Shown: positions 1 to 64,000 of the stretch, one piece after another
How positions within the stretch are numbered: the first letter of the stretch is position 1
How the letters are laid out: each line of letters starts with the position of its first letter
Source of the DNA: a virus
Direction: 5' to 3' (one strand)
Virus record (IMG/VR): IMGVR_UViG_3300032562_000003
Location: 62,001-126,000 of that record
Length of the DNA: 64,000 nucleotides
The notes under the pieces: generated by a model
Seen by the model: the letters and a program-made list of their open reading frames with translations, nothing else
What the model was told of the DNA's origin: nothing
The model's database searches: none
Program-made: the position numbers and the translations under genes

Positions 1-666
1 GGCGGCTACATACAATGGAAGAATGTATCGATGGACCAGTCACAGCTTTTAAACTTCCTCTATAATGATCCATCAGGATTTATGGACATGATGGGTAGTG
101 AAATTGAAGCAGCAGACAAAAAGTTTAACAAGAAAGACAAGAAGACCAAACTAGTAATTCGTTGGCACGACGCAGGTGACTTCTTCTCTCCACAATATCT
201 TGCAATGGCATATTCACTAGCTAAAAAGTATCCTAAAGTAGACTTCTATGCTTACACAAAATTAGCATCGGTTGCTAAATCAGAAAAGCCTGATAACTTC
301 AAGATTAACTATTCAATGGGTGCAAAACCTTCTCAAGAAAAAGAAATCGATTTTGCTGTTACTAAAAACAGTAGAGTTGTTCCTCGTGAATTATTCACTG
401 ATCTTATTGCTAAAGACGGAGCAAAACTACTGAAGGACGCCAAAGGTCGTATGCAGTTCAAAACAAAACAGGATCTCAAGGCATTCAAAGAACGCCTTGC
501 TGCAAAATACAGTGTAGATCCAAAGTCAATACTAACATACGATGAAATGATGTCAACCCCAGTTAGTTCCGAAAAAAACAAGTACAACGTGATCGTCATG
601 CCGGGAGACGGTGACGACTCTGCAAACAGAAGTGACGTTCTAAACAGCTTCCTGCTAATGCACTAA
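1..666 (+). CDS. Gp88-like phage protein, 5'-truncated by window
   Basis: The frame is open from base 1, so the N-terminus lies outside the window; the first internal Met is at base 31. The core 'VIRWHDAGDFFSPQYL' followed by a 'YPKVDFYAYTK' strand resembles the Gp88-like phage family ('SGDFFS' motif), whose function is not established. It is one of the few plus-strand genes and converges on the glycosyltransferase gene, with the two stop codons overlapping by 4 bases. The visible 221 residues are soluble, with no signal peptide or membrane segment. Family assignment is from memory of the motif only. Confidence 0.6.
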   Translation, partial: GGYIQWKNVSMDQSQLLNFLYNDPSGFMDMMGSEIEAADKKFNKKDKKTKLVIRWHDAGDFFSPQYLAMAYSLAKKYPKVDFYAYTKLASVAKSEKPDNFKINYSMGAKPSQEKEIDFAVTKNSRVVPRELFTDLIAKDGAKLLKDAKGRMQFKTKQDLKAFKERLAAKYSVDPKSILTYDEMMSTPVSSEKNKYNVIVMPGDGDDSANRSDVLNSFLLMH

Positions 667-2000
667 AATTCAAATAAATCTAGGCCCGATAGTTCTTTCT
701 TAGGTTCGAACATCGGGTCTTTTGTTAAGTATGTATCGTTATCCGTATAGATAACTCTGAACTTATGCTTATTGGTTAGAACAGACTTTATGTCATCGAT
801 GCAGATTATCTTTCTACCTAAATCTTTTATAAAATCAGCATACTTTACAGTGGTTTCATTGCATATCTTAGCAGTGCTATTGTTTGACTTCTTTTCAACA
901 AAGTTATTGATACAGTTACTCCAGCTGTGAAATACCGTTGATTCCATAGCTATAGCATTGGATAGTGATCCTACTTGATACCAATCATTTGCAGTAGGGT
1001 ACTTTTCATAAGCAACTATGATGTCATTAGCCATCGTTTTCTTATTGGTTTCAAAAAAGAATTTCTTGTTAAAGTTATTAGTCCATCGCTGATTTTCAAG
1101 CACAAATGTAGGTAATTGTATGTGCTGTTCATAAAAAGCCATGCCATAGCTTTCTACGGTGCTAGGATTAAATGCTATCCTAGACCCTGAAATGAAATCT
1201 ACTTTTTCTTGTCCTATGATCCCTACCTTAATTTCGTATTTGGCATTGATAGTTTTCAGACGATCTTCAAACTTCTTAGCGCCGGTGGCACTGGTCATGA
1301 TACGGGCCGGCAGTTTAACCTGATTTATCAATTCTATAAAAAGTTCGGGCTGTTTTCCGTCTTCCCATCTACCTACAAATAAAATACCCTCGCGAGGTCC
1401 GCTGTATTTTTCGAGCAATCCTTTTTCTGATATAGGAATAGGTAGATACTCTGCGTTAGAGAATGTCGATTGATTAAACCTACTTTGTGTTCCAATAGTA
1501 AGGCTATTCAACTGTAACTGCTCACGCATCATTTCATTGACACTGTCCAAAAAAGGATTTTTAGTATCTTTAAAAATCTGTGATTCTAGGTGAGTGTAAG
1601 CGATATTTTGAATACAATCAGATAATCCTAATGCGGCGGCAACTTGTATAGTTTCATAGGTGTTGCATACAAATGCGTCATAGATGTTAGTTGTTAATGC
1701 TTTAACGATTGCATCTCTAAAGTTAGCCATGCGTTCATAACAATAGCTATCTTCATACATAAAAATTGCACTGTGATCAGTGTATTGAAGCGGAACCTTA
1801 GGATAAATTACATTAACCTTAAGCTCTTTAACAAAATCTTCTGCAAGACCCTGTGGAACTTTATCTGTAATGATATCAACTTTTATGCCATGACTACTCA
1901 TCATTTCACAGAAACTCTTTGCGAATTGTCCAATTCCACCATGCGGAATTAGGGTCTGTGAACTAACCAAAAAGCCAATTCTGTGAGTATATAAGTTCAT
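663..2000 (-). CDS. GT-B fold glycosyltransferase (GT4-like)
   Basis: The N-terminal domain carries a glycine-rich loop 'LIPHGGIGQFAKSF' near residues 18-31. The C-terminal Rossmann half starts at 'GILFVGRWEDGKQPELF' (about residue 205), the usual opening of the donor-binding domain in GT4-like enzymes, and 'STVESYGMAFYEQ' occupies the position of the acidic E-x7-E-type donor site. It probably transfers a sugar to phage DNA, a virion protein or a host surface target; the acceptor cannot be read from sequence. Its start overlaps the stop of the upstream 77-aa gene by 4 bases (ATGA), implying translational coupling. A second enzyme with the same layout lies at 5167-6342. Confidence 0.75.
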   Translation of the reverse strand: MNLYTHRIGFLVSSQTLIPHGGIGQFAKSFCEMMSSHGIKVDIITDKVPQGLAEDFVKELKVNVIYPKVPLQYTDHSAIFMYEDSYCYERMANFRDAIVKALTTNIYDAFVCNTYETIQVAAALGLSDCIQNIAYTHLESQIFKDTKNPFLDSVNEMMREQLQLNSLTIGTQSRFNQSTFSNAEYLPIPISEKGLLEKYSGPREGILFVGRWEDGKQPELFIELINQVKLPARIMTSATGAKKFEDRLKTINAKYEIKVGIIGQEKVDFISGSRIAFNPSTVESYGMAFYEQHIQLPTFVLENQRWTNNFNKKFFFETNKKTMANDIIVAYEKYPTANDWYQVGSLSNAIAMESTVFHSWSNCINNFVEKKSNNSTAKICNETTVKYADFIKDLGRKIICIDDIKSVLTNKHKFRVIYTDNDTYLTKDPMFEPKKELSGLDLFEF

Positions 2001-2230
2001 CTAGCAACCAACAATAGATGATAATCTTGAATCGTGTACCAACGATCTATCCTATAGGTAGTTCCTAATTCATTATATGTTAGTCTCTGCGATATTCTAT
2101 ATGCAGTTTTAAACCAAATCCAATCTCCGCTTTGACTGCACTTGTGTGGAAAGAAACAGAACATTAATCGAATTTCATCTGCACCCCTTATCCAAATTTG
2201 GTTAGCCTCTGTGTTGACCATATGCCACAT
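1997..2230 (-). CDS. hypothetical protein, 77 aa
   Basis: A short aromatic-rich protein (several Trp, Tyr and Phe) with no recognised domain. Its ATG follows the QueE stop codon directly (TAA-ATG), and its stop overlaps the glycosyltransferase start (ATGA), so it fills the space between two real genes exactly. That packing is the main evidence that it is translated. A second Met three codons in is an alternative start. No signal peptide or membrane helix is evident. Confidence 0.5.
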   Translation of the reverse strand: MWHMVNTEANQIWIRGADEIRLMFCFFPHKCSQSGDWIWFKTAYRISQRLTYNELGTTYRIDRWYTIQDYHLLLVAR

Positions 2231-3112
2231 TTACGTTCCCCATTGGTTCTTCCAGAGCGTGACCTGCAATCTATCACTATAACGAAGCCCATGCTTCATT
2301 GCTGCTAGTGCCACGTTCTTGTTATTCAGTTGATACACACTTTCTACGCCACCAACTGGCATCAGATAAACATCACCCGTAAATCCAGCATCACGGTACA
2401 CTTGAGTCGTTTCTAAGGCCTCATCAATGTCATTTTCTGTAGCTACAACAAACTTTAGATACGTGTGTCCAACTTCCTCATAGCTGCATACGATATCGGG
2501 CTGAATCGCCTTCTCGCGTGCTTCGCCCGAGCAGCTTAGTTTGGCACTGACAGAAAACGTAATCTCACGATCCTTGTCATCTGAACCAAATCCTAACTTT
2601 CCACCTTCATACACCCAATCCTCTAGATAGTGTCTAAGTTCATGAGTAAGCGGCTGGGTGCCATTTGTCTCAAAGGTGATTTCTCGCAGACCCTTCATTT
2701 TGGGATGACTCAACAAAGACGGATATGATCGTTGCCACGTAAGCAATGGTTCTCCGCCAGTAATAACAAGATGCTCTCGCCTCCATTCATTGAACGGTAG
2801 TATTACCATAATGTCATCAACTATTTCATTGACCGTCTTGAATGGAGACAAGTCCTTGAAGCGAGGATCCCAGCTAGCATAACTGTCACACCCGGTGCTG
2901 ACTAATGGTAGAGATTCATAATTTTCATAAGGAGTATTCTTATGAGCGAAGGCGATAGCATCAACCTCGTCACTTAACTCACCTTTGGGCATTCCGAAAC
3001 CAGCACATTTGAAGTTACAGCCAAACGTGCGTAAAAATACCGACGGGACGCCTTGATATCTTCCCTCGCCTTGAATTGAGTAGAATAACTCACTGATCTT
3101 TATTTTTGTCAT
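2231..3112 (-). CDS. queE: 7-carboxy-7-deazaguanine synthase, QueE-like radical SAM protein
   Basis: The N-terminus 'ELFYSIQGEGRYQGVPSVFL' is the QueE signature and 'VITGGEP' is the SAM-binding GGEP motif. QueE converts 6-carboxy-tetrahydropterin to 7-carboxy-7-deazaguanine with a 4Fe-4S cluster bound by three cysteines. Here C32 and C36 keep the C-x3-C spacing, but the third cysteine appears to be C75 in 'GCDSYASW', which matches the usual 'CDTKHTW' segment after about 38 inserted residues. At 293 aa it is longer than E. coli QueE (about 223). It sits in one overlapping operon with QueD and FolE, which supply its substrate. Confidence 0.88.
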   Translation of the reverse strand: MTKIKISELFYSIQGEGRYQGVPSVFLRTFGCNFKCAGFGMPKGELSDEVDAIAFAHKNTPYENYESLPLVSTGCDSYASWDPRFKDLSPFKTVNEIVDDIMVILPFNEWRREHLVITGGEPLLTWQRSYPSLLSHPKMKGLREITFETNGTQPLTHELRHYLEDWVYEGGKLGFGSDDKDREITFSVSAKLSCSGEAREKAIQPDIVCSYEEVGHTYLKFVVATENDIDEALETTQVYRDAGFTGDVYLMPVGGVESVYQLNNKNVALAAMKHGLRYSDRLQVTLWKNQWGT

Positions 3113-3548
3113 TTTCTTCTTTCAAGTTATCATTTTCGGACTTATGCTGATTACTCGACAAGTATCGTATTAGTTCTTTGTCCGTTGGTTGAACCGCATA
3201 GTTATTTTTGAAAAATATTTCATAACTGTCGCTGCCGTATTTACCAATACCATAGAGCATTGTAGCATCATCATGATCCCAATTCAAATAATCTCGGGTC
3301 ATTCCAAGCAATCTTTTTACCCGAACATTAGTCATGCCTAAAGGAGAGACTACACGTTTGATATCGTCTTCGATAGCTAACAGCAACTTCTCAGGTGTAT
3401 CCCAACTCGTTAAAAACTCAGGTAATACTTTCTTTACTTGCTGCCTGGATGTTTGGTTCAACATGATTACTCCGACCATGTGTTGCCATGGTCCTTTTAT
3501 TTGCTGCTGCACCATCAAGTCGGCTCGCATTCTGTTAGATTTATCCAT
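3090..3548 (-). CDS. HhH-GPD DNA glycosylase, MBD4-like
   Basis: Residues about 20-115 match the endonuclease III/MBD4 fold: 'GVIMLNQTSRQQV', 'PLGMTNVRVKRL', then the helix-hairpin-helix 'LYGIGKYGSDSYEIF', nearly the same as in vertebrate MBD4. D123 in 'QPTDKEL' is at the position of the MBD4 catalytic Asp. Known relatives remove T or U from mismatches; the substrate here is unknown. There is no C-terminal 4Fe-4S cysteine loop. The tail is short, charged and Asn/Lys-rich. The gene overlaps the start of queE by 23 bases and the end of the small membrane gene by 8, so it is part of the deazaguanine operon. It could act on modified or mismatched phage DNA. Confidence 0.78.
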   Translation of the reverse strand: MDKSNRMRADLMVQQQIKGPWQHMVGVIMLNQTSRQQVKKVLPEFLTSWDTPEKLLLAIEDDIKRVVSPLGMTNVRVKRLLGMTRDYLNWDHDDATMLYGIGKYGSDSYEIFFKNNYAVQPTDKELIRYLSSNQHKSENDNLKEENDKNKDQ

Positions 3549-3705
3549 GCCAGTGTCTAATTGCGTTTTCGATAATAAAAATGTTGGTAATCACAGACTG
3601 GGTTATTAAGACTGTTCGAATCCAAGCGATCCGATCAGACTCTATATCACAAGGAGAAGCCTTTTCTCCTAAAGCCTTAGCCCATAATCCCCAAAGTTTA
3701 TTCAC
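3541..3705 (-). CDS. small membrane protein, 54 aa, GTG start
   Basis: The GTG start overlaps the queD stop (GTGA), and the stop overlaps the ATG of the glycosylase gene by 8 bases, so it exactly fills what would otherwise be a 153-base gap in a packed operon. The product begins 'MNKLWGLWAKALGEK' and has one hydrophobic stretch (about residues 28-47, 'WIRTVLITQSVITNIFII') that could span the membrane. The length and both overlaps fit a translationally coupled gene. No function is recognised. Confidence 0.7.
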   Translation of the reverse strand: MNKLWGLWAKALGEKASPCDIESDRIAWIRTVLITQSVITNIFIIENAIRHWHG

Positions 3706-4211
3706 GCAAAAAGGTCCTCATTCCATTCACGGTGCCCTTCTCTGAATGCCATATTGCTTTGAGTCTCGCGCACTTCGACGCGATAGCACCACAGCCGGGC
3801 CGCCTCGGAAGGCCCCCACATTTCAGGAATATAAACTCCATTGACATACTTATAAAGCATGTCGGCTAAGCTTTCGCATCCCAATTTCGGGAGTATAGTT
3901 AACTTCATAAGACCACGCTTTTCTGCTTCTTTATACCAGTCAAGTTCCGGGTCATCAGAACTAACTAATGTGGTATGGTCAAATTGGTCTTCAAGTACCT
4001 TCTTTAGCTCCTTAAGACCGCCATAATCGGCGGCCCAATTACGAACGTCTAGCTCGTTAGTTCCAAAATAGAACTTCATAGAAAAGCTATATCCGTGAAT
4101 CAAATTGCAATGAGAATCTGCTCTCCATTGCCGATAAGCACAAGGAAACGCATCGTGGTATTCCTTTGTACTAGTATATGCATATGATACTGGTTGTAAT
4201 GTCATTTTCAT
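3702..4211 (-). CDS. queD: 6-carboxy-tetrahydropterin synthase, QueD-like
   Basis: The pterin-synthase core is present: 'SHCNLIHGY' (C35, H39) corresponds to the catalytic C-x3-H-G-H block and 'QFDHTTLV' (D78, H79) to the catalytic Asp-His. The last histidine of HGH, normally a zinc ligand, is Tyr41 here. 'RQWRADSHC' just before is an insertion-like segment. QueD turns the FolE product, 7,8-dihydroneopterin triphosphate, into 6-carboxy-tetrahydropterin for QueE. The gene is 6 bases downstream of the Smr-like gene and overlaps the 54-aa gene. The Tyr could mean altered metal binding or a family variant. Confidence 0.85.
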   Translation of the reverse strand: MKMTLQPVSYAYTSTKEYHDAFPCAYRQWRADSHCNLIHGYSFSMKFYFGTNELDVRNWAADYGGLKELKKVLEDQFDHTTLVSSDDPELDWYKEAEKRGLMKLTILPKLGCESLADMLYKYVNGVYIPEMWGPSEAARLWCYRVEVRETQSNMAFREGHREWNEDLFA

Positions 4212-4217
4212 TCTTTC

Positions 4218-4430
4218 TTACGTAAATCGTTCAACGGTTATGATACCGTAACGATACATTTTTGCTTCACAGCCAATTCTTTCTATGACTGCTTCTGCTA
4301 GCTTAATCATTTTTACACTGTTACCACACAGTATGGTAAGCGGAAACTCCTTCTGATTTAACAGAATGAAGTTTTCCACCATAACATCAACGTCTTGATG
4401 TCGTACACCATGTAAATCTAGATTTAGCAT
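4218..4430 (-). CDS. Smr-like domain protein, 70 aa
   Basis: The whole protein resembles a minimal Smr (small MutS-related) domain: 'LDLHGVRHQDVDVMVENFI' matches the LDLHG opening, followed by 'LTILCGNSVKMIKLAEAVI' (the GNS loop) and a final 'YGIITV' strand. Smr domains in MutS2 and small Smr proteins bind or nick branched DNA or cleave RNA. The protein lies between FolE and QueD, overlapping the folE stop by 7 bases. Whether it serves the modification pathway or is only co-transcribed cannot be told. Confidence 0.65.
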   Translation of the reverse strand: MLNLDLHGVRHQDVDVMVENFILLNQKEFPLTILCGNSVKMIKLAEAVIERIGCEAKMYRYGIITVERFT

Positions 4431-5104
4431 TTTCCCATTCTTGCAATGCTTAGGAATTCATTTCTAGCAGCAGGGTCAGTCTTGAATCCACCACCTAAAC
4501 GAACAGTTACCGTTGAAGATCCGGTATCCTCAACACCACGCGATTTCACGCAATAGTGCTGTGCATCAATCATAACTGCAACATCCTCAGTATCTAGAAT
4601 AAATTGCAGAGTATGAAATACCTGTTCAGTCAGTCTCTCTTGAATTTGAGGACGCTTACTGAAGTATTCGACAATGCGATTGATCTTAGACAACCCAAGA
4701 ACCTTATCCTTAGGTACATATGCGACCGTCGCAACTCCATCGATGACCACAAAATGATGCTCACAGTTAGATTGAACGTTCACGTTTCGTTCTACTACCA
4801 TTTCGTTATATTTCATCTTATTCTCTACAGTCGTACACTTCGGGAATGCATCATAATCCAAACCCCAAAATATTTCGTTGCAGTACATTTTAGCAACCCG
4901 CTTTGGCGTTTCAGCCAAGCTGTCGTCTGTTAGATCAAGTCCTAACGTTTTCATAATATGTTCGAAATCTCGTTCGATGATTTCAATCTTGTCTTTACGG
5001 TCTAATCCGTTATCTTTAAACGGAGTTTCTACTCCGACTTTAACAAGATGTTCATGGACGCTACGACCCAGATCGGGGTCCGTTTTGGTTTTGTTGTATG
5101 ACAT
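4424..5104 (-). CDS. folE: GTP cyclohydrolase I
   Basis: Zinc ligands are visible as C114 and H117 in 'SNCEHHF' and C185 in 'QHYCVKSRGVED'; 'GLSKINRIVEYFSKRPQIQE' is the conserved core helix and loop. FolE opens GTP to 7,8-dihydroneopterin triphosphate, the first step to 7-deazaguanines. The length (226 aa) is normal. The start is supported by an AGGA ribosome site about 7 bases upstream. A TAAATAC promoter-like element lies 59 bases upstream, and this is the first gene of the FolE-Smr-QueD-54aa-glycosylase-QueE series. Confidence 0.92.
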   Translation of the reverse strand: MSYNKTKTDPDLGRSVHEHLVKVGVETPFKDNGLDRKDKIEIIERDFEHIMKTLGLDLTDDSLAETPKRVAKMYCNEIFWGLDYDAFPKCTTVENKMKYNEMVVERNVNVQSNCEHHFVVIDGVATVAYVPKDKVLGLSKINRIVEYFSKRPQIQERLTEQVFHTLQFILDTEDVAVMIDAQHYCVKSRGVEDTGSSTVTVRLGGGFKTDPAARNEFLSIARMGKC

Positions 5105-5162
5105 AGTAAATCCTTCCTTACGCGGATGTCAATTTTGAGTGCGTCACCGTTGTGTGACACAT

Positions 5163-5170
5163 GTATTTAG
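5163..5170 (-). promoter_or_regulatory. putative late-type promoter, CTAAATAC
   Basis: CTAAATAC on the minus strand, overlapping the end of the glycosyltransferase gene and 53 bases before its hypothetical transcript would reach folE. It matches the shared ATAAATAC element of this window. Confidence 0.45.
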
Positions 5171-6342
5171 TACTTTGATTCTCTTGTATATTTTCTATAA
5201 TCCGTACGATCACGATTCCACTTCTCCCCGTTTCCTTCAAGGATATCGCAAATACGATCCACAGTTTTATCGGTCCAATCACTGATCTTGCCCATATTTG
5301 CGTGTGGACGACGCAGCAAAGGATCTAGCTTGTTGATCGCATCTTGAATAGACCACGGAATGTACAAACGCTCAGGATCATTAGCAAAAGTTTCAGGAAA
5401 CGAACGATATGCGGGATACAGCACATTGCAACCCAATGCATCAGCCTCGCTTACAGTGTTGGATACCCAATCTTGTAATGCACAGTTGAAGACTACTCGG
5501 CTATCGTTAACAATCTCATAGTATTGATTCTTTTCCAAATCTTCATATAGCGTTAATTTTCGATCTTCGATCATCTTGCGAGTGCGTTGCATGTAGCTGT
5601 CATTGTTGCTTTTCAGCTTGCTGCCGCTACAAATAACGAATTCTACATTTTTGCTCGGATGTTGCTTGTGCCATTCATCGATCAAATCGAGATAGAAGTC
5701 AGGTTGCTTCTCCTGATCCCAGCGTGCAGAGAAAACAACTCGCATACGACGGTCATTGAACGGCTTGATACGTTCAACTCGACTTTGCACCTCATCCTTA
5801 CCAAAAGCAAGACCGGAAATATTATAGATGGGAGCAGTCCAACCAGCAATGGCCATGTGCGCAACCATTTCTTCATTGGTTGCAAGAACACCGTCGACAA
5901 ATTCGTTAACCATCTTCTCGTAATGCCCCATCCAGCGTTCCATTCCCCATACGTGAACAAAATCATCAGGGTCAATCGTTTGTGCTAGACAGCGAACATA
6001 TACTTTGGGTCTCATGTCATATGGAATCTGATCCATGATATACGGAAGAGACTCAATTCCCGGCTGAAACATATCTTCAAAGTAGATAACATCTTCTTGT
6101 GTGATCTTACCTTCCTTCATCAGCTTTACCAAATTCATCATCTGGCTCATACCGAAATAAGAACGACCATGTGCGTCTAGCACTTGACCAGTTACGATAG
6201 CCTTGCTGCTATCGAGCGTTTCGCCCGGCACCACTATGTAGTCGATGCCCCTACGATCAAAGACTCTAGTATTCCAGTATGTCAATTGGAGAGTGTACCG
6301 AGCCTTATAAGGCTCCAATCCCATATAGTATAGTTTACGCAT
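5167..6342 (-). CDS. GT-B fold glycosyltransferase
   Basis: The second-domain opening 'RVVFSARWDQEKQPDFYLDL' (about residue 205) parallels 'GILFVGRWEDGKQPELF' in the enzyme at 663-2000, followed by a 'VEFVICSGSKL' strand and 'VSNTVSEADALGCNVLYP', the donor-binding acidic segment. The N-terminal half holds a conserved-looking 'VIYFEDMFQPGIESLPYI'. The two enzymes bracket the deazaguanine operon, so they could decorate the same modified DNA, or surface glycans; this is inference. A strong terminator lies 12 bases before its start, so it needs read-through or its own promoter. Confidence 0.75.
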   Translation of the reverse strand: MRKLYYMGLEPYKARYTLQLTYWNTRVFDRRGIDYIVVPGETLDSSKAIVTGQVLDAHGRSYFGMSQMMNLVKLMKEGKITQEDVIYFEDMFQPGIESLPYIMDQIPYDMRPKVYVRCLAQTIDPDDFVHVWGMERWMGHYEKMVNEFVDGVLATNEEMVAHMAIAGWTAPIYNISGLAFGKDEVQSRVERIKPFNDRRMRVVFSARWDQEKQPDFYLDLIDEWHKQHPSKNVEFVICSGSKLKSNNDSYMQRTRKMIEDRKLTLYEDLEKNQYYEIVNDSRVVFNCALQDWVSNTVSEADALGCNVLYPAYRSFPETFANDPERLYIPWSIQDAINKLDPLLRRPHANMGKISDWTDKTVDRICDILEGNGEKWNRDRTDYRKYTRESKY

Positions 6343-6353
6343 AATATTGTCCT

Positions 6354-6388
6354 AATAAAAAGGTAACGGGTGGTTAACCACCCGTTAC
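6354..6388 (-). terminator. Rho-independent terminator
   Basis: A perfect 26-base palindrome (6363-6388, arm GTAACGGGTGGTT) is followed on the minus strand by CTTTTTATT. It lies after the 77-aa gene and before the glycosyltransferase gene. Confidence 0.85.
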
Positions 6389-6402
6389 TGTATGTCGATA
6401 CT

Positions 6403-6636
6403 TTATCGACGGGTATTAAGAAGTTCACGTTCCTTAAACTTCTCTGCATCGATTTCCCATTGATTCTTTGCAGGTTTGCTTGCAACTGTCTTTTGGTACT
6501 GCCGATAGATATAGCTCTTGTTGTTATATAAATCTCGCTCATCATATCGATAACCGTAGTCTCTACAGAAAATACGGTAGTTCTCCAAATCTTCAAAGAT
6601 TTGATTGACGATAGACTTATTGTCGAGCTTTGCCAT
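6403..6636 (-). CDS. conserved phage protein, 77 aa
   Basis: The start at 6636 is chosen because AAGGA sits 6-7 bases upstream and the protein from there begins 'MAKLDNKSIVNQIFEDLENY'; the frame is open further upstream but there it runs through the remnant of another gene. The Tyr- and Arg-rich middle 'YRIFCRDYGYRYDERDLY' resembles small proteins of T4-like marine phages. It is soluble and of unknown function. It is followed by a strong terminator. Confidence 0.7.
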   Translation of the reverse strand: MAKLDNKSIVNQIFEDLENYRIFCRDYGYRYDERDLYNNKSYIYRQYQKTVASKPAKNQWEIDAEKFKERELLNTRR

Positions 6637-6646
6637 TTTTAGTTCC

Positions 6647-6757
6647 TTAGATGGTGAGTTGTTGAGATTGAGTAGTATTATAGAAAATCGTGGCACCGTT
6701 TTCACCGTCTTCTGAAACGGTAATTTCAATATCACGATTTGGGTTAAAAATTTTATC
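6647..6757 (-). pseudogene. detached 3' end of the gene at 7525-7971
   Basis: In this frame the minus strand encodes 'NPNRDIEITVSEDGENGAT' and then a stop, closely matching the C-terminal 'YPNRYIQISVSEDGENGAE' of the intact gene on the far side of the HNH gene. There is no start codon in the frame (TGA precedes it). The simplest reading is that the HNH gene inserted near the 3' end of the target, leaving this original tail stranded while the intact gene gained a new tail from the insert side. The two copies differ at many third codon positions, so the event is not recent. Confidence 0.7.
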
Positions 6758-6785
6758 TCATACTGGTCTCCTTTAAAGGTTTAGG

Positions 6786-6794
6786 CATAAATAC
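6786..6794 (+). promoter_or_regulatory. putative late promoter for HNH gene, CATAAATAC
   Basis: CATAAATAC lies on the plus strand 24 bases before the HNH endonuclease ATG, while the flanking genes run on the other strand. Confidence 0.6.
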
Positions 6795-6817
6795 AATGAT
6801 GAAAGAAAGATTGAACT

Positions 6818-7585
6818 ATGCCTAAACTTCAAGAGCAACATAATTATACTTGCGTATACTGCGGGAATCAAGCAAAATGGATAAGTGTAAATTCTAAGGT
6901 TTTCCGTTGTGTAGAAAAAATTACTCAATGTCCGGGCTTCATCGCAAAGGCAGAATCTTCTAGGAAAAAAAACATTACTCCTGAGGAAAGGAGAGTCCAC
7001 ATGAAGAAGATGAGTGAGGTTGGGAATAAGAAACTTCAGCAACTGCATACTGATCCTAACTGGGTAGAAGAAAAGGGTAAGAAAATTTCTGATGCTTTGC
7101 AGCAACGAGGTGGACATACCGGTGAACGCAATCCGATGTTCAATAAAAAACATACCTCTCATACTAAACAGATGCAATCATCGCGGGCATCAAACAGATC
7201 ACCTGAGTCATATCAAAAAGCTACACTGACAAAAATAGAACGTGGAATTTCTATACCGAAAGAACTCAAGACAGAATGGGAATTATATAGAGAGCAAGTC
7301 ACTAATTTCACTAATACTAGCTGGAAGTATGCAGAACATATTATTAATCCGAACAATCTAAAAAGAGGAAATGAATACGAACTAGATCACCGATTTAGCA
7401 TTACAGAGGGATTCAAACAAAGTATTCCACCTGAAATTATAGGCCATGCTGCCAATCTAGAACTGTTATTAAAAAGCGATAATAGATCAAAACGGACAAA
7501 ATGTTCCATCACTAAAGAAGAACTTTATGCTGTGGTAAAAGTTAGTTCTGCTCCATTTTCTCCGTCTTCACTCACTGATATTTGA
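6818..7585 (+). CDS. HNH homing endonuclease with NUMOD3-type motif
   Basis: An N-terminal 'CVYCGNQAKW...C...CPGF' zinc-binding cluster is followed by a basic linker with a NUMOD3-like 'GERNPMFNKKHT' (about residues 108-119), and a C-terminal HNH-type site 'YELDHRFSITEGF' to 'HAANLELLLKSDNRSKRTK' (about 188-230). Such free-standing enzymes cut cognate DNA lacking the gene and spread by repair. It lies on the strand opposite its neighbours, has its own late-type promoter, and its last 61 bases overlap the 3' end of the convergent gene at 7525-7971. The stranded tail at 6647-6757 marks the invasion site. Confidence 0.85.
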   Translation: MPKLQEQHNYTCVYCGNQAKWISVNSKVFRCVEKITQCPGFIAKAESSRKKNITPEERRVHMKKMSEVGNKKLQQLHTDPNWVEEKGKKISDALQQRGGHTGERNPMFNKKHTSHTKQMQSSRASNRSPESYQKATLTKIERGISIPKELKTEWELYREQVTNFTNTSWKYAEHIINPNNLKRGNEYELDHRFSITEGFKQSIPPEIIGHAANLELLLKSDNRSKRTKCSITKEELYAVVKVSSAPFSPSSLTDI

Positions 7586-7971
7586 ATATATCTGTTAGGA
7601 TATTTAGACGCAATAACTTCATATAAATCTTCTGCTATCATTTCGCAAGATTTATAATCTAATTGCAAAACGCCGTTACCGTATAAACTTTCCAACCAAC
7701 GCTTGAATTGTATAAATTCAATTGCTCGGTTAGAATGCTCTACCGCAATCGCCACCTTAAAATGAAAGATATGTCGGTGAGGATGTGCCAGAAAACTAAC
7801 GTCATATTCATCGCCAGTCTTAAGGTTGGGATCGTCTTCAGCAGCAGGATACCTATGAATGCCTTCGCGTTGAAAGGTCACCCACACTTTACGCTTTGCC
7901 CTTGCGGAGATTCTATTTCGTTGATCGGCTAGAGCCTGAATAGCTTGTTCGGGTAAATTATTAGTATTCAT
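7525..7971 (-). CDS. conserved phage protein, 148 aa
   Basis: The start at 7971 (product 'MNTNNLPEQAIQAL') is preferred because the upstream small gene ends 7 bases before it; the longer upstream frame overlaps that gene. The core 'GDEYDVSFLAHPHRHIFHFKV' and 'IEFIQFKRWLESLYGNGVLQ' is rich in His and aromatics and reads like a well-conserved phage family, but I cannot assign a function. The loose resemblance of 'HRHIFHFKV' to T-fold pterin enzymes is not enough to call it one. Its last 20 or so codons overlap the HNH gene, and an alternative tail survives at 6647-6757. Confidence 0.7.
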   Translation of the reverse strand: MNTNNLPEQAIQALADQRNRISARAKRKVWVTFQREGIHRYPAAEDDPNLKTGDEYDVSFLAHPHRHIFHFKVAIAVEHSNRAIEFIQFKRWLESLYGNGVLQLDYKSCEMIAEDLYEVIASKYPNRYIQISVSEDGENGAELTFTTA

Positions 7972-7978
7972 TATTTCT

Positions 7979-8173
7979 TCAGTAATCATTATATTCAATA
8001 ATATCAGACATTTGACGTTCTTGCAAGCGCTTAGCTGCCCGAAGTTCTTCAAAGGTATGTATACGTTGCATAGCCAGAATTTTTCGCACCGGCTCTTTTG
8101 TTTCATTGGCAATTTGTTCAGTTAGCAAATCCAGTTCGACTTGCAGAAGATTAATTTTGCTGGTCAAGTTCAT
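7979..8173 (-). CDS. small coiled-coil protein, 64 aa
   Basis: The product starts 'MNLTSKINLLQVELDLLTEQ', with Leu/Ile heptads over residues 5-25, and is highly charged throughout. A GGAG ribosome site lies 8 bases upstream of the ATG. The stop TGA is followed after 7 bases by the next gene's ATG, indicating coupling. No domain is recognised. Confidence 0.65.
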   Translation of the reverse strand: MNLTSKINLLQVELDLLTEQIANETKEPVRKILAMQRIHTFEELRAAKRLQERQMSDIIEYNDY

Positions 8174-8239
8174 TTTTATACTCCACTGCTTAAGATTTAT
8201 TTTAACGTTTGTGTATATAATTTCAACCTATTTGGATAA

Positions 8240-9790
8240 CTATTCTAAAACTTCTAACATAGCGTCATCGCTATCTTCAACAACTTCTTCGATTTCAGGA
8301 TCAGGTTCTTCTATAGTAAAACACTCCTCAAACTTTGAAAGAGCATTTGTAGCCCTTTTTCCGGAAAACCCTTGTCCGGCCTTCATCTGCTGCCAGAATA
8401 GATTATATTGATCAATCATTGCAAGGCTTTTCTCACGATCCTTTAGAGAAAAAATCTTATCAATAAGATCACCGAATGTGGTACCATCAAACTTGTCCAA
8501 AACCATTTTAGGATTAATACCCGAGTCTGATTTACGATTGGCTTCTTGTACCGCATAAATGTGCCGATATACGTTATGTGCTTGCATCAATGTATAACTA
8601 AGAGTGTCCCAGCTGGTCTTCGTTTCTTTGCCGTGTTGCCCCAGAAAGCCTGGTCCTCTGTAACAGAGATCCTTAACCATCATTATATCAGTTACAGGGC
8701 TATCACTAAACACTTTATGGATGCCGTCTTCCAAAACCGCATCTTTGAACTTGCGAGTATCAGTCGCATAATTTTTGTTTTCAGCAGTTTTTTCCATCGA
8801 ATACGTCCACTTCGTGTTATGTCTAAACGTATTGTTGTTATACGCAAGCCCCTTTGCGGCCGCGTAGAATGGAGACGCACAATCAAACGTGATTTGCAAA
8901 TTTGGATTGTGATACTTGCGTATTGCTCTTTGAATATCGGTGAACAAAATAGCGTATTCTAGAATAGAAGTACCCAAACAGTGAATAAGATCATGTTTGC
9001 CTGGCTCAAGCAGACCATCATGAATGATGTTAACCATACGCTTTAGCATCAGATGCACGTCGATCTTTGTTTGACCACCAAACGCCCATCCGTTGAAATG
9101 ATTGTCTGGGTAAATATTAGGATCGCAATACTTCTTCATTTCTTCATACCAATCATCAGACTGTTTATGATTACGTCCTTGTAGAACGTTTAGAAACTTA
9201 CAACGGCCATCACGATTAGCAATGAAATACTCATTGTTAATATGAGTAGCAGCAATAGCGTCCTCAATGGTTCGAATGCCGTGCACGGACTTACCCGTTT
9301 TGGGGTCTTTGATATGATATGTAGTAAGCGACTGTGAAGGAATGTCGAGACACATACCGTAGTCCATGTACTCGTCCATCCACTTCAAAACCTCAGTGCG
9401 TTTCTTCATGGCCTTCGGGCAGTTAGGATCTTTCCAGTCAGCGGGCCATTGACACTTTAGAATTTGGAATCCACCAGAATCACCTAACATGAATGTATTT
9501 TTACGATCACGCTTACGAATGATGCTCTCATTGTGATCATTCTTCGTAATGTCTAGATTAGCGTGACCAGCTGAATACAGGCCCCACTTGTAAGTGTACA
9601 GTCCTTCTTTTTCGTTCAGAAAATTTAGCTTTTCAACATTACCGTTTAATCCAACAGGTATTCTAGCCGAATCAAAATAGTTTTCACCCTCACGTTGTTT
9701 ACCTAAACCAGCAATAAAAAATGACGATACTGCCGGCAGGAACAAAGCCCAGTCTGACTGGTGTGCGTTTGATAAGTTAATTTGTTCCAA
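8240..9790 (-). CDS. dpdA: DpdA-like DNA transglycosylase (TGT family)
   Basis: The motif 'FMLGDSGGFQIL' carries the DSGGFQ block of tRNA-guanine transglycosylases, with D104 as the expected catalytic Asp; 'LNVLQGRN', 'GWAFGGQTK' and 'DLIHCLGTS' correspond to the barrel strands conserved in the DpdA group. DpdA enzymes exchange guanine in DNA for a 7-deazaguanine such as preQ0. With FolE, QueD and QueE 3-6 kb away, the phage probably modifies its own DNA against restriction. The start appears to be TTG, with no strong ribosome site, and overlaps the upstream gene by 14 bases. The acidic tail (about 490-516) is unusual. At 516 aa it is longer than bacterial TGT. Confidence 0.82.
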   Translation of the reverse strand: MEQINLSNAHQSDWALFLPAVSSFFIAGLGKQREGENYFDSARIPVGLNGNVEKLNFLNEKEGLYTYKWGLYSAGHANLDITKNDHNESIIRKRDRKNTFMLGDSGGFQILKCQWPADWKDPNCPKAMKKRTEVLKWMDEYMDYGMCLDIPSQSLTTYHIKDPKTGKSVHGIRTIEDAIAATHINNEYFIANRDGRCKFLNVLQGRNHKQSDDWYEEMKKYCDPNIYPDNHFNGWAFGGQTKIDVHLMLKRMVNIIHDGLLEPGKHDLIHCLGTSILEYAILFTDIQRAIRKYHNPNLQITFDCASPFYAAAKGLAYNNNTFRHNTKWTYSMEKTAENKNYATDTRKFKDAVLEDGIHKVFSDSPVTDIMMVKDLCYRGPGFLGQHGKETKTSWDTLSYTLMQAHNVYRHIYAVQEANRKSDSGINPKMVLDKFDGTTFGDLIDKIFSLKDREKSLAMIDQYNLFWQQMKAGQGFSGKRATNALSKFEECFTIEEPDPEIEEVVEDSDDAMLEVLE

Positions 9791-10145
9791 GTTTAGCTTC
9801 TTCTTTAATCAATATCTTAACGACTTCAATTTGTTTTTGTTTTTCTTTAATTTGATCAACCAGATCACGGATAGTAGCATTCGTTTCAGAAAGATTAAGC
9901 AGGTCTTTTTCTTCCTGCTGTTTATTTCTTGCCCAAGCTAAGATCGATACAACTTCCGGAGAAAGTTCCATGCTCGCAGTATTATTAATACCATACCAAG
10001 TAGAACCGTCATCTACTTCCAATGATTGGATGGTGCCGTTAAATCTTACCATGCCAGCACTCTGGTTGCTCATGTTGATGTAGGGTACCGAAGGCATCCC
10101 TCCATTAACAATAATTCCCTGTCCTCCGTAGATGCTCTTAATCAT
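9777..10145 (-). CDS. conserved phage protein with C-terminal coiled coil, 122 aa
   Basis: The N-terminal half is Gly/Asn/Ser-rich ('MIKSIYGGQGIIVNGGMPSV'), like short virion decoration or fibre segments, and the second half (about 75-120) is a charged helix with heptad Leu/Ile ('LVDQIKEKQKQIEVVKIL'). It starts directly after the stop of the sliding clamp gene and overlaps the dpdA start by 14 bases. The function is unknown. Confidence 0.65.
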   Translation of the reverse strand: MIKSIYGGQGIIVNGGMPSVPYINMSNQSAGMVRFNGTIQSLEVDDGSTWYGINNTASMELSPEVVSILAWARNKQQEEKDLLNLSETNATIRDLVDQIKEKQKQIEVVKILIKEEAKLGTN

Positions 10146-10877
10146 TTACTTTCCCTGACAAGGAATCATATAGCGATATACTGCCAGACCACTATCAACG
10201 ACAATCTCTGCAACGCCCTGATCAGACATTCTGATGGTCTTGTCACCGTCTAAGTCTAATACGGACAAGAACACCTTTACCGGCAAATTCCAAACTTTTG
10301 TTAGCTTTCCGGTAATGTTAGTTTGGAACACAAAGTTACCAGAGTGAGACGACTTGTCACCAAAGAAAAACTTGAGTTCGTTGTTTTCGACCTTCGTTGA
10401 GAAGTTTACTTCTTCACTGTTAGCCTGTGCTTGCTTCTTAAGACGTTGAATGCCGGCGTTTGTAGGCTCAAACGTGATATCCCAAGTTGCTCCGTTGAAC
10501 TTAACTGGAGCAACAGTAGCTTCTATGACAGACTTAGCCATCAGTCGGTAGTCATTAACAAAGTCACCATTACTAGTTTCAAAGTGAATTGATGCAGGAT
10601 GATCTTGTCCATCGTATGTTTCGCGTACAAGGTTTATAGTTGAAGTGTCATCATAATCCTCGAATCCTAAAATAGTCTTTAGCTTAGACAAGTTAGGCAT
10701 ACCAAACGTGCCTTTGAATTCTGGGATCGGATTCTTGAAATCACCAAACAGAATAAGCGATCTGTCAGTCGCCAATCCTGCAATTTTTGTTTCTGTGTCT
10801 GTACCCACAACCTTTATAAGCTCGACTACACCGAGTCCTTGCGTGTGTTGGATCAGATCAACTAAGTAATCTTTCAT
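10146..10877 (-). CDS. DNA polymerase sliding clamp, gp45-like
   Basis: The length (243 aa) and features fit T4 gp45 (228 aa): an N-terminal repeat opening 'DYLVDLIQHTQGLGVVELIKV', a central 'GNFVFQTNITGKLTKVWNLP' and the C-terminal strand 'SGLAVYRYMIPC'. The clamp forms a ring that tethers the polymerase and, in T4, also activates late transcription with gp33 and gp55. A CTAAATAC element and an AAGGA ribosome site lie just upstream. The clamp loader is 35 kb away (45919-46845) rather than adjacent as in T4. Confidence 0.82.
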   Translation of the reverse strand: MKDYLVDLIQHTQGLGVVELIKVVGTDTETKIAGLATDRSLILFGDFKNPIPEFKGTFGMPNLSKLKTILGFEDYDDTSTINLVRETYDGQDHPASIHFETSNGDFVNDYRLMAKSVIEATVAPVKFNGATWDITFEPTNAGIQRLKKQAQANSEEVNFSTKVENNELKFFFGDKSSHSGNFVFQTNITGKLTKVWNLPVKVFLSVLDLDGDKTIRMSDQGVAEIVVDSGLAVYRYMIPCQGK

Positions 10878-10892
10878 GTGTTTTCCTTTAAT

Positions 10893-10900
10893 GTATTTAG
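10893..10900 (-). promoter_or_regulatory. putative late-type promoter, CTAAATAC
   Basis: CTAAATAC lies 16 bases upstream of the clamp ATG on the minus strand. Confidence 0.55.
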
Positions 10901-10952
10901 GTCTTTATTTTGTTTATAATAGTGGAATTCTTTACGAAAGTCAACTATACTG

Positions 10953-12197
10953 TTAGCCGAAAGTAAACAACGAACTAAATGTACTATTAGTATTGGTGTC
11001 ATATCTGATTTTCCAATCTAACACACCTAACAGGTTGTCTATCTTTTCATCCACTAGTTTACGTTCCATATCAAGATCATCGAATGGTAGTTCTAGGAAC
11101 CATTTTGGAAGTCGTAATTCATCGGTGGGATATGCGATTGAAGTAATACCTAAGGGATTTGATTTTAGTGTACACACCACAACCTTCATGCCGTCGACAA
11201 TTTTTTGGCTGTACTGGTCGCTATTCATCTTACGCAGTTGATTGTAGTGAATGGCGGCCTTAGCATGACCAACACTGCACTTACCGGTTCTCTCATACTT
11301 AATGGTATGATTTGTCAAATTATTAACTGATTTAGGTGAACCCTTAGTCCAACTGTCTTGTTCTGAAAGCTTTCTTTTAAACTCTTTGATCTTTTCGATC
11401 ACTTCGTCTCGGCCCTTACCCTCTTGAATTACCATACAAAGAATTTCCATAAGAAATTCCTGAACGTACTTAGGTGTATCTGCACGCTTTAGGTCTAGAC
11501 CCATAGCTTTGATTTCACCTAATTTACCTTCCTTATCCTTGCGTTTACCTTCTTTGTCGAAGATGTTGATTGCGTAACGCTTCTTTGTAATAAAGATAGA
11601 ACGATCACCGATCAATTCTCTACCAGCTTTGATGACCTCACCGTTCTTGCGGGGACAATGGAACGCTTTCTCCATGAAAGCAGGAAAGCTAGCGTTAGTT
11701 TGCTCTGCGATGTTGTCGTACAGTTCGATGCAAACTTCCTTGTTCCATTCTATTTCACCTTGTTCGATTCTATCTTTTAATATAGAATATGCAGTGAAGT
11801 AGCAGGAGTCAGTATCACCGTAGATGATCGCCTCACCTTCGTGAGTGTATTCACCTGCAATGATTTCATTGATCTGGCTCATCATGTGCCTAACAATTTG
11901 ACGACCAGACAAAGTAACTGACTGTCCGATCCGCTTATCATAAAACCTGCAATATTCGTTCAAAATGGATCCATATGTAGAGTTCAAGAGAATTTTTTTT
12001 ACTAACTGTCGTTTGTCCCAATACTCCATTGCTAACCCCCAAACTGATTTATATGCTTCCATTGGATGAATGGAGCGGTCTCGTATTTCTAATCCGAAAC
12101 CAGTTATGTATTCAACAAGACCAATTTTGTCTTTGTTTTGAATAAAATCATTCACTTTATTAGTATCGTATTCCAATATAATTTTCGTTAGATTCAT
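10953..12197 (-). CDS. DNA polymerase family B, C-terminal half
   Basis: It contains motif B 'KKILLNSTYGSIL' (about residues 65-77) and the catalytic palm motif C 'IYGDTDSCYF' (about 125-134), then the thumb. The C-terminus 'STFSSLFTFG' resembles the clamp-binding tail of T4 gp43. The exonuclease and motif A are missing because they lie in the separate N-terminal gene at 13112-14791. The two parts are separated by a homing endonuclease gene on the other strand. The break falls in the fingers, between motifs A and B, so the two polypeptides would have to assemble. The ribosome site is weak (GAG). Confidence 0.88.
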   Translation of the reverse strand: MNLTKIILEYDTNKVNDFIQNKDKIGLVEYITGFGLEIRDRSIHPMEAYKSVWGLAMEYWDKRQLVKKILLNSTYGSILNEYCRFYDKRIGQSVTLSGRQIVRHMMSQINEIIAGEYTHEGEAIIYGDTDSCYFTAYSILKDRIEQGEIEWNKEVCIELYDNIAEQTNASFPAFMEKAFHCPRKNGEVIKAGRELIGDRSIFITKKRYAINIFDKEGKRKDKEGKLGEIKAMGLDLKRADTPKYVQEFLMEILCMVIQEGKGRDEVIEKIKEFKRKLSEQDSWTKGSPKSVNNLTNHTIKYERTGKCSVGHAKAAIHYNQLRKMNSDQYSQKIVDGMKVVVCTLKSNPLGITSIAYPTDELRLPKWFLELPFDDLDMERKLVDEKIDNLLGVLDWKIRYDTNTNSTFSSLFTFG

Positions 12198-12212
12198 ATT
12201 TTTGCTCTATAA

Positions 12213-12221
12213 GATAAATAC
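12213..12221 (+). promoter_or_regulatory. putative late promoter for EDxHD endonuclease, GATAAATAC
   Basis: GATAAATAC lies on the plus strand 31 bases before the endonuclease ATG, in the gap between the polymerase C-half start and the endonuclease start. Confidence 0.6.
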
Positions 12222-12251
12222 ATATGGTGCTTTTTTAAAGGAGAGTCGTAT

Positions 12252-13151
12252 ATGGTGGATTGTGCTATTTGTAACAAAGAAATGAAACGAGTGACTAGTA
12301 GTCATTTAAAAACTCACAATATAACTACGGCTGAATACTTAGCGCAATTTCCAGGATCTGTTTTATTTTCTGATGAGCTAAGGCATGCATACGGAAAACA
12401 CGCGAGAGATAACAACCCAATGCATGATCCAGTTAGTGTAGAAAAAGTAAGAAACGCATTAACTGGTAAACGAAAAACAGAGGAACATAAACAAAAATTA
12501 TCAACCGCACGAACCGGAGTATCTTGGGGAACCCACACACCTGAACATAAAGAATACATGAAGGTTGTCAGCAAGATTAATATGGAAGAGAGAATAGCCA
12601 ATGGATGGAAACAGAAACCGTGGACTGCGGAGAGAAGAGCCAAACAGTCTACTAAAATGATAGGAAATACCATTGGGTTAGGCGGCTCCGGAAATAAGGG
12701 TAAAAAGCTTGATCTATCAGATAACCAACGACGCAATAGGAGTAAAAAACGAGTAGAATTCATGTCTAAGAACGATACTCCTAAAAAACATACTTCTATT
12801 GAATTGTCGTTTATTGAATTTTGCAAGAATAATGATATATTGTACATTCATCAGCATCCTATACATACTGAAAAGGGTAGTTGGTTATTTGATTTCTTAT
12901 TACCAAATCTAAATTTACTAGTAGAAGTTGATGGTGAATATTGGCACACATCTAAAAGACAAATAAATCGAGATTTAATAAAAAATAACGTGGCATTGGC
13001 AAGCGGACATACAATATTGCGCTTATCAGACACTAACCTTGATTTCTCCTTTATCTTCGGCAGCAAGGATGCAATCATTTCGCATACTAATGGCATAATG
13101 GAAAGTAGGATTCAATCGGTAAAAAAATCATCAGGTAAAGATTTACCATAG
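12252..13151 (+). CDS. Vsr/EDxHD-like homing endonuclease inside the split polymerase locus
   Basis: The N-terminus 'CAICNKEMKRVTSSHLKTH' is a C2H2-like DNA-binding finger; NUMOD3-like repeats follow (for example 'NALTGKRKTEEHKQKLS', about residues 74-90). The C-terminal domain 'ELSFIEFCKNNDILY' to 'FDFLLPNLNLLVEVDGEYWH' (about 178-233) matches the very-short-patch-repair-like EDxHD nuclease fold. An AAAGGAG ribosome site precedes the ATG. Transcribed opposite to the polymerase halves, it overlaps the N-half 3' end by 40 bases. Confidence 0.8.
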   Translation: MVDCAICNKEMKRVTSSHLKTHNITTAEYLAQFPGSVLFSDELRHAYGKHARDNNPMHDPVSVEKVRNALTGKRKTEEHKQKLSTARTGVSWGTHTPEHKEYMKVVSKINMEERIANGWKQKPWTAERRAKQSTKMIGNTIGLGGSGNKGKKLDLSDNQRRNRSKKRVEFMSKNDTPKKHTSIELSFIEFCKNNDILYIHQHPIHTEKGSWLFDFLLPNLNLLVEVDGEYWHTSKRQINRDLIKNNVALASGHTILRLSDTNLDFSFIFGSKDAIISHTNGIMESRIQSVKKSSGKDLP

Positions 13152-14791
13152 AGTATTTCTCTAACTGCGTATTGTTTTTTCTGAAGTTTTTTACGTTCAG
13201 TATACCACCGAGAAAGTAGTCCTGGAATCACTCCTTCTTTTTCGTAAGTAAAGATGGTACCATTTGCTGAAAGGATCCATGGTCTGTTACTGTCGAAGAT
13301 CATCTTCCAAATTTCAGCAGCAGACATTTGTACACTTCTACCATCTTCATAGTCTATCCAAAGGGTAGTTCCGCGTTCTTGATTCATGATTGCTGTATAC
13401 TCAATTGAGCCAAACAATCCTTCCCACAGAATTGCACCAATGACGCCTTCTTCCTCGCTGTCATCTCCGAACTTTTTCTTCTTCTTGTTCTTCTTTTCAG
13501 AAGCCAATCTCATGCTCTTTTCGTGCATGTATTGGTCAGTCAGTGTTTGACGAACTTGACCTATGATGGTTTCCGGAGACATGTTCAGCGCTCGAATGTC
13601 AGACGGATACAGAGAGTTGATGTCAACTGCACCAGGATATTCGTGCATTCCTTGTTTAGGAATAGCAACAAACGCACCAGCTGCCGGAAACCCAGTATCT
13701 TCTTTGGGCTTCTTGTTAGGTACGATCATTCCACGTGCGTGAGCTTCATTGAAGATAGCCATTTCGATCATCTGCACCGAACCCATAACTGTCGGAAGAA
13801 GTACGCTATTCTCGTGTGCTAGTGCGTTAGCAAGATCAAGGAACTTTAGCTTATTGTGAATTTTAACCATAAGCATCGTGTCTTGTCTGTTATACTCCAC
13901 GAACGTTTTAAAGTCCTGATTGTATAACTGATCCAAACTGCCTTCGTACTGAGTTTTACGTTCACCTACTTCCATCTCACCGATAGCATCAAGAGAATAA
14001 CTATGACGAGACTCGTAGTTGTACTTCTTATACAGTTGAAGGTAGTCCATATGAATTCTACCAACTAGATCGTATGTTTCTTCTTCCTTGCCGAAACGTT
14101 CATAGGTACGAGTCTTAGGGAGTTTCCCCAGCAGACAAAACTTACGAGTATCGTTTTTAGACATGATTCTAGTAACGCGATTAACCGTATACGGAATGTC
14201 GTATCCCTCTGAGTTCCAGCCAGTTAGAATGTCAGCATCTTCGATCAACTCAAAGAAGGTTTCAAACATCTCTATTTCAGAACGAAACAGAAAGCAGTTT
14301 GGAAAATCTTTAGTTAACTCTTGCGCAGTTTCATCTGTCATGTGCTTAGGTGGCATGACCAACGTAATCAGTTGATCAAGCCAATCTAGATACATTGAGA
14401 TTGCAGTTACTGGATTGAACGGATCACTAGTAGGACTAAATCCTCGCTCAGGATCAAAGTCCACTTCAATGTCGAAAAAGCAAGTATGAAGCTTTGGTGG
14501 TTCAGCATTAAGGTAGTTATCAGCCAAACACCTAAATACTACGTTAACGTCGCTCTCAAATAGTTTTTTGTTACTATGTATTCTGCGTTCCTTCTCGAAT
14601 TCGCTACGTTTACGAGTAGAGAACCGAGACAGCGGATCACCGTAAATAGAACGATACTTTCCTTTAGGATCAGCATAGTACATTACGTAGTTCGTAGGGA
14701 ACTCTTTGTATGCACGTTTACCTTCAGGAGTACGTTCTACAACGTGGATTCGATCTGCGTTGGAATCTAATACTGCATCGACATATGCCAT
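13112..14791 (-). CDS. DNA polymerase family B, N-terminal half
   Basis: It carries the 3'-5' exonuclease motifs: Exo I 'CFFDIEVDFD', Exo II 'LTGWNSEGYDIPY' and Exo III 'YNRQDTMLM', and the palm motif A 'DINSLYPSDI'. It ends at 'REILYGKSLPDDFFTD', just where fingers residues leading to motif B should begin; motifs B and C are in the gene at 10953-12197. The combined 973 aa is close to T4 gp43 (898). The start shares one base with the stop of the upstream DsbA-like gene (TAATG). Confidence 0.9.
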   Translation of the reverse strand: MAYVDAVLDSNADRIHVVERTPEGKRAYKEFPTNYVMYYADPKGKYRSIYGDPLSRFSTRKRSEFEKERRIHSNKKLFESDVNVVFRCLADNYLNAEPPKLHTCFFDIEVDFDPERGFSPTSDPFNPVTAISMYLDWLDQLITLVMPPKHMTDETAQELTKDFPNCFLFRSEIEMFETFFELIEDADILTGWNSEGYDIPYTVNRVTRIMSKNDTRKFCLLGKLPKTRTYERFGKEEETYDLVGRIHMDYLQLYKKYNYESRHSYSLDAIGEMEVGERKTQYEGSLDQLYNQDFKTFVEYNRQDTMLMVKIHNKLKFLDLANALAHENSVLLPTVMGSVQMIEMAIFNEAHARGMIVPNKKPKEDTGFPAAGAFVAIPKQGMHEYPGAVDINSLYPSDIRALNMSPETIIGQVRQTLTDQYMHEKSMRLASEKKNKKKKKFGDDSEEEGVIGAILWEGLFGSIEYTAIMNQERGTTLWIDYEDGRSVQMSAAEIWKMIFDSNRPWILSANGTIFTYEKEGVIPGLLSRWYTERKKLQKKQYAVREILYGKSLPDDFFTD

Positions 14792-15048
14792 TAATTAGCT
14801 CGACCAACAGTCTCCAAAATGGTATTGAGTTCCTCATTTTCCTCGTTAGTTTGTGCGAGGCGCTGCTTCTGTGCAACCTTGATAGCCTTCTTAAGAATGG
14901 CTGGCTTTATTTCTAGTTCTTCTGCGATTGCCTTAATGGTGTCGTTTAGACCTTCATTAAGAGTTTCAATTTCTTGTAGGACACCTAAGCCCTCGTTAAC
15001 CAGTTGGGTCAACTTAATCTTTGCGTCAGTGTTGAATACTCTAGACAT
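14791..15048 (-). CDS. DsbA-like phage DNA-binding / transcription protein, 85 aa
   Basis: A small helical acidic protein; 'FNTDAKIKLTQLVNEGLGV' and 'TIKAIAEELEIKPAILKKAI' resemble the small T4-type DsbA family, which in T4 binds double-stranded DNA near late promoters. A strong AGAAGGAG ribosome site precedes the ATG. It is coupled to the polymerase gene through a TAATG overlap. The assignment is by recollection of the family pattern and could be wrong. Confidence 0.55.
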   Translation of the reverse strand: MSRVFNTDAKIKLTQLVNEGLGVLQEIETLNEGLNDTIKAIAEELEIKPAILKKAIKVAQKQRLAQTNEENEELNTILETVGRAN

Positions 15049-15126
15049 GTATACTCCTTCTATGTCTTGTGAAGTATATAGTACTTACAAGTATAGTTCA
15101 ATTGTTTTGGGAGGATGTACTGTATA

Positions 15127-15515
15127 TTACTTTGCTTTTAGTTTAGCAACCAAAGCTTTAACTTTGTCTGTTGGGTTTTTTATAAGGTCAAATGCACGCA
15201 TGTCTCTTCGAACAGCAGCCAATTGTACTTTTTCGGTGGGGTTTTTTATATTCTGAATATGGTACGTTTCAGAGTTAATAATTTGTGCTTGTTCGGTTGG
15301 GTTTTGTATAAATCGTATTGCGGACGCCGCATCAGTTACCGCCGCAAGTTGTATTTGGGCTGAAGGATTTGTGATATCCCTTATAAGGAATCCATTTTTA
15401 GAAACTGTTTCAAATTGTACTTTTTCGGTAGGATTTTTTATATATATAAATGCACGTATGTCTCTTCGGACCGCAGCCAGTTGAACCTCTTCTGGTGGAT
15501 TATCTATATATGTAG
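15127..15515 (-). pseudogene. frameshifted tail: 22-residue NP repeats
   Basis: Another frame continues the repeat series of the gene at 15500-16513: units such as 'NPPEEVQLAAVRRDIRAFI' and 'IKNPTEKVQLAAVRRDMRAF', ending in a lysine-rich 'ALVAKLKAK' stop. About five 22-residue units lie beyond the TAA that ends the upstream ORF. The break coincides with an AT microsatellite (TACATATATAG) near 15508-15515. This is a real frameshift mutation, a slippage switch or a sequencing/assembly error. The stretch 15049-15126 upstream holds only the ribosome site of the DsbA-like gene and no gene. Confidence 0.75.
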
Positions 15516-16513
15516 CGTTTCATAGACATCGGATTAGTTTTAACCGCGGCCATCATAACCGCATTACTTGGATTTTTTATATAACGAATAAGGTATCCAT
15601 CAGACTCAACTGCAACTAGTTGCATTTGTTCAGTTGGGTTTTCTATGTATTGAATTATCTCAGGATCGGATGTTATTGCTGCTAATTTAACTGCATTACT
15701 TGGATTTTTTATATATTCTAGAGCTAGCAATGCCGAATCCGTAACTGCTGCTATTTTTTGTTTCTCAGTTGGGTTTTTTATGTATTTTAACATCTCAGCT
15801 GGACGATTGATAAACGCATCATTCCATATCTTTTTAGAAAAATAATGCGAGACTGATCTTACTTGTTCTATACCGAGTTCATTATCAGCCTCATCCATAA
15901 ACTGGGCAGTTTCAAAATGAAACTGCCACTTGTTCGGAAATTTCTTGAATAGAATTATATATATCTTGCCTTTTGTATTATAATGATTGAAATAATTTTC
16001 ACCCTTTGTGGCTGCTGTACACCACCGCGTGCCTCTACCATAATAACATGCTGCTGCCTCATCTTCTGGTATGATTATTCTTACATTATCATCTTCAAAA
16101 TAAAGAGTAGATTTTCCTTTGTTGACCTCCTTCGGATCAGTATTCAATTGTGAATACTTTGACATCATGGTATCTTCAAATTCTTTATATGTTTTAAATT
16201 TGTTGATGTCAGCGTCTTCTGGTTGAATTTGTCTTCTCTTCTTGCCTATATTATATGAACTTAAAACATCCATTCTGTTTAGGTCTTCGAACGGTACTCC
16301 GCCTTTGGCATACATACGAGCCAACCACTGAGTATATTCTTTATTTGGAGTTGGATCCTTAGTCTCTATCTTTTCTAAAATATCAGATGGTGTTATTCCG
16401 GACCTATAGGTCCTATAGGTGTTATCTTCGTACGCAACATGAATGAGCTTATCACCCAAAGTAGCGGCGGTCTTTGTTCTGTCATATTCAATAAGAAATT
16501 CATTTGCTCGCAT
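15500..16513 (-). CDS. putative injected virion protein, WCTA family with NP repeats (truncated)
   Basis: It begins 'MRANEFLIE', a T4 capsid-targeting-like tag with a possible prohead-protease site L-I-E. Residues about 40-110 share 'YTQWLARMYAKGG' and 'DINKFKTYKEFEDTM' with the gene at 30087-31376; the core 'AAACYYGRGTRWCTAATKG' (about 150-170) defines the WCTA family of this window. The C-terminal part is 22-residue repeats ('YIKNPSNAVKLAAI'-type, DUF4116-like). The frame ends early at an AT-tract frameshift, and more repeats follow at 15127-15499. Biochemical activity is unknown; conserved Cys, Trp and His suggest an enzyme or metal site. Confidence 0.75.
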   Translation of the reverse strand: MRANEFLIEYDRTKTAATLGDKLIHVAYEDNTYRTYRSGITPSDILEKIETKDPTPNKEYTQWLARMYAKGGVPFEDLNRMDVLSSYNIGKKRRQIQPEDADINKFKTYKEFEDTMMSKYSQLNTDPKEVNKGKSTLYFEDDNVRIIIPEDEAAACYYGRGTRWCTAATKGENYFNHYNTKGKIYIILFKKFPNKWQFHFETAQFMDEADNELGIEQVRSVSHYFSKKIWNDAFINRPAEMLKYIKNPTEKQKIAAVTDSALLALEYIKNPSNAVKLAAITSDPEIIQYIENPTEQMQLVAVESDGYLIRYIKNPSNAVMMAAVKTNPMSMKRYIYR

Positions 16514-16524
16514 GTATACACCAA

Positions 16525-17100
16525 TTATTGGAATATATAATGATGACGTTCACCATAAATTTTAATGTATTTGCCAGCTAAGAGGTCGGCCATCGCTTCG
16601 ATTGGGCTACCAGGATAGCTGTCACCAGGCTTAATCATACCTAGTTCACTTTGACGACAGTGTACGATTTCATGGAATACCGTTCTAAGAATATCTACTA
16701 GGTTTCTGTTCTTAGCATAAACCCAGATCGTGGGATCACCTTCAGTGTGCCTGCCAGTATGATGATTATGCTGAGCTTCTTCGGTGTCGTAGCTGAGGTC
16801 TACTTTAATGGGATTCTTTAGATGAACTCTACGTGAAGCCCATTCTGCAAACTTTTGTACTTCTTCGGGAATATTTAATTCTTCATCGGTTTCATCTAAC
16901 TTATTTTTGATCCAACTGTCAGGTGTAGAGCTATATCGCTTCACAAAAAGGTCGTGCAGGGCCTTACCAGTAATGTGATGCTTAGCAGCAATCTTTCGCA
17001 TTAGTTGGTCAATAGTGTTATAGTCGTGCTTTTCTAAAGATGGTAGCTTTTTGGCTAACTCACTAGCAGCAGACTCTAGAATGATTTCATTTCCGATCAT
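16525..17100 (-). CDS. putative metallopeptidase-like virion protein
   Basis: It begins 'MIGNEIILE', a capsid-targeting-like tag with I-L-E. Residues 25-67 form a helical module ('IDQLMRKIAAKHHITGKALH') that recurs at the C-terminus of the nucleotidyltransferase fusion at 36277-37911. Near residue 145, 'VFHEIVHCRQSELG' has the HExxH zinc-protease motif, followed by 'PIEAMADLLAGKY', a plausible third ligand Glu. A GATAAATAT promoter-like element lies 5 bases before the ATG, which would give an almost leaderless transcript. It probably works as a packaged, injected peptidase; this is inference. Confidence 0.65.
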   Translation of the reverse strand: MIGNEIILESAASELAKKLPSLEKHDYNTIDQLMRKIAAKHHITGKALHDLFVKRYSSTPDSWIKNKLDETDEELNIPEEVQKFAEWASRRVHLKNPIKVDLSYDTEEAQHNHHTGRHTEGDPTIWVYAKNRNLVDILRTVFHEIVHCRQSELGMIKPGDSYPGSPIEAMADLLAGKYIKIYGERHHYIFQ

Positions 17101-17105
17101 GAATA

Positions 17106-17113
17106 TATTTATC
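17106..17113 (-). promoter_or_regulatory. putative late promoter, GATAAATA
   Basis: GATAAATA lies on the minus strand 5 bases upstream of the peptidase-like gene at 16525-17100, downstream of a hairpin. Confidence 0.5.
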
Positions 17114-17124
17114 TTACATATGAA

Positions 17125-17152
17125 TAACGGCGGAGATTGCTCCCCGCCGTTA
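17125..17152 (-). terminator. GC-rich hairpin after the outer-membrane protein gene
   Basis: TAACGGCGG pairs with CCGCCGTTA around a short inner stem and a GCAA tetraloop. It has no good T-run, so it may be a Rho-dependent stop, an RNA stabiliser or a weak terminator separating the curli/cyclase block from the next genes. Confidence 0.55.
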
Positions 17153-17173
17153 CTTTAATCAGTTCAAGTTTTA

Positions 17174-17734
17174 TTAAAAGTTGCGAGTATAGTTAACACC
17201 CAAGATGTCAGAGGTGACACTATTGCTACGAGTGCGATAGTAATTTACACCTACAATATTATCTTCGGTGATAGCAAAAGCGACACCGCCGTTAAGACGA
17301 TCTTCTGTAAAGGTAGGAGTGTTAGGTCCTTGACGATGACGATAACCAACGTTTACTGATACCGGGCCGTATACTTCATGCGAAACAGAAGCACCGTATC
17401 CCCAGAAGTTAAAGTCCTTATTAGTGTTCAGTGAACGGCCATACTCACCATAAGCAGCAGGAGTAAATCCTGCAACTGTGGGAAGTGCAGGGCCGCCTTG
17501 CAGCACGATCTTGCTGTTTAGAGTACCGTTATGATACGGTTGAGACCCGGTGAACTCGGCGCCGACATTAGCAATATTGGCAACAGTTTCACTATAGGTT
17601 AGACGATATTCAGTTGAGTTTGCTATCTTAGCAGGTTGCGGATCAATAGTACGAACTTCACCGGTGATAGATTCAGCAAGAGCCGGAGTAGCAACAGCCG
17701 CCGCAAGTGCTGCGATCAAGAATAACTTATTCAT
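17174..17734 (-). CDS. outer-membrane beta-barrel-like protein with signal peptide
   Basis: A clear signal peptide, 'MNKLFLIAALAAAVATPALA', with cleavage after ALA. The mature part (about 166 aa) alternates polar and hydrophobic residues in strand-length segments and ends in 'GVNYTRNF', a terminal Phe after an alternating strand as in proteins folded by BamA. It probably inserts in the host outer membrane as a small barrel of about 8 strands. It is the last gene of the curli/FecR/cyclase block and is followed by a hairpin. A receptor-blocking (superinfection exclusion) or surface-modifying role is inference. Confidence 0.7.
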   Translation of the reverse strand: MNKLFLIAALAAAVATPALAESITGEVRTIDPQPAKIANSTEYRLTYSETVANIANVGAEFTGSQPYHNGTLNSKIVLQGGPALPTVAGFTPAAYGEYGRSLNTNKDFNFWGYGASVSHEVYGPVSVNVGYRHRQGPNTPTFTEDRLNGGVAFAITEDNIVGVNYYRTRSNSVTSDILGVNYTRNF

Positions 17735-17839
17735 AGATTGTATTTCCTTTTGTTAATCTGGCTTTTAAGGCCAGTGTATTGGTACCTGTGTAAGTCTTAT
17801 ATTGGTACCCACAAGAACCTATTAAGGAGCTTGAGATAT

Positions 17840-17847
17840 ATATTTAG
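17840..17847 (-). promoter_or_regulatory. weak late-type promoter, CTAAATAT
   Basis: CTAAATAT lies 106 bases upstream of the outer-membrane protein ATG. The leader between them contains a short hairpin (CTGGC/GCCAG) and two copies of TATTGGTACC about 20 bases apart. Confidence 0.35.
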
Positions 17848-17886
17848 TATGTATAACACTACTATAAACATATAACATATTGTAAG

Positions 17887-19923
17887 TTACTTTGAAGTTG
17901 CCCTATACACTCCATCCCAGTTAACTGGTGGATTCTTAGCATATTCCTCTATACGGTCAATCATTTCCGTGTAGTACTTGTTTAGCTCTCCGCTCCAGAA
18001 CTTCTTCATATTAGAAGCATATGTTCTAGCAGAGTCCCATTCACCCTTACGATAGCTATCCAAGAATCTCAAGTGTTGTTTTTCTCCCGATGCATCATAT
18101 GAAGATAGGACAGTATAGATGCGAGCCGGTTCAGTTTTTCCTTTGACTGCAATAAGATCAAGTTCTACTACCTGATATTCATCTCTCACGTATTCGGCAG
18201 TTTTTGGTCCGATGATGATTTTGACCCCGTACGGTTTAGATTGACCTTCGAGGCGAGATGCAAGATTGACGCCGTCCCCAAGACAAGTATAGTCAAACCG
18301 CTGAGTGCTACCCATATTACCAACAACCACAGTATCAGTATTAATACCGAGGCCCATTCCAAAAGCCGGGACTCCTTCCAGTGTAATCTCATCGTTAAAT
18401 CTCTCTAATGCCTTCATCATCTCAAACGCCGTCTTGACAGCATCCTTAGCGTGTTGTTGATTACTAAGAGGTGCATTCCAAAATGCCATCTGAGCATCAC
18501 CTATGTACTTATCGAGGGTGCCGTTGTTCTCTAGAATTGCTTTTGTCATCGCAGTCATATAGCGATTCATGATCTTTGTAAGACCTTGAACATCTTTGCC
18601 GTAATGTTCAGAAATAGTAGTAAATCCACGAACATCTGTAAACATAATAGAAAGTTCTCTAGAATCACCTCCAAGTTGTAATAGTTCTGGATTCTTTTGT
18701 AATTTTTCAACCATAGCTGGAGATAGATAAGTTCCAAATTGCTTTTTGATTTGTTGCTTCTGTAAGAATTCTGAGATAAACTTGATTGTATAAATGTGCA
18801 AATAAAGTATCATTGCAATAAGTGCATTAAATGTTACATCTATTAGAATATGATTATGATTAAACATATAAACGGGGAAGTAAAGATAAACACCAATAAG
18901 AGCTATAATCCAAACTACAGAGAATCTTACTTTAGATAACAAAATGATTCCGAGAGCCAATACTACTAAAAGTGCATAATCCAATATTCCAGCCCAGTTT
19001 GGAATAGAAACTGTATCTCCATTAATTAGAGTTTGAAGAAGACTAGCTTGAACTGCTTGTGGAAATTGTGCACCAACTGGAGTAGCTACTGGATTGGCCA
19101 CACCTGAAGCAGTTACACCAAGAATTACAATTTTATTAAGCAAATCTGGAGTTTTGTCTCCAATATCAAATTGAGTAAACTTATAGTTCCAGTTCACAAA
19201 TACTCTAGAGTACTCATCTGTTTTAATAGTATTGAATGATGGAATTCTTAAAGCTTCCACACCAGTCTCGTTAATCTTAGCTTGATAAGATGGATCACCG
19301 GAAATTGCTCTTAACATTTCCATAGAAAAAGATGGATAGTATTCACCTTGAGACATTGATAATAAAGGTACACGGCGAACAACACCATCAGATTCCGGTA
19401 AAGTAGAAGTTACACCAATACCAACAGCAGCATCTTGAAATTCTGAAATATTATTAAGAACTGAAGGATAATTTGGCAAAAACTGTGTAGTTTTACCATC
19501 TCCAATTATAGCCACACCAGTTTTACGAATATTTTGATTTGGCTTAGATTGCGTCGATAGTGTCTGAGATAAAATTATTGGATGCTGTTTTAAAGTAGCA
19601 GTAAGATTTTTGTCTGTATTAAATCTATCTGGTTCAGAAAAGATTATTGTATTTCCAATTACACCAACACGATGTAAATACAAATCGTTGATTATTTTAG
19701 AATAAGTTTCTCTTGGAAAAGGATATTGTCCATATTTCTCTATAGTCTTATCTGATATATTTGCAATTACAATCTGTTCAGACTGTTTTGCTGGACCACG
19801 CATAAGATAATCATAGTATTTTAATTTGATTGCATCTACCAAAAATGGATTGGATATTTTAATAGTAAGTAATAGAGCAAAAGTAATAATCGCAAGCCAA
19901 GGCGATAGAAGAATCTTTTTCAT
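17887..19923 (-). CDS. CHASE2-domain class III adenylate cyclase, membrane-bound
   Basis: An N-terminal membrane anchor (about 8-27) is followed by a periplasmic CHASE2 sensor (about 30-300), three membrane helices (about 312-385) and a cytoplasmic class III cyclase domain (about 415-605). Catalytic residues are intact: metal Asp D430 ('FTDVRGF') and D476 ('YIGDAQMAFW'), transition-state N553 and R557 ('GDGVNLASRLEG'). Lys472 and Thr546 at the base-recognition positions fit class IIIb adenylate cyclases. It would make cAMP in the host in response to an envelope signal. FecR-domain and CHASE2-cyclase genes are common neighbours in bacteria, as here. The N-terminal two thirds look more AT-rich than the C-terminal third. 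Confidence 0.9.
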   Translation of the reverse strand: MKKILLSPWLAIITFALLLTIKISNPFLVDAIKLKYYDYLMRGPAKQSEQIVIANISDKTIEKYGQYPFPRETYSKIINDLYLHRVGVIGNTIIFSEPDRFNTDKNLTATLKQHPIILSQTLSTQSKPNQNIRKTGVAIIGDGKTTQFLPNYPSVLNNISEFQDAAVGIGVTSTLPESDGVVRRVPLLSMSQGEYYPSFSMEMLRAISGDPSYQAKINETGVEALRIPSFNTIKTDEYSRVFVNWNYKFTQFDIGDKTPDLLNKIVILGVTASGVANPVATPVGAQFPQAVQASLLQTLINGDTVSIPNWAGILDYALLVVLALGIILLSKVRFSVVWIIALIGVYLYFPVYMFNHNHILIDVTFNALIAMILYLHIYTIKFISEFLQKQQIKKQFGTYLSPAMVEKLQKNPELLQLGGDSRELSIMFTDVRGFTTISEHYGKDVQGLTKIMNRYMTAMTKAILENNGTLDKYIGDAQMAFWNAPLSNQQHAKDAVKTAFEMMKALERFNDEITLEGVPAFGMGLGINTDTVVVGNMGSTQRFDYTCLGDGVNLASRLEGQSKPYGVKIIIGPKTAEYVRDEYQVVELDLIAVKGKTEPARIYTVLSSYDASGEKQHLRFLDSYRKGEWDSARTYASNMKKFWSGELNKYYTEMIDRIEEYAKNPPVNWDGVYRATSK

Positions 19924-19942
19924 AGTATAATCCCCGTTTTAA

Positions 19943-21082
19943 TTATTTATTTGCTATATTAGTTTGAATTATAGTTATATGACCATTTGGTCTACCGGTT
20001 CCTGATGTTGGCCATTTCTGCTCAGAGAAGTTATAATAATCATAAGATCCGTCTTGTATTGTTGTAATATCTACACCAGTTGCTTTTGGTAAAACCACAG
20101 TAACAACTTCTAGTTTAGCTTGAGATAATAAAGAATATGCCCAACCAATTTGAATTTGTTTTTTCAAAAGTGGAGAAATATCTGTATATAAAGTCTGTTT
20201 TAATGGAGCATCAGAATTATATTCTTCATATACTTGTAATAATTCTGACGGAGTTGGAGTTCTTTGAAGAGCAGCAAACACTTGATTTAAATCATCCGTT
20301 CCAGTATTAGGATCTTGGTTATTGTCTGCGGCCGCCCCAGCTGGATTTACTTTATTCTTAATATCTTTTCTAGCTTGTGTTAATAGATTAGCTCCTCCTT
20401 CAAGAGAAGGAGTTGAAAGTTGAATATTATTATCTGCCGATCTTCCTTCCATACTAATTACTGATGGAGTGCTTGGGGGACCAGAAGATGTTTCTACGAC
20501 TGTAGCCTGGAATGGTTTATCCATTTTAACTACTCCAGCAGCAGTAGCTACTTCAATAGCTCCAGTTTCACATTCTTTATCCATTCTAATCTCACCATTA
20601 TTCATAAAGCATTCTGGAACTAAAATTACTGTAGTTCTTCCTACTTCATCTACAGACATAAGGAAATCTGTTCCACGAACAGCTATGGTGGCAGTTGGAG
20701 TTCTAATATCTACTGAATTTGGATTGTTGTGAGCAATTGCTCCGGAGGTATATCGTACTGTTCCTAAAGCTACTTTAAGTCCAAGTTTTCCTTTAGATTT
20801 CTCATTATCATCATATACAAAATCATCAATGACTAATTTACTATTTTCAGTAATGTTAACTTTAGTCTGATCATTAAATGTAATTCCAAACTTACCCTGA
20901 CTATTAGTTATGATGGTGTCCATCTTCTCTATACCTGAACTTTTATTTGCCGGTATAGTAGAAGATGAACGTTTTATTTGTCCGCCGCCTTTAAAATCTG
21001 TTATTGCACCAATACTAGCAAAAGCTGGAGTAGCTAACAGAAGAAAAAAACTAGTGGCCAGTCTTAATGTTAATGTTACCAT
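19943..21082 (-). CDS. FecR-domain secreted protein
   Basis: The ATG at 21082 is chosen over an upstream TTG because a GGAA site precedes it and a signal peptide follows directly (hydrophobic 'FFLLLATPAFA', cut after AFA). Residues about 30-190 form a FecR domain: 'GKFGITFNDQTKVNITENS', 'KLGLKVALGTVRYTSG', and 'IRTPTATIAVRGTDFLMSV', the hallmark 'TPxAxxxVRGT' segment. The rest is low-complexity linker and a C-terminal 'HITIIQTN' strand. It overlaps the curlin-like gene by 32 bases and lies 20 bases before the cyclase. It is probably the periplasmic partner of the CHASE2 sensor. Confidence 0.85.
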   Translation of the reverse strand: MVTLTLRLATSFFLLLATPAFASIGAITDFKGGGQIKRSSSTIPANKSSGIEKMDTIITNSQGKFGITFNDQTKVNITENSKLVIDDFVYDDNEKSKGKLGLKVALGTVRYTSGAIAHNNPNSVDIRTPTATIAVRGTDFLMSVDEVGRTTVILVPECFMNNGEIRMDKECETGAIEVATAAGVVKMDKPFQATVVETSSGPPSTPSVISMEGRSADNNIQLSTPSLEGGANLLTQARKDIKNKVNPAGAAADNNQDPNTGTDDLNQVFAALQRTPTPSELLQVYEEYNSDAPLKQTLYTDISPLLKKQIQIGWAYSLLSQAKLEVVTVVLPKATGVDITTIQDGSYDYYNFSEQKWPTSGTGRPNGHITIIQTNIANK

Positions 21083-21857
21083 TATTTCCAACACTTGTCA
21101 CATTAATAACAGTTTCAGTAGCTCCATATTGTTGTGTAGTAATAGCATTTCCAGTTCCTGTTAGATTTACATATAGACTGTGCCCATATGTGCCACCAAG
21201 GTCTGTTTGTGTAGTATTTAAAGTATTGTAATCACCAGATACTAAGATTGTTTGAGAAGCATTTGGTGAAATTGCAGACATTGTTAATGAGTTATTTCCA
21301 CCAGTAATATCAAGGGTAGTTGTAATATTAGCACCTGCACCATGATAATTTAGAGAATTACTATCACCTGTAAATCTAGCATTAAAGTTTAGACCGGTAC
21401 AACTCGCGTCGCCTAAACTACTTCCACAACGAATTAGAGCATAGTTGCTATTTCCAATTTGTTGAAGAGATAATGAAGCATTATCTGTTCCAGCAGTACC
21501 AGATACAACTGAGATTAGGGCTTCATTATTATTACCAGTTTGAATACCAATAATAGATTGGTTAGCTCCTCTCAAATATACAGGATCTGTAAAAGTACCA
21601 AAGATATTTGTCTGGCCAGTTTGTTTAATATTAATATTAACATTATCACCAGATTGATTAATATAAACATCATTTGTCGTTGACATACTATCAGCATTAT
21701 TTTGATTTGGTGAAGTTGCTATAATAGATGGTGCTGATGGCGCACCAGGTAATGCCGCAGTTGCTGGAGTTGCGGGACCAGTTGGCGATGCAGTTTGAGC
21801 TAATGCTGGTGTAGTAAATAGCATCGCCATTATTGCTAGTGTTTTTAATAGTTTCAT
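21051..21857 (-). CDS. curlin-like amyloid repeat protein (CsgA/CsgB-like)
   Basis: Signal peptide 'MKLLKTLAIMAMLFTTPALA', then a Pro/Ala/Thr-rich segment, then repeats with the curlin spacing of Gln, Gly and Asn: 'VYINQSGDNVNINIKQTGQT', 'LSLQQIGNSNYALI' and later degenerate copies ending 'VGNNGNINIKTG'. Two Cys around residues 140-150 are unusual for curlins. It directly follows csgG (ATGA overlap), the natural partner that would export it. The repeats are less regular than in CsgA, so it may be a minor subunit or nucleator. Confidence 0.75.
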   Translation of the reverse strand: MKLLKTLAIMAMLFTTPALAQTASPTGPATPATAALPGAPSAPSIIATSPNQNNADSMSTTNDVYINQSGDNVNINIKQTGQTNIFGTFTDPVYLRGANQSIIGIQTGNNNEALISVVSGTAGTDNASLSLQQIGNSNYALIRCGSSLGDASCTGLNFNARFTGDSNSLNYHGAGANITTTLDITGGNNSLTMSAISPNASQTILVSGDYNTLNTTQTDLGGTYGHSLYVNLTGTGNAITTQQYGATETVINVTSVGNNGNINIKTGH

Positions 21858-22675
21858 TTGTGTTTCTCCTGTGTGGTTTTATAATGCCATAGCCCTATTT
21901 TTTCACCACTCTTTATTAATTCAACAACACCTGTTTCTATGGCAGATCGAATAGCATAATTTTCCGGCTCATTCTTAGTTTGTTGTGAATCTATTTCAAA
22001 AGCATTAGTTCCCTGATTAAAGAAAGTAAATGCGCTAATGCCTTCAGAAGTAGACAATAGATTCTTTTCTACAGATACTGAAGTAAGTACTTCTCCAGTC
22101 TGTACAGACACCAATCTCATATTAATTGTTACTTGATCTTGGATATACTGCGTGTTTGGTCCAATACCAAGATATCTAGCACCATTTCCTCCAGTTTTTA
22201 TAGAAGAATTATAATCTATAATTGCGCCTTCTAGCAATACTCCTGCAACTAAAAGTGGAGGAAGAGCTTGAGCCTTATCGCCTTGTTCTTGCTCTCTCAT
22301 TTGACGAATAAGTTGGCGCTCTTTTACTAAATCATCTAATCCTACTCTTTCAACTGGCTTAAACCATTTCCCATTTCCAGCTTCATAAAGTGCTTTTACA
22401 ACGTAAGCATCTGCTCCCTGAGTTACTGCGGTAGAAAATGAACTTACAGTTTGAGAAGGTTTTCTTTGACCAGTTTTATCAATAAATGAATATACCGCAA
22501 TTGGAATAGGTGTACCATCTAATTCTGGAATATTATCAAATATATGCGGTTGAGCTGTATGAGTTATCTTTGGTGAATCTTTTTGAAGAAAAGACTGGTT
22601 TAATGCCGGAATAGATCCACCTAAACAGCCAGATAGAAATACACAAAGAAATGGAACTATAATTATTCTCTTCAT
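21854..22675 (-). CDS. csgG: curli secretion channel CsgG
   Basis: A lipoprotein signal with lipobox 'LSGC' (C17). The body matches E. coli CsgG in order and length (273 vs 277 aa): 'AVYSFIDKTGQRKPS', 'FSTAVTQGADAYVVKAL', 'VGLDDLVKERQLIR', 'GAIIDYNSSIKTGGNGARYL', 'DQVTINMRLVSVQTGEVLTS' and 'AIETGVVELI'. CsgG forms the nonameric outer-membrane pore that secretes curlin subunits. It shares one base with the csgF stop (TGATG) and overlaps the curlin-like gene. csgG/csgF have been reported in some marine T4-like phages (recollection), so a pore role in takeover, lysis or exclusion is also possible. Confidence 0.93.
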   Translation of the reverse strand: MKRIIIVPFLCVFLSGCLGGSIPALNQSFLQKDSPKITHTAQPHIFDNIPELDGTPIPIAVYSFIDKTGQRKPSQTVSSFSTAVTQGADAYVVKALYEAGNGKWFKPVERVGLDDLVKERQLIRQMREQEQGDKAQALPPLLVAGVLLEGAIIDYNSSIKTGGNGARYLGIGPNTQYIQDQVTINMRLVSVQTGEVLTSVSVEKNLLSTSEGISAFTFFNQGTNAFEIDSQQTKNEPENYAIRSAIETGVVELIKSGEKIGLWHYKTTQEKHK

Positions 22676-23124
22676 CAGAATGCAAACGTTGCTATTGGAA
22701 CAGTAACTATAGTTTGATTTCCATTTGTATCTACAACTGTAAGTGTTACACTGGTTCCAGATTTAACATATGATATTGTATCACCAGACAAATTAAACAT
22801 TCCGGAATTAGAAGAACTAGTTCCAGAGAATAGATTATTTGATAGCTGTGTAGCCAATTGAGAATATACTTGGCTTGTGAACAAAGCTATAAATTTTGCG
22901 GTTGGAGTACTGGCAGCAGCATTTTGTTGAGCTATTATAGAATTTTGTTTTGCGGTAGCTATAGTTTGTTTAGCTGATTCTTCTTGTTGATATGTAGAAG
23001 TAGCAAACGTGCCATAGCTGACCCCATTAAATATAGGATCTTTAAATTGTTGAACTAACTCCGAAGCAAATGCCGAACTACTCAAGCACGATGCAAACAG
23101 AGAAAGTAGTATGATCTTCTTCAT
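22675..23124 (-). CDS. csgF: curli assembly factor CsgF
   Basis: The start at 23124 is chosen because GGAG lies 9 bases upstream and the signal peptide begins there ('MKKIILLSLFASCLSSSAFA'). The mature start 'SELVQQFKDPIFNGVSYGTF' corresponds to the CsgF N-terminus ('FRNPNFGG'), the segment that plugs into the CsgG channel. The C-terminal part ends in two strands ('TVVDTNGNQTIVTVPIA') like the E. coli protein. It is the first gene of the csgF-csgG-curlin-fecR-cyclase series. CsgE and CsgD were not seen. Confidence 0.85.
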   Translation of the reverse strand: MKKIILLSLFASCLSSSAFASELVQQFKDPIFNGVSYGTFATSTYQQEESAKQTIATAKQNSIIAQQNAAASTPTAKFIALFTSQVYSQLATQLSNNLFSGTSSSNSGMFNLSGDTISYVKSGTSVTLTVVDTNGNQTIVTVPIATFAF

Positions 23125-23174
23125 AATACATATCTCCAAATATACTAACTATCACTATCAGCAGCTTTCTTATC

Positions 23175-23483
23175 TTAGTCGGTCCTGTGATCAGACCTGC
23201 TTAACTGGTTAATTGCTTTTTCTGCTTCTACTCTTCCATACTCGATTGTCTTGCCGCGTAAATGCAACACTGTTTTGACTTTTTGGTTTAGTCTAATTAG
23301 ATCATTATCTAGCATTCTAATACGGTCTATAAGTGCGATCAAAGTTGTATTAGCTTCGCCCAGCACTGGTTTAACTTCTTTAGTAGCCCACTCCCATACA
23401 TAGAATATGAGATATCCCATACCGACCGCTGCTATGATCGGAAAACCGTACTTGTTTACTAGATCAGCTAAGTCAGATCCCAT
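23175..23483 (-). CDS. holin-like membrane protein, paralogue 1
   Basis: A predicted N-terminal membrane helix (about 12-33, 'YGFPIIAAVGMGYLIFYVW') is followed by an amphipathic helix or coiled coil ('LIALIDRIRMLDNDLIRLNQ'), the layout of small phage holin/XhlA-like proteins. It is homologous to the next gene upstream (23483-23764), sharing 'GFPI-AA-G-GY-F' and 'ALI/L-R-' positions. The two genes are coupled by a TAATG overlap. They lie directly before csgF, so the pair may belong to the same envelope-active operon. Confidence 0.55.
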   Translation of the reverse strand: MGSDLADLVNKYGFPIIAAVGMGYLIFYVWEWATKEVKPVLGEANTTLIALIDRIRMLDNDLIRLNQKVKTVLHLRGKTIEYGRVEAEKAINQLSRSDHRTD

Positions 23484-23764
23484 TAATCTCTCCGTGCATC
23501 TGTTTTACCATCGGCGCGGGCTATTCTATCTATATCTGGTTCTAGCCCTAAAGCGTTAGAAACCATAGTGTCAATACGAATAACATCATGATTCATGGTT
23601 TTTACACGATTGTCAAGCGCCGTGATGATGCCAGCCATACCTTTGATACTACCGGTGACGCCGGCAAGTATGAATTTCAGTGTTAGGAATACGAAGTATC
23701 CTGCACCCATTGCGGCCGCAATAGGAAAACCAACATCAGCAATAAGTTTTAGGAAATTTCCCAT
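23483..23764 (-). CDS. holin-like membrane protein, paralogue 2
   Basis: The start at 23764 ('MGNFLKLIADVGFPIAAAMG') is preferred because an AAAGAGATAGAG purine tract sits just before it; an upstream start would add 12 residues. A single membrane helix (about 10-35) is followed by a helical tail 'ALDNRVKTMNHDVIRIDTMV'. It is similar to the downstream paralogue. A CTAAATAC element lies about 55 bases upstream and a strong terminator just beyond that, so this gene probably starts a transcription unit that can run into the curli genes. Confidence 0.55.
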   Translation of the reverse strand: MGNFLKLIADVGFPIAAAMGAGYFVFLTLKFILAGVTGSIKGMAGIITALDNRVKTMNHDVIRIDTMVSNALGLEPDIDRIARADGKTDARRD

Positions 23765-23818
23765 CTCTATCTCTTTAAACACGAACATGCCATAGCACAA
23801 CTGTACTATGACACATTA

Positions 23819-23826
23819 GTATTTAG
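23819..23826 (-). promoter_or_regulatory. putative late promoter, CTAAATAC
   Basis: CTAAATAC on the minus strand, right after the terminator at 23838-23865 and 55 bases before the holin-like gene start; it may drive the holin-like pair and the csgF-csgG-curlin-fecR-cyclase series. Confidence 0.55.
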
Positions 23827-23837
23827 TCAAAATGGGT

Positions 23838-23865
23838 AAAAAAATCGCTGTATATATTACAGCGA
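23838..23865 (-). terminator. Rho-independent terminator
   Basis: TCGCTGTA pairs with TACAGCGA around a 5-base loop, followed on the minus strand by seven T. The stop codon of the 92-aa gene lies inside the stem. Confidence 0.9.
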
Positions 23866-24135
23866 CTGCAGGACCTTAGCGAAATCGTCCTTGCTGCGAA
23901 TAGCGATGTCTTGCAGACGCTCGCGATCCATGGGCTTAAGGCGAGAGAACTTGCTCATGAATTGAGTGATGATATGAGTGGGAACAACCGCCTTAGTGCC
24001 ATCCTTAAAAACAATCGGATAGTTGCCCTTCAGATCAAGAACCTTCTTGAACTGCATGACGATGTGGGGGACCTGATCTTGATCAGGATCCGAGACCGAG
24101 TCAACTTCATTTTGGAAATCGTCGTAGATGTTCAT
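23857..24135 (-). CDS. conserved small phage protein, 92 aa
   Basis: A soluble protein beginning 'MNIYDDFQNEVDSVSDPDQD' with a basic C-terminal helix 'RLKPMDRERLQDIAIRSKDD'. The pattern 'IVFKDGTKAVVPTHIITQFM' looks like a compact beta-alpha domain. It is followed immediately by a strong terminator, with the stop inside the hairpin. No function is recognised. Its codon choice (more G/C at third positions) differs from the AT-rich block to its left. Confidence 0.65.
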   Translation of the reverse strand: MNIYDDFQNEVDSVSDPDQDQVPHIVMQFKKVLDLKGNYPIVFKDGTKAVVPTHIITQFMSKFSRLKPMDRERLQDIAIRSKDDFAKVLQSL

Positions 24136-24203
24136 AGTGGTGTAGTCCTCTGTTTGAATGAAGACATACTACTGTCCATCATTCAGAGTGTCAACCGAAA
24201 TTA

Positions 24204-26474
24204 TTATATTCTTTTAAAAAGAACATCACCCTTAATAGGAGTAATTAACTTGCTTTTATTTTGATTAAGCATCCCTGTTTGAAGATGCTTCACGATTTCA
24301 GGAGTTAAATGTCTAGCACGAAGTTCACCTAATCCAAACATATGAACCTCTACCGGATCGTCACCTTCTAAATCTTGAATAGCCAATATACGGTTACGAC
24401 CTTCGTGTCCTACTATTCTAGCTGACTCGCTGAAATCACCGTCTTCCCATTCAACGGGAAAATCAAAAATTAAAAATGGTGAACCTAATGCTCCGCCGGC
24501 CTGCATATGTTGTTTTATATGCTCTACTGATACTGGTTTATCTAAAGGTAGTGCCAAAGATAAGAATGTGCTAGGACGCATAAGAACACGCATTCCTCTG
24601 TACGCTACATTCGCATTGTATCCAGTAGCACCAAGACCTTCACCATTTATGTCGTTATCAACTTTATACTCGTTTACTGGCGAAGGTGTTGATCTATGAT
24701 TATTAGCTATTACTTGCATAATAGCATTAAATTTGTTTACTCTATCTTCAAGACCATGCAGCCCTGCGTTAATTGGTTTAGTCGCAGCCTGAGTATTGTT
24801 GAAATTAGTAACCTTAGGTGCAACTCTGTTTTGCCAAAACCAAACAGCAACCCTGGCTGCAACGTTTGGTCGTTCAACAAGTTCAGGTTGCTGCTCTAAT
24901 GGTAAACCTAAGGCTTTTCCTACCTTACGGTAATTTTCTCTACCTGTTAATTGAATGAATCCTCGCCCGTGATATCGTGCACCATCTCCTGGATGTGTGT
25001 TACCCAATAGCTTTGCTTTTTCTGGATTATATTTAGGATCATATTTCTTAAAATCTAATTTTCCGCCAAACTCTTTTAGTGACGAAAAATTTTGTGTCTC
25101 ATGTGCGCATTGTGCCAGAAACTGCGCAAGTTCGGTTCCGGTGATGCCAGCTGCCTGTGCTGCTCGTCTAAGTGCTACACCATATGGGTTAGTTAACCCG
25201 GACAGCGTTTGCTTTACTACAGCAGGATCAACCTTAGGTAATTGCACCTGATGTGATACCGGCATGTGTGGCGTAACTGGTTCTACTGTCTTGTTGGGCA
25301 TACCGTGCATACCCAAAGCTAATCCTGCAGCTACGCCCATACCTTTAGCGGCTGATTTCCAGTCTTCGTCTAATTCACTTGTAGAATTATCTTTGACTAG
25401 TGCCTTCTCTAATTTAGGATCAAGGGTAATTGCTAGCTTAACTGTATTAGGATTTGGATTTTTAATAAGTAGAATAGCAGCAGGATATTCGGTGACTGCT
25501 ATTTTTTGTACTTCCAGTGAAGGATTCTTGATGACCTGAATTGCGTCCGGAACTTCAATTACAATATCTCTTAATACCTTTTCATTTGGTTGAGGGTTCA
25601 TGCATCTCAATACAGAAGGACTATATACTGCTGCATCTACTAATAATCGATCCGGTATTTTAGATACATCTACATTATTACTAACTAGTTCTGAGATATA
25701 ATCATATGTATATTTGGTATTATTGATAAAAAGTAGATCCTTTTCTATAGATAAATCACGATCCACGTAGCTTCTCGGGCCGTATAACCAATCCTTTACG
25801 CGAGTTACTGCGCTAGAGTGCGGTACTCTAGCTAATTCAATTTTATCCTTTTTTTGTAAAGCTAGGTTGAGTAATTTTTCTGAAGATAACTTAGTTTCTG
25901 CTGCAAATGAACTGTGAGAAATTTCGTCATCCTCTGCATCAAAATATTGAGTATCCCCGTCGTATTCTGATCCTCGCATAGTGTTGTCAGAAGGCATTAG
26001 GTTGGTTACCGTGTGTGACGCGATTGCCCACTTGGCGCCGGACTGTTTATTGATACAATATATTAAAATAGATTCATCTTGATAGAAGTGTTGTTCAAAA
26101 TGACCTGGAGCACGTTTGGCTGTGCACCAATCAGTATTTTTACCATAGAAACAACTTGCATCTTTATCTAGAGGAACAATGACAAGCCACTTGTCATTGT
26201 CAACCAATGTAATACTTTTTCCAGGAATCTTTCCGCGCTTTAGTTGTCTTTTTGTTCTTGATGGATCGATAGAATTTACAAACTGCGTAAACTCACTAAA
26301 GGACTTCTTTCCCCACCAGTCAATATTTCGCTCAGTGCCACTAACTTGATTTTTGTTGACGAGTTCCTTAAAGGCGGCGATGGCTCTTTGTACATCCTCT
26401 GCAGGTACTCCTGAGTTAATATATTTCTGCGCTACTTCTTTGTAGCCCTCAGCGATGAATTCTGTTACTCGCAT
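24204..26474 (-). CDS. putative injected virion protein: WCTA domain, repeats, GH19 lysin, ParB-like end
   Basis: Tag 'MRVTEFIAE' at the N-terminus (I-A-E site). Order: WCTA domain (about 85-190, 'DASCFYGKNTDWCTAKR'), degenerate NP repeats (about 290-370, 'IQVIKNPSLEVQKIAV'), a linker with a hydrophobic 'GMGVAAGLALGMHGMP', a GH19 chitinase/lysozyme domain (about 410-600; 'AQCAHETQNF' with the catalytic Glu and 'YHGRGFIQLTGRENY'), and a C-terminal module with 'ARIVGHEGRNRILAI' recalling ParB-like folds. GH19 enzymes cut peptidoglycan or chitin-like chains, so this could open the wall during entry. A second GH19 at 52636-53259 is the likely endolysin. Confidence 0.75.
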   Translation of the reverse strand: MRVTEFIAEGYKEVAQKYINSGVPAEDVQRAIAAFKELVNKNQVSGTERNIDWWGKKSFSEFTQFVNSIDPSRTKRQLKRGKIPGKSITLVDNDKWLVIVPLDKDASCFYGKNTDWCTAKRAPGHFEQHFYQDESILIYCINKQSGAKWAIASHTVTNLMPSDNTMRGSEYDGDTQYFDAEDDEISHSSFAAETKLSSEKLLNLALQKKDKIELARVPHSSAVTRVKDWLYGPRSYVDRDLSIEKDLLFINNTKYTYDYISELVSNNVDVSKIPDRLLVDAAVYSPSVLRCMNPQPNEKVLRDIVIEVPDAIQVIKNPSLEVQKIAVTEYPAAILLIKNPNPNTVKLAITLDPKLEKALVKDNSTSELDEDWKSAAKGMGVAAGLALGMHGMPNKTVEPVTPHMPVSHQVQLPKVDPAVVKQTLSGLTNPYGVALRRAAQAAGITGTELAQFLAQCAHETQNFSSLKEFGGKLDFKKYDPKYNPEKAKLLGNTHPGDGARYHGRGFIQLTGRENYRKVGKALGLPLEQQPELVERPNVAARVAVWFWQNRVAPKVTNFNNTQAATKPINAGLHGLEDRVNKFNAIMQVIANNHRSTPSPVNEYKVDNDINGEGLGATGYNANVAYRGMRVLMRPSTFLSLALPLDKPVSVEHIKQHMQAGGALGSPFLIFDFPVEWEDGDFSESARIVGHEGRNRILAIQDLEGDDPVEVHMFGLGELRARHLTPEIVKHLQTGMLNQNKSKLITPIKGDVLFKRI

Positions 26475-26477
26475 TTA

Positions 26478-27458
26478 TTAAGCCAATTCGGGTTGTTCAG
26501 GATTTTCTTTGGGTTCTGATGCAAATGCTGTTGGGAAATCACGTTTTATTCGACCTACTTCTTCTGCGATGTTCCACCCACCGTGTGTAATTCCCATATC
26601 CTTAGAGGCTTGTTTGAGGTCTTCTGAATGTTTTTCTAAAGCACTAACAATTTGCTTCATCAATCCCGGAAATAATTCAGCAAATTCAGCATCATTACGG
26701 TGCGGATAGCCTCTGTTATTTTGGTTTGCATCTACTAGCTGATTAGTCTGAGAATGCATTTGCCACTTTCCCTTAGGGTCATTCATGTTTTTCTTATCGA
26801 TGATACTCACAATCGGACCGTCTTTAGAATATCGGTTGAACCAACGTTCACCGTCACTGCTACCAGTACAGAATGATGCCTGAACACCCTCTTCATTGTT
26901 GAATGTATAGCAAGAACCGTAATTCAATGGTACCATGACAAAAAAGCGGTCGTCATTAATCAAAATGATTTCCTTTTTGTCTCGCTTCATCTTTGCAATA
27001 CGCTCAGCATCTTTAATTCTGGCCAATGCGTCTCTGTATTCTCTGCTACGAACTACATTATATAATTGTTCTAAAGAACGAAATCTATTAAAGTCTTGAT
27101 GTTCTGGGCGAAGGAGATTACGAATACTAAGTGCCTTCCATTGACCAAGAGCAGGTACTCCTTCACCTGATATATCTTCATAATCAGCAACGTGATTCAT
27201 ATATAGTCTAAGCAACCACTGATCAAACTTACCATCTCTGGATAGATCACCATATTCAGAATTGGCCAAAGCATTGTCTACCATATTAGCCCAAAGTAGT
27301 GCGATGTCATGGTCAGATGCGTTTGGGCCAATCGACGCCCTTTTTGCAGCAGGAAAGGTATGATCATGGCGAAGAGCCAATGCGATCATTTTTTCTGTTT
27401 TTGGATCATTTGCTATTTTAGCAGCTATAGTCTCAGTGAGATTTACTCTAGTTTTCAT
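26478..27458 (-). CDS. putative injected virion protein, divergent WCTA family member
   Basis: It begins 'MKTRVNLTE' (L-T-E). Residues 80-150 parallel its paralogues ('FDQWLLRLYMNHVADYEDI', 'FNRFRSLEQLYNVV'), and the core 'VMVPLNYGSCYTFNNEEGVQ' then 'ASFCTGSSDGERWFNRYSKD' is the WCTA block with an insertion and Phe-Cys-Thr-Gly instead of Trp-Cys-Thr-Ala. 'KWQMHSQTNQLVDANQN' matches the following His-containing segment. The C-terminus is unique. It lies 3 bases from the gene at 24204-26474 and 5 bases from 27464-28501, within one long operon. The function is unknown. Confidence 0.65.
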   Translation of the reverse strand: MKTRVNLTETIAAKIANDPKTEKMIALALRHDHTFPAAKRASIGPNASDHDIALLWANMVDNALANSEYGDLSRDGKFDQWLLRLYMNHVADYEDISGEGVPALGQWKALSIRNLLRPEHQDFNRFRSLEQLYNVVRSREYRDALARIKDAERIAKMKRDKKEIILINDDRFFVMVPLNYGSCYTFNNEEGVQASFCTGSSDGERWFNRYSKDGPIVSIIDKKNMNDPKGKWQMHSQTNQLVDANQNNRGYPHRNDAEFAELFPGLMKQIVSALEKHSEDLKQASKDMGITHGGWNIAEEVGRIKRDFPTAFASEPKENPEQPELA

Positions 27459-27463
27459 GATTT

Positions 27464-28501
27464 TTATACGTGCACCAATTCTTGCTTGAGGAAGGCCATC
27501 ACAGTTGATAACTTTTTAGTATCCCCGTTGATGATATCAGCAATAACCTTATTTGGACCGGCTGAATAAGCAGAACTAGCATTTGATAGCATTACTATAT
27601 AATGATCGCGGGGACCACCGCCGCGACTAATGTTTCCGGTTTCTTCAGGATAATAATAACCTGCTGCCATCAATATAGCTAAATTTAGCGTCTGATTAAG
27701 CACAGGCGGCAAAGCCTGTACTGACTTTGCTTGTTCCAGAGTGTCGTACAATTCTTGTAGACGCTTTGCTACTTGTAACTTTTTCTTGGCTCTATCGAAT
27801 GCGTCATTCTTAATAGAAATACCAACGGCTCCTTTAACGTCCGCTAATGCTTGTTGAACATATTTTCCTAACAGAGGACGTAACTTAGCCAATAGTACCT
27901 GTCTATTATGCGATGACCCGCGGTTTATATCATACATATTAGGAATAGTTAGGGCCTTTGCTTCTCTGCGTTTTGTGCGAAGTTGATCTACTGAAGTTTC
28001 AGATCCATGTGCAGCACTGTGATAAGCGCCAGGTCCACGAACACGATACGTTTTAGGATTAATCCAAAATCCAGTTATTTTACCGATATTAGATTTAATT
28101 TGGCTAGCTGCTGCGTTTATACTAGTAATTCTATCAGTCTGTATACCTTCACTATTCGCAGTTACCAAATAATAATGTCCACTTGCCCATTTTACAGCAG
28201 CGGTTCCTTTAGTACCTGCCATAAGAACAAAATTAGGTGCATAATCCTTAACATCAGTCCAACTAATAGAATCTACCGGAGCCCATTCTTGATTATGAGG
28301 CAATGATAAGCTACTGTGAATTGTCTTTATGAGTTGATCAGCATATGGGCTGTTTCTAACTGCGGACATTGCAGTAGATGCCTCAGAAAGAATCTCTGAT
28401 AGGAAATGTCCTACAGATTCAGTCAACTCGTTTGCCGGTTTTTTAGCTGAACCAATCATTGGTTTAGATACATTTTCGGATAGAAATTCTGTAACTCTCA
28501 T
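27464..28501 (-). CDS. putative injected virion protein, 345 aa
   Basis: The start at 28501 is preferred over the longer frame because the product then begins 'MRVTEFLSEN', the shared tag, and the ATG follows the Dps-like gene stop by 2 bases. Further L/I-x-E sites follow ('NELTESV', 'LSEILSEAS'). The middle 'VKWASGHYYLVTANSEGI' and a basic helical region (about 240-290, 'KKKLQVAKRLQELYDTL') are unassigned. No known domain was recognised. Its place among other tagged genes suggests packaging in the head. Confidence 0.6.
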   Translation of the reverse strand: MRVTEFLSENVSKPMIGSAKKPANELTESVGHFLSEILSEASTAMSAVRNSPYADQLIKTIHSSLSLPHNQEWAPVDSISWTDVKDYAPNFVLMAGTKGTAAVKWASGHYYLVTANSEGIQTDRITSINAAASQIKSNIGKITGFWINPKTYRVRGPGAYHSAAHGSETSVDQLRTKRREAKALTIPNMYDINRGSSHNRQVLLAKLRPLLGKYVQQALADVKGAVGISIKNDAFDRAKKKLQVAKRLQELYDTLEQAKSVQALPPVLNQTLNLAILMAAGYYYPEETGNISRGGGPRDHYIVMLSNASSAYSAGPNKVIADIINGDTKKLSTVMAFLKQELVHV

Positions 28502-28503
28502 AA

Positions 28504-28947
28504 TTATGCCCTTGAAATTTTTAGTATGGAACGAAGCATCCATTGATGTTTACCGTGGGCGTCAATTCTCTCCGCGATAAAGTTAGCAATACCTTGCTCA
28601 TCTGCATCTTCTGCTACGTGAAATGCTGCCTTATACATCGCAAGCATTTTGGCATTATCTTCAAAAAGTTCTTTCATCATTAATTCGGCGCGGGGAACTT
28701 TAGTTTGGTCTGCGATTTGACTAAGTTCTGAAAAACGAATGAGACTGCCCGGAGTGTATTCATCAACTTGACGAATTATTTCTGCCAGTCTATCAATCGT
28801 ATTGTCATACACTTCTTCATAGTAGTTACCGAAAAATTCATGGTATTGGGGAAAATCCGGAGTTTCTACATTCCAGTGAAAGAATTGAGCTTTGATCGAT
28901 AGTGCATACGCGGATGCCAATAGTGTCTTAAGAGTATCTGCTAACAT
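28504..28947 (-). CDS. Dps-like ferritin-fold protein
   Basis: 'AQFFHWNVETPDFPQYHEFF' followed by 'YYEEVYDNTIDRLAEII' matches the Dps ferroxidase segment (His, His, Asp/Glu in the spacing of HWN-x-G-x10-H-x3-F and D-x3-E). The length (147 aa) fits Dps. Dps proteins oxidise iron with peroxide and protect DNA in bacteria. Here it lies between tagged virion-type genes, with a CATAAATAG element 17 bases upstream. It has no tag, so it may act in the host cell; packaging with the genome is possible but unproven. Confidence 0.75.
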   Translation of the reverse strand: MLADTLKTLLASAYALSIKAQFFHWNVETPDFPQYHEFFGNYYEEVYDNTIDRLAEIIRQVDEYTPGSLIRFSELSQIADQTKVPRAELMMKELFEDNAKMLAMYKAAFHVAEDADEQGIANFIAERIDAHGKHQWMLRSILKISRA

Positions 28948-28964
28948 GTTTGTAATCCTATAGA

Positions 28965-28973
28965 CTATTTATG
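28965..28973 (-). promoter_or_regulatory. putative late promoter, CATAAATAG
   Basis: CATAAATAG lies on the minus strand 17 bases before the Dps-like ATG, overlapping the stop of the kinase-like gene. Confidence 0.5.
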
Positions 28974-30090
28974 CTTCTTGACTCACATCCACGTACTTAA
29001 TTGGTTTCCTATTTAATATCGCTGCTAATGCACGATGATGCCCGTCGACTACAATTCCGTCGTTCATGACAATAATACTATTTGATAAATTAGGATCTGA
29101 TCTATATGAATCTACAATATCTTCTTGATCAGAATCTAGCATGTCATAAATTTCATCGATATGATCTACGCCATATTGACTTTTAAATAGTAGTTCCAGT
29201 TTAACTGGTGAAATAGTTTGAACTGTAAAAGGTACATTAAAGTCTGAGTCACCTACAAAATTCCAAATCATCTCATCGTGATCTGGGAGACCCTTACTAT
29301 ACAACTGTTTCAATGTAATCTTATTTTCTGATGAAAAATCCTCATATGTCATAGCAGTAATACGATGAGGTCCTTTGGTTTTGAATTGACCATACTCTTG
29401 TTCATATGTAGTTGGACCCCCGACCATCGATCCGCCGCCTATCCCGGCCGAACCTCCGCCCTGACCAGTACTGATGGTTTCTCTCAGCTTCTCAACATCA
29501 GCAATAGGATCAGTGATAACAGGAATGTCACCTTTTCTCCAAAGTATGTTACTTATACCTACATCTATTACAACGGTTCCACCTGCTGCACTTCTAATAA
29601 AATCCAAAACTGGTTTTAGTTGAGGGAATTCTTCAAAAAGTGTAGTTTCTTCTGCGTATGGGCGCCGCGGATATACCTCTAAATATTCTTGTATCTGATA
29701 TCTAATATTTTTTCTCTCTAAAGTGAATAGATTTTTGTTATCCAACAACTCCATTCGCATTAGATTAAATCTGCGCAATAACTTTACTGGGCGGCCAATA
29801 ATCTTTGGAACATGTGGGTTAGATTGATTCTGTAACACAAAAGAAAGATAGGTGTCATATGCAGGATCATCTTTCCAAAGCTTGATGATACTGTCTTCGC
29901 CGGGACGCTTGAATGCTGTGCCGAAACAACCTGAGCCTAATACGTATTGCTGATATCCTGCCAGTTTTAAGGCATCCAAAAATTCTTCCATATTTCTGCT
30001 GTTCTGCAACAGAGAATACACTGGATCTTTCTTATAACCAGTTAACTCGTTGAGCGGTTCATTTTCAGAGATGAATTCTCGGGCTCTCAT
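28969..30090 (-). CDS. putative injected protein: kinase-like fold plus ParB-like domain
   Basis: Tag 'MRAREFISEN' (I-S-E). Residues about 45-200 read like a protein-kinase fold: Gly loop 'VLGSGCFGTAFKRPG', Lys in 'SIIKLW', hinge 'MRMELL', catalytic loop 'VIDVGISNILWR' and metal Asp 'ITDPI'. A Gly-rich linker ('STGQGGGSAGIGGGS') leads to a ParB/sulfiredoxin-like end with 'IVVDGHHRALAAI'. The shared 'NPHVPK' segment links it to the kinase-like protein at 62158-62736. It could phosphorylate host proteins or be a pseudokinase; ParB-like folds can bind CTP or act as nucleases. All activity is inference. Confidence 0.65.
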   Translation of the reverse strand: MRAREFISENEPLNELTGYKKDPVYSLLQNSRNMEEFLDALKLAGYQQYVLGSGCFGTAFKRPGEDSIIKLWKDDPAYDTYLSFVLQNQSNPHVPKIIGRPVKLLRRFNLMRMELLDNKNLFTLERKNIRYQIQEYLEVYPRRPYAEETTLFEEFPQLKPVLDFIRSAAGGTVVIDVGISNILWRKGDIPVITDPIADVEKLRETISTGQGGGSAGIGGGSMVGGPTTYEQEYGQFKTKGPHRITAMTYEDFSSENKITLKQLYSKGLPDHDEMIWNFVGDSDFNVPFTVQTISPVKLELLFKSQYGVDHIDEIYDMLDSDQEDIVDSYRSDPNLSNSIIVMNDGIVVDGHHRALAAILNRKPIKYVDVSQEA

Positions 30091-31376
30091 TTGTTTCTTT
30101 CGATCAAATCTACGTCCCAGCTACCATCTTTCTTTTTTTGTACAAGAACGTTCTTTACCAAATATTTAGCAATACCAGTGTCATGTAGTCGGCTACCTCT
30201 AAAATGGTTTAACAACATGTCTGATATTATGCTTGGTGTGTCATCTATTCCGACACCGACATAATCACCTTCTTGTGTCATCTCTTGCGTGCAGGCCTTC
30301 AGATGACGCGGTGATGGTGTAACTATGCTTTCAATATTATCCACCCATTCTTTAGCATCTGGATTCCAAGACATATAATCGTTACCTGCTGCATATGCTG
30401 CGTCCCAATCAATATCTCCGTCCTCATCGCCATAAAGTTCTCTCATGTCTCGATAATAATAATCGTCATTCTGTTCCCATTCCGCAATTTCTTCGTATGC
30501 CTTATCCATAGCTATTTGACTAATTTTAGTAATAACCGAAGTCAGAACGTCGTCATCTGCAAATAATATGCTGTTTTTAATTGCTGGTTCATTTTCTCTA
30601 AAGAATGAGGACAAATCTCCAAATCTTTTGGTAATTAATTCCTCTACGTTTACTGGAGAATCGGCTTCATCCATGAATGAACCGGTTTGAAAATGTATTT
30701 GGTATTTTTCACCGTCGCGTTTAGGATGTTTTGGTATCAAGATATACAATTTACCTTGACTACTATAATTTTTGAAGTAGTTCGTTCCTTTAGTTGCAGC
30801 AGTACACCAGCGGGTGCCTCTTCCATAGTAACATGCAGCGGCTTCGTCCTCAGGAACAATTATGCGTACTTGTTCATTGTCAAATATTGTGTTAGCCTGA
30901 CCCTTTTCTTTAGCTTTTGCAGAATCCGCACCTTCAATCTGATCTAAATCATAATTACTCAGCATAGTATCTTCAAATTCTTTGTAGTTTTTGAATCGAT
31001 TAATATCAGCATGTTCTGGTTTAATCATCCTGCGTTTCTTACCTAAATTGTAGATACCAAGTAGATTTCCTCTGTTTAAGTCCTCTAACTTCACTCCACC
31101 TTTAGCATACATTCTAGCAAGCCACTGAGTGTATTCTTTATTTGGTGTTGGATCTTTTTCTTCTATAGCCTGCAATATGTGTTGAATTATGTCGGCTTTG
31201 TCGGCCTCAGTAGCCTTATTACCAGGTACTAGAACTTCTCTAGCGAATTGCCTGTATACCATCATATTACCACTAATGGCGCCCATATCCTTAGCAAATG
31301 CAGGAATGAGACCAGTACCTAGTGTCTGTGCGGTTTTGTTTCTATCATATTCAATTAGAAACTCTATGGCTCGCAT
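30087..31376 (-). CDS. putative injected virion protein, WCTA family
   Basis: Tag 'MRAIEFLIE', followed by 'YDRNKTAQTLG', almost the same as in the gene at 15500-16513. 'EYTQWLARMYAKGGVKLEDL' and 'DINRFKNYKEFEDTM' lead to the core 'DEAAACYYGRGTRWCTAATK' (about 170-190) and 'IHFQTGSFMDEAD'. The C-terminal 180 residues are acidic and Tyr/Trp-rich with no repeats, unlike the paralogue. Its stop overlaps the next gene by 4 bases (ATGA). The near-identity of the cores suggests a duplication that later gained different C-terminal parts. Confidence 0.7.
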   Translation of the reverse strand: MRAIEFLIEYDRNKTAQTLGTGLIPAFAKDMGAISGNMMVYRQFAREVLVPGNKATEADKADIIQHILQAIEEKDPTPNKEYTQWLARMYAKGGVKLEDLNRGNLLGIYNLGKKRRMIKPEHADINRFKNYKEFEDTMLSNYDLDQIEGADSAKAKEKGQANTIFDNEQVRIIVPEDEAAACYYGRGTRWCTAATKGTNYFKNYSSQGKLYILIPKHPKRDGEKYQIHFQTGSFMDEADSPVNVEELITKRFGDLSSFFRENEPAIKNSILFADDDVLTSVITKISQIAMDKAYEEIAEWEQNDDYYYRDMRELYGDEDGDIDWDAAYAAGNDYMSWNPDAKEWVDNIESIVTPSPRHLKACTQEMTQEGDYVGVGIDDTPSIISDMLLNHFRGSRLHDTGIAKYLVKNVLVQKKKDGSWDVDLIERNK

Positions 31377-31380
31377 AATC

Positions 31381-33363
31381 TTAGCGACGAAGTCCCTTCA
31401 TTACAGAGCTTTCCTTTTTGATGACCTTTTTTGGTTGTTCGTTAATAGAACCTCTAAACTGTCTATCTTTTTGTCCACCGTATGGATTAACTGCAGGAGT
31501 CTTTTCGGCAGCGAATCGCATATCAGAGTCTTCTTTGAATGTTCCAGCCACCTTAGGTTTAAACTTGCGATATGATTGACCAGCATTTCCACCTTGACCC
31601 ATACCACCTGCATATGCAGTATCTTCCTTAAGATCATCATAGTATCCAGACTCTAGATCCTTAATAACTTCTTTAGTCCAAATACTAACATCACTTGAAC
31701 CAATTTCTTCTAAGTCATGATAATGACTTGCAAGTTCATCAACTGCCGCCATCACTGCGGCTGGACCGTATTTACTCAATACATCCAAATATTGAGTAGT
31801 GATGCGGCGTATGATAGCATTAGCAACTGCTTCAGTCGTGTCTTCACCCTCTGACAATTTACCAGCTGGTTTTGTGCGGTATTTACGCCATCCACCTGGT
31901 TGCTGAGCAACTGCAGGATAATCTGGGCTTTCACCGATTGTCCATGTGCCGTCATCGTCCTTAGGACCGATTGTCCATGTGCCGTCATGACAGGCCCATG
32001 CCCATGTGCCGTCATCGTCCTTAGGAGCCTTACGTTGGTATGAGTTTTTCCAATCTTCGGCGGCGTGTAGATTTTTAAATGCCTTCTCGACGCCGTCTTT
32101 AGACTTAACTATGTACATTACACCTGAGCCGCGGGCTTCTTCAACTTCGCTTGATCCAGTTAAGCTCGGCTTTTCTTTTAGCTTCTTTAGAAGCAATGAC
32201 TTATAGTGCGGTACTGATCGTTTGTTAAGTCCAGTTACTGCTGGTTTACCGTCGATAAAAACTGCCCAACTATTCTCGTCATTTCCGCCGTGCTTTTTTA
32301 CAGTTATACGCTTGAGTAGGTGAGCATCCGCTTGAGCTTCTCTGACCTCAGGCTTAAGATCATATTTGCTGCTAGGGTGCTTTTTTCTTAAAAGTTCCAT
32401 GGCTGCTAATGTTTGATCTGGATCTCTATATTTTATACTAGGTTTATCATTGATATAAAGTGTATCAACTGCATCGGATGCATGACCTTCAGGTTGATGC
32501 TTTATCTCAAATTTCTTATCAGGGAACTTTGACTTCATCATACTAACTGCGGCTTCAGCTTTTTTGGAATTTACATATTTAGTTGCTGGTTTGCCATTAA
32601 TGTAGATGACAAAAGATGCTCCATCTTCATCTACGATGCCTTTCATGATACTACTTTCACGTAGACCTTTCATATTATTACTCATTTTATTCTCCTTAAT
32701 GGGTATGTCGTTGTATTCTGGTAAGTTAATGCCGAATTTTAAAACTACAAAGGTTCTTAATTTATCGTATTGAACAATACTATTAAACAGTAAGGTGACC
32801 ATAGGCGCGACATCTGACAGTGTTTTTTCAGGCAATTTTACTGTTCTGTTTTCAGCAGGTATATACAATACATATGAATCGTCGTTGATTTCTAACAATT
32901 TGGCAATACATGGCTGATGCGTCACACCTAATGTGTCATTAATAAGATACAACCCAATAATCAGATACGAGGTTCCTACTTCTGGGGCCGCAGCTTGTTT
33001 GGGTAAATTACGAAATGCTGTTAATAAAGTCGTGTCATTAGATTCTAGTAAACTCTCATTATTAAGTAGATATGATTCCATAAATGCTACTCTTGTGGAC
33101 ATATCGCCTAAGGATTCAGTGTCTACAAATGAAAGTTTTGTGATCGACGTTTTATTGTTACAATGGCTTAGCCCTTCGGTAAGTCCCTGTTTACGGAATT
33201 CGTTGTCTCTACTCATCCACTTGTGTATAATAGATTCCTGAATAATAGTGTTACCTGTAGCAAATAAAGCTCTGTCTTCTTTCCAATTAGCCTCTGTGGT
33301 ATTGTTTTTCAAATCATAGGCATCGCGGACATTCAACGTATTCACTACAATAGAGTTTGACAA
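31381..33363 (-). CDS. repeat-containing virion-type protein, possible internal start
   Basis: The start appears to be TTG at 33363 after AAAGGG; GTG at 33345 is an alternative. Three copies of a 50-60 residue module follow (about 235-390; 'FVIYINGKPATKYVNSKKAE', 'DTLYINDKPSIKYRDPDQTL', 'WAVFIDGKPAVTGLN'), then short tandem 'DDDGTWTIG' units, and a helical domain 'QYLDVLSKYGPAAVMAAVDE'. In-frame ATG 32685 has a strong AAGGAG site, and its product would start 'MSNNMKGLRES', with a tag-like L-R-E site. So two products, or a fusion of two genes, are possible. It belongs to the tagged-gene operon. Confidence 0.6.
   Translation of the reverse strand: MSNSIVVNTLNVRDAYDLKNNTTEANWKEDRALFATGNTIIQESIIHKWMSRDNEFRKQGLTEGLSHCNNKTSITKLSFVDTESLGDMSTRVAFMESYLLNNESLLESNDTTLLTAFRNLPKQAAAPEVGTSYLIIGLYLINDTLGVTHQPCIAKLLEINDDSYVLYIPAENRTVKLPEKTLSDVAPMVTLLFNSIVQYDKLRTFVVLKFGINLPEYNDIPIKENKMSNNMKGLRESSIMKGIVDEDGASFVIYINGKPATKYVNSKKAEAAVSMMKSKFPDKKFEIKHQPEGHASDAVDTLYINDKPSIKYRDPDQTLAAMELLRKKHPSSKYDLKPEVREAQADAHLLKRITVKKHGGNDENSWAVFIDGKPAVTGLNKRSVPHYKSLLLKKLKEKPSLTGSSEVEEARGSGVMYIVKSKDGVEKAFKNLHAAEDWKNSYQRKAPKDDDGTWAWACHDGTWTIGPKDDDGTWTIGESPDYPAVAQQPGGWRKYRTKPAGKLSEGEDTTEAVANAIIRRITTQYLDVLSKYGPAAVMAAVDELASHYHDLEEIGSSDVSIWTKEVIKDLESGYYDDLKEDTAYAGGMGQGGNAGQSYRKFKPKVAGTFKEDSDMRFAAEKTPAVNPYGGQKDRQFRGSINEQPKKVIKKESSVMKGLRR
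31930..32030. repeat. short tandem repeat inside the gene at 31381-33363
   Basis: Three imperfect copies of a unit containing CCATGTGCCGTCAT, two of them followed by CGTCCTTAGGA, encode the repeated Asp-Gly-Thr-Trp motif. They are probably prone to copy-number change. Confidence 0.7.
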
Positions 33364-33367
33364 GCAG

Positions 33368-34456
33368 TTAACCCTTTTTGTTTTTGTTATCTAGATAGCC
33401 ACGCTTGTTGACCGTGGCCCATGCAATATCTGTTGCTTTCTTTGCTGGCTTGCCGGCTTCACGTTCTGACTTAGCAATGTGCTTAACCATGCGATCTACT
33501 TTGGCACCTTCGTCAGTTACCTTCTTACCGAAGTCTTCCATATCTTGCCAGGGGCTACCCTTGCTAGGTTCTCTACTGATGATTTTTCTAGTGGTGCCTA
33601 GATCGTCGTGATTGTCTTTGCGCCACTTCTTATAATCTTGTACTTCTTTCTCGCCGCCCTGTTTACCTTCGCTTAACTCTTCTTCCATGCTATCAGCTAC
33701 GCTACCTAGATAGTCACTAGCTAAAGTGATATAGCTTTGCTGCCATGCCATTAATTCATCACGCTCATCTAGCATTTGATAGATTCTTTTTGCGGCTTTA
33801 GCAGCGCTACGCATTTCGCTCTTAGCCATGCTTATCTCATGATCGAAGTGTTCTTGGTTTTCACCGACGCCACCGGCGGCAATAACACCTTCTGATTGTT
33901 GTTTCTTGCTAACCATGTAATTATTAACATTGGTCATCATGCCCTTAATCTGGCCGACCTTCTCACTTACCCATTCAGGAATACTATCACAATTTTCTAA
34001 TACGTCATATAGTTCTTTTGCATTACGTGATATTGTTCTGAGACTGTTCTTTAGAGTTTCACCTTCGTGTTCTGCTTTATCCGGATCAAATGAATGGAAT
34101 CCAGTCTTCAATCTATGACCTTGGCCTGGCACAAGAATCAAATCGTCTTCTTCTAATTGTGCTTCTTGTATCTTGAATCTTGCTCTAATTTGTTCTTTGG
34201 TAGCCTTGTACTTTTTCTGAAAGTTTAGATTGTCAAGGTAATCTAAATCTGACGCGAGTTCCTTCATCTTACCTTCATGAAGGGAATTAGCAAATTTCTT
34301 GTTGGTCTTCTTACCGGTAAGAAGATTCCCGGGCTTTTGATTAGCGTAGACTCCTTTGCCTACAGTTGAACGTTTTTGTGTTGCGCCGGCCATTGGCTGT
34401 GCGACAGTAGCAATCGCGCCTGAGGTCGTACTTTCATAGATATCGCTAATTTTCAT
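33368..34456 (-). CDS. putative tagged virion protein, 362 aa
   Basis: It begins 'MKISDIYES' (I-Y-E site). Two related helical segments occur: 'HEGETLKNSLRTISRNAKEL' (about 135-155) and 'DHEISMAKSEMRSAAKAAKR' (about 215-235), each followed by a 'W..' and 'Y-..V' helix. The lysine-rich C-terminus 'AKKATDIAWATVNKRGYLDN' is a pattern I associate with T4-like marine phage virion proteins. A CATAAATAC promoter lies 22 bases upstream, so this is the first gene of the long operon that runs down to the Dps-like gene. No enzymatic motif is seen. Confidence 0.6.
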   Translation of the reverse strand: MKISDIYESTTSGAIATVAQPMAGATQKRSTVGKGVYANQKPGNLLTGKKTNKKFANSLHEGKMKELASDLDYLDNLNFQKKYKATKEQIRARFKIQEAQLEEDDLILVPGQGHRLKTGFHSFDPDKAEHEGETLKNSLRTISRNAKELYDVLENCDSIPEWVSEKVGQIKGMMTNVNNYMVSKKQQSEGVIAAGGVGENQEHFDHEISMAKSEMRSAAKAAKRIYQMLDERDELMAWQQSYITLASDYLGSVADSMEEELSEGKQGGEKEVQDYKKWRKDNHDDLGTTRKIISREPSKGSPWQDMEDFGKKVTDEGAKVDRMVKHIAKSEREAGKPAKKATDIAWATVNKRGYLDNKNKKG

Positions 34457-34478
34457 GAATCAAATCCTTAGTAGTGTA

Positions 34479-34487
34479 GTATTTATG
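34479..34487 (-). promoter_or_regulatory. putative late promoter, CATAAATAC
   Basis: CATAAATAC lies 22 bases before the ATG of the tagged gene at 33368-34456, just after the end of the endonuclease pseudogene. Confidence 0.65.
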
Positions 34488-34496
34488 CTGATTGAT

Positions 34497-35191
34497 TCAA
34501 GTTGTCGGTTTGTATTTGCATCGGTCAAAGTGCCATACCTTTATGCCGCCGGCACCTCCTGTTTTCCCACAATATGGACAGGTTACGATTTCGTGTTTTT
34601 TAATAGATTTCCCCAGACGAGTTGCGGATCGTTTGGCGATTGCCTCTGCGGATTTATTCACGCCGCGCTGCCAGTCCCCCAATTTAGGGTAGGTTTTTCC
34701 CTTACGAGTTTTGGTTCTTTTTGAAATAGACTCCGCTGATTTAGGTACTCCGATGAGTGCAGCACTAACTTTAAGATTTGGTTTCCCCTTTAGTCTATCA
34801 GACACATCTGGGCGCGACTTTCCAGTAAGAGCATCACTTCGTTTTTTATTAGATGAAGCGGATTGAACCATTCCCGACACGCCCTCGTCGCCGTCAGTTC
34901 TATTGTGTAATATTCCCCAAGATATTTTATCTTTACGACCATACCACCTAATATACCTGCGTTCTAAAGCGAAAGCACCAACCTCAGTAAGATTTGTTTC
35001 CATAATAATGATTCTAGAATTGGGAGGGACGTGTACCCCTTCCATTTCCCACTATTTGCGTCTTTGTATCGGTGACCTGTCCAGGCTCTACCGTCTTGTC
35101 CTTTGCCTATATAATAAGGGGTTCCACTAGTTCGCACATACGCATAGATATAGAAACCAATTGGTAGATTGTCTGTAGAATAAATATTCAT
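34497..35191 (-). pseudogene. frameshifted GIY-YIG homing endonuclease
   Basis: The N-terminal frame (from 35191) has the GIY-YIG pair 'GFYIYAYVRTS' and 'PYYIGKGQDGRAW', running to 'GKWKG'. The following frame continues '[18 protein letters not shown]', '[11 protein letters not shown]' (catalytic Glu), NUMOD3-like '[14 protein letters not shown]' and a C-terminal finger 'CPYCGKTGG...WHFDRC'. Adding one G to the GGGG run at 35036-35039 restores one frame, so a single-base deletion broke the gene, unless it is a sequencing error. An in-frame ATG at 35045 could still express the DNA-binding part alone. Confidence 0.8.
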
Positions 35192-35250
35192 TGCTGATAC
35201 TCCATAACAGTGTTAGAGTAGTTGGGAATCTCACCTCCGCGAACTACATT

Positions 35251-35260
35251 TTTATTTATT
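35251..35260 (-). promoter_or_regulatory. weak late-type promoter, AATAAATAAA
   Basis: AATAAATAAA lies on the minus strand about 60 bases before the GIY-YIG start, after a terminator; it lacks the final C of the consensus. Confidence 0.3.
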
Positions 35261-35271
35261 ACGAAATATCC

Positions 35272-35302
35272 AAAAAGGGAGGGAAGATTTCTCTCCCCTC
35301 CC
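35272..35302 (-). terminator. Rho-independent terminator
   Basis: GGGAGGG pairs with CCCTCCC around a 12-base loop, followed on the minus strand by TTTTT. It ends the GT-A glycosyltransferase transcript. Confidence 0.8.
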
Positions 35303-35316
35303 AGTCCTATAGAAAC

Positions 35317-36219
35317 TTAAATCTCGTTTCCGTTTTCGTCAATAATCTTGTAGCCTTTTGCCTTCTGCGCTTCAGCCCACATGGGGCCGATTTGATCAAG
35401 CAAATACTGCTGATTTTCCATTGAAAACACATAGCTTCCCGAGTGACGTAGCAATACTCGCTTGTCAACCCAAATCTTACCGCCTAAATCTCTAAAGTTC
35501 TCACACCAGGTCCAGTCCTCGCTATAATAGCGATTTTGGCGAACAGCAGTATCAAAATAAGTCTTCAAATACTGATCGTACATGGGATCAAGACCGATAT
35601 CGTTTTTATATTGCTTAACAGCCGGATGTGAGTTTAACTTTTCAAAACAGCGTCGTTTCATAAGAAGAAATCCAGTACCAGCCTTAGATACTTCTTGCAA
35701 GCCATCAGGGCCTTCTTCTGCGCCTTCAAATCCATTAACTACCCACTTAACTGGCATAGTCTTCATTGGATATAGGCCCCCGATCGCATCAACATCTCTG
35801 TTCAAGAGGACTAGCAAGTGCCATGGTTCCCAACCAATATCAGCGTCAACGAAGAACAAGTGAGTTGCGTCCGGCATTGCAAGAAACTTAGCAGTAAGAG
35901 TATTTCTTGCACGACTGATTAAACTCTCATTGGTCATGGTTTCGAGAGTCCAGTCGACACCCAATTGACGTGCAGTATTTGCCCACTTGATAAATGACAT
36001 GAATGTAGATTCAGTCAACATACCACCGTAGCATGGCATTGCGATGTGAACCTTAGTGGTACGTAGATAGTCTACGTTTACTTGAACTTGGCCTTCTTGT
36101 GGCTTTTGTTCCTGAGCAGCCTGCTCAATAACCTCTTGTACTTGTTCTGCAGGTACAGTTTGTTGCTCGCCGTTCGGCTTAGCGATAGTGACGTTTGAAT
36201 TTTTTGATTTACGTGCCAT
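35317..36219 (-). CDS. GT-A fold glycosyltransferase (GT2-like)
   Basis: A Gln/Glu-rich N-terminal tail (about 1-50) precedes a GT-A domain: 'KVHIAMPCYGGMLTESTF' nucleotide-binding strand, 'NESLISRARNTLTAKFL', and the DxD metal site in 'HLFFVDADIGW' (about 128-138), then 'GTGFLLMKRRCFEKL' and 'YYSEDWTWCENFRDLGGKIW'. The pattern is common in phage and bacterial family 2-like transferases. Donor and acceptor are unknown. It stands alone between two terminator/promoter regions. The long flexible N-terminus is unusual. Confidence 0.8.
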   Translation of the reverse strand: MARKSKNSNVTIAKPNGEQQTVPAEQVQEVIEQAAQEQKPQEGQVQVNVDYLRTTKVHIAMPCYGGMLTESTFMSFIKWANTARQLGVDWTLETMTNESLISRARNTLTAKFLAMPDATHLFFVDADIGWEPWHLLVLLNRDVDAIGGLYPMKTMPVKWVVNGFEGAEEGPDGLQEVSKAGTGFLLMKRRCFEKLNSHPAVKQYKNDIGLDPMYDQYLKTYFDTAVRQNRYYSEDWTWCENFRDLGGKIWVDKRVLLRHSGSYVFSMENQQYLLDQIGPMWAEAQKAKGYKIIDENGNEI

Positions 36220-36247
36220 TAAGTCCTCTTTGTTGTAAAACTATACA

Positions 36248-36256
36248 GTTATTTAC
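36248..36256 (-). promoter_or_regulatory. weak late-type promoter, GTAAATAAC
   Basis: GTAAATAAC lies 28 bases before the GT-A glycosyltransferase ATG, which also has an AGAGGA ribosome site. Confidence 0.35.
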
Positions 36257-36276
36257 AACGAAGACAGGGGGTGGAA

Positions 36277-37911
36277 TTATTTTTCGTCTAGATAATCAGC
36301 GTTTTTTGTAAAACTCTCTTTAACTGTTTGTTTTACGATCCATTTATCGGGAACCACACGATGCTTTTTCACAAAATCGTTATGTAATTTATCACCGGTT
36401 AGATGATATTTTTTACAGATTAATTGCATCATTTTATCTATTTTGTCATAGTCTAGTTTAACGCCGGGCGCTTTGGTTCTTAGCAATGCTTTTTCTAAGG
36501 CCTCTACAGAACCAGATTTTTCTTCACCAGTAACATGAGTCGGTTTCATAGTGCCTTCCTTCAATCTTTGAGCAGGAAAATCTACCGATTTGGAAGAATT
36601 CATTTTTCCAACCTTTCGGTCCAGAGTATCAACTCTGTCTTTTAGTTCATCGACTTCTTTATCTAAACGCTCATCGTCTTCCTTAGAATGCTTGAGGCTG
36701 CGCTGAACAAACTTGATAAATGCAGCTTGCTTTTTTGGATTACGATAGTGCTGTTGTGCAAAAGATACAGTAGCATTTAGTTCTGGATCAATATCAAATG
36801 GATCCTCTTCTTCGTCCAGAGGACTTTTGGCTTCATCAGCCGCGATAATACGGTTTATTTCAGCTTCAAGTTGACCAGGCTTACGATTGCCAGGATAAGG
36901 ACTTACTTTCAGGGTACCAACTGGAATATATTTCTTTGTTTCGTTTGGAGCAAGCTTAACTACTTCAAAACCTTCCTTACGAACATCATCATCTTCGTCC
37001 ATCTCGTATGAAAGTAAGTATCCGTTTCCTAAATCTTTTACAATGTTTACGTCTGATGGACCATAGATACGTTGAACACTATACGATTCCTTCACCGGAA
37101 CGCAATTAGGAACAGTCTTACCGTTCTTCTTTTTGGTGCCAACTGGTTTGTACCCATCCCAACATGGGTTAGTATTTCTTAGTGTCTTCTTAGCTTCACT
37201 CAATAGCTTAACAAACTTTGCCTTTTGTTGAGGGGACGCCTCACTGATAAGAGGTTTGATTTTGTTGATTAGAGCGCGGATGCTCTCAGTGACTTGTAGG
37301 TTATTGTCGAATGTCTGCTTCATTTTCTCTGCTGAGTCTCCGTATAAATCTGTAAGAATTTTCATTTTTGTTTTGTTATCAGAGCCTGCATATGCCTTAC
37401 GAATAGCACTAGCATCGCGCATAGTTTTGCCAGCGATAGGAAACTCTGCTACGTCAGTAGAAAGAATGTATCCGTGCTGTGTCATTGGTTTAATGTTTTT
37501 GCCTTTTAGCGGCTGAAAGTAAGATGCTGTACCATCCTTTTTAGGCTTAAAGGAGAAGCGAGGATCGGGTTCAATGCCCATAGAAGGATCACCCTCCATA
37601 TCCTTTTTACTGACACCAAATACCAAAGCAGTATGTTCGGGATCATATCCTTTAGTTTGAAACATTTTCATGTACTCATCGCCTGAGTACGGATTCTTCA
37701 CTGCAATAATGTTTTTTGATGGAATGCCCAAAGCCATTGCCATCTTTGCACGATCTTGTGCTGAAAAAGGACTCTTTGGTTGATCTTGTTTAGCAGAGAT
37801 AGCAAGGTAAGTGTTTTCCAAACCAAATCTACTAGCCAGCTGCTTAAAACTTGCGGCGTGGCCTTTGTGAAAGGGATGAAATCTTCCCGGATAAACTGCT
37901 ATCACCTTCAT
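36277..37911 (-). CDS. NMN-adenylyltransferase-like domain fused to virion-type modules
   Basis: The N-terminal 170 residues are a HxGH nucleotidyltransferase: 'IAVYPGRFHPFHKGHAASF' with HPFHKGH, and 'ISTxxR'-like 'IAGKTMRDASAIRKAY'. Relatives (NadM/NadR type) join NMN and ATP to make NAD. The middle is charged and coiled ('DKEVDELKDRVDTLDRKVGK', about 405-425). The C-terminal module 'DKIDKMMQLICKKYHLTGDK' is shared with the peptidase-like gene at 16525-17100. NAD supply or repair of host NAD depletion is a plausible role; the fusion suggests it may be packaged. The stop-start gap to the upstream gene is 1 base. Confidence 0.72.
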   Translation of the reverse strand: MKVIAVYPGRFHPFHKGHAASFKQLASRFGLENTYLAISAKQDQPKSPFSAQDRAKMAMALGIPSKNIIAVKNPYSGDEYMKMFQTKGYDPEHTALVFGVSKKDMEGDPSMGIEPDPRFSFKPKKDGTASYFQPLKGKNIKPMTQHGYILSTDVAEFPIAGKTMRDASAIRKAYAGSDNKTKMKILTDLYGDSAEKMKQTFDNNLQVTESIRALINKIKPLISEASPQQKAKFVKLLSEAKKTLRNTNPCWDGYKPVGTKKKNGKTVPNCVPVKESYSVQRIYGPSDVNIVKDLGNGYLLSYEMDEDDDVRKEGFEVVKLAPNETKKYIPVGTLKVSPYPGNRKPGQLEAEINRIIAADEAKSPLDEEEDPFDIDPELNATVSFAQQHYRNPKKQAAFIKFVQRSLKHSKEDDERLDKEVDELKDRVDTLDRKVGKMNSSKSVDFPAQRLKEGTMKPTHVTGEEKSGSVEALEKALLRTKAPGVKLDYDKIDKMMQLICKKYHLTGDKLHNDFVKKHRVVPDKWIVKQTVKESFTKNADYLDEK

Positions 37912-37912
37912 G

Positions 37913-38299
37913 TTAGTAACTGAGTTTCACGTAATTGACACCGCCACCTTGAAAGTCCTGAATCTGTGCGCGCATGTATACGAAATTTCCATCGATATTA
38001 GTATACATTGAGGCGTTTGATGCAATCTGTGGAGCTGAATTTGCTACAGCATTTGCGTTAGCTTCTAATTCATACACATTAAACCAGTCAGTGTCAAGTG
38101 GGGCAGGTGCCAACGTAGCTTGAATCACGATATTACCCGTACATTGTGTCAAACTAATATTAACGGTCTGCAAATCCTTGTTTCCTAAATAATAGGCCGC
38201 CGCTGGTTTTGAATCGCCGATAACAGTGTAGGGTGCTCCGTTGCCTGGATTTATATAGGTTGTTTGTGGGAATAGGATTAGGGTCGTAGATTGGCTCAC
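37913..38299 (-). CDS. conserved phage structural-type protein, 128 aa, GTG start
   Basis: The GTG start overlaps the stop of the endonuclease gene (GTGA) and has a GGAG site 8 bases upstream. The sequence 'TGNIVIQATLAPAPLDTDWF' and 'IDGNFVYMRAQIQDFQGGGV' is beta-rich, typical of small T4-like virion proteins. There are no Cys clusters or catalytic motifs. The endonuclease gene inserted directly upstream in the same orientation, which probably changed its original start region. Confidence 0.6.
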   Translation of the reverse strand: MSQSTTLILFPQTTYINPGNGAPYTVIGDSKPAAAYYLGNKDLQTVNISLTQCTGNIVIQATLAPAPLDTDWFNVYELEANANAVANSAPQIASNASMYTNIDGNFVYMRAQIQDFQGGGVNYVKLSY

Positions 38300-38982
38300 G
38301 GGTTTACTCCAGGATTAGATATAACTCGAAACGTGTACCCGTTTCGAGTTACTCCGTTTTTTATTGATCCACGTTTGACGTTATTATTTCGACACCATTC
38401 GCACATATTAACGATGGTAATTATCTCTCCGACAGGTGAGGTTATCTCCCAAACTTTAGCCGTTTGACTGGCAGTTTGGGTAGCTTTCTTAGCTAAGTAT
38501 GCGTGGGTCAGTTTTGTTCGGCCGGCAAGTTTGGCTGCCGCCGCTGCAATATGTGGATGGGTTTCTTTTGTTCGGCCTGAAAACCTAATAGACAGTTCCA
38601 TCAATGCAGGCCAATTGTCCTTGTTTCGGGTTTTTCGTTTGGCTGCTGCAATTTTGGCAGATTTACCACAATCTTCAGGTGATATCGATTTGTTATCCGT
38701 GCGATTTAAAAACGTAGGATTGGTTATTACTTTCCTTCTACGTAACACGGTGTGTTCCCAGCGTTGAGCCTTTTCTACCGCGTTTTTACCACGAAATACC
38801 TTCCGTACGGAAATTATGTCAGGATTTCCATACTCCTGAACATATGATTTAACGTGCTTACTTGAAGTCTTGTATGGATTCCATAAATCTGTCGGATGAC
38901 AACCAGAGGCGTACCTGACACCATAGTACTTCATTCCGGTAGTTGACCATTTAAGTAAATATGTGTAAGGTAGTTGCGACAT
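38296..38982 (-). CDS. putative homing endonuclease, 'YYGVRYA' family, with NUMOD1-like end
   Basis: The N-terminal 95 residues contain 'YTYLLKWSTTGMKYYGVRYA', 'DLWNPYKTSSKHVKSYV' and 'KAQRWEHTVLRRRKV', a GIY-YIG-like pattern (Tyr pair, Arg, then Glu) seen in phage endonucleases. A basic NUMOD3-like middle is followed by 'KVWEITSPVGEIITIVNMCE', a NUMOD1-like DNA-binding helix. It is packed into an operon: its ATG shares a base with the stop of the 54-aa gene (TAATG) and its stop overlaps the next GTG. Unlike three other endonuclease-like genes here, it is on the same strand as its neighbours and lacks its own promoter. Confidence 0.7.
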   Translation of the reverse strand: MSQLPYTYLLKWSTTGMKYYGVRYASGCHPTDLWNPYKTSSKHVKSYVQEYGNPDIISVRKVFRGKNAVEKAQRWEHTVLRRRKVITNPTFLNRTDNKSISPEDCGKSAKIAAAKRKTRNKDNWPALMELSIRFSGRTKETHPHIAAAAAKLAGRTKLTHAYLAKKATQTASQTAKVWEITSPVGEIITIVNMCEWCRNNNVKRGSIKNGVTRNGYTFRVISNPGVNP

Positions 38983-39146
38983 TAAGCTTTCGCAACCTCC
39001 ACTATGATCCCATCGCCTACTAGTTCTTGGGCTACTTGTTCCAGTGCAGATTGCACTTCATTAGTAAGGATTCCGCTGTCAGCAGCATCATCCTTCACAA
39101 GCTTACTAAGCTTGATAACAAGTACGTCTTCGACGACCTTTGCCAT
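38982..39146 (-). CDS. small conserved phage protein, 54 aa
   Basis: Beginning 'MAKVVEDVLVIKLSKLVKDD' and ending 'GDGIIVEVAKA', it is read from an ATG with GGAG 8 bases upstream and a perfect GATAAATAC promoter 22 bases upstream. Its stop overlaps the endonuclease ATG. It is a strand-helix-strand protein with no membrane segment and no known function. The promoter, ribosome site and coupling together make it a solid gene despite its size. Confidence 0.78.
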   Translation of the reverse strand: MAKVVEDVLVIKLSKLVKDDAADSGILTNEVQSALEQVAQELVGDGIIVEVAKA

Positions 39147-39168
39147 AAAAATACTCCATTTTATTAGA

Positions 39169-39177
39169 GTATTTATC
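39169..39177 (-). promoter_or_regulatory. putative late promoter, GATAAATAC
   Basis: GATAAATAC lies 22 bases before the ATG of the 54-aa gene; the upstream flank reads TATAA, giving one of the best matches here. Confidence 0.7.
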
Positions 39178-39852
39178 TTATACCGTTTTCTTTTCTAATT
39201 TGTAACTTTTACCTATGATGTTCGGAAACATCAGATACATCATCATGAGATTCTTTTCATCATTGTAGTTGATAAAGTGGCTAGTGCTTAGGTAAGTAAA
39301 ATTATAATTTAATACCATTGACAAAGACTCACTAATGACAAGATCCGGTGTTCTTTTCAAGTATTCTTTTAGGTCTTCCTTAATATTGCCGTCTCTGTCG
39401 TAAAAGTTTTTTAGATAAACCCTAAACTTAGCAGGCGGATCCTTCTTGAAATATTTTATACCGGCTGGTAACAAATTCGCTTCATGAATTTTAGGATCTG
39501 ACCAAAATTTACAAATCTCCTTAATGATATTCTCGTCATTTGTATAGACAGAAAATGCAGAATCATACTGCCGGGTTTGAATTTTAGGATCTTTGTAGTG
39601 ATTTGCTCTAAATTTAATGAGGCCTTCCATTTTAGACAAATCTATATCTTCTAACCTTATTTTTCGGGACCACCGGTCCTTTAGTAATATTTGGTTCTTA
39701 ACGTACTGCACGTATTGTTCAATGGTTTTGGCTCTAAATACAAAGCTAATTGCATTGTCTTTTAACACAACCTTATACTTGAAATTGTTGTAGTATAGAA
39801 GGGTTCGGTCTTCGACCTCAACCTTCGACTTGAATGATGCCGTCATCGCCAA
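39178..39852 (-). CDS. conserved phage protein, 224 aa
   Basis: A basic, Tyr/Phe-rich soluble protein: 'EDRTLLYYNNFKYKVVLKDN' near the start and 'YKDPKIQTRQYDSAFSVYTN' in the middle. The longest frame overlaps the ClpA-like gene end by 35 bases; an ATG two codons later is equally possible. The domain is not recognised. Its position directly after ClpA suggests co-transcription. Confidence 0.6.
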   Translation of the reverse strand: MAMTASFKSKVEVEDRTLLYYNNFKYKVVLKDNAISFVFRAKTIEQYVQYVKNQILLKDRWSRKIRLEDIDLSKMEGLIKFRANHYKDPKIQTRQYDSAFSVYTNDENIIKEICKFWSDPKIHEANLLPAGIKYFKKDPPAKFRVYLKNFYDRDGNIKEDLKEYLKRTPDLVISESLSMVLNYNFTYLSTSHFINYNDEKNLMMMYLMFPNIIGKSYKLEKKTV

Positions 39853-42082
39853 TTCTCGCAGTTTGCTTTGAAGTTACTTGAAACACGATTTCATTGTTCT
39901 CCAACACAGCCATAATGTTTGCGTTAGCAATACGCTCAAACAAAATTTTCTTTGAAAGAGGAACACGAATCAATTCATCGATCTTACGACCGAGAGGTCT
40001 TGCACCCATCTTGCTATCATAGCCCTTATCAGCCAAATACTCAATGACTTCCTCACTGAGGTTCAGCGTGATATTGTGCTTGTCAAGCAACGGCTTCTTA
40101 ACATCTTCCAAGAATTTCACAACGATCTTCTTTATCGAAAGCATGTCTAGCTTTTGGAATTTGCAGACCATATCAAGACGATTACGGAACTCAGGCTTGA
40201 AGAATTGCTTAAGAGCCTTATCATCTTCACCAGTGCGTTCTTGCGAACCGAAACCAATATTGTTTCGTTCACCGTCAGCCGACCCTAAATTAGAAGTCAT
40301 AATGATAAGAGTATTCTTACAAGAAACTTCCTTACCGTTTGATCCGGTGATTCGACCTTCATCCAAAATCTGTAGGAAGATGTTGAAGATATCAGGGTGA
40401 GCCTTTTCGACTTCATCGAACAGAAGAATAGAGTGCGGGTTCTTGCTCAAGTCTGAAATTAGGCGTCCACCTTGAACTTGTGAATCGCCAAAGCCTACGT
40501 AGCCCGGGGGCGGCCCGATCAAGCTGCTTACGCTGTGCTTCTCTGCGTACTCCGACATGTCATACTTGAGAAGCGGCATATCCAAATTTTTGGACAGCAA
40601 CTTAGCCAATTCCGTTTTACCCGTACCCGTTGGGCCCAAGAACAAGAAGCTCGCAATCGGCTTCTTATCGTTACCGATCCCCGCAAACGAGACATACACT
40701 CGTTCAAGAACCTTATCGACAGTCTCATCCTGCCCATACAGCTTATTCTTGACGTTCATTTCAAGATTATTGATCCGGTCGAAGTTATCACCGCTCAACT
40801 TATCTGCCGGAACGCCGGTGAACTTTTCAACTTGTTCGTGAATAAGTGCCGTAGTAATTTCAGCGTCCTTGTTCTGCAGGACACGTTGCTTAGCACACGC
40901 CGCATCTAGTAGGTCGATAGACTTGTCAGGATTCTTACGATCATGGATGTATCGATCAGCGGACTCTACTGCTGCTTTAATGGCTTCTGGTGTAATCTTC
41001 ACATTGTGGAAATCATTGAGACGTTCAGATAATCCGTTAAGAATACGAACAGTCGTGTCATGAGAAGGTTCATCAACCGAAACACGATAGAATCGACGCA
41101 TCAACGCACGATCCTTTTCAAATGATTCGTAGAATTCTTCCCACGTGGTAGAAGCAATGACCTTAAGCGTACCCTTAGTGATTGCAGGCTTGATCATGTT
41201 AGCAAAATCAACTGATCCAGTAGTGGATCCGCCCGCACCTTGCATAGTATGCGCTTCGTCAATGAACAGAATCGCCTTCTTTTTGACGTTCAACGCATCA
41301 AGAACCTGCTTGACCTTTTCTTCAAAGTCACCTCGATAACGAGAACCAGCAAGAAGCGAACCAACTTCAAGTGAATAAAGTTCGTGGTCTAGTAGGAAGT
41401 CCGGAACTGTTCCGGCAACGATTGCGTTTGCGATACCTTCAGCGATAGCAGTCTTACCTACACCCGGATCGCCGACCATAAGTACGTTAGACTTGAATCT
41501 CTTGGCAAGAACATTGATAATGTCATCGATTTCCTTATGACGACCGATCACTGGCTCCAACTTGTCTTGACGAGCCAAATCAGTCAGATTGATTGTATAC
41601 TCATCAAGAATTTCGTCAGCCTGATTTGGACTGATAGCTGCGTAGTCGCCACCCGCATAATGCTTCTGCCAGTAAGTAAGAAAATCAGACTTAGAGACAC
41701 CGTACTTAAGTAGGAAATAGTGAGCATGAGAATTAGATTCTGTTGCGATGCTCATGTACAAATCAATAGTAGCAACTTGTCTGCGGCCGGTGAATAGAAC
41801 CTGTGTCACAGAACGATTCATCACACGTTCAAGCGTGTTAGTGCGCTTTGGTTGGCAATTTGGATCTTTAGAAACAATTGCGTGCAGTCCATTGAGATAA
41901 GCCTCAATTTCAGCAAGCATCAAATCCGTATCTACATTGATGCCATTTAGACATTTCTTAAAAGGAGGGTGCGAAACGAGAGCCCAAAGCAAATGCTCTA
42001 CAGTAACATATGCATGTTGTCTTTGCTTTGCAGCTTGGACTGCATGTTCAATAATATTTTCAATTTCAGGGGATGATTGCAA
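39818..42082 (-). CDS. clpA: ClpA-like AAA+ unfoldase
   Basis: A Clp N-domain (about 1-145) is followed by two AAA+ modules: first Walker A 'GDPGVGKTAIAE' (about 205) and Walker B 'ILFIDEAHTM'; second Walker A 'GPTGTGKTELAK' (about 475) and Walker B 'ILLFDEVEKAHPDIF'; then a C-terminal D2-small domain with 'MGARPLGRKIDELI'. In the second module 'NNIGFGSQ' sits where ClpA has its IGL loop for ClpP docking, so it may recruit host ClpP. There is no long ClpB-type coiled-coil middle domain. The start is TTG with AAGGA upstream. The likely role is redirecting host proteolysis. Confidence 0.88.
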   Translation of the reverse strand: MQSSPEIENIIEHAVQAAKQRQHAYVTVEHLLWALVSHPPFKKCLNGINVDTDLMLAEIEAYLNGLHAIVSKDPNCQPKRTNTLERVMNRSVTQVLFTGRRQVATIDLYMSIATESNSHAHYFLLKYGVSKSDFLTYWQKHYAGGDYAAISPNQADEILDEYTINLTDLARQDKLEPVIGRHKEIDDIINVLAKRFKSNVLMVGDPGVGKTAIAEGIANAIVAGTVPDFLLDHELYSLEVGSLLAGSRYRGDFEEKVKQVLDALNVKKKAILFIDEAHTMQGAGGSTTGSVDFANMIKPAITKGTLKVIASTTWEEFYESFEKDRALMRRFYRVSVDEPSHDTTVRILNGLSERLNDFHNVKITPEAIKAAVESADRYIHDRKNPDKSIDLLDAACAKQRVLQNKDAEITTALIHEQVEKFTGVPADKLSGDNFDRINNLEMNVKNKLYGQDETVDKVLERVYVSFAGIGNDKKPIASFLFLGPTGTGKTELAKLLSKNLDMPLLKYDMSEYAEKHSVSSLIGPPPGYVGFGDSQVQGGRLISDLSKNPHSILLFDEVEKAHPDIFNIFLQILDEGRITGSNGKEVSCKNTLIIMTSNLGSADGERNNIGFGSQERTGEDDKALKQFFKPEFRNRLDMVCKFQKLDMLSIKKIVVKFLEDVKKPLLDKHNITLNLSEEVIEYLADKGYDSKMGARPLGRKIDELIRVPLSKKILFERIANANIMAVLENNEIVFQVTSKQTARIGDDGIIQVEG

Positions 42083-42101
42083 CTTTTAATCCTTTTAAAA
42101 A

Positions 42102-42110
42102 GTTATTTAG
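42102..42110 (-). promoter_or_regulatory. weak late-type promoter, CTAAATAAC
   Basis: CTAAATAAC overlaps the DnaJ stop codon, 20 bases before the ClpA-like TTG. Confidence 0.35.
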
Positions 42111-42909
42111 ATCGACTACGCTTGATACTTTCAATAATATCATTGTCGATGTTAGCAGGGACTATTACCTTTAACAATAGTATTTGGTCACCATAACCGT
42201 TGTTGGCTGTGGGCATTCCGTAGCCAGGCAGTCTAAACTGATGATATGTTTGAGTTCCAGCTGGAATATCAACCTCAATTTTATTTCCGCCTATGGTAGT
42301 AAACTCAATTTTAGTACCGACAATCAAATCTAAGACAGAGATAGGTATATTCGTATACAAATCGTCACCTTTTCTGTCAAATCGTAGATCATCTAGAACA
42401 TGGAATTCGATGATTAGCGTACCTTCTTCAATCAGATTGTCATATCGAATGCTACTTCTAGACGAGATGCCGGGTGGCACCTTAACATTCACGACCTTTA
42501 CGCCGTTTGGCGTACCTAATTGCAGTACCTGCTCGGCACCACTAAATGCATCTTGCAATGACACTGATACTCTAGTTCTAAAAACTGGTTTCTGTGGTTG
42601 TCTATTTTGTGCAAAGTTTTGTGGTCCGCCAAATGATTGTGCAAAAAACTCGTTTAAATCAAATCCATTGAAGCTGAATGAGAATCCACCCGGTCCAAAT
42701 TGCGGCGAAGGCTGGGGAGGCCTGTCATATGCTGCTCTCTTGTCAGCATCACCTAATATTTCATAAGCCACACTGATTTCTTGAAATTTTGCTAGATCAC
42801 CTCCCCGATCAGGGTGATGCTCCATTGCTAATTTACGATATGCTTTTTTAATTTCTTCTTGGGTGGCTGTCCTAGAAACACCCAGCGTCATATAATGATC
42901 CATAATCAT
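42103..42909 (-). CDS. DnaJ/CbpA-like co-chaperone
   Basis: The J domain (about 3-70) has the HPD motif in 'MEHHPDRGG'; a Gly/Phe region 'FGPGGFSFSFNGFDLNEFF' follows and then the two substrate-binding beta domains ('RTRVSVSLQDAFSGAEQVLQ', 'DIPAGTQTYHQFRLPGYGMP'). No zinc-finger CxxCxGxG repeats are present, so it is the CbpA (type B) form. It would stimulate host DnaK. ATGs at 42909 and 42903 are both possible starts. It lies just upstream of the ClpA-like gene, suggesting a folding and proteolysis unit. Confidence 0.88.
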   Translation of the reverse strand: MIMDHYMTLGVSRTATQEEIKKAYRKLAMEHHPDRGGDLAKFQEISVAYEILGDADKRAAYDRPPQPSPQFGPGGFSFSFNGFDLNEFFAQSFGGPQNFAQNRQPQKPVFRTRVSVSLQDAFSGAEQVLQLGTPNGVKVVNVKVPPGISSRSSIRYDNLIEEGTLIIEFHVLDDLRFDRKGDDLYTNIPISVLDLIVGTKIEFTTIGGNKIEVDIPAGTQTYHQFRLPGYGMPTANNGYGDQILLLKVIVPANIDNDIIESIKRSRSK

Positions 42910-42941
42910 ATAGTATCACGCTGGGTGTTATATGTCAATTC

Positions 42942-43463
42942 TTACTTTCCAGGAATTCCCGGTGGAGGTGTACCCACTGAAGTATCTACGTTCGTTGCAC
43001 CTTGAAGTTTTTCTTGTGTACGACCAAAAGCAGCAATACCAAGAACAGCGCCCATTGCAATGTGAAATAAACCTGCACCTTGAAGGGTCAATGGTTGCCA
43101 TGGCGTCGTGACACTTCCCTTACCGACAAGCTGTACGATAGACCAGAGAATTGGGAATAAAATGAAGTCGCATATGCAGACTGCCATATACATCCACCCC
43201 ATTGCTGGGCGCCACTTCTTATTGATCCAATCCTCATTATCGTTCTTAACAAGAACATCTGCGTTCTGTGCAGCATTGCTTCCTGCTTGCGTGAGAGAAG
43301 CATTGGTTAGATTCTGCAATTCATTTTTCTGTACCATATCTTCGTAAAACTCCTTATCATTTACCATGCTATCATAGTGTTCATCGTTCTTTGCGACGAC
43401 TTGCATTTCTTCATTATCGTTCGGTTCTGGCAATGTCATGCCGGGTAATCCTGAATCTGCCAT
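42942..43463 (-). CDS. holin, GTA/T4-like marine phage type
   Basis: After an acidic hydrophilic N-terminus (about 85 residues) comes 'WRPAMGWMYMAVCICDFILF' and 'LTLQGAGLFHIAMGAVLGIA', giving two or three membrane helices with the 'RP-x-MGW' opening typical of the GTA_holin-like family. It would permit endolysin (52636-53259) to reach the wall. The C-terminal tail is short and Pro/Gly-rich. It is coupled to the gene at 43465-44046 (one-base spacing). Confidence 0.65.
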   Translation of the reverse strand: MADSGLPGMTLPEPNDNEEMQVVAKNDEHYDSMVNDKEFYEDMVQKNELQNLTNASLTQAGSNAAQNADVLVKNDNEDWINKKWRPAMGWMYMAVCICDFILFPILWSIVQLVGKGSVTTPWQPLTLQGAGLFHIAMGAVLGIAAFGRTQEKLQGATNVDTSVGTPPPGIPGK

Positions 43464-43464
43464 A

Positions 43465-44046
43465 TTACATTCCTGCCATTGATTTTATATTTTTAATGTA
43501 TTCATCATTATTGTATGGCGCCTTCGGATCAATACCTGCACGAATTCTCACTTCATTTAATCCGTCATCTTTTTCGTTTTTTTCGTTTTTTTCGTCATCA
43601 ACGTTTCCGTCGTCGCCGCGATCAATCTTGTATTCATTAGGATTGCATATAATAGCCTGATGTAGAATTTCTTCGTCAGCATCATAATCTTCTCCCTCAA
43701 CCTCAACGGTCCAATCCTTAAGCTTTAATCCAGTTAAGGTCTCAAGATCAGAAAGAAGCGAAATGATTCTTTTAGGCGTAGTTGATCTGCGATCCATTTC
43801 AACAAATACTAACCACTTACCAGGTTCAATTTCACCATCGCTTACACTGGCATCTAATACCCAGGTATACCCACGTTCAAACCAGGTTACTAAATCCTTT
43901 GCAGCCAACTTTGAATATGCCATAAAAGTGACAGTTACTATGTCTGCATCTGAACCGATTTTAGCAGAATATTCGTCAACCGTTATCTTATCTGATAACT
44001 GGTCTTCTAGATCCATGTAATCGAGGGCTTCATTTAAAATTTTCAT
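43465..44046 (-). CDS. conserved T4-like marine phage protein, 193 aa
   Basis: The ATG at 44046 gives 'MKILNEALDYMDLEDQ' (L-N-E, tag-like); an overlapping GTG at 44058 is an alternative coupled to the upstream stop. The core 'AKDLVTWFERGYTWVLDASV', 'PGKWLVFVEMDRRSTTPKRI' and 'LKDWTVEVEGEDYDADEEIL' is a strongly patterned phage family of unknown function. The low-complexity 'KNEKNEKDD' is encoded by a TTTTTCG tandem repeat (43569-43592). Confidence 0.65.
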   Translation of the reverse strand: MKILNEALDYMDLEDQLSDKITVDEYSAKIGSDADIVTVTFMAYSKLAAKDLVTWFERGYTWVLDASVSDGEIEPGKWLVFVEMDRRSTTPKRIISLLSDLETLTGLKLKDWTVEVEGEDYDADEEILHQAIICNPNEYKIDRGDDGNVDDEKNEKNEKDDGLNEVRIRAGIDPKAPYNNDEYIKNIKSMAGM

Positions 44047-44054
44047 TATACGCC

Positions 44055-44666
44055 TCACATCATCGGAGCAGGGCCCAGCGCGGCGCCAGGAGCATTACCT
44101 AATTGATTTTCATCTGCTGTGGTTTTAACTGATGGTTCTTCTTTAGTGGAGTCATCCAAATCCTCAGCATATGCATCTTCAATCTCAGACAAGTCGATAG
44201 TTTGGTCTGCAAGATCAATAGTACCTTCCTTAATGTCATCCATAAGTTCGAACGGAATAGTGATTTCTACAAACCAAACCTTACGTTCCTTCATCTTTGG
44301 ATAGCGAGTTCCTGGTACAAAATCTTCATAATCTTTTACTTCTACGGGAACTTTCAACTCACCCTTTCCAAAGGTTACTTTACACCCAATAGTAGTGAGG
44401 CGCAGAGCCCCACGTGGATCAGGCATTAACTTATATGGCCACATGAAAATACATTTACAAGTGTATCTGCCTATTTCTGGACCTTGAACCAACTCGCCTA
44501 AAATCCAATTTTTGAAGGCATAAAGATCAGCTTCGTCTAAAACTCTCTCAAAGTCTATCAAAGTAGACATCGAGCCGTCACTCATGTAGATACCTTTGAT
44601 CGTATCTACAATACTGACAAAATCGATGTCATTAAAAAAAGTATCTGCTGGTAATGATTTGCTCAT
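44055..44666 (-). CDS. conserved T4-like phage protein, 203 aa
   Basis: The segment 'DLYAFKNWILGELVQGPEIG' and 'CKCIFMWPYKLMPDPRGALR' followed by 'GCKVTFGKGELKVPVEVKDY' and 'ERKVWFVEITIPFELMDDI' is highly patterned and recalls a structural or assembly protein of marine T4-like phages. The tail is acidic then Ala/Pro-rich. A GATAAATAC late promoter is 5 bases upstream, and it heads the operon with 43465-44046 and the holin. The function is unknown. Confidence 0.65.
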   Translation of the reverse strand: MSKSLPADTFFNDIDFVSIVDTIKGIYMSDGSMSTLIDFERVLDEADLYAFKNWILGELVQGPEIGRYTCKCIFMWPYKLMPDPRGALRLTTIGCKVTFGKGELKVPVEVKDYEDFVPGTRYPKMKERKVWFVEITIPFELMDDIKEGTIDLADQTIDLSEIEDAYAEDLDDSTKEEPSVKTTADENQLGNAPGAALGPAPMM

Positions 44667-44670
44667 GTAA

Positions 44671-44679
44671 GTATTTATC
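44671..44679 (-). promoter_or_regulatory. putative late promoter, GATAAATAC
   Basis: GATAAATAC on the minus strand ends 4 bases before the ATG at 44666; transcription from it would give a very short or no leader. Confidence 0.6.
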
Positions 44680-44777
44680 TTTACAGCGTATTAATGAAGG
44701 AAACGTTTTTGAAACGAACATTATATTTATCATAGGAAACTATTTCCTAGATGCTCATAGTTTACTTAATTACAGAC

Positions 44778-44786
44778 CTTAAATAC
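44778..44786 (+). promoter_or_regulatory. putative promoter for PhoH, CTTAAATAC
   Basis: CTTAAATAC on the plus strand lies 54 bases before the chosen PhoH GTG start. Confidence 0.4.
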
Positions 44787-44840
44787 ATTCGAAGGCAGAA
44801 TACAGCTTTCAATACTTTGTTTCAAACTCAGGAGACTTTA

Positions 44841-45620
44841 GTGAGTAAAAGAAAAACAAGCGAGCTTCGCAAAGACACAAGATATGCTAATAGAAGATAT
44901 CAAGATGAGAATAGAACATACTATATGAAGGAATCTAAAACTATAGATTTTGCTCAAGCCCAACCTAAAAGAGCTAACAAAAAACCAGTCGAACTAATAC
45001 CTCAGAGTATAAATCAGGAAAAATACATCATCGCATTGACCGACCCTGAAACAGATATCGTCGTGGTGAGTGGCCCTGCAGGAACAGGTAAAACTTATCT
45101 TGCTATGCTAGCAGCTATCAAAGCTATGAAACAAGGAGAGTGTGATAAAATTCTACTAACAAGACCTGCAGTTGCAGTTGACGATGAGAAGCACGGCTTT
45201 TTGCCTGGCGACTTAAACGAAAAAATGGAACCGTGGGTTAGACCATTATTTGACGTGCTGAGAGAATTCTATACAGCTACGGAACTCGAATATATGGTCA
45301 AAGAACAAGTCATCGAAATTGCACCATTAGCATTCTGTCGTGGTCGTAATTTTAAGCACAGTTGGATCATTCTTGACGAAGCGCAAAATGCCACACCTAG
45401 CCAAATGAAAATGTTGATGACTAGAATCGGTGAAGGCAGTAAAATTGTCATCACCGGTGACGTAGAACAAACAGATCGCAAAACCCCTGAAAACGGGCTA
45501 TTGGATCTTACTCACAGACTTCAAAAATATAGCGTGCCTGGCATGGTAGCTTGTGAGTTTGATAAAAAGGACATTAGAAGACATTCAATTATTGAACATG
45601 TCTTAACAATGTATTCGTAA
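44841..45620 (+). CDS. phoH: PhoH-like ATPase
   Basis: The GTG at 44841 is chosen because AGGAG lies 7 bases upstream and the upstream ORF extension contains a promoter-like element. Walker A is 'VVSGPAGTGKTYLAMLAAIK' (about 75-94), Walker B 'SWIILDEAQNATPSQMKM', and 'TGDVEQTDRK' the sensor. PhoH proteins are common in marine phages and may act on RNA or under phosphate stress; the function is not firm. It runs against the minus-strand genes and ends in a shared bidirectional hairpin. Confidence 0.9.
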   Translation: MSKRKTSELRKDTRYANRRYQDENRTYYMKESKTIDFAQAQPKRANKKPVELIPQSINQEKYIIALTDPETDIVVVSGPAGTGKTYLAMLAAIKAMKQGECDKILLTRPAVAVDDEKHGFLPGDLNEKMEPWVRPLFDVLREFYTATELEYMVKEQVIEIAPLAFCRGRNFKHSWIILDEAQNATPSQMKMLMTRIGEGSKIVITGDVEQTDRKTPENGLLDLTHRLQKYSVPGMVACEFDKKDIRRHSIIEHVLTMYS

Positions 45621-45622
45621 AG

Positions 45623-45647
45623 GTAAACGGGGCAGTGCCCCGTTTAC
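45623..45647. terminator. bidirectional hairpin between convergent genes
   Basis: GTAAACGGGG pairs with CCCCGTTTAC around CAGTG. On the plus strand it is followed by the T-rich TATTTCTTCTTCTTTT; on the minus strand the T-run is poor. Confidence 0.7.
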
Positions 45648-45922
45648 TATTTCTTCTTCTTTTCTTTGGCAGTAATAGGAGCTTCTCGCTCTAACTGGTC
45701 AATCAACTGAGGATATATCTTTTGATAGTAATTGCGCATTTGCTCGAATGTAGTGTCGTGCTTCTTCCCCTCAATTACGCACTTGTCAACTTTCTTTTCA
45801 GCAAAGTCTAGAATGACATTGGAGTTGGTTAGGTCAGAAGTTCTAACTCGCTTACTAGTGGTTACCATTTCGTCAATTTGACCATTGGCCTTACGGGAAA
45901 AGGTGAGGAGAAGATATCTCAT
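45647..45922 (-). CDS. conserved small phage protein, 91 aa
   Basis: Its ATG overlaps the clamp-loader stop (ATGA). The product starts 'MRYLLLTFSRKANGQIDEM', has 'NVILDFAEKKVDKCVI' and a basic tail. It is in the place T4 has gene 62 (small clamp-loader subunit), but is too short and shows no match I can recognise, so gp62 is not claimed. The stop lies within the terminator hairpin. Confidence 0.65.
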   Translation of the reverse strand: MRYLLLTFSRKANGQIDEMVTTSKRVRTSDLTNSNVILDFAEKKVDKCVIEGKKHDTTFEQMRNYYQKIYPQLIDQLEREAPITAKEKKKK

Positions 45923-46845
45923 GATGTTAACTCTATAATTGTAGCTGCCAATGAAATTTCGGGAATACCAACAAGCGGAAGATTAGCGAGTCCGTTACGA
46001 ATGATGACGATACTGGCATCCTTACGTTCTTGTGTCTTTCCCCACAAATCTAAGTTCATATACATCCATCGATAGGTGTCTTCAATCCTAGTCGGGTAGA
46101 GGCTGATGTACTGCATTAGTTGTTGGCGCCCCTCAAGAATCTTGCCATCTTTAAAAAGTTCGGTAGCAGCGAGCAATATTTCGTCCTCGCTATTTCCCTC
46201 AGTATTAGGAGGAACAAGTTTTCCTGTTTTAGAGTTATTCTGTAATTGATTCAAGCACTTACGCAAATCAGGATAGGATGCACGAACATATGTGTCTAGA
46301 GTGTCTAGATCAAAATCTATACCTTCGGATACCAATACTGTTGCTGCTCTTGCGGTAAACTCTACGTGATCAGGTTTGGCGATATGAAATTTATAACAGC
46401 GGCTTTCTCTTAGAGCAGGGATAATCTTAGATTCATAGTTACAAGTCAGAATGAATCTAACGGTGTCTGCATAAGTTTCCATATCGCTACGCAATGCAGC
46501 CTGAAAGTTAGGAGTCGTATAGTCTGCTTCGTCAAGTAGAATGACTTTAAACTTACCAAAAGGCATAGTCTGCGCAAAACCGTTAATCTTGTCTTTTACG
46601 ATATCGATGCCGTTTTGACGAGAAGCGTTGATTTCCATCACGTCATATGGTTGTACACCAAGTTCACTGATCAGAACCTTAGCTAGGGTAGTCTTACCTG
46701 TACCCGGATCACCTGACAAAAGTAGATGTGGAATAGTCCCTTCCTTAATCCAAGCTTCTACCTGATCCTTTTGTCGCTGATCTACGAATACATAGTCAGT
46801 GATTGATGTCGGGCGGTATCTCTCAACCCAAAGGGCATTTTTCAT
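45919..46845 (-). CDS. clamp loader ATPase, gp44/RFC-like
   Basis: 'WVERYRPTSITDYV' opening, Walker A 'LLSGDPGTGKTTLAKVL' (about 42-58), Walker B 'VILLDEADY' and the 'RESRCYKFHI' SRC arginine-finger motif are typical of T4 gp44 and RFC small subunits. The length (308 aa) is right (gp44 319). It opens the clamp ring encoded at 10146-10877 and loads it. It is coupled to genes on both sides by 4-base overlaps. Confidence 0.9.
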   Translation of the reverse strand: MKNALWVERYRPTSITDYVFVDQRQKDQVEAWIKEGTIPHLLLSGDPGTGKTTLAKVLISELGVQPYDVMEINASRQNGIDIVKDKINGFAQTMPFGKFKVILLDEADYTTPNFQAALRSDMETYADTVRFILTCNYESKIIPALRESRCYKFHIAKPDHVEFTARAATVLVSEGIDFDLDTLDTYVRASYPDLRKCLNQLQNNSKTGKLVPPNTEGNSEDEILLAATELFKDGKILEGRQQLMQYISLYPTRIEDTYRWMYMNLDLWGKTQERKDASIVIIRNGLANLPLVGIPEISLAATIIELTS

Positions 46846-47042
46846 AAATATTCTCTCATTTCTCTCAACAATGATTGTATCGCAGGATCCTGATCAAAGT
46901 CAAGGGGAGGATCTTCTATAGGTTCCCGTTCTTCTTCACCTTTAGAAGAAAGATACCAGGTATATGCCGCAACAGCTAAACTTGCCGCAACAAAATACGG
47001 AGCAGCCTGCATAAGGGCACTCTTTTTATTTTCAGTTTTCAT
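46842..47042 (-). CDS. small membrane protein, 66 aa
   Basis: One membrane segment (about 10-31, 'QAAPYFVAASLAVAAYTWYL') and an acidic cytoplasmic tail ending 'LLREMREYL'. Its stop overlaps the clamp-loader ATG (ATGA). AAGGC lies upstream of the ATG. The coupling supports translation; the function is unknown. Confidence 0.5.
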   Translation of the reverse strand: MKTENKKSALMQAAPYFVAASLAVAAYTWYLSSKGEEEREPIEDPPLDFDQDPAIQSLLREMREYL

Positions 47043-47052
47043 TGATTTGCCT

Positions 47053-47111
47053 TAAAATCGGGGAGCACGGGGCCAATTGCACCGTATTTTTCTCGCTCCC
47101 CTTTTGTTTTT
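47053..47111. terminator. terminator-like hairpin with T-runs on both strands
   Basis: GGGGAGC (47060-47066) pairs with GCTCCCC (47095-47101) over an inner ACGG/CCGT stem. It is followed by GATTTT on the minus strand and by TTTTGTTTTT on the plus strand; it ends the co-chaperonin transcript. Confidence 0.6.
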
Positions 47112-47475
47112 AAATTTTATCACTCATAGTATAATCGTTAACGTACTCATCGCTAACTAGTAAAATATCATTTGAATCAACTTTACGGATAATTTTCTCG
47201 CCGTCCGCGTCTTCTATAGTCTGTCCGCGCGACCAGCGACCGTGCGCTATCATAATATAACTGCCTACTTTAATATCTTCATCTTTTACTTCAGGCCCCA
47301 CTGCATATACTTTTGCCCAGCGGGGTCGAATCCCTGAACTTTTCATGTCATCATCCATGAGAATAATTCCCCCACGGCTTAGACGTTCTTTAAACTCCAT
47401 GTCACATACTAGAATAGTATCTCTTAGTGGTCGGAGTTTTTCTAATTTAGTTATTGTAGCGTTAACTTTTGTCAT
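47110..47475 (-). CDS. GroES-like co-chaperonin, gp31-like
   Basis: 'KLRPLRDTILVCDMEF', 'RGGIILMDDDMKSSGIRPRW' and 'KVYAVGPEVKDEDIKVGSYI' are the cpn10 fold landmarks, with a mobile-loop-like glycine-rich IIL segment; 'AHGRWSRG' is shared with phage gp31 homologues. T4 gp31 replaces GroES to fold the major capsid protein in host GroEL. The length (121 aa) matches (gp31 111). An AATAAATAC element lies at the start. Confidence 0.85.
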   Translation of the reverse strand: MTKVNATITKLEKLRPLRDTILVCDMEFKERLSRGGIILMDDDMKSSGIRPRWAKVYAVGPEVKDEDIKVGSYIMIAHGRWSRGQTIEDADGEKIIRKVDSNDILLVSDEYVNDYTMSDKI

Positions 47476-47477
47476 AT

Positions 47478-47486
47478 GTATTTATT
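47478..47486 (-). promoter_or_regulatory. putative late promoter, AATAAATAC
   Basis: AATAAATAC on the minus strand ends 2 bases before the co-chaperonin ATG and overlaps the stop of the gene upstream; a leaderless transcript would result. Confidence 0.4.
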
Positions 47487-47931
47487 TTGTTTTCTTAGGT
47501 TCTGGTTTGAAAAAATCTGGAGCCTCACTAGCAGGCTTGATTACTACTTTTTTCTTTGCTTCGGCTGCTTTAATAGATTCAATTTCTGCTGCCTCTGCGT
47601 CGTCTTCCAATTCAAGTTCGTTTGCTAATAGCTCGTCAACTGGAATAGGTACCGGAGCCGCTACTGGCGCCGGTGGAACATTATCAACTGGTTGTGGATT
47701 TGGTCTACGTTGAAGTCCTTGATTAAGTTCATTTGCTGTACGGTTGTTTACAGTATTTTGATAACGTTGGCCTGCCTTTTGTGTCATAGGGGAAATAATT
47801 CGACCTTGAGAATCGATGCTATCACCACGCGCATTAACCTTCATATTACCGACTGCACGCACACGCTCATTTCTAGCCACAATCTGGGACATATCTACTG
47901 ATCTTCCCATTGCTGATCTATGTGTTGCCAT
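47482..47931 (-). CDS. conserved T4-like marine phage protein, 149 aa
   Basis: The N-terminal half 'RVRAVGNMKVNARGDSIDSQ' is a conserved phage pattern; the middle is Asn/Gln/Pro-rich and the end is an acidic then Lys-rich helix. It has the look of a virion or scaffold-associated protein, without known enzyme motifs. A strong GGAG ribosome site and a CATAAATAC promoter lie upstream. Confidence 0.65.
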   Translation of the reverse strand: MATHRSAMGRSVDMSQIVARNERVRAVGNMKVNARGDSIDSQGRIISPMTQKAGQRYQNTVNNRTANELNQGLQRRPNPQPVDNVPPAPVAAPVPIPVDELLANELELEDDAEAAEIESIKAAEAKKKVVIKPASEAPDFFKPEPKKTK

Positions 47932-47947
47932 TTTAGTCTCCTTTTTT

Positions 47948-47956
47948 GTATTTATG
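47948..47956 (-). promoter_or_regulatory. putative late promoter, CATAAATAC
   Basis: CATAAATAC lies 16 bases before the ATG at 47931, which also has AAAAAAGGAG upstream. Confidence 0.65.
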
Positions 47957-47973
47957 CTCGTATATACACGACT

Positions 47974-48483
47974 TTATTTTAAGAATTCGTCTATGGACAA
48001 ATCGTAATGTAAAGAATTAATCCGATGGACTCCTAGAAGATACAGAACGAAACTACTTACGCTTGAACCTCTCCCCACACCCCACACTATTTTATTTCTG
48101 CGCATTGTATCTACTAGATATTTTAGATACTGCAATAATATAAACATGCCGCGTTCTTGATAGAGAATCAATTCTTCTCCTGCTCGTTGAAGTTCTGCTT
48201 CATTTTTGCATTGGTCTAACACGAACTTTGCGATGTCAAAGTTTTTATATGCCTCAGGCAAATGCCAATTTTGCTGGCATATTTCATCAAATTTTTCTAC
48301 TGTATTAGACTCATCTACTATATGATGAATGAGTTTAGGAACTTGATCTAGGTTTAACTTAGGATCAAAGTTTATATCAGATGAAACCAAAGCATTATTG
48401 AATACCATATCTGGATTGGTCATGTATAAATCGCAGATGTCCTGCTCAGAATAGATTTGTTGACCATATTTGTCGGTAATCAT
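47974..48483 (-). CDS. DNA polymerase III alpha-like stand-alone fragment
   Basis: The C-terminal 'NKIVWGVGRGSSVSSFVLYL' then 'RINSLHYDLSIDEFLK' matches the DnaE segment 'GPGRGSGAGSLVAYAL...PLRYDLLFERFL', a palm/fingers piece of bacterial replicase. The polymerase catalytic Asp residues and the PHP domain are absent in this 169-aa protein. Similar stand-alone pieces occur in T4-like marine phages (recollection). It could bind nucleotides or interfere with the host replicase; that is inference. Confidence 0.65.
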   Translation of the reverse strand: MITDKYGQQIYSEQDICDLYMTNPDMVFNNALVSSDINFDPKLNLDQVPKLIHHIVDESNTVEKFDEICQQNWHLPEAYKNFDIAKFVLDQCKNEAELQRAGEELILYQERGMFILLQYLKYLVDTMRRNKIVWGVGRGSSVSSFVLYLLGVHRINSLHYDLSIDEFLK

Positions 48484-48518
48484 ATTTCATATATACGACA
48501 TTATGTCTTAAATGTCAA

Positions 48519-48767
48519 TTACTTTTGGGTATCAGATTGAATATTGATTTTGGTGTTGATCTTTTGTTTTTCAAAAATCTCATCCATCTTTTTTCGTTGC
48601 TGGCCTTTGTATGATTCCAGTGCCATCTGCAATTGCTGAATCAGCGGACCGTTCATGGTTCTATATGCGAACGTTAGCTTGTTTGTTAGGCTAGATACTG
48701 TTTCTTGAAGTTCTTCTAGAGATTTACTTTCAAGTACAATTCGATCAATGAATGGATGTTCAGACAT
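48519..48767 (-). CDS. conserved small phage protein, 82 aa
   Basis: The ATG at 48767 (product 'MSEHPFIDRIVLESKSLEEL') is chosen over the upstream frame because it follows the stop of the fibre-type gene by 4 bases. It is an all-helical protein: 'LTNKLTFAYRTMNGPLIQQL' and a Lys-rich C-terminus. It recalls small helical tail or assembly proteins of T4-like phages, but no gene number can be given. Confidence 0.6.
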   Translation of the reverse strand: MSEHPFIDRIVLESKSLEELQETVSSLTNKLTFAYRTMNGPLIQQLQMALESYKGQQRKKMDEIFEKQKINTKINIQSDTQK

Positions 48768-48771
48768 CAGA

Positions 48772-50061
48772 TTACCACGGCGTGAGCGAAATGCGTTTCC
48801 AAATATCATTTCCACCAGTATAACATGTTGCTACAGCAGTGCCGTTAGCATCAGTAAGAGCAATATTTGCACCGGCGACACCGTTGACACGGGTTTGGCT
48901 TACTGAAATATTAGGAGAACTAATTGATGTAATGTAGTAAACTGTATTAGCTACAATACCACCGAACACGTTACCCGTAAATACGATTGGAGCATTAACT
49001 ACTAAGTTTGCAGTACCATCTAGATTAATTAGGTTACCAGTTGCATACGTATTCTGTACTTGTTTGGCCTGCGGGGTCGAGTTAAAATTTCCAGTAGCCA
49101 GATAAAGATATGTAGCCGGATTAGCGTACATTGACAATGTAGGTGAAGAGCATCCTGCTAAATTTACATTGGCTCCACCTAATGTACTTGATACGGTAAA
49201 CGTATTGCTAGAATATACGTTTCTTACATAATAGGTTGTACCAGCAGTAATGTTTGCCTCAAAGCTAGTACCGGTGAACACAATTGGTAAAGTTGGATAT
49301 AGTTGAGAAGTATTTCCGCTAGTAGTAAATAATTCGCTTGTTCCGGCTGATGACGTGATTGTCAATTGTCCAATAGATGACCCCATTGCAACGTCGCCGG
49401 CTGTGTCTCCTGGCAGACCAGTTGGTGGAGGGTCACGAGTAACAATTTGGGTTGACTTGTATGATCGATTGATTGGAGAAACTATAACTGTATTTCCACA
49501 ATCTATTGTCGAAAAGGTGTATTCTAATAGAGAAGTATTTGCGGGTGCTGTTAATGTTGCAACATTGGCTATGTTTGCATAATTTTCTAATAACGTAACA
49601 CCATAATCATTATTCGAAGAAACACAGCTACTAGGAAGCGAAATAGTTGCATTAGCATTTGCGACAGTCAGTCTCAATACGACATTGCTTTCGGTGTTAG
49701 TCGGAGACCAACCACCAAATTGAAGTGTTACATTTCCTGTTATAGCGCCAATTTGCACATCTGCTCTGTTTACATCCACAAGAACAGTTCCTGACAACGC
49801 ATTGCCTAGATTATAAGTGGTAGCTCTAAATCCTCTAGTAGAGGCATTGCTGATTAAAGTATTGGCCATGTCATTGTTCAACGTGGAGTTGTTCAATGCA
49901 GCTTTTAACAAAACCTTAGACTGCAAATCTGTAATTTCAGACGCACCGGTATCTAGCTGTGTCGTTATTTGACTAAAATTATCTCTGAAACCCTGTGAAC
50001 TATTGTTTTGTCCAGGTACAGGATAATTAGTGTTGATTCCGTTTGTGTTTATTTGGCTCAT
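48772..50061 (-). CDS. tail/baseplate-type structural protein, 429 aa
   Basis: N-terminal 'YPVPGQNNSSQGFRDNFSQI' followed by a helical segment is a phage tail-assembly pattern; the rest is beta-rich, Asn/Thr/Ser-heavy. Two copies of a module 'PIVFTGxxF...TYYVRNVYSSNTFTVS' (about 250-300 and 360-400) recur in the genes at 50084-52627 and 55559-59806. It ends 'IWKRISLTPW'. It has a CTAAATAC promoter 19 bases upstream and heads an operon with the small helical gene. A fibre-attachment or baseplate role is likely. Confidence 0.65.
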   Translation of the reverse strand: MSQINTNGINTNYPVPGQNNSSQGFRDNFSQITTQLDTGASEITDLQSKVLLKAALNNSTLNNDMANTLISNASTRGFRATTYNLGNALSGTVLVDVNRADVQIGAITGNVTLQFGGWSPTNTESNVVLRLTVANANATISLPSSCVSSNNDYGVTLLENYANIANVATLTAPANTSLLEYTFSTIDCGNTVIVSPINRSYKSTQIVTRDPPPTGLPGDTAGDVAMGSSIGQLTITSSAGTSELFTTSGNTSQLYPTLPIVFTGTSFEANITAGTTYYVRNVYSSNTFTVSSTLGGANVNLAGCSSPTLSMYANPATYLYLATGNFNSTPQAKQVQNTYATGNLINLDGTANLVVNAPIVFTGNVFGGIVANTVYYITSISSPNISVSQTRVNGVAGANIALTDANGTAVATCYTGGNDIWKRISLTPW

Positions 50062-50079
50062 ATTTCTCTATTCCGTAAT

Positions 50080-50087
50080 GTATTTAG
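50080..50087 (-). promoter_or_regulatory. putative late promoter, CTAAATAC
   Basis: CTAAATAC lies 18 bases before the ATG at 50061, overlapping the end of the 847-aa gene. Confidence 0.55.
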
Positions 50088-52627
50088 TATTGAGTCTTGT
50101 TCGGTAAAATTGTTTGTTGCGGGAACAACACACTAAAGTCTTTAGAATCCAGTGGATTAGGTGTAGGAGTAGCACTTGGAAGACCAGTCCATGCGGGAGG
50201 ACTTAGATTGTTTTCATAATCGTAAGTAACACTCTTATCTACTGTGATTCTGTCTATCTTGAAGTTAATAGTATTAAGTGTGTTTACATATCCCAACTCG
50301 TTCACCCAGTTGTTTTGAATTTGATATTGAATGTACTGTGCATAGCTAACGTTGGTACCATTTAAATTTACTGTACCTGGGCTACAATATGCTATTACCC
50401 AAGCAGGAGTATATCCTAATGTGGATCCATCTGATTGTTGACTAGTCATCCAAGCGGGAAGTATCTTAGAGTTAAATGTCTGTCCTAGTTCTTGCCCGAC
50501 TCTGTTTCTCATATTTGGTAGAGAGTTAGGATATACGACTTGAGCAACTCCGGGAGTTAGACTAGTATAAAACTCTTGACCGTCAGGAGCCTGTTCGTAG
50601 CTCGTAAAAATGTCCGTGACGCTATCATACCATGGTCCCAAATTCAATGGAATAGGTCTAGGCCAATACAGTTCTTCTGAAACGCTAATACCTTGAGGAT
50701 TTATCAAGTTATCTATAACTTCGCTATATACTACTTCATAAATGATATTTCCGTTATCATCTTTTGCGACCGCAGTTTTTATTTCACCTAAGGTTATGTT
50801 TCTCCAATAGTGATTTTTTGTGATTGCTGCTACATATTCATCAAAGTTGCTTGCGAAAATACCATATGCATGTTCATATACAATACTGGATGCCTTACCG
50901 AAATAAGGATCATTTGGTCTGTACAGATAGCTATTTGGTATTAATGAATCATTGTTAAGCAAACTAGCTAATAACTGTCTATCCGATACACTAGGTACAC
51001 ATTTTATGTAGATAGTATCTGTGGGTTGAGAATACTCTTGATAAACAGACAGAGTAAATGTCTGAGTCGAAGATATCATAGGAAAGGATGATGAATAGGC
51101 TTCTACAGTAAAAGTAAAATCTGTAGTTGTTCCAACATCTAGAAGTACATCAGTCGGTTGAAATGCAACTACTCCAGAAATTTCACCGTTGTCGAACAAG
51201 GACAAATTAGGTGGTAATGCATTTGAACCAGGTGCCAATCTATAATTCAACGGAACATCAGACAAAGCTTTTACTTTACTCGTGCTAATAGTACCATTAT
51301 AGATTTCACCCAGATTAGAAGGTGTTATCCATACGACATTTCCTAATATGCCGTTTGAAACCGTTAGAGAAAAGTTAAACGACGGCGTTTGAATTGCAGG
51401 ATTATTTGTTTTAGAAACAGACACACTAAAATTGTACTCGCTTATGGAATTATTACCTATAATAGGTATTCCAGTAAGCCAACCAGTAACAGTATCACCT
51501 GATAACCATATCGGCAAGTCAGCAAATATATACGTTAGAGGATTACCATCAAAATCATGTCCCAAAATCTTAAAAGAAAAATAGTTATCGTTAGATACTT
51601 GACCTATATACGCTAGCTGAGTAGGTGCATATGTTTGACCTTCCGAATTCGGGGGCAGTACATAATATCCAAATTCTTGCTCATTACTAGCCAAATTGTA
51701 TGTTTCTGGTCTAGTATTAAAAATTGTAGGTATTCTGGTATTAGGTGGTTTGGCCGGCCCAAACGAAGACGCCGCATTTTGATTACTTACTGTGATTGAA
51801 TAATTTTGAACACTACTACCATTTGGGCTATCTAACTTCAAGGTAAACGAATATGTTTGTGTAGTTGGTTCACCAACTGTTATCGATGGTAAAGTCACTG
51901 TCATGAATCCCGAAGCGTCGTCCAATAGAAATACCGGGCCGCCTGCAGTAGTAGAAATTGTGAATGAATTACTGTTAACGATAGATTGAATGTAGTATGT
52001 TGTAGAGGGATCAACGCCACCAAAAACTGTACCAGTAAATACGACTGGTCTGCCTACTGTAAATCCAGTGGTACTAAAACATACAATAGCATTAGCATGT
52101 GTAGAAGTAGCAGTTGTGGTAACTGCTACTAAGTTCACACTTATTATCGGGGGAGCCGCGTATCCCTGTATTAGTCCATATGGATTAATCTCTATTCCCG
52201 GGGGCAATCCACCTTGAACCACTCGAATGTCTACTGGATTTGTGCTTATTTGATTACTATATTCTATTTGATATGAGAACCAGGTACTGTCTAATATAGT
52301 TGCAATAACACCTGAGGAAGTAGTGAATTTAGGAGCTACATTTCCGGAAATTACCAAATTAAAAGTTCTGTCTCTGATGTTTTGAAGATTGTCTGTTGCA
52401 CGTACCACGAACGTAGAGGTAGCATTACCGTTTACTATCGACGGGATTCCAGTAATTAGACCAGCAAAATCCATGTTCAGACCCGGCGGAAGATTTCCGC
52501 TGATTATAGTGTAAGTTACCGAAATCGCAGGTAAAACCGCCGATGCTGACAGTTGATAAACCAATGCGCTGTTTGCAGAATATGTTCCTAATGCTCCTGC
52601 AGGAGTATTCCAAATCGGCTGTGCCAT
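50084..52627 (-). CDS. structural protein with Ig-like (He_PIG) domains, 847 aa
   Basis: The start 'MAQPIWNTPAGALGTYSANS' leads into 'YTIISGNLPPGLNMDFAGLI' and 'GIPSIV', the putative-Ig (He_PIG) pattern 'LPxGLxxxxxGxIxGxP', repeated at least four times (for example 'LPPGIEINPYGLIQG', 'LPPNLSLFDNGEISGV'). A 'VVFTGTVFGGVDPSTTYYI' module interrupts the second domain. The C-terminal third is globular with many Trp/Tyr. It is probably a large baseplate- or fibre-associated protein with carbohydrate-binding potential. Confidence 0.7.
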   Translation of the reverse strand: MAQPIWNTPAGALGTYSANSALVYQLSASAVLPAISVTYTIISGNLPPGLNMDFAGLITGIPSIVNGNATSTFVVRATDNLQNIRDRTFNLVISGNVAPKFTTSSGVIATILDSTWFSYQIEYSNQISTNPVDIRVVQGGLPPGIEINPYGLIQGYAAPPIISVNLVAVTTTATSTHANAIVCFSTTGFTVGRPVVFTGTVFGGVDPSTTYYIQSIVNSNSFTISTTAGGPVFLLDDASGFMTVTLPSITVGEPTTQTYSFTLKLDSPNGSSVQNYSITVSNQNAASSFGPAKPPNTRIPTIFNTRPETYNLASNEQEFGYYVLPPNSEGQTYAPTQLAYIGQVSNDNYFSFKILGHDFDGNPLTYIFADLPIWLSGDTVTGWLTGIPIIGNNSISEYNFSVSVSKTNNPAIQTPSFNFSLTVSNGILGNVVWITPSNLGEIYNGTISTSKVKALSDVPLNYRLAPGSNALPPNLSLFDNGEISGVVAFQPTDVLLDVGTTTDFTFTVEAYSSSFPMISSTQTFTLSVYQEYSQPTDTIYIKCVPSVSDRQLLASLLNNDSLIPNSYLYRPNDPYFGKASSIVYEHAYGIFASNFDEYVAAITKNHYWRNITLGEIKTAVAKDDNGNIIYEVVYSEVIDNLINPQGISVSEELYWPRPIPLNLGPWYDSVTDIFTSYEQAPDGQEFYTSLTPGVAQVVYPNSLPNMRNRVGQELGQTFNSKILPAWMTSQQSDGSTLGYTPAWVIAYCSPGTVNLNGTNVSYAQYIQYQIQNNWVNELGYVNTLNTINFKIDRITVDKSVTYDYENNLSPPAWTGLPSATPTPNPLDSKDFSVLFPQQTILPNKTQY

Positions 52628-52635
52628 TTTAATCC

Positions 52636-53259
52636 TTAGCTCAATGCAGCAATAGCAAGTTCATAGTTATGTTTTCTATCTTCTAATCCGATGGTTCCAC
52701 CATTTATTCGTCTAGTTAAGCCCACAAAATCTTCTGTGTCTGCATATATACTTAGCTTGTTAACGTCCCAAAACCAACCCGCACTTGCTGTTGCACCTTC
52801 TGGTGTTTCTAAGTATGCGACCGTTTCGTCAAGTGTTTTACCAATTGATGCTGCAAACTTAGTATAATTCTGTCTTCCGGTTAACTGAATTAGGCCCCGT
52901 CCGCAGAATTTATATCCATCACCGGATGCTTCGTTTCCATTACCCATACGATTGGCATATACTTTGCTTGCAATCTTTTGTGCATTACGTTCATATGGTT
53001 TAGCGGAATCTACCGTAGGGAAATACTTTTTAAAGACTTCATTCAGAGAAATTGCTGAGTAGCTCAATCCTTCTTTGATGGAGTTGAACCCACCAGATTC
53101 ATGTGCTACTTGTGCCAAAAAGGCCGCCATTCTTTTTGGATTATCAAACAATCCAAAATGATGACCTACCGTATTTAGAGGGTCAAAAAATTTAGCCAAA
53201 ACAGTAGATTTTGTATTTGGACAAATTTTCTGTAATAACTCTAGTGTAACTTCGCTCAT
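52636..53259 (-). CDS. endolysin, GH19 chitinase/lysozyme family
   Basis: Catalytic Glu54 is in 'AQVAHESGGF'; 'FCGRGLIQLTGRQNYTKFA' (about 118-136) and 'RRINGGTIGLEDR' complete the GH19 signature. The length (207 aa) is typical for phage endolysins. There is no signal peptide, so it needs the holin at 42942-43463. It sits between structural genes. It is only distantly similar to the GH19 domain in the tagged protein at 24204-26474. Confidence 0.9.
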   Translation of the reverse strand: MSEVTLELLQKICPNTKSTVLAKFFDPLNTVGHHFGLFDNPKRMAAFLAQVAHESGGFNSIKEGLSYSAISLNEVFKKYFPTVDSAKPYERNAQKIASKVYANRMGNGNEASGDGYKFCGRGLIQLTGRQNYTKFAASIGKTLDETVAYLETPEGATASAGWFWDVNKLSIYADTEDFVGLTRRINGGTIGLEDRKHNYELAIAALS

Positions 53260-53261
53260 GC

Positions 53262-53444
53262 TTAGCTACCTTGTCCACGATATGCTTTATAGCTTGCACG
53301 CTTCTTCTTATTCATAGTGCTGAATTTGATTGAGCTAGGATTTTTGCCGATAGAGCTTTTACCTTTTTGTGTACTAAATATGACCTTAGTACCTTTACTT
53401 GAACCTGAAGTTGAACCTGAAGTTGAACCTTTTGCTTTAGCCAT
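53262..53444 (-). CDS. small basic protein with GSTS repeats, 60 aa
   Basis: 'MAKAKGSTSGSTSGSSKGTK' is encoded by a 12-base direct repeat (ACCTGAAGTTGA on the plus strand). The rest is Lys/Ser-rich: 'KKKRASYKAYRGQGS'. The ATG has GAAGGG upstream and the stop is 2 bases from the endolysin start. It could be a DNA-binding virion protein; no domain is known. Confidence 0.6.
   Translation of the reverse strand: MAKAKGSTSGSTSGSSKGTKVIFSTQKGKSSIGKNPSSIKFSTMNKKKRASYKAYRGQGS
53398..53431. repeat. 12-base tandem repeat in the small basic gene
   Basis: TTGAACCTGAAG is repeated twice and then partly; it encodes the Ser-Gly-Ser-Thr repeats. Confidence 0.8.
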
Positions 53445-53460
53445 TTTAATTTCCCTTCAA

Positions 53461-55521
53461 TTAAGCGTATGTGGCGCCTACTGTATACCACTGAGTGGTA
53501 GTTGGTGCAATGTACTGTATTGTTGAACCTGCAGACTGAACAAATGCTACGTTGGCTGCCAATGTGTTTATTGCACCAGATGATGATGGGTAAACATTTA
53601 ATGCGTTCGCTGAAGTGTTAGTAATGAAAATTATACCACCTGCAAGGTTAAGAGGAAGTTGCACGCCATTTGCGCCGGAAGATACTGTACTTACCACATT
53701 AATTTCTTTAGTTAGAACTGTAGCATTTCCTTGAGCGGAGCCGGCCGCCGCGATACCAGTCGCAACTGGATGAATATAATATGATGTCGCTGTTATGTTG
53801 GCCGAGACACCTAAAGTACCTGTGATATTTGCACCAGTGCCAGTGACAATTAAGATATTGGCGTTACCCGCCGATGAGATATTAACATTGCCATTTGCAG
53901 CAGGAATATTGACGTTTGAGTTGCCGTTAGCATGTGGCCCAATCAAGTTACCACCGGTGATATTGCCAGTCGTAGTAATAGTATTACTACCTGCTGCAAT
54001 AATACCTATGATATTACCAGCAGTGATGTTACCAGTGCCAGTTATAACACCCGAACCAAAGCCCAAATTACCAACGTTAGCATTACCTGTAGCATTTAAT
54101 GTACCGGATACGTTAACACCAGTTCCAGTAACTACAAATGTCACATTCCCGGCAGCAGTTATGTTAACATTGCCATTTGCAGCAGGAATATTGACATTGC
54201 TATTGCCATTTGCATGAGGTCCTATTAAGTTTCCACCTGTAATATTGCCTGTAACAGCAAGTGACGTTAGTGTACCTACAGACGTAATGTTTGGCTGTGC
54301 GTTAGTATATACAGTTCCTGCTACTAGTGCATTAGCTACTTGTCCAGTAACATTAGCACCTGCAAGACCGGTCAATGCCTGACCATTACCAATGATGTTG
54401 CCAACACGAACGTTACCTAGTGTAGTAATAGTTTCAACATTAGCAGTTTGAGTAACGTTACTTGCAAAAACAAATTCAGCATTAGCTGATTTCCAACCCA
54501 TAAACGCAGCTACCGGAGCACTTGTGTAATAATTGAGTTGTAGACCGACATCATAGCCAGTATTACTTACTAACGGAGCACCATTTGAACCTGTTTGTAG
54601 ATTAATGATTGGATCTACAACAGCAAGAGTCTGTGAGTTGATATAGGTTACAGTGCCGCCAACTGTTAAGTTACCAGTCAATACCAAGTTACCACCAGTG
54701 ATGTTACCTGAACCCGTGATCTGACCTGAACCGAAACCTAAGTTACCAACGTTAGCATTGCCAGTTGTGTTTAGTGTACCGCTGACATTGACACCTGTGC
54801 CTGTTACAACAAGAACGTTTGCTACACCAGCAGCAGTTAAGTTGATGTTACCATTTGCAGCAGGGATACTAATGTTTGAGTTACCATTAGCAACCGTACC
54901 GATCAAGTTACCAACTGTAGTGTTGCCAGTTACACTCAATGATGTAAGAGTACCAACACTTGTGATATTTGGCTGTGCTGCTGTAGTGACCGTACCTGCG
55001 GTTGTAGCACTTGAAACTGTTCCACTGACATTAGCACCCTGAATATTACTGAGATTGCCACCCTCACCCTTTACTGTAGTAAATACGCCAGTTGCTGCGC
55101 CGATATTACCTACGTTAGCGTTGCCAGTAGCATTCAATGTGCCTGAAACATTTACACCAGTACCGGTTACTACTAAGATATTAGCATTACCGACAGCAGA
55201 TATGTTGACGTTGCCGTTAGCTGCTGGGATATTTACGTTTGAGTTGCCGTTAGCATGTGGCCCAATCAAGTTACCACCGGTGATATTGCCAGTCGTAGTA
55301 ATAGTATTACTACCTGCTGCAATAATACCTATGATATTACCAGCAGTGATGTTACCAGTGCCAGTTATAACACCCGAACCAAAGCCCAAATTACCAACGT
55401 TAGCATTACCTGTAGCAGTTAACGCATTAGCCGTAACATTGGCGTTAGCGTCTATTACGCTAACTATAGTAGCATCTCCTACTGTGAATCCCTGTATTGC
55501 GTTAAACTGTTTGCTTGCCAT
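53461..55521 (-). CDS. tail fibre, Asn/Gly repeat paralogue 1
   Basis: The N-terminus 'QFNAIQGFTVGDATIVSVID' is shared in pattern with the two upstream fibres. The body is built of repeats with phrases such as 'NGNVNISAVGNANILVVTGT' and 'GTLNATGNANVGNLGFGSG', a beta-solenoid-like spike or fibre. About 290-390 is a non-repetitive insert ('YDVGLQLNYYTSAPVAAFMG'). The C-terminal domain (about 600-686) has 'VSTVSSGANGVQLPLNLAGG' and 'VYPSSSGAINTLAANVAFVQ', a fibre-tip pattern. It contains an exact 183-base internal duplication. Confidence 0.78.
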   Translation of the reverse strand: MASKQFNAIQGFTVGDATIVSVIDANANVTANALTATGNANVGNLGFGSGVITGTGNITAGNIIGIIAAGSNTITTTGNITGGNLIGPHANGNSNVNIPAANGNVNISAVGNANILVVTGTGVNVSGTLNATGNANVGNIGAATGVFTTVKGEGGNLSNIQGANVSGTVSSATTAGTVTTAAQPNITSVGTLTSLSVTGNTTVGNLIGTVANGNSNISIPAANGNINLTAAGVANVLVVTGTGVNVSGTLNTTGNANVGNLGFGSGQITGSGNITGGNLVLTGNLTVGGTVTYINSQTLAVVDPIINLQTGSNGAPLVSNTGYDVGLQLNYYTSAPVAAFMGWKSANAEFVFASNVTQTANVETITTLGNVRVGNIIGNGQALTGLAGANVTGQVANALVAGTVYTNAQPNITSVGTLTSLAVTGNITGGNLIGPHANGNSNVNIPAANGNVNITAAGNVTFVVTGTGVNVSGTLNATGNANVGNLGFGSGVITGTGNITAGNIIGIIAAGSNTITTTGNITGGNLIGPHANGNSNVNIPAANGNVNISSAGNANILIVTGTGANITGTLGVSANITATSYYIHPVATGIAAAGSAQGNATVLTKEINVVSTVSSGANGVQLPLNLAGGIIFITNTSANALNVYPSSSGAINTLAANVAFVQSAGSTIQYIAPTTTQWYTVGATYA
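53912..54094. repeat. exact direct repeat, copy A (183 bases)
   Basis: Identical over 183 bases to 55235-55417, in the same reading frame of the same fibre gene. Such identity next to diverged repeats points to recent unequal recombination or gene conversion. Confidence 0.85.
55235..55417. repeat. exact direct repeat, copy B (183 bases)
   Basis: The partner of 53912-54094. The two lie 1.3 kb apart in the fibre gene and could recombine to delete or add repeat units. Confidence 0.85.
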
Positions 55522-55534
55522 AATTTATTCTCAG

Positions 55535-55543
55535 GTATTTATT
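55535..55543 (-). promoter_or_regulatory. putative late promoter, AATAAATAC
   Basis: AATAAATAC lies 13 bases before the ATG of fibre paralogue 1. Confidence 0.6.
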
Positions 55544-55558
55544 CGGAGAAACAAATCA

Positions 55559-58500
55559 TTAAACTAATCTATACTGTGTTGTCCAAACAGTTGAGTTGCT
55601 GCTGGCTGGTGTAACAGCCAAACGAATCGTAGAACCTGATATATTAACTGATAGAGAACCAGTAGTACTTACTAAGTATGCTCCGCCGTATACCACCCAG
55701 TCAACGTTAGCACCATCTGTTACTGCATGTACAGTTGACATGCTGTACTTGCCACCAACAGAATCGATTCCTTTAACTAGGAATTCTACACCAGTTACAC
55801 CAGTTACTGAGAAGCTTGCAATTGTTTGGTTTGCTGTAACTGAGGTTGTAGTAACAGAGCCCCAGGTTATAGTAGTAGTAACCGAAGTGTTGCCTAAGAC
55901 GACACTAGTACCTACGTTTGCGGTGGTGCTTATGTTTGCAGAACCGGCTGAGCTTATATTACCAGCAGATACGTTTCCTGCAACGTTCGCATAACCTGCA
56001 ACATTGACTCCAGTAGATGCAATTACAAACTGAGCAGTAGAGTTGCCACCTGTGTACGTAGAAACATTGCCGCCGGATGCAATTGTTACGTTGGTTGTTC
56101 CGTTTTGCAATAGTCCACTGTTTATAGTAGTAATATTACCAGTAGTGATAATTGCAGTAGTTGTACCTAAATTACCTACGTTTGCGTTACCAGATACGTT
56201 TGCAGTACCTGTTATATTCGCACCAGTACCAGTAACAACTAATGTTGTATTACCGACAGCAGCTATATTGACATTGCCGTTAGCAGCAGGAATATTTACG
56301 TTTGAGTTGCCGTTTGCTAATGTACCAGTAAATGTAGTAGCAGATATAGTATTTGATGCAAAATTAGCGGTAATACCTGTCACAATGTTAAGTGCGCTAT
56401 TACCGTTTGAAGAAGAGGTTACACCAGCAAGATATACAGTAGAGCTAGTAGAAGTGTTGGTCTGTACTGCTGCTGCGTTAGTAGCACTTCCTGCAGTAGC
56501 AACGTTTAGATTTGCTACCTGAGTAGTTGAGGTCACGACGAACGGAGCAGTACCAGTTGAAATGTTTGAGATTAATTGCGGAGCAGTTACGTTTGCAGTT
56601 GCAAGTACTTGTGCGGTACCTAAGTTACCAACGTTCGCGTTACCAGTAGTAGTAAATGCTCCGCTGCCTAAGTTTGCATAGCCTGCAATATTAACACCAG
56701 TGCCAGTTACAGTTACGATGTTAGTACCTACTGCGGCGATGGTTACGTTACCATTTGCAGCAGCAATATTGACGTTTGAGTTTCCGTTTGCTAGACGCCC
56801 TACAAAGTTACCAGCGGTCGCATTTCCGGTTACAGATAGTGATCCAAGAGTACCTACGCTCGTTAAGCTTGAGTTAATAATAGACGATGCAAGAGTATTA
56901 CCTGTCAGATTGGCAGCATTTGCGGTGATTGAAACATTAGAGGCGGCAGTTAATTGTCCTTGACCGTTAACAGTAAATGTTGCAACTGCGTCTCCATTAC
57001 CATAACTACCAGAAGGTACTGTAGTATTAGTGATGCTGAACTGTAAGTTGGATGCAAGTGTTAATCCAGTACCAGCGGTGTATACCTGAGTCTGTGAGAA
57101 CAGAGCAAATGTTAAATTAGTAGTACCAAACACAATTGTTCCGGTAGTACTTAGAACATATGCTGCACCTCCATCACTGGCGCTTGTTACTAAGAAATAT
57201 GCACCAGTGTCAAGTCCTGCTGCGCTATCTAGAATATATGTGTTGCCGTCAGTTGCGCGAGTTAGAATCCATGGAGTAGAACTTACAACACCAACCTGTG
57301 AGATATAATACACACCGTTTTGTGAAGCAGTTGACTGTCCAACAACAAGAATTCTGTCATTGAGTGCAGCAGTATATCCTGCAATTACAAGTGGGCCTGT
57401 ACCAGTTGATGTTAGTGTTGCGCCAACACCCGCATTTGCAAGTGATGTAATCGTTAGACCTGTACCATTTGTTAATGCTACTGCATCACCGCTCCAATTT
57501 AACGATACCGTAATCGCAGTTGACGAAACAATTGACTGGACGAAATATGGTGTACCAGCAGTCAATCCTGTTCCCGTTGTGCCTGTATTGAATACGATGA
57601 CATCGTTTACAGACAAGCCGTGAGCAGAACCTGTATTAAGTGTGTTGCCGCCGGTGATGCTTGTCCAAGTAGGAGTTGTACCGCCATTGGCATATGTTGC
57701 AGATAGGTTAGTGTCTGAGGCATCAACTACTGCTGGGTGAATATCAATTCCTGCTGCAACTGCGTTATCAACGTAGTATTTTGTAGCGGCGTCCTGTGCA
57801 GCAGTTGGGTTAGAAACTTCCTTAATCTGAACATTATTAAGAACAACATTTCCGCTAGTAGCAGAAAGATTAACATTGCCACTTGTTGCAGTTAATGTTA
57901 GTGATGTTGAACTTGTTACGTTTGGTGTGTTGACACCGACTGATGCGTTTGCGTTAGATACAACAGCATTAGTTGCACCAATGTTTCCGACATTGGCATT
58001 TCCAGATACGTTTGCAGTACCTGTGATGTTTGCACCTGTGCCAGTTACAACAAGTACGTTGGCAGTGCCGGTAGCAGAGATATTAACGTTGCCATTAGCA
58101 CTTGGAATGTTAACATTTGAATTACCATTTGCAAGTGCGCCAGTTAGATTACCTACAAACGTAGTTGCGGAGAACGATCCGTTTGCTACGTTAGCAGTAT
58201 ACGCCGAATTTGCAGCAGTTTGAGTATTACCTGAAGTTGCGCTAGTAAACTGCGGATAATAAGTACCACCAGTGACCGCAGTAACGTTTGAATACATACT
58301 AACGTTTGCTCGTTCAACAAATAAGTTAGGTACCTGAGTTGTGGATGATACAACTAATGGAGCAGTACCAGTCGCAACATTAGATATTAACTGAGGTGCA
58401 GTGACGTTTGCGGTTGCGAGTACCTGTGCAGTACCTAAGTTACCAACGTTTGCGTTTCCAGATACGTTTGCTGTACCTGTGATGTTTGCACCAGTACCCG

Positions 58501-59806
58501 TAACAACAAGAACATTTGCAGTACCAGCAGCAGAGATGTTCACATTATCGCTTGCAGTAGGAATTGCAACGTTTGACGTACCATTTGCAAGAATACCTTG
58601 AATGTTTCCGATCACGTTGCCGCTTAAATTACCAACAAATGTTGTAGATGTAATTGCGTTGTTGGCGTAGTTTGCAGTAATACCAGTTACAATATTAAGT
58701 GCGCTGTTACCATTTGAGCTTGACGTAGTACCAGTCAGATACACAGTTGAGCTAGTAGAAGTGTTGGTTTGCACTGCTGCGGCATTAGTTGCTGCTGTTG
58801 CAGTACCTGAAAGCGATCCGACAAAAGTAGTTGCCGTGATCGAGTTATTTGATAAGTTAGCACTGATACCAGAAACTGTATTCAATGAATAGTTTGCATT
58901 GGTCGACGCAGTTACGAATGTAGGGTATACCGTAGTTGCAGTTGAAGCATTTGTCTGTACTGCGGCTGCGTTAGTTGCAGCATCGGCGAATCCGGCATTT
59001 GCTACGTTTAAATTAGCAACGCGAGTTACTGACACCACTGTAAACGGTGCAGTACCAGTTGCAGCGTTTGATATAAATTGCGGTGCAGTTACGTTCGCTG
59101 TCGCGCCAACAAAACCTGTACCAATATTACCTAGATTTGCATTTCCTGTAGTAGTTAGTGCACCAGAACCTAGATCTGCATAACCTGCAATATTAACACC
59201 AGTACTAGTAAATGTCACAGTATTAGCAGTGCCGCCAATAGAAACGGTAATGTTACCGTCAGTTGTGCCTGCAGTGATGTTAGAGGAACCGTTACTAATA
59301 GCGTTTCCGGTTGCTACTGCTTCCCAAGATAGGCCGCCTGACCCGTCTGTTTGCAAATAGTAACCTGATGAACCACCGGTAATAGTTAAATTGCCTACTG
59401 CGCCTAAATTGCTTAATCCAGAAACATTTAGATTAGCAGTATTTGACGTTCCAGTTACATCAGATGTACCGGATACATTTATTCCGGTATCAGTAATTAC
59501 AACTACGTTGGCATTTCCTGCACTACTGAAGTTGATATTACCATTATTAATTACCTGTATATTACTAGTACCATTGGACAGCGATGCAGTACCTACTGTA
59601 GTGAATGATAAGTTTCCAGTACCATCAGTGGAGATGACCTGCCCAGACATCCCACCAGTAATTTTGACGTTACCGATCGAGTTGAGATTGGCTACACCAG
59701 TAGTAGTTATGTTCGTCGTGGTGATGTCTCCGTTAGCCAATATAATATTGGAAGGTGTTTCTCCTACCGAGAAACCTGCTACTGAATTTAAAGATTTAAT
59801 GGCCAT
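55559..59806 (-). CDS. long tail fibre, Asn/Gly repeat paralogue 2 (1415 aa)
   Basis: N-terminus 'LNSVAGFSVGETPSNIILAN', as in its paralogues. Repeats with 'NGNVNISATGTANVLVVTGT' and 'NVTAPQLISNVATGTAPLVV' fill about 60-690 and 1010-1330. The central 'NPTAAQDAATKYYVDNAVAA' and 'GQSTASQNGVYYISQVG...LTRATDGN' (about 690-900) is a well-known tail-fibre domain. The C-terminal beta domain, with 'VEFLVKGIDSVGGKYSMSTV' and 'GSTIRLAVTPASSNSTVW', resembles the C-terminus of paralogue 3. It probably recognises the host surface. Confidence 0.85.
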   Translation of the reverse strand: MAIKSLNSVAGFSVGETPSNIILANGDITTTNITTTGVANLNSIGNVKITGGMSGQVISTDGTGNLSFTTVGTASLSNGTSNIQVINNGNINFSSAGNANVVVITDTGINVSGTSDVTGTSNTANLNVSGLSNLGAVGNLTITGGSSGYYLQTDGSGGLSWEAVATGNAISNGSSNITAGTTDGNITVSIGGTANTVTFTSTGVNIAGYADLGSGALTTTGNANLGNIGTGFVGATANVTAPQFISNAATGTAPFTVVSVTRVANLNVANAGFADAATNAAAVQTNASTATTVYPTFVTASTNANYSLNTVSGISANLSNNSITATTFVGSLSGTATAATNAAAVQTNTSTSSTVYLTGTTSSSNGNSALNIVTGITANYANNAITSTTFVGNLSGNVIGNIQGILANGTSNVAIPTASDNVNISAAGTANVLVVTGTGANITGTANVSGNANVGNLGTAQVLATANVTAPQLISNVATGTAPLVVSSTTQVPNLFVERANVSMYSNVTAVTGGTYYPQFTSATSGNTQTAANSAYTANVANGSFSATTFVGNLTGALANGNSNVNIPSANGNVNISATGTANVLVVTGTGANITGTANVSGNANVGNIGATNAVVSNANASVGVNTPNVTSSTSLTLTATSGNVNLSATSGNVVLNNVQIKEVSNPTAAQDAATKYYVDNAVAAGIDIHPAVVDASDTNLSATYANGGTTPTWTSITGGNTLNTGSAHGLSVNDVIVFNTGTTGTGLTAGTPYFVQSIVSSTAITVSLNWSGDAVALTNGTGLTITSLANAGVGATLTSTGTGPLVIAGYTAALNDRILVVGQSTASQNGVYYISQVGVVSSTPWILTRATDGNTYILDSAAGLDTGAYFLVTSASDGGAAYVLSTTGTIVFGTTNLTFALFSQTQVYTAGTGLTLASNLQFSITNTTVPSGSYGNGDAVATFTVNGQGQLTAASNVSITANAANLTGNTLASSIINSSLTSVGTLGSLSVTGNATAGNFVGRLANGNSNVNIAAANGNVTIAAVGTNIVTVTGTGVNIAGYANLGSGAFTTTGNANVGNLGTAQVLATANVTAPQLISNISTGTAPFVVTSTTQVANLNVATAGSATNAAAVQTNTSTSSTVYLAGVTSSSNGNSALNIVTGITANFASNTISATTFTGTLANGNSNVNIPAANGNVNIAAVGNTTLVVTGTGANITGTANVSGNANVGNLGTTTAIITTGNITTINSGLLQNGTTNVTIASGGNVSTYTGGNSTAQFVIASTGVNVAGYANVAGNVSAGNISSAGSANISTTANVGTSVVLGNTSVTTTITWGSVTTTSVTANQTIASFSVTGVTGVEFLVKGIDSVGGKYSMSTVHAVTDGANVDWVVYGGAYLVSTTGSLSVNISGSTIRLAVTPASSNSTVWTTQYRLV

Positions 59807-59847
59807 TTGTTTTTCCTTTGTTTTTCCTATGTTTTTCCTATTTTATA

Positions 59848-59856
59848 TTATTTATC
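59848..59856 (-). promoter_or_regulatory. putative late promoter, GATAAATAA
   Basis: GATAAATAA lies 41 bases before the ATG of fibre paralogue 2. Confidence 0.5.
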
Positions 59857-59865
59857 TATTTTGTG

Positions 59866-61359
59866 TTAATCCGAATACACTGTAATCAACATTCCGTATA
59901 TAATTGACGAAGATGAATTTGGACTAACGTTGAGTTGCACTGCCGGCGGACTACTGATGTCTCCGGGATTATATTGTATTTCAAATGACCCTATACCACC
60001 ATTGATCTGCAACCCTGCATATTCGTTGAACTGCACCTGTCCATTATAAACGATAGATGTAATTTTTGATGACTGCCTAGTTAGTGTACTTTGGTCTGTA
60101 GCAATAATATTAAATTCTACTCCTGAAATGTTGCCTGCAGGAATACTGTATAAAACTTGATTAGGAACAGTGCTTGCAGTCGAAGCGAAGTACACAGCAG
60201 AAGTGCAATACTGATATACACCTGAGCCCAATTGCAATGTGTTAGCGACTAAGTTTCCAGCAATTGTTACCGTTTTGCTGTAGTCATCGTATGTGAAATA
60301 CGGACTTGCACCAAACAGTCCATTTAAATTATATTGAATCTCAGTATTTGATCCGCCTGGTTCGCCGTTGCCTCCGCCGCCACCTCCGCCAGCTTGCCAA
60401 CTCAAGTTACCTAATCCATCGGTAGTCATAACATAACCGCTAAGTCCGCCGGAGATATGAAGATTTGATATTGATCCTAGATTTACGCTAGGAGAATCTA
60501 TCAGATTGACAAGACCAGTAGCGCTAAGTGTTCCACCTACAAATGATGTTCCGGTAACATTCACATTACCTGCATTAACATTTCCTGATGTTTGTACTCC
60601 TGCTCCACTGATCTGATCCCCTGAAACTATATTTCCAGTGACAACCAATGTTGTGAGATTGCCAACGGAAGTGATATTAGGCTGAGCGTTGTCAGTTACG
60701 GTATTTGCAGTATCAGAAATAACACCAACAAGATAGTGTGCATTACCAAAATAATACGTACTCGTGGTATTTCCAGTGACCGTTAGATTCGCAATAGTAG
60801 CATTGCTTGTATGCACATTAGAAATATTAGCATTAGGTGCTGCTAGGGTGCTTGTAGTAGTATCAAATGTAAATACAGATGAACCGTCGAAGTATCCTGA
60901 GTTATTGAACTGAATCTCAGTATTTGATCCGCCTGGATTACCGTTTCCGCCGCCGCCTCCACCAACTGCCCATGACAGATTTCCGGCGCCATCAGTCTGT
61001 AAGAAATAACCGTTATTTCCTCCGCCGATGCTAACATTTGATACGTCACCTAGCGTGGTGTTATATGCTACACTAAGCTTAGGAACGGAAAGCAATTGTG
61101 AATAGTTGTCATATGTGAAATATGGATCTGCACCGAATGATCCGTTATTGTTGAACTGAACCTGCGTATTACTACCAGCAGCACTAATTGTAAGTGATTG
61201 ACCATTAGCGTAACGATAAGTGTTTGCGTAGAACACATTAGCTGCTACGTTACCTGGCGTAAAGACATTGGTTACTACATTACCGTTGGCATCGATCACC
61301 TGTACAGGTGGAACGCCTACTGAAAAGCCACCATATGAATTAAAAAGTTCTACTGTCAT
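59866..61359 (-). CDS. tail fibre, Asn/Gly repeat paralogue 3 (497 aa)
   Basis: N-terminus 'LFNSYGGFSVGVPPVQVIDA' matches the others. It has three copies of a 'NTEIQFNNSGYFDGSSVFTF'-type unit alternating with Gly tracts ('GGGGGNGNPGGSN'), then repeat phrases. The C-terminal domain 'VEFNIIATDQSTLTRQSSKI' to 'PAVQLNVSPNSSSSIIYGML' parallels that of paralogue 2, suggesting a shared receptor-binding tip or a trimerisation head. It is the first and shortest of the series. Confidence 0.8.
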   Translation of the reverse strand: MTVELFNSYGGFSVGVPPVQVIDANGNVVTNVFTPGNVAANVFYANTYRYANGQSLTISAAGSNTQVQFNNNGSFGADPYFTYDNYSQLLSVPKLSVAYNTTLGDVSNVSIGGGNNGYFLQTDGAGNLSWAVGGGGGGNGNPGGSNTEIQFNNSGYFDGSSVFTFDTTTSTLAAPNANISNVHTSNATIANLTVTGNTTSTYYFGNAHYLVGVISDTANTVTDNAQPNITSVGNLTTLVVTGNIVSGDQISGAGVQTSGNVNAGNVNVTGTSFVGGTLSATGLVNLIDSPSVNLGSISNLHISGGLSGYVMTTDGLGNLSWQAGGGGGGGNGEPGGSNTEIQYNLNGLFGASPYFTYDDYSKTVTIAGNLVANTLQLGSGVYQYCTSAVYFASTASTVPNQVLYSIPAGNISGVEFNIIATDQSTLTRQSSKITSIVYNGQVQFNEYAGLQINGGIGSFEIQYNPGDISSPPAVQLNVSPNSSSSIIYGMLITVYSD

Positions 61360-61383
61360 AGCGCAAACCCAGTATCTGATATA

Positions 61384-61392
61384 GTATTTATC
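61384..61392 (-). promoter_or_regulatory. putative late promoter, GATAAATAC
   Basis: GATAAATAC lies 24 bases before the ATG of fibre paralogue 3. Confidence 0.65.
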
Positions 61393-61454
61393 GCATAGTC
61401 AGATTTTGGCTAGCCGGATCAAAGATCGCAGGAGTGCTTTATTTTCATCATATC

Positions 61455-61463
61455 TATAAATAC
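61455..61463 (+). promoter_or_regulatory. putative late promoter, TATAAATAC
   Basis: TATAAATAC, a perfect T4-type late element, lies on the plus strand ending only 5 bases before the ATG of the HNH-like gene. Confidence 0.65.
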
Positions 61464-61468
61464 AACGT

Positions 61469-61837
61469 ATGATTACGCAGCAACCAACACGGCCTATCTG
61501 TGCTCACTGCAAATTCGCTCTTGCTAAACCCAATGGCAAGAGTAAGCACGGATTTCAAAAATGGCATAGATATTGCGTTGACTGCGCAAAAGCAATTTAT
61601 GATGATAGATTCAAACATCTGCAACACAAGAAAACCTCATGTATGCAATGTGGATTCTTGCCTGAAGATTTATGTCAGATAGATTTGGTTTTTGCTGACG
61701 GCAATAAAGCCAACAAAAACAAAAAGAATCTACTGACGTTATGTGCTAATTGCGCCAGACTATACAACAAAAAAGCTAGAACAGGAAGAAAATCTATTCT
61801 AAACGTGTCAGTGGATTCTGATACTAGAATAGCGTGA
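61469..61837 (+). CDS. zinc-ribbon / degenerate HNH-like protein, 122 aa
   Basis: Four CxxC pairs: 'CAHC', 'CVDC', 'CMQCGF' and 'CANCARLYN'. The last two frame an HNH-like region 'CQIDLVFADGNKANKNKKNL', but the catalytic 'DHI/H' is replaced by 'DLVF', and the usual His of 'CxxCHR' is Ala, so it may be inactive as a nuclease. It lies between fibre and 89-aa genes on the opposite strand, with its own TATAAATAC promoter. Confidence 0.65.
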   Translation: MITQQPTRPICAHCKFALAKPNGKSKHGFQKWHRYCVDCAKAIYDDRFKHLQHKKTSCMQCGFLPEDLCQIDLVFADGNKANKNKKNLLTLCANCARLYNKKARTGRKSILNVSVDSDTRIA

Positions 61838-61838
61838 A

Positions 61839-61860
61839 CTAGTGAACTATAGTTCACTAG
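61839..61860. repeat. 22-base perfect palindrome
   Basis: CTAGTGAACTA/TAGTTCACTAG between convergent genes. The T-run is on the wrong side for a standard terminator on either strand, so it may be a Rho-independent-like stop of unusual kind or a protein site. Confidence 0.6.
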
Positions 61861-61865
61861 AAAAA

Positions 61866-62135
61866 TCAGTCGTCGGCTTCGTCTTCCTCACCCGACTCAC
61901 TAGCATCTACAATCTCATCAATTAATTCTTCGGTCAGCCATCCAGCCTCTCTGAGAAAATCTACTGACTTTACAAACAGACTAAACATAGTAGCAGTAAA
62001 ATCATAGTTTGGAACAGTGTTTTGTTTTTCAAGAAGTTCTTCGATTACTGCATTTGCCTGCTGATCGCATACTGCTAAATCAAAGTAGTATACCGTACCA
62101 TCATCTAGAATTTCAATCACTTCATTGTCTTTCAT
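61866..62135 (-). CDS. conserved acidic phage protein, 89 aa
   Basis: Beginning 'MKDNEVIEILDDGTVYYFDL' and ending in an acidic run, it is helical with 'LFVKSVDFLREAGWLTEELI'. It resembles small conserved proteins in T4-like marine phages but has no known role. It lies 22 bases after the kinase-like gene. Confidence 0.65.
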   Translation of the reverse strand: MKDNEVIEILDDGTVYYFDLAVCDQQANAVIEELLEKQNTVPNYDFTATMFSLFVKSVDFLREAGWLTEELIDEIVDASESGEEDEADD

Positions 62136-62157
62136 TTTAATGCTTTCTTAGCTAAAA

Positions 62158-62736
62158 TTACCTAGTGCGCTCATAACCAGTCACTGGATCAGTTATAACA
62201 ATAGTTTTCCCACGCATCATGATATTACCTAAATGCATATCCATATTTACCTTAGGTAACGTAGCGATAAGATCACACGCTTCAGTTATACCAGGCTGCG
62301 TCTGTTCTAAGACATACATAGCTTGAATATCACGCTCCAGATTGGCCGGCCAGCTTAGCAGCTTAGCACTATGCCATATATAACTCTCTAGCACACTCAC
62401 CATATCGTACATGTCTCTAGTTCTAACTACAGGACTGAGCTTTTCCATTCGAATTGCGTTATAGTTATCATTGACTCTCATGAATGACCCACGAAACTTC
62501 GGAAAATGCGGATTAGGATTGGACATGCACATTCTAACATATCTCGCATACGCTCTATCATCTGAGCTAACCAACTTTAATACGTAGGATTTGTCTTTTC
62601 TCCACCAAACGTTAGCATACAACCCATGACCTAATTTTTGATATCCTGCTTTTTCTAGAATATCCTCAGCCGTCCGCTGATCGGGACGTGTTACTTCTGT
62701 TAACTCTGATTCATTTAGGAGTTCTTGAATCTTCAT
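62158..62736 (-). CDS. putative injected kinase-like protein
   Basis: Tag 'MKIQELLNES' (L-N-E). Kinase-fold landmarks: Gly loop 'LGHGLYANVWW' (about 36-46), Lys in 'YVLKLV', 'NPHFPKFRG' and catalytic loop 'NMDMHLGNIMM' (Asp and Asn), then 'ITDPV' as the metal Asp. It is small (192 aa), so it lacks part of the C-lobe. It shares 'NPH-PK' and 'ITDP' with the larger protein at 28969-30090. It is coupled to the methyltransferase gene (2-base gap). Injection with the genome is suggested by the tag only. Confidence 0.6.
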   Translation of the reverse strand: MKIQELLNESELTEVTRPDQRTAEDILEKAGYQKLGHGLYANVWWRKDKSYVLKLVSSDDRAYARYVRMCMSNPNPHFPKFRGSFMRVNDNYNAIRMEKLSPVVRTRDMYDMVSVLESYIWHSAKLLSWPANLERDIQAMYVLEQTQPGITEACDLIATLPKVNMDMHLGNIMMRGKTIVITDPVTGYERTR

Positions 62737-62738
62737 GA

Positions 62739-63320
62739 CTATAACTTCTTGATCAGAACGCCGGCCGGTCCCAGCTTAAACGGAGAAACCTCAAATTTAT
62801 CACCCAACACAGATTCTACATACTGCTGTAGTTCTTTTGTAGTAAATCCTTTTTGGTAAGTGCCGGTACTTGTAACAATGCTCATTGGCTCAGGACCCGG
62901 TTTACCTTTAGCGTCAAGAACATCTCTTCCGCGCGTTGTAATCAGAGCTATGCCACCAGACTTCAACACTCTACCAATATGTTTTACGATTTCTTTTCTG
63001 GTCTTAGGTGGAACCACATTCAGTACATTGAAGTTCGTTACCTTTTCATAGCTGTCATTAGGAATGTCTGCTGCATGATCATACGTAGGCGTGAACTTAC
63101 CTTTAGGAAATGGTTCGTAAGTATCTGCACCAAGAATGTGACTACCGTGTCCTAACCCTGCACCGAAATCCAAAACTTTACCATGCGCAGAGTGAGTATC
63201 TAAATGTGCCTTAGCTTTTGTATAGGTAGGAGCGGTTCCACTAATCTGAGTTTTTTGTGATTTCTCAGGATCTGGAAATTCAAAATCTTCTACCGATTCA
63301 AATAGTTCTTGGATTTTCAT
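62739..63320 (-). CDS. putative injected SAM-dependent methyltransferase
   Basis: Tag 'MKIQELFES' (L-F-E), followed by an acidic linker. The class I methyltransferase core starts at 'KVLDFGAGLGHGSHIL' (about 50-65, motif I); 'VTNFNVLNVVPPKTRKEIVK' is motif IV-like and 'VLKSGGIALITTRG' motif V. The substrate is unknown. It lies directly downstream of the sigma region-4 gene and upstream of the kinase-like gene; all three have tag-like N-termini. Confidence 0.7.
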   Translation of the reverse strand: MKIQELFESVEDFEFPDPEKSQKTQISGTAPTYTKAKAHLDTHSAHGKVLDFGAGLGHGSHILGADTYEPFPKGKFTPTYDHAADIPNDSYEKVTNFNVLNVVPPKTRKEIVKHIGRVLKSGGIALITTRGRDVLDAKGKPGPEPMSIVTSTGTYQKGFTTKELQQYVESVLGDKFEVSPFKLGPAGVLIKKL

Positions 63321-63335
63321 GTATAACCGTTTACA

Positions 63336-63848
63336 TCATAACCCTGTGATTCTAGGATCACGGGCGGCGCCATATATCGGTTTATTGTTTCGAGACGGAC
63401 TTTTTATATTTGATTTCTTTGATATTCGGTACCTAATTTTTCTCAATGCTCTATCCAGTCGTTGGCGTATTCCTTCGCGGTTTATACCAAGCTTTTCTCC
63501 TATCTGCTCTAGAGACATTTCAGGGACTCCGATACCAAAAGCCATTCTAGCTAGGCGTTCTTCCAATGGATCTAGATCAAGCAAAATAGAATTGACTATT
63601 TTACGAACATCAGCAGCTTGGATGGCTGCGTTAGGATCTTCTTCAGAATCTGGAGTATTATAAGCTTTGTGTATTAGCGTAGTAATCTCTTGTGGATCGT
63701 CTACTATTTCCATTGGTTCTGGTAGTTGCGGTCCCTTACCAGAGAAAAAAGACCGTTGAAAGTTTGTGGGACCAAGCTTGCTGTCATCGTCAGGATTGTT
63801 GTTCTCATTGATTATGTCAATGTATGTTCTGAAAAGGTCTGCGCTCAT
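63336..63848 (-). CDS. sigma-70 region 4-like protein
   Basis: Residues about 90-145 form a region 4 HTH: 'LDPLEERLARMAFGIG', 'SLEQIGEKLGINREGIRQRL' and 'RALRKIRYRIS' match the -35 recognition helix-turn-helix and downstream basic helix. No region 2 is present in the 170 aa, so it cannot be a complete sigma factor on its own. T4 late sigma (gp55) is the reverse case, being region 2-like. The N-terminus 'MSADLFRTYIDIINENN' contains an I-N-E site. It could act as a co-regulator, an anti-host factor or an injected early factor. Confidence 0.75.
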   Translation of the reverse strand: MSADLFRTYIDIINENNNPDDDSKLGPTNFQRSFFSGKGPQLPEPMEIVDDPQEITTLIHKAYNTPDSEEDPNAAIQAADVRKIVNSILLDLDPLEERLARMAFGIGVPEMSLEQIGEKLGINREGIRQRLDRALRKIRYRISKKSNIKSPSRNNKPIYGAARDPRITGL

Positions 63849-63864
63849 GAATAACCCCGTTTTA

Positions 63865-63874
63865 GTTATTTATC
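63865..63874 (-). promoter_or_regulatory. putative late promoter, GATAAATAAC
   Basis: GATAAATAAC lies 16 bases before the ATG of the sigma region-4 gene. Confidence 0.5.
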
Positions 63875-63899
63875 GGTGTTTGCAGTTATCACCGTACAA

Positions 63900-64000
63900 T
63901 TAATCAACATACGGTAAATATGATTCCATCACAAAACCATTTCCACTAAACATTGGCCAAGCTGAGAAGTCTCCGGTATTCTCTAGTATGAGGCGCCAAT
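63900..64000 (-). CDS. unknown gene, C-terminal 33 codons only
   Basis: An open frame entering from the right edge ends at TAA (63900-63902). The visible end contains 'LILENTGDFSAWPMFSGNGF' and 'MESYLPYVD'. No family is recognised. It is supported only by the clean open frame and sensible composition, and the neighbour's promoter follows it directly. Confidence 0.5.
   Translation of the reverse strand, partial: WRLILENTGDFSAWPMFSGNGFVMESYLPYVD

Follow-up and report, generated by a model that had tools for sequence, protein, structure and literature searches.

How a homing endonuclease can interrupt an essential gene, with neither an intron nor an intein, while the gene still works is an open question. 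It is raised by a polymerase locus in the 64,000-nucleotide stretch of viral DNA analyzed here (hereafter, the window), which covers positions 62001-126000 of a virus record that is 258,859 bases long.

The split polymerase gene

The locus is confirmed as a split family B DNA polymerase of the T4 gp43 type, encoded by two separate open reading frames:

13112-14791, minus strand: N-half of the gp43-type DNA polymerase, 559 aa, with the exonuclease domain, motif A and the first fingers helix
10953-12197, minus strand: C-half of the gp43-type DNA polymerase, 414 aa, with the second fingers helix, motifs B and C and the thumb

The N-half matches the Pfam families DNA_pol_B_exo1 and the first part of DNA_pol_B, and the C-half matches the rest of DNA_pol_B. 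Motif A (DINSLYPS) lies in the N-half and motifs B (KKILLNSTYG) and C (YGDTDS) in the C-half; the exonuclease domain and all three polymerase motifs are hence present across the two halves. On alignment with RB69 gp43, the N-half reaches residue 486 and the C-half starts at residue 556, which places the break in the fingers. The gp43 genes of Aeromonas phages 25 and 44RR are divided into two reading frames (43A/43B) at the same alignment position. An earlier reading of this DNA (the sequence-only reading) had proposed a gp43-type polymerase split between motifs A and B, in the fingers, into reading frames with their own starts, noting that split gp43 genes are known in some T4-like phages. The RB69 alignment and motif positions, the start and stop codons carried by each half and the Aeromonas genes, split at the same site, agree with each of these points. 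Its coordinates also hold, including the 914-base gap between the halves (12198-13111) and the opposite-strand gene that overlaps the N-half by exactly 40 bases (13112-13151).

An assembly error, which the same reading had named as a possible refutation, is ruled out, since independent assemblies, including some from other metagenomes, carry the same split layout. Three contigs from other metagenomes in IMG/VR (L003-L005) are identical to the window over 9-11 kb. L002 retains the arrangement with 38 mismatches in 11.2 kb, of which one falls in the N-half gene and none in the C-half or endonuclease genes, and L093 retains it with 99.8% identity across the portion covered. Both halves are under purifying selection when the window is compared with the locus L006 (ps 0.73 and pn 0.07 for the N-half, ps 0.79 and pn 0.09 for the C-half), in values that take in the branch leading to the intact gene of L006. 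The Shine-Dalgarno sequence of the C-half is poor, and no clear promoter was found for it. No other family B or family A polymerase was found in the 258.9-kb record, which may be incomplete.

The antisense endonuclease and its promoter

Two features occupy the plus strand between the halves:

12252-13151, plus strand: gene for a 299-aa homing endonuclease of the EDxHD type, lying antisense to the polymerase, identified by family alignment and a profile match to 3r3p
12214-12221, plus strand: ATAAATAC, a late promoter element of the T4 type that precedes the endonuclease gene

Searched against the PDB, the family profile yielded a sole strong match, to the 'mobile intron protein' 3r3p (E=4.7e-9), which we take to be the catalytic domain of I-Bth0305I. 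Residues T181, E184, D214, H232, D241 and K244 are among those invariant in nine aligned family members, and from known family features we presume that E184, D214, H232 and D241 form the EDxHD motif. Pfam matches of the protein are weak (DUF559, NUMOD3 and ROS/MUCR-like), and its relatives present weak or borderline matches to Vsr. The gene product fits an EDxHD homing endonuclease with a putative N-terminal zinc-finger-like part, and the 3r3p match and invariant E, D, H and D residues bear out the antisense EDxHD endonuclease that the sequence-only reading had placed between the halves. The endonuclease is conserved between the window and L092 (ps 0.78, pn 0.28). At a cutoff of E 1e-5, 50,697 phage records yielded no relative of it; among isolated phages none was found for the L101 endonuclease, and those of two other carriers find only distant Bacillus phage matches. 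The search for further copies in the genome returned one weak 39-aa match only.

The late promoter form used by this phage is very probably ATAAATAC, of the T4 type, because nine of its ten sites in the 64 kb scored as immediately preceding a gene on their own strand (binomial p about 1e-11), and an ATG follows the tenth as well. The other anagrams of ATAAATAC that were tested show no such placement. The exact T4 late consensus, TATAAATA, occurs at a single site, fewer than expected by chance, and was rejected as the late promoter of this phage. A TAAATA element lies 11-45 bases before nine of 11 related endonuclease genes, compared with 1.3% of random positions. The suggestion that the endonuclease has a late promoter of its own is thus upheld by the placement statistics of ATAAATAC.

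Several known systems resemble this arrangement in part. In Aeromonas phage 25, a homing endonuclease gene lies between the halves and a group I intron in 43B, whereas 44RR lacks one at that place; the enzyme of phage 25 is of the GIY-YIG type, as judged from weak Pfam matches, and lies in sense, while that of the window is of the EDxHD type, antisense and preceded by a late promoter. In phage 25 the 43A and 43B proteins purify together and possess activity (PMC2988022). The essential nrdA gene of phage Aeh1 is likewise split by a homing endonuclease gene, mobE, and its two chains form an active enzyme (PMC2988022). That system differs from the window in the gene concerned (nrdA instead of a polymerase) and in the endonuclease (HNH instead of EDxHD). 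We know of no shared tail and head cassette in Aeh1 nrdA. Dassa et al. (2009) reportedly described both a Vsr-like endonuclease family and fractured genes consisting of a half-gene, a free-standing endonuclease and a second half-gene, with split inteins; the layout is similar, but the window break has no intein halves and its endonuclease is antisense. In the cyanophage S-PM2 psbA system, the free-standing endonuclease F-CphI, which uses an Endo VII motif (PMC6083498), is encoded near an ORF-less group I intron. This collaborative-homing layout, with the ORF-less intron in the target gene, is seen in L097, L098, L101 and L103 and differs from the window, from which such an intron is absent. 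Among relatives, a group I intron occurs at motif B and intein-like halves at motif C, and these identify the polymerase gene as a repeated target of mobile elements.

Extra ends at the break and their probable spread

The two halves end in segments that intact genes lack:

13112-13174, minus strand: tail at the C-terminus of the N-half (residues ~540-559 plus the stop codon), without counterpart in intact close relatives
12051-12197, minus strand: head at the N-terminus of the C-half (residues 1-49), a predicted alpha3-beta2 element with homology to the head found in Atu_ph07

In intact close relatives, which are 75-90% identical, the polymerase is a single gene with a short fingertip, relative to which the window carries ~20 extra amino acids at the end of the N-half and ~49 at the start of the C-half. 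The sequence-only reading had envisaged an endonuclease inserted into an intact gene, and had proposed comparing the join with unsplit relatives. The split, its site and the antisense orientation stand, but this comparison does not support the view of the ends as simple cut ends, since tail and head are missing from the intact sister genes.

Homologous ends were found in the isolated Agrobacterium phage Atu_ph07, whose polymerase (ASV44732.1 and AUZ95050.1) is split at the same break. The head profile matched the head of the Atu_ph07 C-half with E=6e-10 and the tail profile the tail of its N-half with E=0.0011, both above all shuffles, and the tails of split polymerases have a G-x-x-(I/L)-P-like motif in common. 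The Atu_ph07 C-half is only about 46% identical to that of the window, and its halves are separated by an 18-base gap without endonuclease, with a GTG start for the C-half, whereas the window has an endonuclease in a 914-base gap. The Atu_ph07 genome paper lists two polymerase products and uses neither the word split nor the word homing (PMC6102473). Tail and head of the window align with polymerase fingers, including the contiguous fingertip of intact jumbo-phage polymerases (Phosso, GAP32 and 121Q). Against contiguous long fingertips the head profile gave weak matches, with 121Q at the right position (E=0.009) and the rest at shuffle level, and it did not match the Aeromonas head of 44RR, which has no detectable homology to the window's head. 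Head and tail are AT-rich (GC 0.32, versus 0.42 in the N-half body), but too short for this to prove a foreign origin.

Structure prediction of the first 59 residues of the C-half (block-mean pLDDT 79-92) yielded three short helices and a beta hairpin, after which the long second fingers helix begins; confidence is lower elsewhere in the model, which finds its best PDB matches in RB69 gp43 chains. Given these confidently predicted helices and hairpin, the head probably represents a folded element of the fingertip, and the break probably lies in a surface loop at which two chains can come together. The predicted structure of the intact, long-fingertip polymerase of L148 had a mean pLDDT of 42 and was set aside.

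Among machine-classified loci, 160 harbor an intact gene, every endonuclease carrier has a divided one, and Atu_ph07 shows the split with no endonuclease; this distribution is consistent with homing and with site-specific cleavage of alleles lacking the endonuclease gene. Similar extra ends flank an antisense endonuclease in L092, L097, L100 and L157 and a sense endonuclease in L094, L096, L098, L099, L101 and L103, and antisense is thus one of two endonuclease orientations at this break site. The endonuclease tree, built to count changes of orientation, has many weak branches. In L157 and L177 the halves lie 6.9 kb apart, with the endonuclease adjoining the C-half, and in L157 they are separated by several unrelated genes.

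In the main clade of the N-domain tree, inferred like our other trees by quick search, each split gene lies beside intact genes, with the window sister to L006, L092 to L247 and L099 to L225. The eight split rows on this tree require eight changes, whereas an ancestral split would require 25 precise losses, and AU tests reject both a clade of the window and L092 (p=0.00025) and a clade of all eight (p=0.0005). A single ancient split inherited vertically is therefore ruled out for the main clade, the long-fingertip outgroup aside. Nucleotide identity between L099 and the intact L225 falls from ~0.83 in the gene body to 0.58 and then 0.31 in the last codons before the cassette, and after it rises from 0.69 in the first codons to 0.93-0.98, a pattern expected for short co-conversion tracts. 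In the window itself the conversion signal is weak, with a modest dip to identities of 0.64-0.71 at C-half codons 46-90. Because genes bearing homologous heads are not nearest kin of one another, the head most likely travelled together with the endonuclease, and the presence of tail and head in split polymerases of both orientations and in Atu_ph07 suggests that the moving unit is probably tail-endonuclease-head.

Probable origin and working of the split enzyme

Our analysis leans, if modestly, toward a mobile fingertip cassette (tail, stop, endonuclease in either direction, start and head) that repeatedly converts intact gp43 genes into working two-subunit polymerases, with some lineages later losing the endonuclease or seeing their halves drift apart (Atu_ph07 and L157, respectively), while the two-subunit enzyme stays. 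The ends could instead be the severed fingertip of a long-fingertip gene into which the endonuclease simply inserted, the intact close relatives having since lost theirs. The alignment of tail and head with the contiguous fingertips of Phosso, GAP32 and 121Q and the weak but correctly positioned 121Q match favor such an insertion, and long-fingertip genes do lie outside the short-fingertip clade on the tree; the window gene, however, sits well inside that clade, and 25 separate precise losses would be needed against eight gains, making this origin unlikely for the window, although simple insertion in an outgroup may be how the cassette first arose. We regard as slightly less probable still that a tolerant fingertip loop was hit independently many times and that tails and heads are unrelated additions. 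The Aeromonas phages, broken at the same position with an endonuclease of another family and a head outside our profile, are what such convergence would produce, but a head profile built from carriers of both orientations detects the Atu_ph07 head, and the shared tail motif and Atu_ph07 tail match likewise speak for common descent of the ends.

Two further explanations concern the fate of the gene. The insertion might have inactivated the polymerase, leaving a dying gene in a phage replicated by another enzyme, which could have been missed if the record is incomplete. This is very improbable, given that both halves are open, with intact motifs and strong selection, that the 258.9 kb contain no other family A or B polymerase and that the same split recurs in other metagenomes and in Atu_ph07, an isolated phage. 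Rejoining of the halves into one chain by RNA or protein trans-splicing appears, if anything, even harder to credit. Splicing elements do invade this gene in relatives, at motifs B and C, but Rfam returned no intron match in the region, no catalytic group I or group II intron core was found at the break, and no intein family matched there, in agreement with the sequence-only reading, for which an intron-type splice would have been a refutation; a trans-spliced intron or split intein at the break was rejected on these results. The shortness of the tail (~20 aa) and the alignment of the head with polymerase fingers also make an intein unlikely, and both the independent start and stop of each half and the mere 18 bases between the Atu_ph07 halves argue against splicing.

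We therefore consider it quite probable that the window encodes the replicative gp43-type polymerase of the phage, working as two non-covalently assembling chains, together with a homing cassette spread by co-conversion. Non-covalent assembly of the halves is what we infer from the lack of a detectable intron or intein, the selection on both genes, the predicted head and the precedent of phage 25 43A/43B. The break would separate the two fingers helices at the fingertip and leave each half as a complete structural unit: the N-chain with exonuclease, palm and first fingers helix; the C-chain with second fingers helix, the remaining palm and thumb. Tail and alpha3-beta2 head would jointly take the place of the short fingertip seen in intact relatives, and the two probably dock. 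We further infer a cycle of cleavage and co-conversion, followed by docking, assembly and activity of the chains, in which the endonuclease, switched on late by a T4-type promoter of its own, would behave as a selfish homing element and cut polymerase genes lacking it. Repair from the carrier would then copy tail, endonuclease and head, with a little flanking sequence, into the recipient, which would thereby inherit the split form ready-made; as the cassette would bring its own docking element, conversion to a two-subunit polymerase could occur in one step.

Split gp43 genes were already known, and what is new in the window is the EDxHD type and antisense orientation of the endonuclease, along with the signs that the ends at the break move together with it. 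The open-licence papers searched gave no account of an endonuclease lying antisense within a split polymerase, and subscription papers may hold one. The loci suggest an answer to how an endonuclease can interrupt an essential gene that still works: the element would carry pre-adapted protein ends, allowing split enzymes to spread ready-made. Carriers of either orientation, intact sisters, a split isolate lacking the endonuclease and a case of separated halves together make the steps from a one-chain to a two-subunit polymerase testable.

Additional genes in the window and a related locus

Three further genes or gene groups in the window, a small gene beside the N-half of the polymerase and one related locus are as follows:

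2231-5104, minus strand: QueE-like radical SAM protein and GTP cyclohydrolase I
6787-7585, plus strand: 255-aa product with a NUMOD3 match, a second gene on this strand
8240-9790, minus strand: possible tRNA-guanine transglycosylase/DpdA-like protein, a likeness seen by eye only
14791-15048: small gene with a weak Phage_DsbA match
L177 1872-12114 (same record as the split polymerase locus L157): polymerase halves far apart

The QueE-like protein and GTP cyclohydrolase I, possibly together with the 8240-9790 product, for which no match was found in Pfam or PHROG, suggest 7-deazaguanine modification. The plus-strand NUMOD3 gene, preceded 24 bases upstream by the late promoter ATAAATAC, is possibly another free-standing homing endonuclease. 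In the near-identical contig L002, approximately 30 of the differences from the window are concentrated in about 170 bases (14845-15013) within the small gene, and this stretch looks as if it had been swapped.

Further interruptions in related polymerases

The L177 halves are separated by 6.9 kb of a 543-kb viral contig, with an endonuclease adjoining the C-half and unrelated genes separating the two. The polymerases of L092, L094, L097 and L098 present an additional break at motif C (YGD/TDS) containing intein-like sequence, and in L094 and L097 N and C intein halves flank an endonuclease-like ORF at this fracture. A small ORF-less group I intron (RF00028) is found at motif B, in the Asn-Ser/Tyr-Gly codons, in L097, L098, L101 and L103, with a free-standing endonuclease nearby, and these loci are candidates for collaborative homing.

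Follow-up and report, generated by a model that had tools for sequence, protein, structure and literature searches.

Among the surface fibers of bacteria, curli amyloid is a major one. Several reports describe parts of its secretion system in phages: csgF and csgG were reported in pelagimyophages by Zaragoza-Solas in 2020 (PMC7029224), and Buchholz in 2022 discussed the same two genes in phage Melnitz, arguing for a role in lysis and reporting no csgA/B (PMC9004378). Wittmers et al. in 2022 described a longer unit in podo- and myovirus pelagiphages, with csgF, csgG, csgA/B, FecR, a second csgA/B and an adenylate cyclase (AC), preceded by genes named histidine kinase; an alphaproteobacterial affinity of this module and its expression in metatranscriptomes were also reported (PMC9599517). 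In bacteria, clusters of FecR with a CHASE2-containing AC are known from Campylobacterota (PMC9239204). No experimental test of any part of the module was found in the literature searched.

Here we analyzed a related locus in a virus record of 258,859 bases. An earlier note on this DNA took the cyclase and FecR to be new additions to phage csgF/csgG; this view had to be given up, since the order csgF-csgG-csgA/B-FecR-(csgA/B)-AC was published in 2022 (PMC9599517) and occurs in Pelagibacter phage HTVC008M and Methylophilales phage Melnitz, whose GenBank annotations contain the same gene unit. FecR and cyclase are thus already known members of the curli module, to which the present locus adds a jumbo-size virus record, a pair of small membrane proteins (sTM-1 and sTM-2) and a conserved FecR tail. 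We think it reasonably likely that the locus is a single operon for phage type VIII secretion, equipped with its own FecR-CHASE2 envelope sensor that makes cAMP.

Gene layout and phage context

The window, i.e., the whole stretch of 64,000 bases analyzed, corresponds to bases 62001-126000 of the 259-kb record. Seven genes on its minus strand, from 23764 to 17887, constitute the module and are transcribed in the order sTM-1, sTM-2, csgF, csgG, curlin-like, fecR and CHASE2 adenylate cyclase. These genes and two neighboring features are listed below.

23843..23867, minus strand: terminator-like hairpin of 10 pairs followed by a T-run (pattern scan only)
23483..23764, minus strand: sTM-1, about 93 aa, one predicted transmembrane (TM) segment; TTG at 23800 is a possible earlier start
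23175..23483, minus strand: sTM-2, 102-aa paralog of sTM-1
22675..23124, minus strand: CsgF, extracellular pore partner (PF10614); TTG at 23139 is a possible earlier start
21854..22675, minus strand: CsgG, outer-membrane secretion pore lipoprotein (PF03783)
21051..21857, minus strand: curlin-like (CsgA/B-type) beta-solenoid subunit (family HMM, structural model, GxxN turns)
19943..21082, minus strand: FecR-domain protein (PF04773); GTG at 21094 is a possible start
17887..19923, minus strand: CHASE2-TM-class III adenylate cyclase (PF05226, PF00211)
17174..17734, minus strand: small outer-membrane beta-barrel-like protein (OMP_b-brl matches of its relatives); lineage-specific neighbor, not core

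The csgF and csgG genes overlap by 1 base, csgG and the curlin gene by 4 and the curlin gene and fecR by about 32, and only 19 bp separate fecR from the AC gene. The close-packed, overlapping minus-strand series described earlier therefore holds from csgF to the cyclase, but it does not extend to the beta-barrel gene, which lies 152 bp away. This gene product had no Pfam match of its own; its relatives matched OMP_b-brl (PF13505). It adjoined AC in only some of the loci retrieved by the AC and CsgG searches and is better viewed as a loose neighbor outside the module than as a cluster member. The curli genes, FecR and cyclase of the earlier gene set were correct, but the two small membrane genes at its 5' end (23175-23764) had been missed. 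The hairpin (23867-23843) is located between an upstream 92-aa gene and sTM-1 and may terminate the former, suggesting that the unit probably begins at sTM-1.

The phage context that had been proposed was borne out. A GH19 endolysin fusion gene flanks the module just upstream in the window, and genes for TerL, a DnaB-type replicative helicase and tail fibers are present elsewhere in the record. The best matches of TerL were in jumbo phages, including Sinorhizobium phage Phosso (50% identity) and the Pseudomonas PA5oct group (49%), and it was 52% identical to that of Agrobacterium phage Atu_ph07 over 81% of the query. The record also encodes five tRNAs and a permuted tmRNA which additionally matched the Rfam alphaproteobacterial tmRNA model. 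The host may thus be an alphaproteobacterium, but this is only a hint, since phages can borrow tmRNAs.

GC content falls to 0.33-0.36 over 19-23 kb, compared to about 0.40, as might be expected if a bacterial curli block had been joined onto a phage contig during assembly. However, contigs from other samples (L082, and L002 and L084, which are stretches of one contig) matched the window at 99.9% identity along 18.8-20 kb, including the module and both flanks, which rules out a chimera here. Two cultured phages and numerous contigs also had the same order, and the phage genes branched apart from bacterial ones. We regard an artefact as extremely improbable and the module as a real part of the phage genome.

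Curli secretion genes and the small membrane pair

Pfam domain matches for CsgF, CsgG, FecR, CHASE2 and Guanylate_cyc were all above curated cut-offs and, together with a family HMM for the curlin, agreed with the gene identities first read from the translations. CsgF matched PF10614 (E=3.4e-13) and also phrog_35372. CsgG matched PF03783 (E=6.6e-52) and E. coli CsgG structures (E~3e-45), and was 45% identical to CsgG of Melnitz and HTVC008M. The 268-aa curlin-like protein had no usable Pfam match; HMMs built from the phage curlin family recovered csgG-adjacent curlins at all five alphaproteobacterial csgFG loci (best E about 2e-18), and the invariant columns of the family alignment were mainly G, N and Q of the curlin repeats. 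This protein has a signal peptide-like N-terminus and nine GxxN turns, compared to 3.9 in shuffled sequences (nine or more in 61 of 10,000 shuffles). Its AlphaFold model (pTM 0.70) is a beta-solenoid from about residue 66, for which a Foldseek search against PDB gave nothing at E<=0.001; ranked by E-value, FapC was first and a CsgA was fifth. The locus thus has three components of a type VIII (curli) secretion system, namely a CsgG pore homolog, a CsgF homolog and a curlin-repeat substrate. The CsgE gate (PF10627) had no match anywhere in the 259-kb record; CsgE is also reported absent from pelagiphage modules (PMC9599517) and has been described as dispensable for curli (PMC7029224).

Secretion of an amyloid fiber by the phage proteins is predicted and plausible. 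CsgG and CsgF would form an outer-membrane pore exporting the curlin-like protein, which in turn would assemble into amyloid on the infected cell. A likely benefit is that such a fiber would form a coat around infected cells or make them clump, and so block superinfection or hold new hosts nearby. The authors of the Melnitz study did not see clumping (PMC9004378).

The two genes ahead of csgF encode paralogous proteins, mostly 85-130 aa in length, with one hydrophobic segment each; in sTM-2 the peak 19-aa hydropathy was 1.54, i.e., a borderline TM segment. Conserved sequences include the C-terminus '...DGKxDAR(R/K)D' in sTM-1 and the core 'LIDRIRMLDNDLIRL' in sTM-2. We identified 130 copies of this family in 65 loci, two per locus, and in INPHARED it was confined to six curli-phage records (Melnitz and HTVC008M). 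When loci were fetched with sTM-1 only, CsgG was found in 45 of the 58 loci with room downstream, and 11 of the 13 others had AC, curlin or FecR. In these loci, the block was often on the strand opposite the sTM pair, showing that the association survives rearrangement. A near-constant marker of the module, newly described here, is thus this tandem pair of small (~95-aa) membrane proteins. Judging by position, the pair probably corresponds to the genes named histidine kinase in PMC9599517. By the profiles used, however, they are not histidine kinases: none of 22 members had a kinase profile match at E<=1, so that no dimerisation or ATP-binding kinase domain was detectable, and they are small and have a single TM segment.

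Size and TM segment of the sTM proteins also fit holins, and the profile matches in this direction were weak. sTM-1 resembled YvrJ, the only match that was repeated across the 22 members, and sTM-2 matched a holin phrog (E=0.011). These similarities, the nearby GH19 endolysin gene and the missing CsgE gate are consistent with a device for lysis timing, as argued for Melnitz (PMC9004378), in which CsgG/CsgF would be a gated outer-membrane hole, the sTM proteins would act like holins beside the endolysin, and fiber export would be secondary or lost. However, almost all modules contained curlin genes, which are under purifying selection, the GH19 gene was not consistently next to the module, and the hairpin divides the unit from the genes upstream. 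A lysis device would also leave FecR, the CHASE2 cyclase and the curlin unexplained, and we consider it unlikely. If the locus instead serves secretion and sensing, the sTM proteins would perhaps be an inner-membrane part of the device.

FecR protein and CHASE2 cyclase

FecR is known from ferric citrate signaling, where its normal partner is a TonB-dependent receptor. The phage protein matched PF04773 (E=2.1e-11) at residues 59-159 (numbering from GTG 21094) and has a signal peptide-like N-terminus. Partners of the Fec system, i.e., an ECF sigma factor and a TonB-dependent receptor, were not found among the module genes, and we class the protein as a FecR-domain protein only and not as a Fec anti-sigma factor/sensor. 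Its C-terminus, '...GHITIIQTN', is a curlin-like strand. Of 97 distinct FecR sequences, which come from phages and are related to one another, 95 had a phi-x-phi-x-Q motif within the last 20 residues. This motif was picked after inspection of the alignment and resembles the end strand of curlin repeats; it occurred in 104 of 1650 internal windows of phage FecRs and in one of 38 FecRs near bacterial CHASE2 cyclases. The C-terminal region of the AlphaFold model had low confidence, and the case for the tail is therefore one of sequence alone. Its conservation is real and, on that basis, may reflect a role in sensing.

An uptake pore would offer a different use for this protein: the CsgG channel would let in scarce solutes (e.g., siderophores or vitamins), and FecR and cAMP would act as a sensor of uptake or starvation. 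Both the lack of a CsgE plug and the known involvement of FecR in ferric citrate signaling agree with such a pore, but CsgF and the conserved curlin genes would have no explanation, and a TonB-dependent receptor, the usual FecR partner, was absent from the module genes examined. We therefore find this idea, suggested in PMC7029224 and PMC9599517, rather improbable.

The cyclase contains CHASE2 (PF05226, E=2.7e-37) and Guanylate_cyc (PF00211, E=8.5e-20) domains. CHASE2 occupies residues 18-324 and is flanked by TM segments, with hydrophobic windows at about 1-29 and 309-383. The earlier note was right that the catalytic residues are intact, with all six in place: the metal-binding Asp pair (D430 and D476), the adenine-specifying Lys and Thr/Asp (K472 and T546) and the transition-state Asn and Arg (N553 and R557). 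The K472/T546 combination corresponds to the class IIIb residue set, and the closest solved structures were adenylate cyclase domains. Of 116 phage cyclases, 100 had the complete set. The remaining 16, including Melnitz, had Ser in place of the transition-state Asn plus, in every one listed, Asp at the position of T546, suggesting that cyclase activity may not be needed everywhere. In a quick tree, 56 phage cyclases fell on one side of a branch (SH-aLRT 100) from 49 bacterial cyclases, which were among the matches listed, so that the true nearest relatives may lie outside. A search of the phage record for cAMP-binding domains of the CRP type found none, and a cAMP effect, if any, would have to act via the host.

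In the secretion-sensor reading that we favor, a periplasmic FecR with its curlin-strand-like C-terminus would sense curlin export or fiber assembly and pass the signal on to the cyclase through its periplasmic CHASE2 domain. The cyclase would then make cAMP in the host cytoplasm and, as a likely benefit, tune host physiology. Family matches, the kept gene order, low dN/dS and catalytic residues in most cyclases support this reading, as do the occurrence of FecR near CHASE2 cyclases in bacteria, the FecR tail and the reported metatranscriptomic expression of pelagiphage curli genes (PMC9599517). It is weakened by the lack of CsgE, of a phage cAMP receptor and of clumping by Melnitz (PMC9004378), by the Foldseek search without a significant CsgA match, by the poorly modeled FecR C-terminal region and by the 16 cyclases with the double replacement. 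A more specific possibility, which we put forward tentatively, is that FecR is a substrate-mimic sensor whose tail binds either the CsgG/CsgF pore or the amyloid being exported, and export would be relayed through CHASE2 to cAMP; the device would then combine two joined bacterial units with a dedicated small membrane pair and be shared by tailed phages that range in size from the small podoviruses already published up to about 350 kb.

Occurrence, exchange and comparison with known systems

At least 599 stretches in IMG/VR encode a relative of the cyclase. A blastn search of INPHARED with the cluster gave no match, and relatives were accordingly found by protein only. The order sTM-sTM-csgF-csgG-cur-FecR-(cur)-AC recurred, with few exceptions, in the loci fetched with AC/CsgG where the contig was long enough, and it spans dozens of viral contigs. 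The search of other phages that the earlier note had proposed, for the order csgF-csgG-curlin-fecR-CHASE2, was thus positive for HTVC008M, Melnitz and these contigs. Six contigs longer than 200 kb carry both genes, CsgG and AC, in the part analyzed (L228, 285 kb; L240, 349 kb; L274, 202 kb; L285, 317 kb; L290, 344 kb; L305, 286 kb). Together with the 259-kb record, they show that the module extends to jumbo-size phages (202-349 kb for the six contigs), in which no report of csg genes was found in the literature searched. Across nine pairs, dN/dS was about 0-0.2 for each of the seven genes, several dS values being saturated, and about 0-0.09 for sTM-2; the module is under purifying selection.

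One contig, L083, shares about 4.5 kb with the window, from csgF into the catalytic domain of the cyclase, at about 99.5% identity. Its replication region is T4-type, with a UvsX-like recombinase, a helicase and a family B polymerase, and the best matches of these proteins in the present record did not exceed 23-29% identity. Reading frames are open across both junctions, at about 8594 and 13090 of the locus, and a recent exchange of the core between phages by recombination is likely. A search for a second contig with these junctions found none, however, and an assembly join is possible.

The curli module is common in aquatic viruses, and viruses with their own export system and second-messenger enzyme could alter sticking, shedding and phage resistance of infected cells. 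Both the tail of FecR and the constantly associated small-gene pair offer concrete handles, and the cyclases with the T->D and N->S replacements are a natural comparison for the need of catalysis. If the FecR tail does couple export to cAMP, this would be an unusual virus-made signaling circuit.

Compared to bacterial FecR-CHASE2-AC clusters (Campylobacterota and alphaproteobacterial loci), the phage module likewise places a protein with a FecR domain close to a class III cyclase with CHASE2. FecR-domain ORFs were near the CHASE2 cyclase in 40 of 80 loci of bacterial relatives, and csg genes in none of the 80. In contrast to phage FecR, these bacterial partners are mostly far larger (406-3065 aa) and, with one exception in 38, had no curlin-like tail. 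With alphaproteobacterial curli operons, the module shares csgF-csgG and adjoining curlin-repeat genes; FecR, the CHASE2 cyclase and sTM were absent from the five ~20-kb alphaproteobacterial csgFG loci. Read most simply, the operon of the phage would consist of two bacterial units, FecR-CHASE2 and csgFG-curlin, that were joined, although a small bacterial sample (385 alphaproteobacterial genomes with six CsgF matches, five of them with CsgG) leaves room for a bacterial operon in which they were already joined.

The pelagiphage type VIII system (PMC9599517) is similar in having csgF, csgG, csgA/B-like genes, FecR and AC in one order and no CsgE. Differences include the size of the present record (259 kb) and its single curlin gene as opposed to two. 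In addition, the genes before csgF encode ~95-105-aa membrane proteins here, with no histidine kinase by the profiles used, and the FecR tail motif is not described in the available portion of that paper. HTVC008M and Melnitz (PMC7029224, PMC9004378) have a syntenic unit, in which a pair of small membrane genes likewise precedes csgF, with 38-46% protein identity for AC, CsgG and FecR. Each of these phages, with genomes of about 141-147 kb, has a second curlin, whereas the window module has one, and the transition-state Asn that is replaced by Ser in the Melnitz cyclase is kept in the cyclase of the window.

Relatives of the curli module in other records

One phage contig, L083, shared approximately 4.5 kb of the curli module with the window at ∼99.5% identity (L083:8594-13090). 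The rest of this contig, outside the block, was unrelated to the virus record containing the window, and both junctions of the block were unique to L083. Among the CHASE2 class III adenylate cyclases of phages, the transition-state Asn (N553 in the window) was replaced with Ser in 16 of 116 sequences, a change coupled with a Thr-to-Asp replacement at the adenine-binding position (T546); these variants occurred in L091, L259, L295, L237 and related loci. A CsgG-like sequence with 39% identity to the window CsgG was also present in OR851715.1 (1,499 bases), which is filed as Salmonella phage S.Kent 1-2-1 but may be bacterial host DNA rather than phage.

Proteins with a common WCTA-containing domain

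Three genes of the window (15500-16513, 24204-26474 and 30087-31376) encoded proteins with a common domain (phrog_28193/17056) containing a WCTA motif, and some stretches of these genes were 69–76% identical at the nucleotide level. Two of the three proteins had DUF4116-like IKNPS..AV repeats, and one was fused with a GH19 endolysin domain.

Additional genes of the virus record

Three further features were located in other stretches of this phage record:

L220:13156 to L221:12049 (G000 ∼159156-178049), giant, apparently single ORF of ∼6,300 codons spanning two adjoining stretches
L222:11818-13299, Nol-like carbamoyltransferase
L222:16603-17008 (G000 ∼202603-203008), permuted tmRNA, RF04321 match

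The tag of this tmRNA was ANENDAYEGLALAA, and its sequence also fitted RF01849, the alphaproteobacterial tmRNA model.
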